From Treponemataceae bacterium (GTDB lineage: Bacteria > Spirochaetota > Spirochaetia > Treponematales > Treponemataceae), in contig JAKSTS010000091.1 of NCBI GenBank assembly GCA_024402455.1, positions 1-5,173 on the forward strand: DNA of 5,173 nucleotides. The letters are read 5' to 3'. The number at the start of each line of letters is the position of its first letter. Positions within the stretch are counted from its first letter, which is position 1. The notes under the pieces were generated by a model. That model had not been told where the DNA came from. It made no database searches and worked only from the letters and a program-made list of their open reading frames with translations. Positions 1 to 5,173 of the stretch are shown in pieces. Made by a program: the position numbers and the translations under genes.

Positions 1-303
1 GAAGGCGAAAGCTGGTATAAAAAGGAATTAAAAGCAACTGTTAAAGCTATAAAAAGTGCTGGAATTATTGTTGAAATAAACACAGGGGCAATCGGCCGCA
101 AACTTATGGATGACGTGTACCCTTCTGAAGCTTTTCTGGAACTTTTATACGAAGAAGGAATTCCAATCTGCATAAATGCAGATTCACACCAAACTGACAC
201 TCTTGATTCTGCTTTTGACTTTGCAAAGCAACGGGCAAAAAAAGCAGGCTACAAAGAATTAGTTTATCCGGCTGGAAACACAAAATTTTCTGTAAAACTA
301 TAA
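1..303 (+). CDS. PHP-family histidinol-phosphatase-like protein, C-terminal part (5' truncated)
   Basis: The frame is open from the first base and ends at TAA 301-303, giving the last 100 residues of a gene that begins outside the window; the ATG at 106 is internal. The fragment matches the end of the PHP metal-dependent phosphoesterase fold of HisJ/HisK-type histidinol-phosphatases, which remove phosphate from L-histidinol phosphate in cytoplasmic histidine synthesis. What can be seen is a beta strand VEINT (fragment residues 24-28, with the family's Glu), then YPS (40-42), then GIPICINADSHQ (53-64). In the last motif Asp61 and His63 correspond to the late metal-binding D-x-H of PHP proteins. 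The tail LVYPAGNTKF is typical of the family's last strand. The N-terminal HxH motif is not in the window, so the exact substrate is inferred. Another PHP phosphoesterase is possible. Confidence 0.8.
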   Translation, partial: EGESWYKKELKATVKAIKSAGIIVEINTGAIGRKLMDDVYPSEAFLELLYEEGIPICINADSHQTDTLDSAFDFAKQRAKKAGYKELVYPAGNTKFSVKL

Positions 304-359
304 AAAAGCCTTAAAATGATTTTCTGCAATTTTTAGTACCTTGCAATAAAAACACCATA

Positions 360-401
360 AAAAACCGCTGTCAAAGCTCTTGGCTTAAAACAGCGGTTTT
401 T
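360..401 (+). terminator. Hairpin terminator after the PHP gene
   Basis: An 11-bp perfect stem pairs AAAAACCGCTG (360-370) with CAGCGGTTTTT (391-401). The 20-base loop has a small inner AAGC/GCTT pairing. It lies 57 bases after the PHP stop codon and ends in T5. Because the 5' arm begins with an A run, it could also stop transcription arriving from tyrS on the minus strand, so it may be bidirectional between these convergent genes. Confidence 0.75.
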
Positions 402-429
402 CCATATTAAAAATGTTTAAATCAGACAG

Positions 430-592
430 AATGTCGAGTTATAAAATCCATAGTTGTTCTTGCACTAACAAGACCATAAAAAACAATCTGTCATCCCGAA
501 TTTATTTCGGGATCTCTTAATACAAGGGGATGCTGAAATAACTTCAGCATGACAAAATGAATTTTACATCGCTTTTATAAAAGCTCGACATT
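430..592. repeat. Inverted-repeat-bounded module (MITE-like) between PHP gene and tyrS
   Basis: AATGTCGAG (430-438) is the exact reverse complement of CTCGACATT (584-592). The match continues inward as TTATAAAA (439-446) against TTTTATAA (573-580), apart from a 3-base insertion in the right arm. The right arm contains a 14-base perfect palindrome (571-584). The module encloses the paired-hairpin element 489-554. No gene is visible anywhere in 304-604. The module may be a small non-autonomous mobile element, or just the shared 3' region of two convergent genes. No target-site duplication is evident, so mobility is inference. Confidence 0.45.
489..554. repeat. Paired-palindrome repeat element, copy 1
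   Basis: The outer arms TGTCAT (489-494) and ATGACA (549-554) are complementary and enclose two hairpins. The first is ATCCCGAA (493-500) with TTCGGGAT (506-513), loop TTTAT. The second is ATGCTGAA (530-537) with TTCAGCAT (543-550), loop ATAAC. The layout is the same as in the elements at 4895-4954 and 4997-5068, so this is an interspersed repeat family. It resembles REP/BIME-type elements in layout, but no associated transposase is in the window. Confidence 0.8.
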
Positions 593-604
593 TGGGCAAA
601 TTAC

Positions 605-1837
605 TTAGATTTCAGCCAGATAGTACTTTTTCTTGCCGCGGCGGAAGATAATTACTTTGCCTTCCAGCGCCATATCTTTTTTTACAATCATCGTTTCATC
701 ATTAACAGTTTCGCCGTTAATCTGAACTGCGTTGTTTTTGATGAACTCACGTGCTTCGCGCTTTGAAGAAGCCATGCCATTGTTTACAAGAACGTCTACA
801 AGCGGAAGTTCTTCTGCATATTTGAATGTCGGAACACCTTTCATTCCTGTCAAAATATCTTTAACGGCAAGACCTTTGAAATCGCCTGCAAAAAGTTTTT
901 CACTAACCTGTACGGCGTTATCTGCTTCTTCTTTGCCGTGAATATCTTTTACAATCTGCCAGGCCAAAGTTTTCTGTGCAATGCGTTTTTCTGGAGCAGC
1001 CTGATGCTGAGCGTAAATGTCTTCAATTTCTTCTTTAGAAAGGAATGTGAAAACTTTAAGATATTCCAAAACCTTAGAATCATCAGCGTTAATAAGATAC
1101 TGGTAAATTGCGTAAGGTGCAGTTTTTTCTTTATCGAGCCAGAGGGCATTTCCTTCAGACTTGCCGAATTTTTTGCCAGTTGCATCAAGAATGAGCGGCA
1201 TTGTGAATGCATAAGCCTGTTCATCAAGCATTTTGCGGATTAAGTCTACACCAGTTGTAATGTTGCCCCACTGGTCTGAACCTGCAACCTGCATGATGCA
1301 TTTTTTGTCCTGGAACAAGTGAACAAAGTCGTAGCCCTGCAAAAGCATATAAGAAAATTCTGCATAAGTAATGCCAGTTTCCAAACGACGGCGGATAATG
1401 TCTTTGTCGAGCATGTAGTTCAAGCTGACATATTTGCCGACATCGCGCAGAAAGTTTAAGAATGAAAAATCTTTTGTCCATTCGTAGTTGTCTACAAGTT
1501 CTGCAGTTGGAACAAGACGCTTAATCTGAGCGCGGATTCCTTCAATATTATGATTTACTGCTTCTTCTGAAATAATTTCGCGTTCTGCTGTTGGACGCGG
1601 ATCGCCGATGCGGCCTGTTGCACCGCCACAGAGCAGAACAGGGTGATGACCTGCATTTGCAAGTCTTTTTGCCATACAAAGCGAAGAATAGTGACCAATG
1701 TGAAGACTGTCTGCTGTTGGGTCTGTTCCCCAGTAAAATGCAAATGGTTTTCCATCTAAAACCTTCTGTAAATCTGATTCTTCGCCAGCAATATCTTTAA
1801 TCAGGCCACGCCATTTTAAATCTTCGAAAAGTGTCAA
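605..1837 (-). CDS. tyrS: Tyrosyl-tRNA synthetase (TyrRS)
   Basis: This cytoplasmic class I synthetase activates tyrosine with ATP and charges tRNA-Tyr. From the TTG start chosen here it has 410 residues, normal for the bacterial TyrRS family. The Rossmann catalytic domain carries HIGH at 46-49, preceded by YWGTDPTADSL with Tyr35 and Asp39 in the tyrosine-pocket positions. GGATGRIGDP is at 71-80 and YMLLQGYDF at 163-171 supplies the Tyr/Gln/Asp pocket residues. GSDQWGN is at 186-192 and the KMSKS equivalent KFGKS at 223-227. The last ~65 residues form an S4-type RNA-binding domain (SSKREAREFI, QINGE, RRGKKKYYL). Start choice: TTG at 1837 follows AGGAG (1848-1844) with a 6-base gap and opens directly on the conserved TLFEDLKWRGL helix. 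The longer frame from ATG 1939 adds 34 residues, some from a repeat palindrome, without a good ribosome site. The gene follows a probable tyrosine-sensing leader (2047-2257). Confidence 0.97.
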   Translation of the reverse strand: MTLFEDLKWRGLIKDIAGEESDLQKVLDGKPFAFYWGTDPTADSLHIGHYSSLCMAKRLANAGHHPVLLCGGATGRIGDPRPTAEREIISEEAVNHNIEGIRAQIKRLVPTAELVDNYEWTKDFSFLNFLRDVGKYVSLNYMLDKDIIRRRLETGITYAEFSYMLLQGYDFVHLFQDKKCIMQVAGSDQWGNITTGVDLIRKMLDEQAYAFTMPLILDATGKKFGKSEGNALWLDKEKTAPYAIYQYLINADDSKVLEYLKVFTFLSKEEIEDIYAQHQAAPEKRIAQKTLAWQIVKDIHGKEEADNAVQVSEKLFAGDFKGLAVKDILTGMKGVPTFKYAEELPLVDVLVNNGMASSKREAREFIKNNAVQINGETVNDETMIVKKDMALEGKVIIFRRGKKKYYLAEI

Positions 1838-1848
1838 TTTTTTCTCCT
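1835..1848 (-). promoter_or_regulatory. tyrS ribosome-binding site and TTG start codon
   Basis: On the minus strand AAGGAG is followed by six A and TTG (1837-1835). This is the only strong Shine-Dalgarno sequence near the start of the TyrRS homology. It decides the start in favour of TTG over ATG at 1939 or ATG at 1885, neither of which has a comparable site. Confidence 0.85.
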
Positions 1849-1896
1849 TTTTAGTTGCTGAAAAAAGCCATTCATCCGTCAGCATGTTACTGCTGC

Positions 1897-1924
1897 CGTC
1901 ATTCTGAACTTGTTTCAGAATCTG
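1897..1924. repeat. Single palindrome of the TGTCAT family in the tyrS leader
   Basis: ATTCTGAA (1901-1908) pairs with TTCAGAAT (1914-1921) around loop CTTGT, preceded by CGTC and followed by CTG. It matches one arm of the paired elements elsewhere in the window, with no second arm beside it. Read on the minus strand in the tyrS frame it gives ILKQVQNDG, which explains the spurious N-terminal extension of the longer open frame. Confidence 0.75.
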
Positions 1925-1938
1925 TTTATCAATCAACA

Positions 1939-1960
1939 ACCTCGCCGCAAGTAGCGAGGT
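1939..1960. repeat. Short hairpin in the tyrS leader
   Basis: ACCTCGC (1939-1945) pairs perfectly with GCGAGGT (1954-1960) around the 8-base loop CGCAAGTA. It lies between the leader terminator and the tyrS start and has no T run, so it is not a simple terminator. It may belong to the same inserted repeat as the hairpin at 1990-2034. Confidence 0.5.
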
Positions 1961-1989
1961 ATGCTGTTCTTAATAAGTGGTTGCAGTCG

Positions 1990-2034
1990 GGTTTAATACC
2001 CCTTGTTACGACGCAAACGTCGGGGAATTAAACC
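1990..2034. repeat. Long composite hairpin in the tyrS leader
   Basis: GGTTTAAT (1990-1997) pairs with ATTAAACC (2027-2034). After one A/A mismatch CCCC (1999-2002) pairs with GGGG (2022-2025), and inside that GACG (2010-2013) pairs with CGTC (2018-2021) around a CAAA loop. The fold has no coding content and would sit in the tyrS 5' untranslated RNA. It looks like an intergenic repeat unit, but there is only one copy in this window. Confidence 0.5.
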
Positions 2035-2046
2035 TTCCGCACAAAT

Positions 2047-2076
2047 AAAAAAAACCTTCCGTTTAATGCGGAAGGC
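2047..2076 (-). terminator. Leader (attenuator) terminator upstream of tyrS
   Basis: On the minus strand CCTTCCG (2075-2069) pairs with CGGAAGG (2061-2055) around a 7-base loop and runs straight into T8 (2054-2047). The G at 2076 can extend the stem by wobble. It lies 38 bases past the stop of the 34-codon leader frame and about 210 bases before tyrS, so unless bypassed it would cut tyrS transcription from the promoter at 2229-2257. Its 5' arm can pair instead with 2133-2126. Confidence 0.85.
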
Positions 2077-2114
2077 TTGTAATTACCATATCAAATCAGC
2101 AACACATTTTTGCA

Positions 2115-2219
2115 CTAGCGTGCAGCTTCCGCAGGGTTAATGAGAAAATTACAGCTATAGTAAAGGTAAGCCAACGTAGAGGAATTAATTTTCTGTGCCC
2201 AACGGGAAATGTGTTTCAT
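2115..2219 (-). CDS. Putative 34-residue leader peptide, Tyr-rich
   Basis: ATG at 2219-2217 opens 34 codons ending at TAG (2117-2115). The peptide begins MKHISRW and contains LAYLYYSC at residues 16-23, with Tyr at 18, 20 and 21. It ends INPAEAAR. It sits between a strong promoter and a terminator in front of tyrosyl-tRNA synthetase, as expected for a sensing leader peptide whose product itself has no role. No Shine-Dalgarno sequence is visible. The ATG is only 9 bases past the -10 box, so the transcript is probably leaderless or nearly so. It has no membrane segment or recognised domain. The alternative is a chance frame inside a non-coding leader or small RNA. Confidence 0.6.
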   Translation of the reverse strand: MKHISRWAQKINSSTLAYLYYSCNFLINPAEAAR

Positions 2220-2228
2220 AATGTTCAA

Positions 2229-2257
2229 ACTTTAACAAAACAAATTCTTTATGTCAA
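2229..2257 (-). promoter_or_regulatory. Strong sigma-70-type promoter for the tyrS leader
   Basis: On the minus strand a perfect -35 TTGACA (2257-2252) is followed by a 17-base spacer and -10 TAAAGT (2234-2229). An extended-10 TG precedes it by one base (TGtTAAAGT). The predicted start falls at about 2223-2220, at or just before the ATG of the leader frame. It lies immediately after the terminator of the DUF2147 gene, so tyrS should be transcribed separately from that gene. Confidence 0.8.
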
Positions 2258-2259
2258 GA

Positions 2260-2308
2260 AAAGCTTAAAATGGTCTAAAACTTCAATTTTAGAACCAGAT
2301 TAAGCTTT
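2260..2308 (-). terminator. Hairpin terminator of the DUF2147 gene
   Basis: The outer arms AAAGCTTAA (2260-2268) and TTAAGCTTT (2300-2308) pair perfectly. Inside, TGGTCTAAAA (2271-2280) pairs with TTTTAGAACCA (2287-2297) with one bulged base around loop CTTCAA. On the minus strand the stem ends in CTTTTCTT, a modest T-rich tract. It begins 19 bases after the DUF2147 stop and abuts the -35 box of the tyrS leader promoter. Confidence 0.65.
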
Positions 2309-2327
2309 AAAACCTGATGAAGCCGGA

Positions 2328-2855
2328 TTATTCAGCAGGAAATTTTTCCTGAACAGCTTTTACATCTGCTTCAGAAGCTTTGACCCAATACTGGAATACT
2401 TTAATTGGACCAACCGTGCCGGCCATTGCAAGTGCCGGCTCTTTTGCCTTGTAGTTTTTGTTTTTATCGCCAGCGTTAAGATATTTTATTACACAGCCAT
2501 ACATTTTGCCGTTGCTCGGATCAACGATTGTGCCGTCTTTCCAGTTGCCTTCAGATTCTTTAACCATGTCATAAATCCATGGAGTGCCGACTGTAGTCAT
2601 TTTGTTTACTGCACCGCTTTTTGGAAAATTCTTGTAAGATTCCTTGCAGCTTGAAGCAATTACATTCTGCGGAAAATCTACGACAGCAGCAATTTCACCG
2701 AAAAGTTTTCCGTCTTTTTCGTAAATGTTCCAGATTGCAGTAATTTCACCAGTTTTGTCATCAATGCTTTTCCACAAACCGCATGCAGGATCTGCTGCAA
2801 AAAGTACACCTGCAAAAAGCACAAATGAACATATCAATGTAAGGATTTTTTTCAT
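2328..2855 (-). CDS. Exported DUF2147 family protein
   Basis: The protein has 175 residues from ATG 2855. The start is set by GAGGAG (2870-2865) 9 bases upstream and by the signal peptide beginning MKKILTLICSFVLF; the longer frame from 2906 adds 17 residues with no such site. Cleavage probably follows Ala20 (LFA/ADP), releasing a small extracytoplasmic protein. The mature part has the DUF2147 layout: GLWKSIDDKTGEI (26-38), IYEKDGKLFGEI (44-55), GTIVDPSNGKMYG (108-120), and a C-terminal QYW motif where the family usually has a Trp-ending strand. The mature protein has Cys25, Cys70 and Cys121. Family function is not established; members are small secreted beta-rich proteins that may bind a ligand or the cell wall. 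It is transcribed alone, divergently from the BspA-like gene, with its own terminator at 2260-2308. Confidence 0.85.
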   Translation of the reverse strand: MKKILTLICSFVLFAGVLFAADPACGLWKSIDDKTGEITAIWNIYEKDGKLFGEIAAVVDFPQNVIASSCKESYKNFPKSGAVNKMTTVGTPWIYDMVKESEGNWKDGTIVDPSNGKMYGCVIKYLNAGDKNKNYKAKEPALAMAGTVGPIKVFQYWVKASEADVKAVQEKFPAE

Positions 2856-2889
2856 AAATTTAGACTCCTCAAAAAAATGATGTTCCCTA

Positions 2890-2898
2890 ACAATAGCA
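2890..2898 (-). promoter_or_regulatory. Possible extended -10 promoter for the DUF2147 gene
   Basis: The minus strand reads TGCTATTGT (2898-2890), an extended -10 with TATTGT as hexamer. No convincing -35 is visible at 16-18 bases. It would give a 5' untranslated RNA of about 28 bases containing the GAGGAG site. It rests on one motif only. Confidence 0.3.
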
Positions 2899-2956
2899 CA
2901 TAGCATGGTTTTTATCTATGAGCGAACTTAAAAATTGAAATTTTAAGCGAAAACCT

Positions 2957-2985
2957 TTGCACAAACTTATATTTTATACGATAAT
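2957..2985 (+). promoter_or_regulatory. Possible promoter for the BspA-like lipoprotein gene
   Basis: A weak -35 TTGCAC (2957-2962), a 17-base spacer and -10 GATAAT (2980-2985, 5 of 6 consensus bases) lie in an AT-rich stretch. The predicted start near 2992 leaves about 46 bases before the ATG at 3039. The ribosome site there is weak (TTGGAT at 3029-3034). Confidence 0.45.
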
Positions 2986-3038
2986 ATCACCGCCTGTAAT
3001 TTTGATTCATAAAACAATCTTATTTTTTTGGATTTGAA

Positions 3039-4727
3039 ATGAAAGAAAATATTTCTAAATTTTTATCTTGTTTTGCATTATTTTTAATTCTGGCAGTCTG
3101 TGTTTCGTGCGGCGGCGGTGGCGGCGGCAGTGCTTCGCTTTTTATGCCCGAAAACGAGTTGAGAAACGGCGGCACAGGCGGCTGGGGCGGAAAAGGCAAA
3201 AAAAGCTCTTTTGGTGCACCAGCCAGCAATCTTGTGCTGACAGGCGGAACAAGCCTTGACGTTGACTATTATGTATATAACGGACAAAGATACAACACAG
3301 CAGAAGAACTGCTTGCAGTGCTTACAGCACAAGTAACGGCAGACGGCACATATTCAGTTGATGTCTATGTAAGCGGAGAAAATTCTGCAAGACCGGGCAG
3401 ATATGTAGTAAGCGGCGACCGCCGCACACTGCAACACCCGTATAAAATAAACATTGCTCTCCCTGAAGGTGGTTCGCTTTATCCACCAGCAACTAGTGGG
3501 ACAGCAACAGAATATTTCTATGCAAGCGAAGGTTTTCCAGTAAGCAAACTTGGTAGTGACCCTGTTACGGAAAACTGTGGCGTTTCGACTTCTGTTGATT
3601 TTCCTCTTGCAGGCTGGAATATAGGCGGACAGACAGTTGCCTCAAATGGAAAAATTACAGGTTTTTCTGGAGATATGAACCTTATTGCAGCAAAAGTTCC
3701 TGAAAAATACACAGTAGATAATGATGTACTTGCATTTTCTTCTGCATGCCAGAACGGTGAATCGTTTACAATTCCATCATCTGTTTCTTTTTCAACAATT
3801 GTAATTTCTTCACGATTAGATAATGAACCAATTAAACTTAATTTAGCTGATTCCGGGTATCATAATGATACTTATACAAATGAGTTTAAGAATGTTATGG
3901 ACCAGAACAGTGTAAACAGAATATCAAGCATAATATTGCCGAATAATATAACCAAAATCAATTCTGGTGGCGCCTTCGGAGCATTTGAAAGCAGTACAAC
4001 TTTAACTTCTGTAACCATTCCTGCTTCTGTTGAAATAATTGATGATTCTTCATTTTACGATTGCAGCAGTCTTACAACTGTAACTTTTTCTGGAAATTCC
4101 AATCTTCGAACAATTGCTGAAGATGCATTTAATGGCTGTTCAAACCTGGCACAGATAACCATTCCGTCTGGTGTTACAACAATTGGTGACAATGCATTTA
4201 GTGACTGTTCAAGCCTGGTACAGATAACCATTCCGAAAACTGTTGCAACTACCGGGGAGGGTGTCTTTATTAACTGTACATCTCTGAGAACCGTAACATT
4301 TGAGTCTGATTCTGAACTTGAGTATATAAATGATGGTATGTTCCTTTTGTGCAGTCAATTACAGGCTATAGACATTCCATCTGGAGTTGAATCGATTGGA
4401 ACAAACGCCTTTTCGGGCTGTTCAGCTTTGCAGACTGTAACAATTCCGGATGGTGTTATAACTATCGATCAAAATGCGTTCTTAAACTGCAGCAACTTAA
4501 GAAACGTAGAAATTCCGTCATCTGTCAGCATGATCGGTCAAAATGCATTTAAAGGCATAAATTTTGATTCAAATAACGAGATTATGTTTTGGCTCTATCC
4601 GAATGATATTACTTATGGTGGTTCTGATTCATTTGACAACGGTTCTATGGCAACGTGGTTTGACGGCAGTCCAGGCGGTTTCCCTGGTAGTGTTGTTTGG
4701 AATAGTTCCAATTCCAACTGGGACTAA
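3039..4727 (+). CDS. BspA-like leucine-rich-repeat surface lipoprotein
   Basis: The protein has 562 residues. Residues 1-23 are a lipoprotein signal peptide; Cys24 in VCVSC is the likely lipidated residue, with a relaxed lipobox as in spirochaetes. A G6 run (25-30) and a Gly/Lys-rich stretch (about 43-55) follow, probably a flexible tether. Residues 75-160 are unassigned. Residues 185-226 (AGWNIGG to PEKYTV, with FSGDMNL) resemble an InlB/Flg_new-type B-repeat. From about 297 to 506 there are roughly nine 20-25-residue BspA/TpLRR (LRR_5) repeats with consensus TIPsgVttIgdnAFxxCssL. The last 56 residues are Trp- and Gly-containing and unassigned. Such proteins sit on the cell surface and in characterised oral species bind host matrix or other bacteria; the ligand here is unknown. 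It is a single gene, divergent from the DUF2147 gene, with no clear T-tract terminator downstream. Confidence 0.9.
   Translation: MKENISKFLSCFALFLILAVCVSCGGGGGGSASLFMPENELRNGGTGGWGGKGKKSSFGAPASNLVLTGGTSLDVDYYVYNGQRYNTAEELLAVLTAQVTADGTYSVDVYVSGENSARPGRYVVSGDRRTLQHPYKINIALPEGGSLYPPATSGTATEYFYASEGFPVSKLGSDPVTENCGVSTSVDFPLAGWNIGGQTVASNGKITGFSGDMNLIAAKVPEKYTVDNDVLAFSSACQNGESFTIPSSVSFSTIVISSRLDNEPIKLNLADSGYHNDTYTNEFKNVMDQNSVNRISSIILPNNITKINSGGAFGAFESSTTLTSVTIPASVEIIDDSSFYDCSSLTTVTFSGNSNLRTIAEDAFNGCSNLAQITIPSGVTTIGDNAFSDCSSLVQITIPKTVATTGEGVFINCTSLRTVTFESDSELEYINDGMFLLCSQLQAIDIPSGVESIGTNAFSGCSALQTVTIPDGVITIDQNAFLNCSNLRNVEIPSSVSMIGQNAFKGINFDSNNEIMFWLYPNDITYGGSDSFDNGSMATWFDGSPGGFPGSVVWNSSNSNWD
4136..4235 (+). 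repeat. Near-identical neighbouring LRR coding repeats
   Basis: The 31 bases at 4136-4166 and 4205-4235, one 69-base (23-codon) repeat apart, differ at only two positions, both silent third-codon changes. Both encode CSxLxQITIP. Other repeats in the gene are far more diverged at DNA level, so these two look recently duplicated or converted. Confidence 0.7.
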
Positions 4728-4738
4728 GTATGTTCCCG

Positions 4739-4788
4739 GCTATCTGCTGCGCAGATAGCGTCGAGATTTTTGCTAACGCAAAAACTCG
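4739..4788. repeat. Two adjacent hairpins just after the lipoprotein gene
   Basis: GCTATCTGC (4739-4747) pairs perfectly with GCAGATAGC (4751-4759) around TGC. CGAG plus TTTTTGC (4762-4773, with one bulged A) pairs with GCAAAAACTCG (4778-4788) around TAAC. They begin 11 bases past the stop codon and neither is followed by a T run. They may protect or terminate the mRNA, but a classical intrinsic terminator is not seen. Confidence 0.5.
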
Positions 4789-4804
4789 CAAGGCTTGTGC
4801 AGAT

Positions 4805-4830
4805 TGTCATGCCGAATTTATTTCGGCATC
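4805..4830. repeat. Single palindrome of the TGTCAT family
   Basis: TGTCAT, then ATGCCGAA (4809-4816) paired with TTCGGCAT (4822-4829), loop TTTAT. The second arm of the usual pair is absent nearby. Instead an unrelated hairpin, CTAGTTTGC (4858-4866) with GCAAACTAG (4871-4879), lies downstream. Confidence 0.75.
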
Positions 4831-4857
4831 CCGGCTATTCGCTAGCACAGAAAGCTT

Positions 4858-4879
4858 CTAGTTTGCTTGCGCAAACTAG
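4858..4879. repeat. Perfect 9-bp hairpin
   Basis: CTAGTTTGC (4858-4866) and GCAAACTAG (4871-4879) pair around TTGC. It lies between two TGTCAT-family elements and is followed by a 12-base palindrome ACTTGTACAAGT (4884-4895). No gene or T tract accompanies it. Confidence 0.55.
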
Positions 4880-4894
4880 TAAAACTTGTACAAG

Positions 4895-4954
4895 TGTCAC
4901 CCCGAACCTGTTTCGGGGTCTATGAGCAGACCCTGAAACTAGTTCAGGGTGACA
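4895..4954. repeat. Paired-palindrome repeat element, copy 2
   Basis: The outer arms TGTCAC (4895-4900) and GTGACA (4949-4954) are complementary. Hairpin one is ACCCCGAA (4899-4906) with TTCGGGGT (4912-4919); hairpin two is ACCCTGAA (4930-4937) with TTCAGGGT (4943-4950). The outer arm has changed T-to-C on one side and A-to-G on the other relative to copies 1 and 3, keeping the pairing. Confidence 0.8.
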
Positions 4955-4995
4955 GGTTGTGCAGGTTTCGGCTTGAATTAGTCAAAAAAAAAGAA
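4926..4995 (+). repeat. 70-base direct repeat, left copy
   Basis: This copy starts at GCAGACCC and ends with A9 and GAA. It matches 5104-5173 at 69 of 70 positions; the one difference is T at 4940 against C at 5118, in the hairpin loop. It includes the right hairpin of paired element 2 plus a unique-looking tail (GGTTGTGCAGGTTTCGGC). Confidence 0.9.
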
Positions 4996-4996
4996 T

Positions 4997-5068
4997 TGTC
5001 ATGCCGAATTTAGTTCGGCATCTATGCTATATATAGCGTATAGATCCTGAACTAAATTCAGGATGACA
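4997..5068. repeat. Paired-palindrome repeat element, copy 3
   Basis: The outer arms TGTCAT (4997-5002) and ATGACA (5063-5068) enclose ATGCCGAA (5001-5008) with TTCGGCAT (5014-5021) and ATCCTGAA (5044-5051) with TTCAGGAT (5057-5064). The middle spacer is itself palindromic, around GCTATATATAGC. It could fold as a three-hairpin cruciform or RNA. Confidence 0.8.
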
Positions 5069-5103
5069 TTATGTATTAAACTATTTGGACACCCCCCCTG
5101 TCT

Positions 5104-5173
5104 GCAGACCCTGAAACCAGTTCAGGGTGACAGGTTGTGCAGGTTTCGGCTTGAATTAGTCAAAAAAAAAGAA
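5104..5173 (+). repeat. 70-base direct repeat, right copy (reaches window end)
   Basis: This second copy of 4926-4995 lies 178 bases downstream. It holds one palindrome, ACCCTGAA (5108-5115) with TTCAGGGT (5121-5128), followed by GACA, without a matching left hairpin. It is preceded by C7 (5092-5098) and by the palindrome GTCTGCAGAC (5100-5109). The match runs to the last base, so the true repeat may be longer. Confidence 0.9.

Follow-up and report, generated by a model that had tools for sequence, protein, structure and literature searches.

A conserved leader ahead of tyrS is most likely a ribosome-mediated attenuator and belongs to a Treponema leader family tuned to aromatic amino acids

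The window, meaning the whole 5,173-nt stretch of DNA analysed here, carries on its minus strand a tyrosyl-tRNA synthetase gene (tyrS), whose match to NCBIfam TIGR00234 scores 372.6 bits and which also matches PF00579, PF22421 and the S4 domain (PF01479). Ahead of it lie in series a promoter, a short frame with clustered Tyr codons, a stop codon and a T8 terminator (Table 1), and the coordinates that the initial annotation had given for this leader hold throughout. The 8-bp antiterminator which it had proposed between regions 2 and 3 is likewise exact and is shared with the terminator, of which region 3 forms the 5' arm and the loop edge. Upstream of the leader promoter follows a same-strand gene for a DUF2147 protein. 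The roughly 200 nt between terminator and tyrS contain inverted repeats, and no counterpart of this spacer was found upstream of tyrS in other loci, which gave short repeat matches only. Inverted repeats of the TCATCCCGAATTTATTTCGGGAT / TTCTGAAACAAGTTCAGAATGAC type recur at window positions 484-560, 1895-1925 and 4806-5080, and short pieces of them also match related loci, while a second TGCGGAAGG follows the terminator on the minus strand at 2041-2033. Elsewhere, positions 3039-4727 encode a protein with BspA-type leucine-rich repeats (PF13306) and, judged by eye, a lipoprotein-like start.

Table 1. Coordinates of the tyrS leader and its gene in the window.
Feature	Position	Strand	Description	Basis
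tyrS leader promoter	2229-2257	-	TTGACA 2257-2252, 17-nt spacer, TAAAGT 2234-2229	promoter scan
Leader peptide frame	2115-2219	-	ATG 2219 to TAG 2117-2115, 34 codons plus TAG: MKHISRWAQKINSSTLAYLYYSCNFLINPAEAAR	alignment of leaders
Proposed regulatory codons	2157-2168	-	TAC CTT TAC TAT, codons 18-21	sequence, comparison of leaders
Region 1	2202-2205	-	CCGU; can pair with region 2 (GCGG 2132-2129) in ribosome-free RNA	one fold only
Region 2	2126-2133	-	TGCGGAAG, antiterminator 5' arm; starts 16 nt before the stop codon	helix search, swap tests
Region 3	2067-2074	-	CTTCCGCA, common to antiterminator and terminator	helix search, swap tests
Intrinsic terminator	2047-2078	-	10-bp stem 2078-2052, then T8 to 2047	sequence, scan
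Closing-stem 3' arm	2101-2109	-	AAATGTGTT, partner AACACATTT 2215-2207	fold, swap test
Spacer between terminator and tyrS	1841-2046	-	repeat-like	comparison of loci
tyrS	605-1840	-	tyrosyl-tRNA synthetase, TTG start, putative regulated gene	TIGR00234, PF00579/PF22421/PF01479

In the window itself, three Tyr in four consecutive codons would arise in a random 34-codon frame with a probability of 0.0042 (window Tyr frequency 3.6%), and a region 2:3 helix as good as the native one was obtained in 0/100 dinucleotide shuffles. From a one-genome-per-species collection, 51 tyrS loci were gathered and 48 examined, 19 of which carry a homologous leader directly before tyrS (L044 having the same leader as L002). 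Common to these leaders are the conserved frame MKHIVRWAQKINSSTLAYLYY with its cluster of Tyr codons and a terminator, with whose arm an antiterminator covaries; the peptide consensus before tyrS is MKHIVRWAQKINSSTLAYLYYS, and the ATG lies 157-175 nt from the end of the T-run in 20 leaders including that of the window. The comparison of related upstream regions suggested by the initial annotation has thus returned a conserved frame, clustered Tyr codons and covarying stems. Orthologous leaders lacking Tyr codons or the alternative pairing, which it had named as refuting, were not seen among 31 leaders upstream of tyrS genes of the window type (tyrS-A). In all 31, the core of ten residues counted from the first aromatic codon contains at least one Tyr and the region 2:3 pairing is present, being short (5-7 bp) in some; 22 of the cores begin YLYY, in line with the claim that codon identity matches the enzyme. 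Between codons 2 and 21, 30 distinct tyrS-A leaders show a mean pS of 0.33 against a pN of 0.075 (pN/pS 0.23), which argues that the leader frame is read as protein; its start and stop are conserved as well. Farther downstream in the RNA, most tyrS leaders retain the bases CGGAA despite a frame that shifts across them (GCG GAA or TGC GGA), so that in this stretch it is the RNA and not the peptide which is conserved.

The distribution of the leader before tyrS is patchy. A profile match lies directly upstream of 26 of the 76 full-length tyrS-A genes with at least 74% identity among the matches listed in the family, and the other 50 are without one; most of these were judged by the profile, which may have missed a diverged leader. 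Close relatives of the window tyrS have no leader on reading (L003-L007, L043). Upstream of tyrS in L020 and L033, a terminator-like hairpin was seen by eye with no leader frame, as if the attenuator had been lost; together with the leaderless close relatives, these two loci make losses of the leader likely. Outside the Treponema-containing GTDB family, searches of 390 genomes from the order and 248 from the class gave no strong leader-profile match. In the order, 46 genomes matched, and all strong matches are in the family list; of the weak ones outside the family, that of G284 (L150) shows no leader on reading and those of G453 and G494 are known from the profile match only. In the class, six genomes matched, five of them already known and the sixth, G565, weakly (E 6e-4). 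Viral contigs gave no match to any tyrS pattern.

Within the family searched, which we take to be Treponemataceae, peptide profile A2 matched 70 of 274 genomes at E up to 0.01, including some weak chance matches; four weak matches and that of G248 have no leader on reading. The broader profile A3 matched 85 of the 274 genomes at E up to 0.05, many of these matches being weak and probably due to chance. The script's strict rule found a terminator in 69 of 71 leaders, and the two it missed (L051, L102) are absent from the final set of 69. L044, as a duplicate of L002, three loci where the contig ends inside the leader (L092, L123, L158) and weak matches without a leader on reading (L122, L150, L152, L154-L157) were dropped, and a further weak match (L169, in G238) lies outside the analysed set. 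For L014, L084 and L098, the script placed the start at a TTG or TTA codon, and the in-frame ATG ATG AAC just upstream is probably the true start. The final leaders stand before 31 tyrS-A genes, seven tyrS genes of a second type (tyrS-B) and 29 DAHP-synthase genes, these 67 being placed by motif; the remaining two (L151, L153) were placed ahead of DAHP-synthase matches from their coordinates. One tyrS-B representative also matches TIGR00234, and two DAHP-synthase representatives match NF006421/TIGR01361. The initial annotation was too narrow in its scope, as the same leader family also precedes DAHP synthase. Two profile matches each occur in six genomes (G115, G119, G137, G201, G224, G246), five of which have one leader before tyrS and one before DAHP synthase; the second leader of G115 is cut by the contig end.

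DAHP synthase is the entry enzyme of aromatic synthesis, feeding Tyr, Phe and Trp. The codon set of the leader follows the downstream gene as a trend, which is not absolute. Core residues are 31.9% Tyr, 11.3% Phe and 0 Trp before tyrS-A, 31.4% Tyr, 5.7% Phe and 5.7% Trp before tyrS-B, and 33.9% Tyr, 29.3% Phe and 5.4% Trp before DAHP synthase, with Trp present in 0/31, 4/7 and 15/28 of the cores, respectively. A core before tyrS typically reads YLYYSYDFLS and one before DAHP synthase YFYFSFYWFS, and besides the tyrS-A cores, six of seven tyrS-B and five DAHP-synthase cores begin YLYY. The tyrS-A cores are not restricted to Tyr, with Leu as the usual second residue and a Phe within nine codons in 25/31. 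In a tree built from 47 distinct leader pieces of 51 nt, tyrS-A and DAHP-synthase leaders are mostly kept apart and tyrS-B is scattered; many of its supports are low, and therefore no history of the leaders is rested on it. Among 61 leaders, the first Tyr codon is TAC in 60/60 and a Tyr at the fourth position is TAT in 33/33, the third codon varying between TAC (20) and TAT (41). A GTAATTAC-like element lies within 25 nt before the terminator in the leaders of L008-L027 and others and could pair with the TTAC of the first Tyr codon; in the form GTAAWD, it is found within these 25 nt in 28/31 tyrS-A, 17/29 DAHP-synthase and 0/7 tyrS-B leaders.

DAHP synthase was found in 209 of the 274 family genomes. 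Among 47 of its genes with at least 72% identity among the matches listed, 29 have an upstream profile match and 18 have none. Forty upstream regions without a good profile match were read, consisting of 17 of those 18, the regions of G243, G124 and G134, and 20 that were hand-picked, and an aromatic-packed frame followed by a terminator was recognised in 26 of them (6/17 and 20/23 of the others). Most of these diverged leaders have other N-termini, e.g., MNRNTSYATEKSFSSQ.. and MKANLNFTSQTSQ... The spacing nevertheless holds in all 26, with 33-47 nt from the first aromatic codon to the start of region 2 and 8-34 nt from there to the stop, and the region 2:3 helices measure 5-11 bp. In Treponema bryantii, a rumen commensal whose genome contains L027, DAHP synthase is preceded by MKNITYAYYYYWYSHKACRVLAK and tyrS by the homologous YLYY leader. 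The other 14 regions have no recognisable aromatic leader (L170, L172-L180, L186, L197, L207, L209). One of them, L173, still has a terminator.

The antiterminator is exclusive with the terminator and is supported by covariation, with tyrS-B alone not reaching significance. Across 68 distinct leaders, the best region 2:3 helix has a median length of 8 bp (5-11), and a shuffle p of 0.05 is reached by 48 (23/31 tyrS-A, 2/7 tyrS-B, 22/28 DAHP synthase, 1/2 unclassed). The distance from the first aromatic codon to the start of region 2 is 31-41 nt in 61/68 leaders, and region 2 starts ahead of the stop in 67/68. Exceptions in spacing are five related leaders at 55, L091 at 52, where region 2 begins 1 nt into the stop codon, and L089, in which another helix scored best, at 22. 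When 66 leaders were anchored on the GGA core (L089 and L153 being left out of this fixed-register count), one compensatory column showed GC 25, AT 13, GT 13 and mismatches 12, a second GC 36, AT 13, GT 3 and mismatches 14, and rarer compensatory columns were also present. Swapping the partners between leaders, which leaves their relatedness in the statistics, gave in fixed register 7.99 for own against 7.37 for swapped pairs over all leaders (0/5000 permutations), 8.02 against 7.36 for tyrS-A (0/5000), 8.32 against 7.84 for DAHP synthase (20/5000) and a non-significant 6.58 against 6.39 for tyrS-B (738/5000). In fixed windows with free register, 86 distinct leaders scored 18.31 against 14.73 (0/5000), 76 of them above the swapped mean. 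The 24 distinct diverged leaders scored 18.77 against 13.99, all 24 above their swapped mean, with pairing letters that are quite different (GGAAG/CTTCC, GAGTTC/GAACTC, GGAGC/GCTCC). The closing stem, in which codons 2-5 pair with the stretch after the stop, also prefers its own partner in 59 distinct leaders (14.85 against 13.93, 0/300 permutations). RNAalifold on the raw MAFFT alignment A1 returned eight pairs and no compensatory change; the terminator columns are misaligned there, and register-anchored and swap tests were therefore used instead.

The initial annotation had called the window promoter strong. The site is confirmed and its place is conserved, and the score lends no support (one site against a mean of 2.2 in shuffles), so that the promoter rests on its conserved place. 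A TG lies one base ahead of the -10 box, and 9 nt separate this box from the ATG, which puts the predicted transcription start at about the start codon (2219-2222) and leaves no room for a Shine-Dalgarno sequence. Among 65 leaders scored (L116, L121 and L151 being left out), the -10 box ends 6-10 nt before the ATG in 49, namely in 15/31 tyrS-A (L002 with a weaker -35 box), 6/6 tyrS-B and 28/28 DAHP-synthase leaders; most are therefore predicted to be leaderless mRNAs. In the diverged DAHP-synthase leaders, the box ends 6-9 nt before the ATG in 24/26. No convincing promoter of their own was found for 16 of the 31 tyrS-A leaders scored, and several of these closely follow a gene which we take, from its reading, to be infA-like.

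How the pairing might respond to translation was modelled with a 30-nt ribosome mask on the RNA before region 4 is made. For the window leader, the modelled probability of the region 2:3 pairing is 0.79 when the ribosome occupies the last Tyr codon and 0.00 when it is at the stop; naked RNA gives 0.51, a value shared with a ribosome on the first Tyr codon. When the A site is placed on the fourth codon of the cluster, the model gives 0.58 for tyrS-A and 0.71 for DAHP synthase, against 0.03 and 0.07 at the stop; tyrS-B is low in every state (0.22 and 0.00). Ribosome-free values are 0.42 for tyrS-A, 0.20 for tyrS-B and 0.65 for DAHP synthase. The model separates finished translation from the rest and hardly separates a stalled ribosome from none. 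In the complete RNA it favours the terminator in every ribosome state, so that any switch must be kinetic. Kinetic control is usually assumed for trp attenuation. Folding models by themselves are no proof of the switch. The modelled geometry fits attenuation, in that a ribosome stalled on the cluster would leave region 2 free and one at the stop would cover it.

The comparative evidence supports the attenuation reading proposed by the initial annotation, and we consider it very probable that the tyrS leader of the window is a ribosome-mediated transcription attenuator which senses charged tRNA-Tyr and controls tyrS. The response that we infer would run as follows. Transcription would start at the leader ATG or a few bases from it, and a ribosome would load onto the new 5' end as on a leaderless mRNA. 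When Tyr-tRNA is short, the ribosome would stall at codons 18-21 with its front edge before region 2, region 2 would pair with region 3, and RNA polymerase would read on into tyrS. When Tyr-tRNA is plentiful, the ribosome would reach the stop codon and cover region 2, region 3 would pair with region 4, the 3' arm of the terminator, and transcription would end at about 2047. More tyrosyl-tRNA synthetase would in this way be made when charged tyrosine tRNA runs short.

The strongest competing ideas concern the peptide itself. Ahead of the Tyr cluster, 61 leaders show amino acids kept over synonymous change, with L at -1 in 60 (TTG 33, CTG 27), A at position 0 in all 61 (GCT, GCC, GCA) and W at -10 in 57, and classical attenuation models need no such peptide conservation. 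Together with the low pN/pS, this would suit a nascent-peptide arrest, in which RWAQKINSSxLA in the exit tunnel pauses the ribosome at the following aromatic codons and the switch responds to the condition of the nascent chain, in addition to an empty A site or in place of it. We hold this to be improbable: the geometry persists in most of the 26 diverged DAHP-synthase leaders despite a different N-terminus, the codon set tends to differ from gene to gene in the way that hungry codons predict, and RNA stems may take in part of the segment. A hybrid of hungry-codon stalling and nascent-chain arrest, which we would still bet against, has somewhat better prospects. Here the leader would be a re-tunable leaderless module, whose ancestral RWAQKINSSxLA segment primes pausing and whose codon block is rewritten for each downstream gene, used within a single lineage for DAHP synthase (Tyr, Phe, Trp) and recruited, perhaps repeatedly, for tyrS.

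The leader might also be a stand-alone small RNA or encode a trans-acting peptide, adjoining tyrS incidentally. It has a promoter and terminator of its own and a folded RNA (-44 kcal/mol, z -2.4; a long stem with a side hairpin), and in Sinorhizobium meliloti, rnTrpL and peTrpL act in trans according to the available part of PMC7298713. This reading seems very unlikely given that 67 of 69 leaders stand before tyrS or DAHP synthase by motif and the other two by coordinates, that half of the tyrS-A leaders (16/31) have no convincing promoter of their own, and that the frame shows coding constraint and codon matching; the window and eight leader loci also gave no Rfam match at the gathering score. 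A 6S-like RNA, considered for its long stem and side hairpin, was rejected on the same Rfam result, with no 6S among the weak matches, and on the coding constraint.

That the leader is a chance product, a common intergenic terminator beside a fortuitous short frame, is barely credible: each single feature can arise randomly and only 48/68 leaders pass the shuffle test, but conservation, covariation and controls speak strongly against chance. As controls, 9 pheS and 10 trpS upstream regions showed no aromatic-packed frame before a terminator; one pheS upstream region has a frame with four aromatics in ten before its terminator (ten genomes were searched for pheS, with G043 left out). In a scan of 749,458 strand-bases from 44 tyrS loci, five or more aromatics in ten before a terminator were found at 10 of the 19 real leaders, which is what this cut-off catches of them, and the sole other match was a 16-codon frame, MFNYLYIRSFYHYDFI, which begins within or next to the terminator of leaders L025 and L049.

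In Firmicutes, tyrS is under T-box control, and a direct RNA sensor of this kind, or a riboswitch, can be dismissed with near certainty: neither the window nor the eight leader loci matched any Rfam family, T-box included, at the gathering score, a permissive threshold gave weak matches only (e.g., Phe_leader with 20.4 bits where the cut-off is 55, a match that rests on the terminator), and the conservation is accounted for by a translated frame. In the tyrS loci of Bacillales and Erysipelotrichaceae (L028 and L046), the gene is preceded by GGTGGTACC, which looks to us like a T-box motif.

The window leader belongs to a family within a single Treponema-containing GTDB family, its codons tending to match the gene, and is most likely a conserved ribosome-mediated attenuator tuned, with its relatives, to aromatic amino acids. 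If so, it would be a spirochaete tRNA-charging switch joining aromatic amino-acid synthesis and tyrosyl-tRNA supply. The leaders form a natural series with the same frame and geometry and different codons and genes, both kinds being present in at least five genomes, which lets codon identity, leaderless initiation and peptide sequence be separated experimentally. The family could also enter Rfam.

The attenuators of E. coli trp, pheA and pheST combine clustered regulatory codons with an alternative antiterminator and terminator, and share with the Treponema leader the short frame before the gene. The Treponema leader differs from them in sequence and phylum, in its Tyr codons and in its longer frame (34 codons); most of its starts look leaderless, and homologous copies of it stand before a synthetase as well as before a biosynthetic gene. 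Attenuation of pheST, an aminoacyl-tRNA synthetase case, is described in the available part of a review (PMC11802643). The same part of that source describes the aroR leader of the actinobacterium Corynebacterium glutamicum (Neshat et al. 2014), with Phe-Tyr-Phe, which attenuates aroF (DAHP synthase) by ribosome stalling and on which Tyr availability has no effect; it shares the position before DAHP synthase with the Treponema leaders, and no tyrS counterpart is mentioned there (PMC11802643). As described in the available part of PMC8632094, the uORFC-13-1 motif is a predicted uORF attenuator before Acholeplasma aroF, with 24 sequences from Acholeplasma and the environment. Compared by description, it resembles the Treponema leaders in its DAHP-synthase target and in having promoter and terminator in series, and differs in having an RBS and at least one Phe codon (PMC8632094). 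From the same part of that source comes uORFC-8-2, a predicted uORF attenuator of cysS in Rhodobacterales, which like the Treponema tyrS leader places codons for the synthetase's own amino acid before its gene, here Cys and in alphaproteobacteria (PMC8632094). The trpL/rnTrpL RNA of S. meliloti, with a 14-aa Trp leader, is described in the available part of PMC7298713 as beginning at its ATG, as a leaderless uORF; the 5' end of the Treponema leader at this place is a prediction. A limited literature search (titles and the starts of abstracts, with subscription papers mostly outside) found no report of a Treponema or spirochaete tyrS leader family, in agreement with the remark in the initial annotation that no spirochaete case was known to it. 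Judged from sequence comparison, the kind of attenuator is familiar from trp, pheST, C. glutamicum aroR and the predicted cysS and aroF leaders, and the spirochaete tyrS family appears to be new, its unusual points being a codon set that looks re-tuned according to whether the leader serves a tRNA synthetase or a biosynthetic gene, and a conserved peptide segment that precedes these codons.
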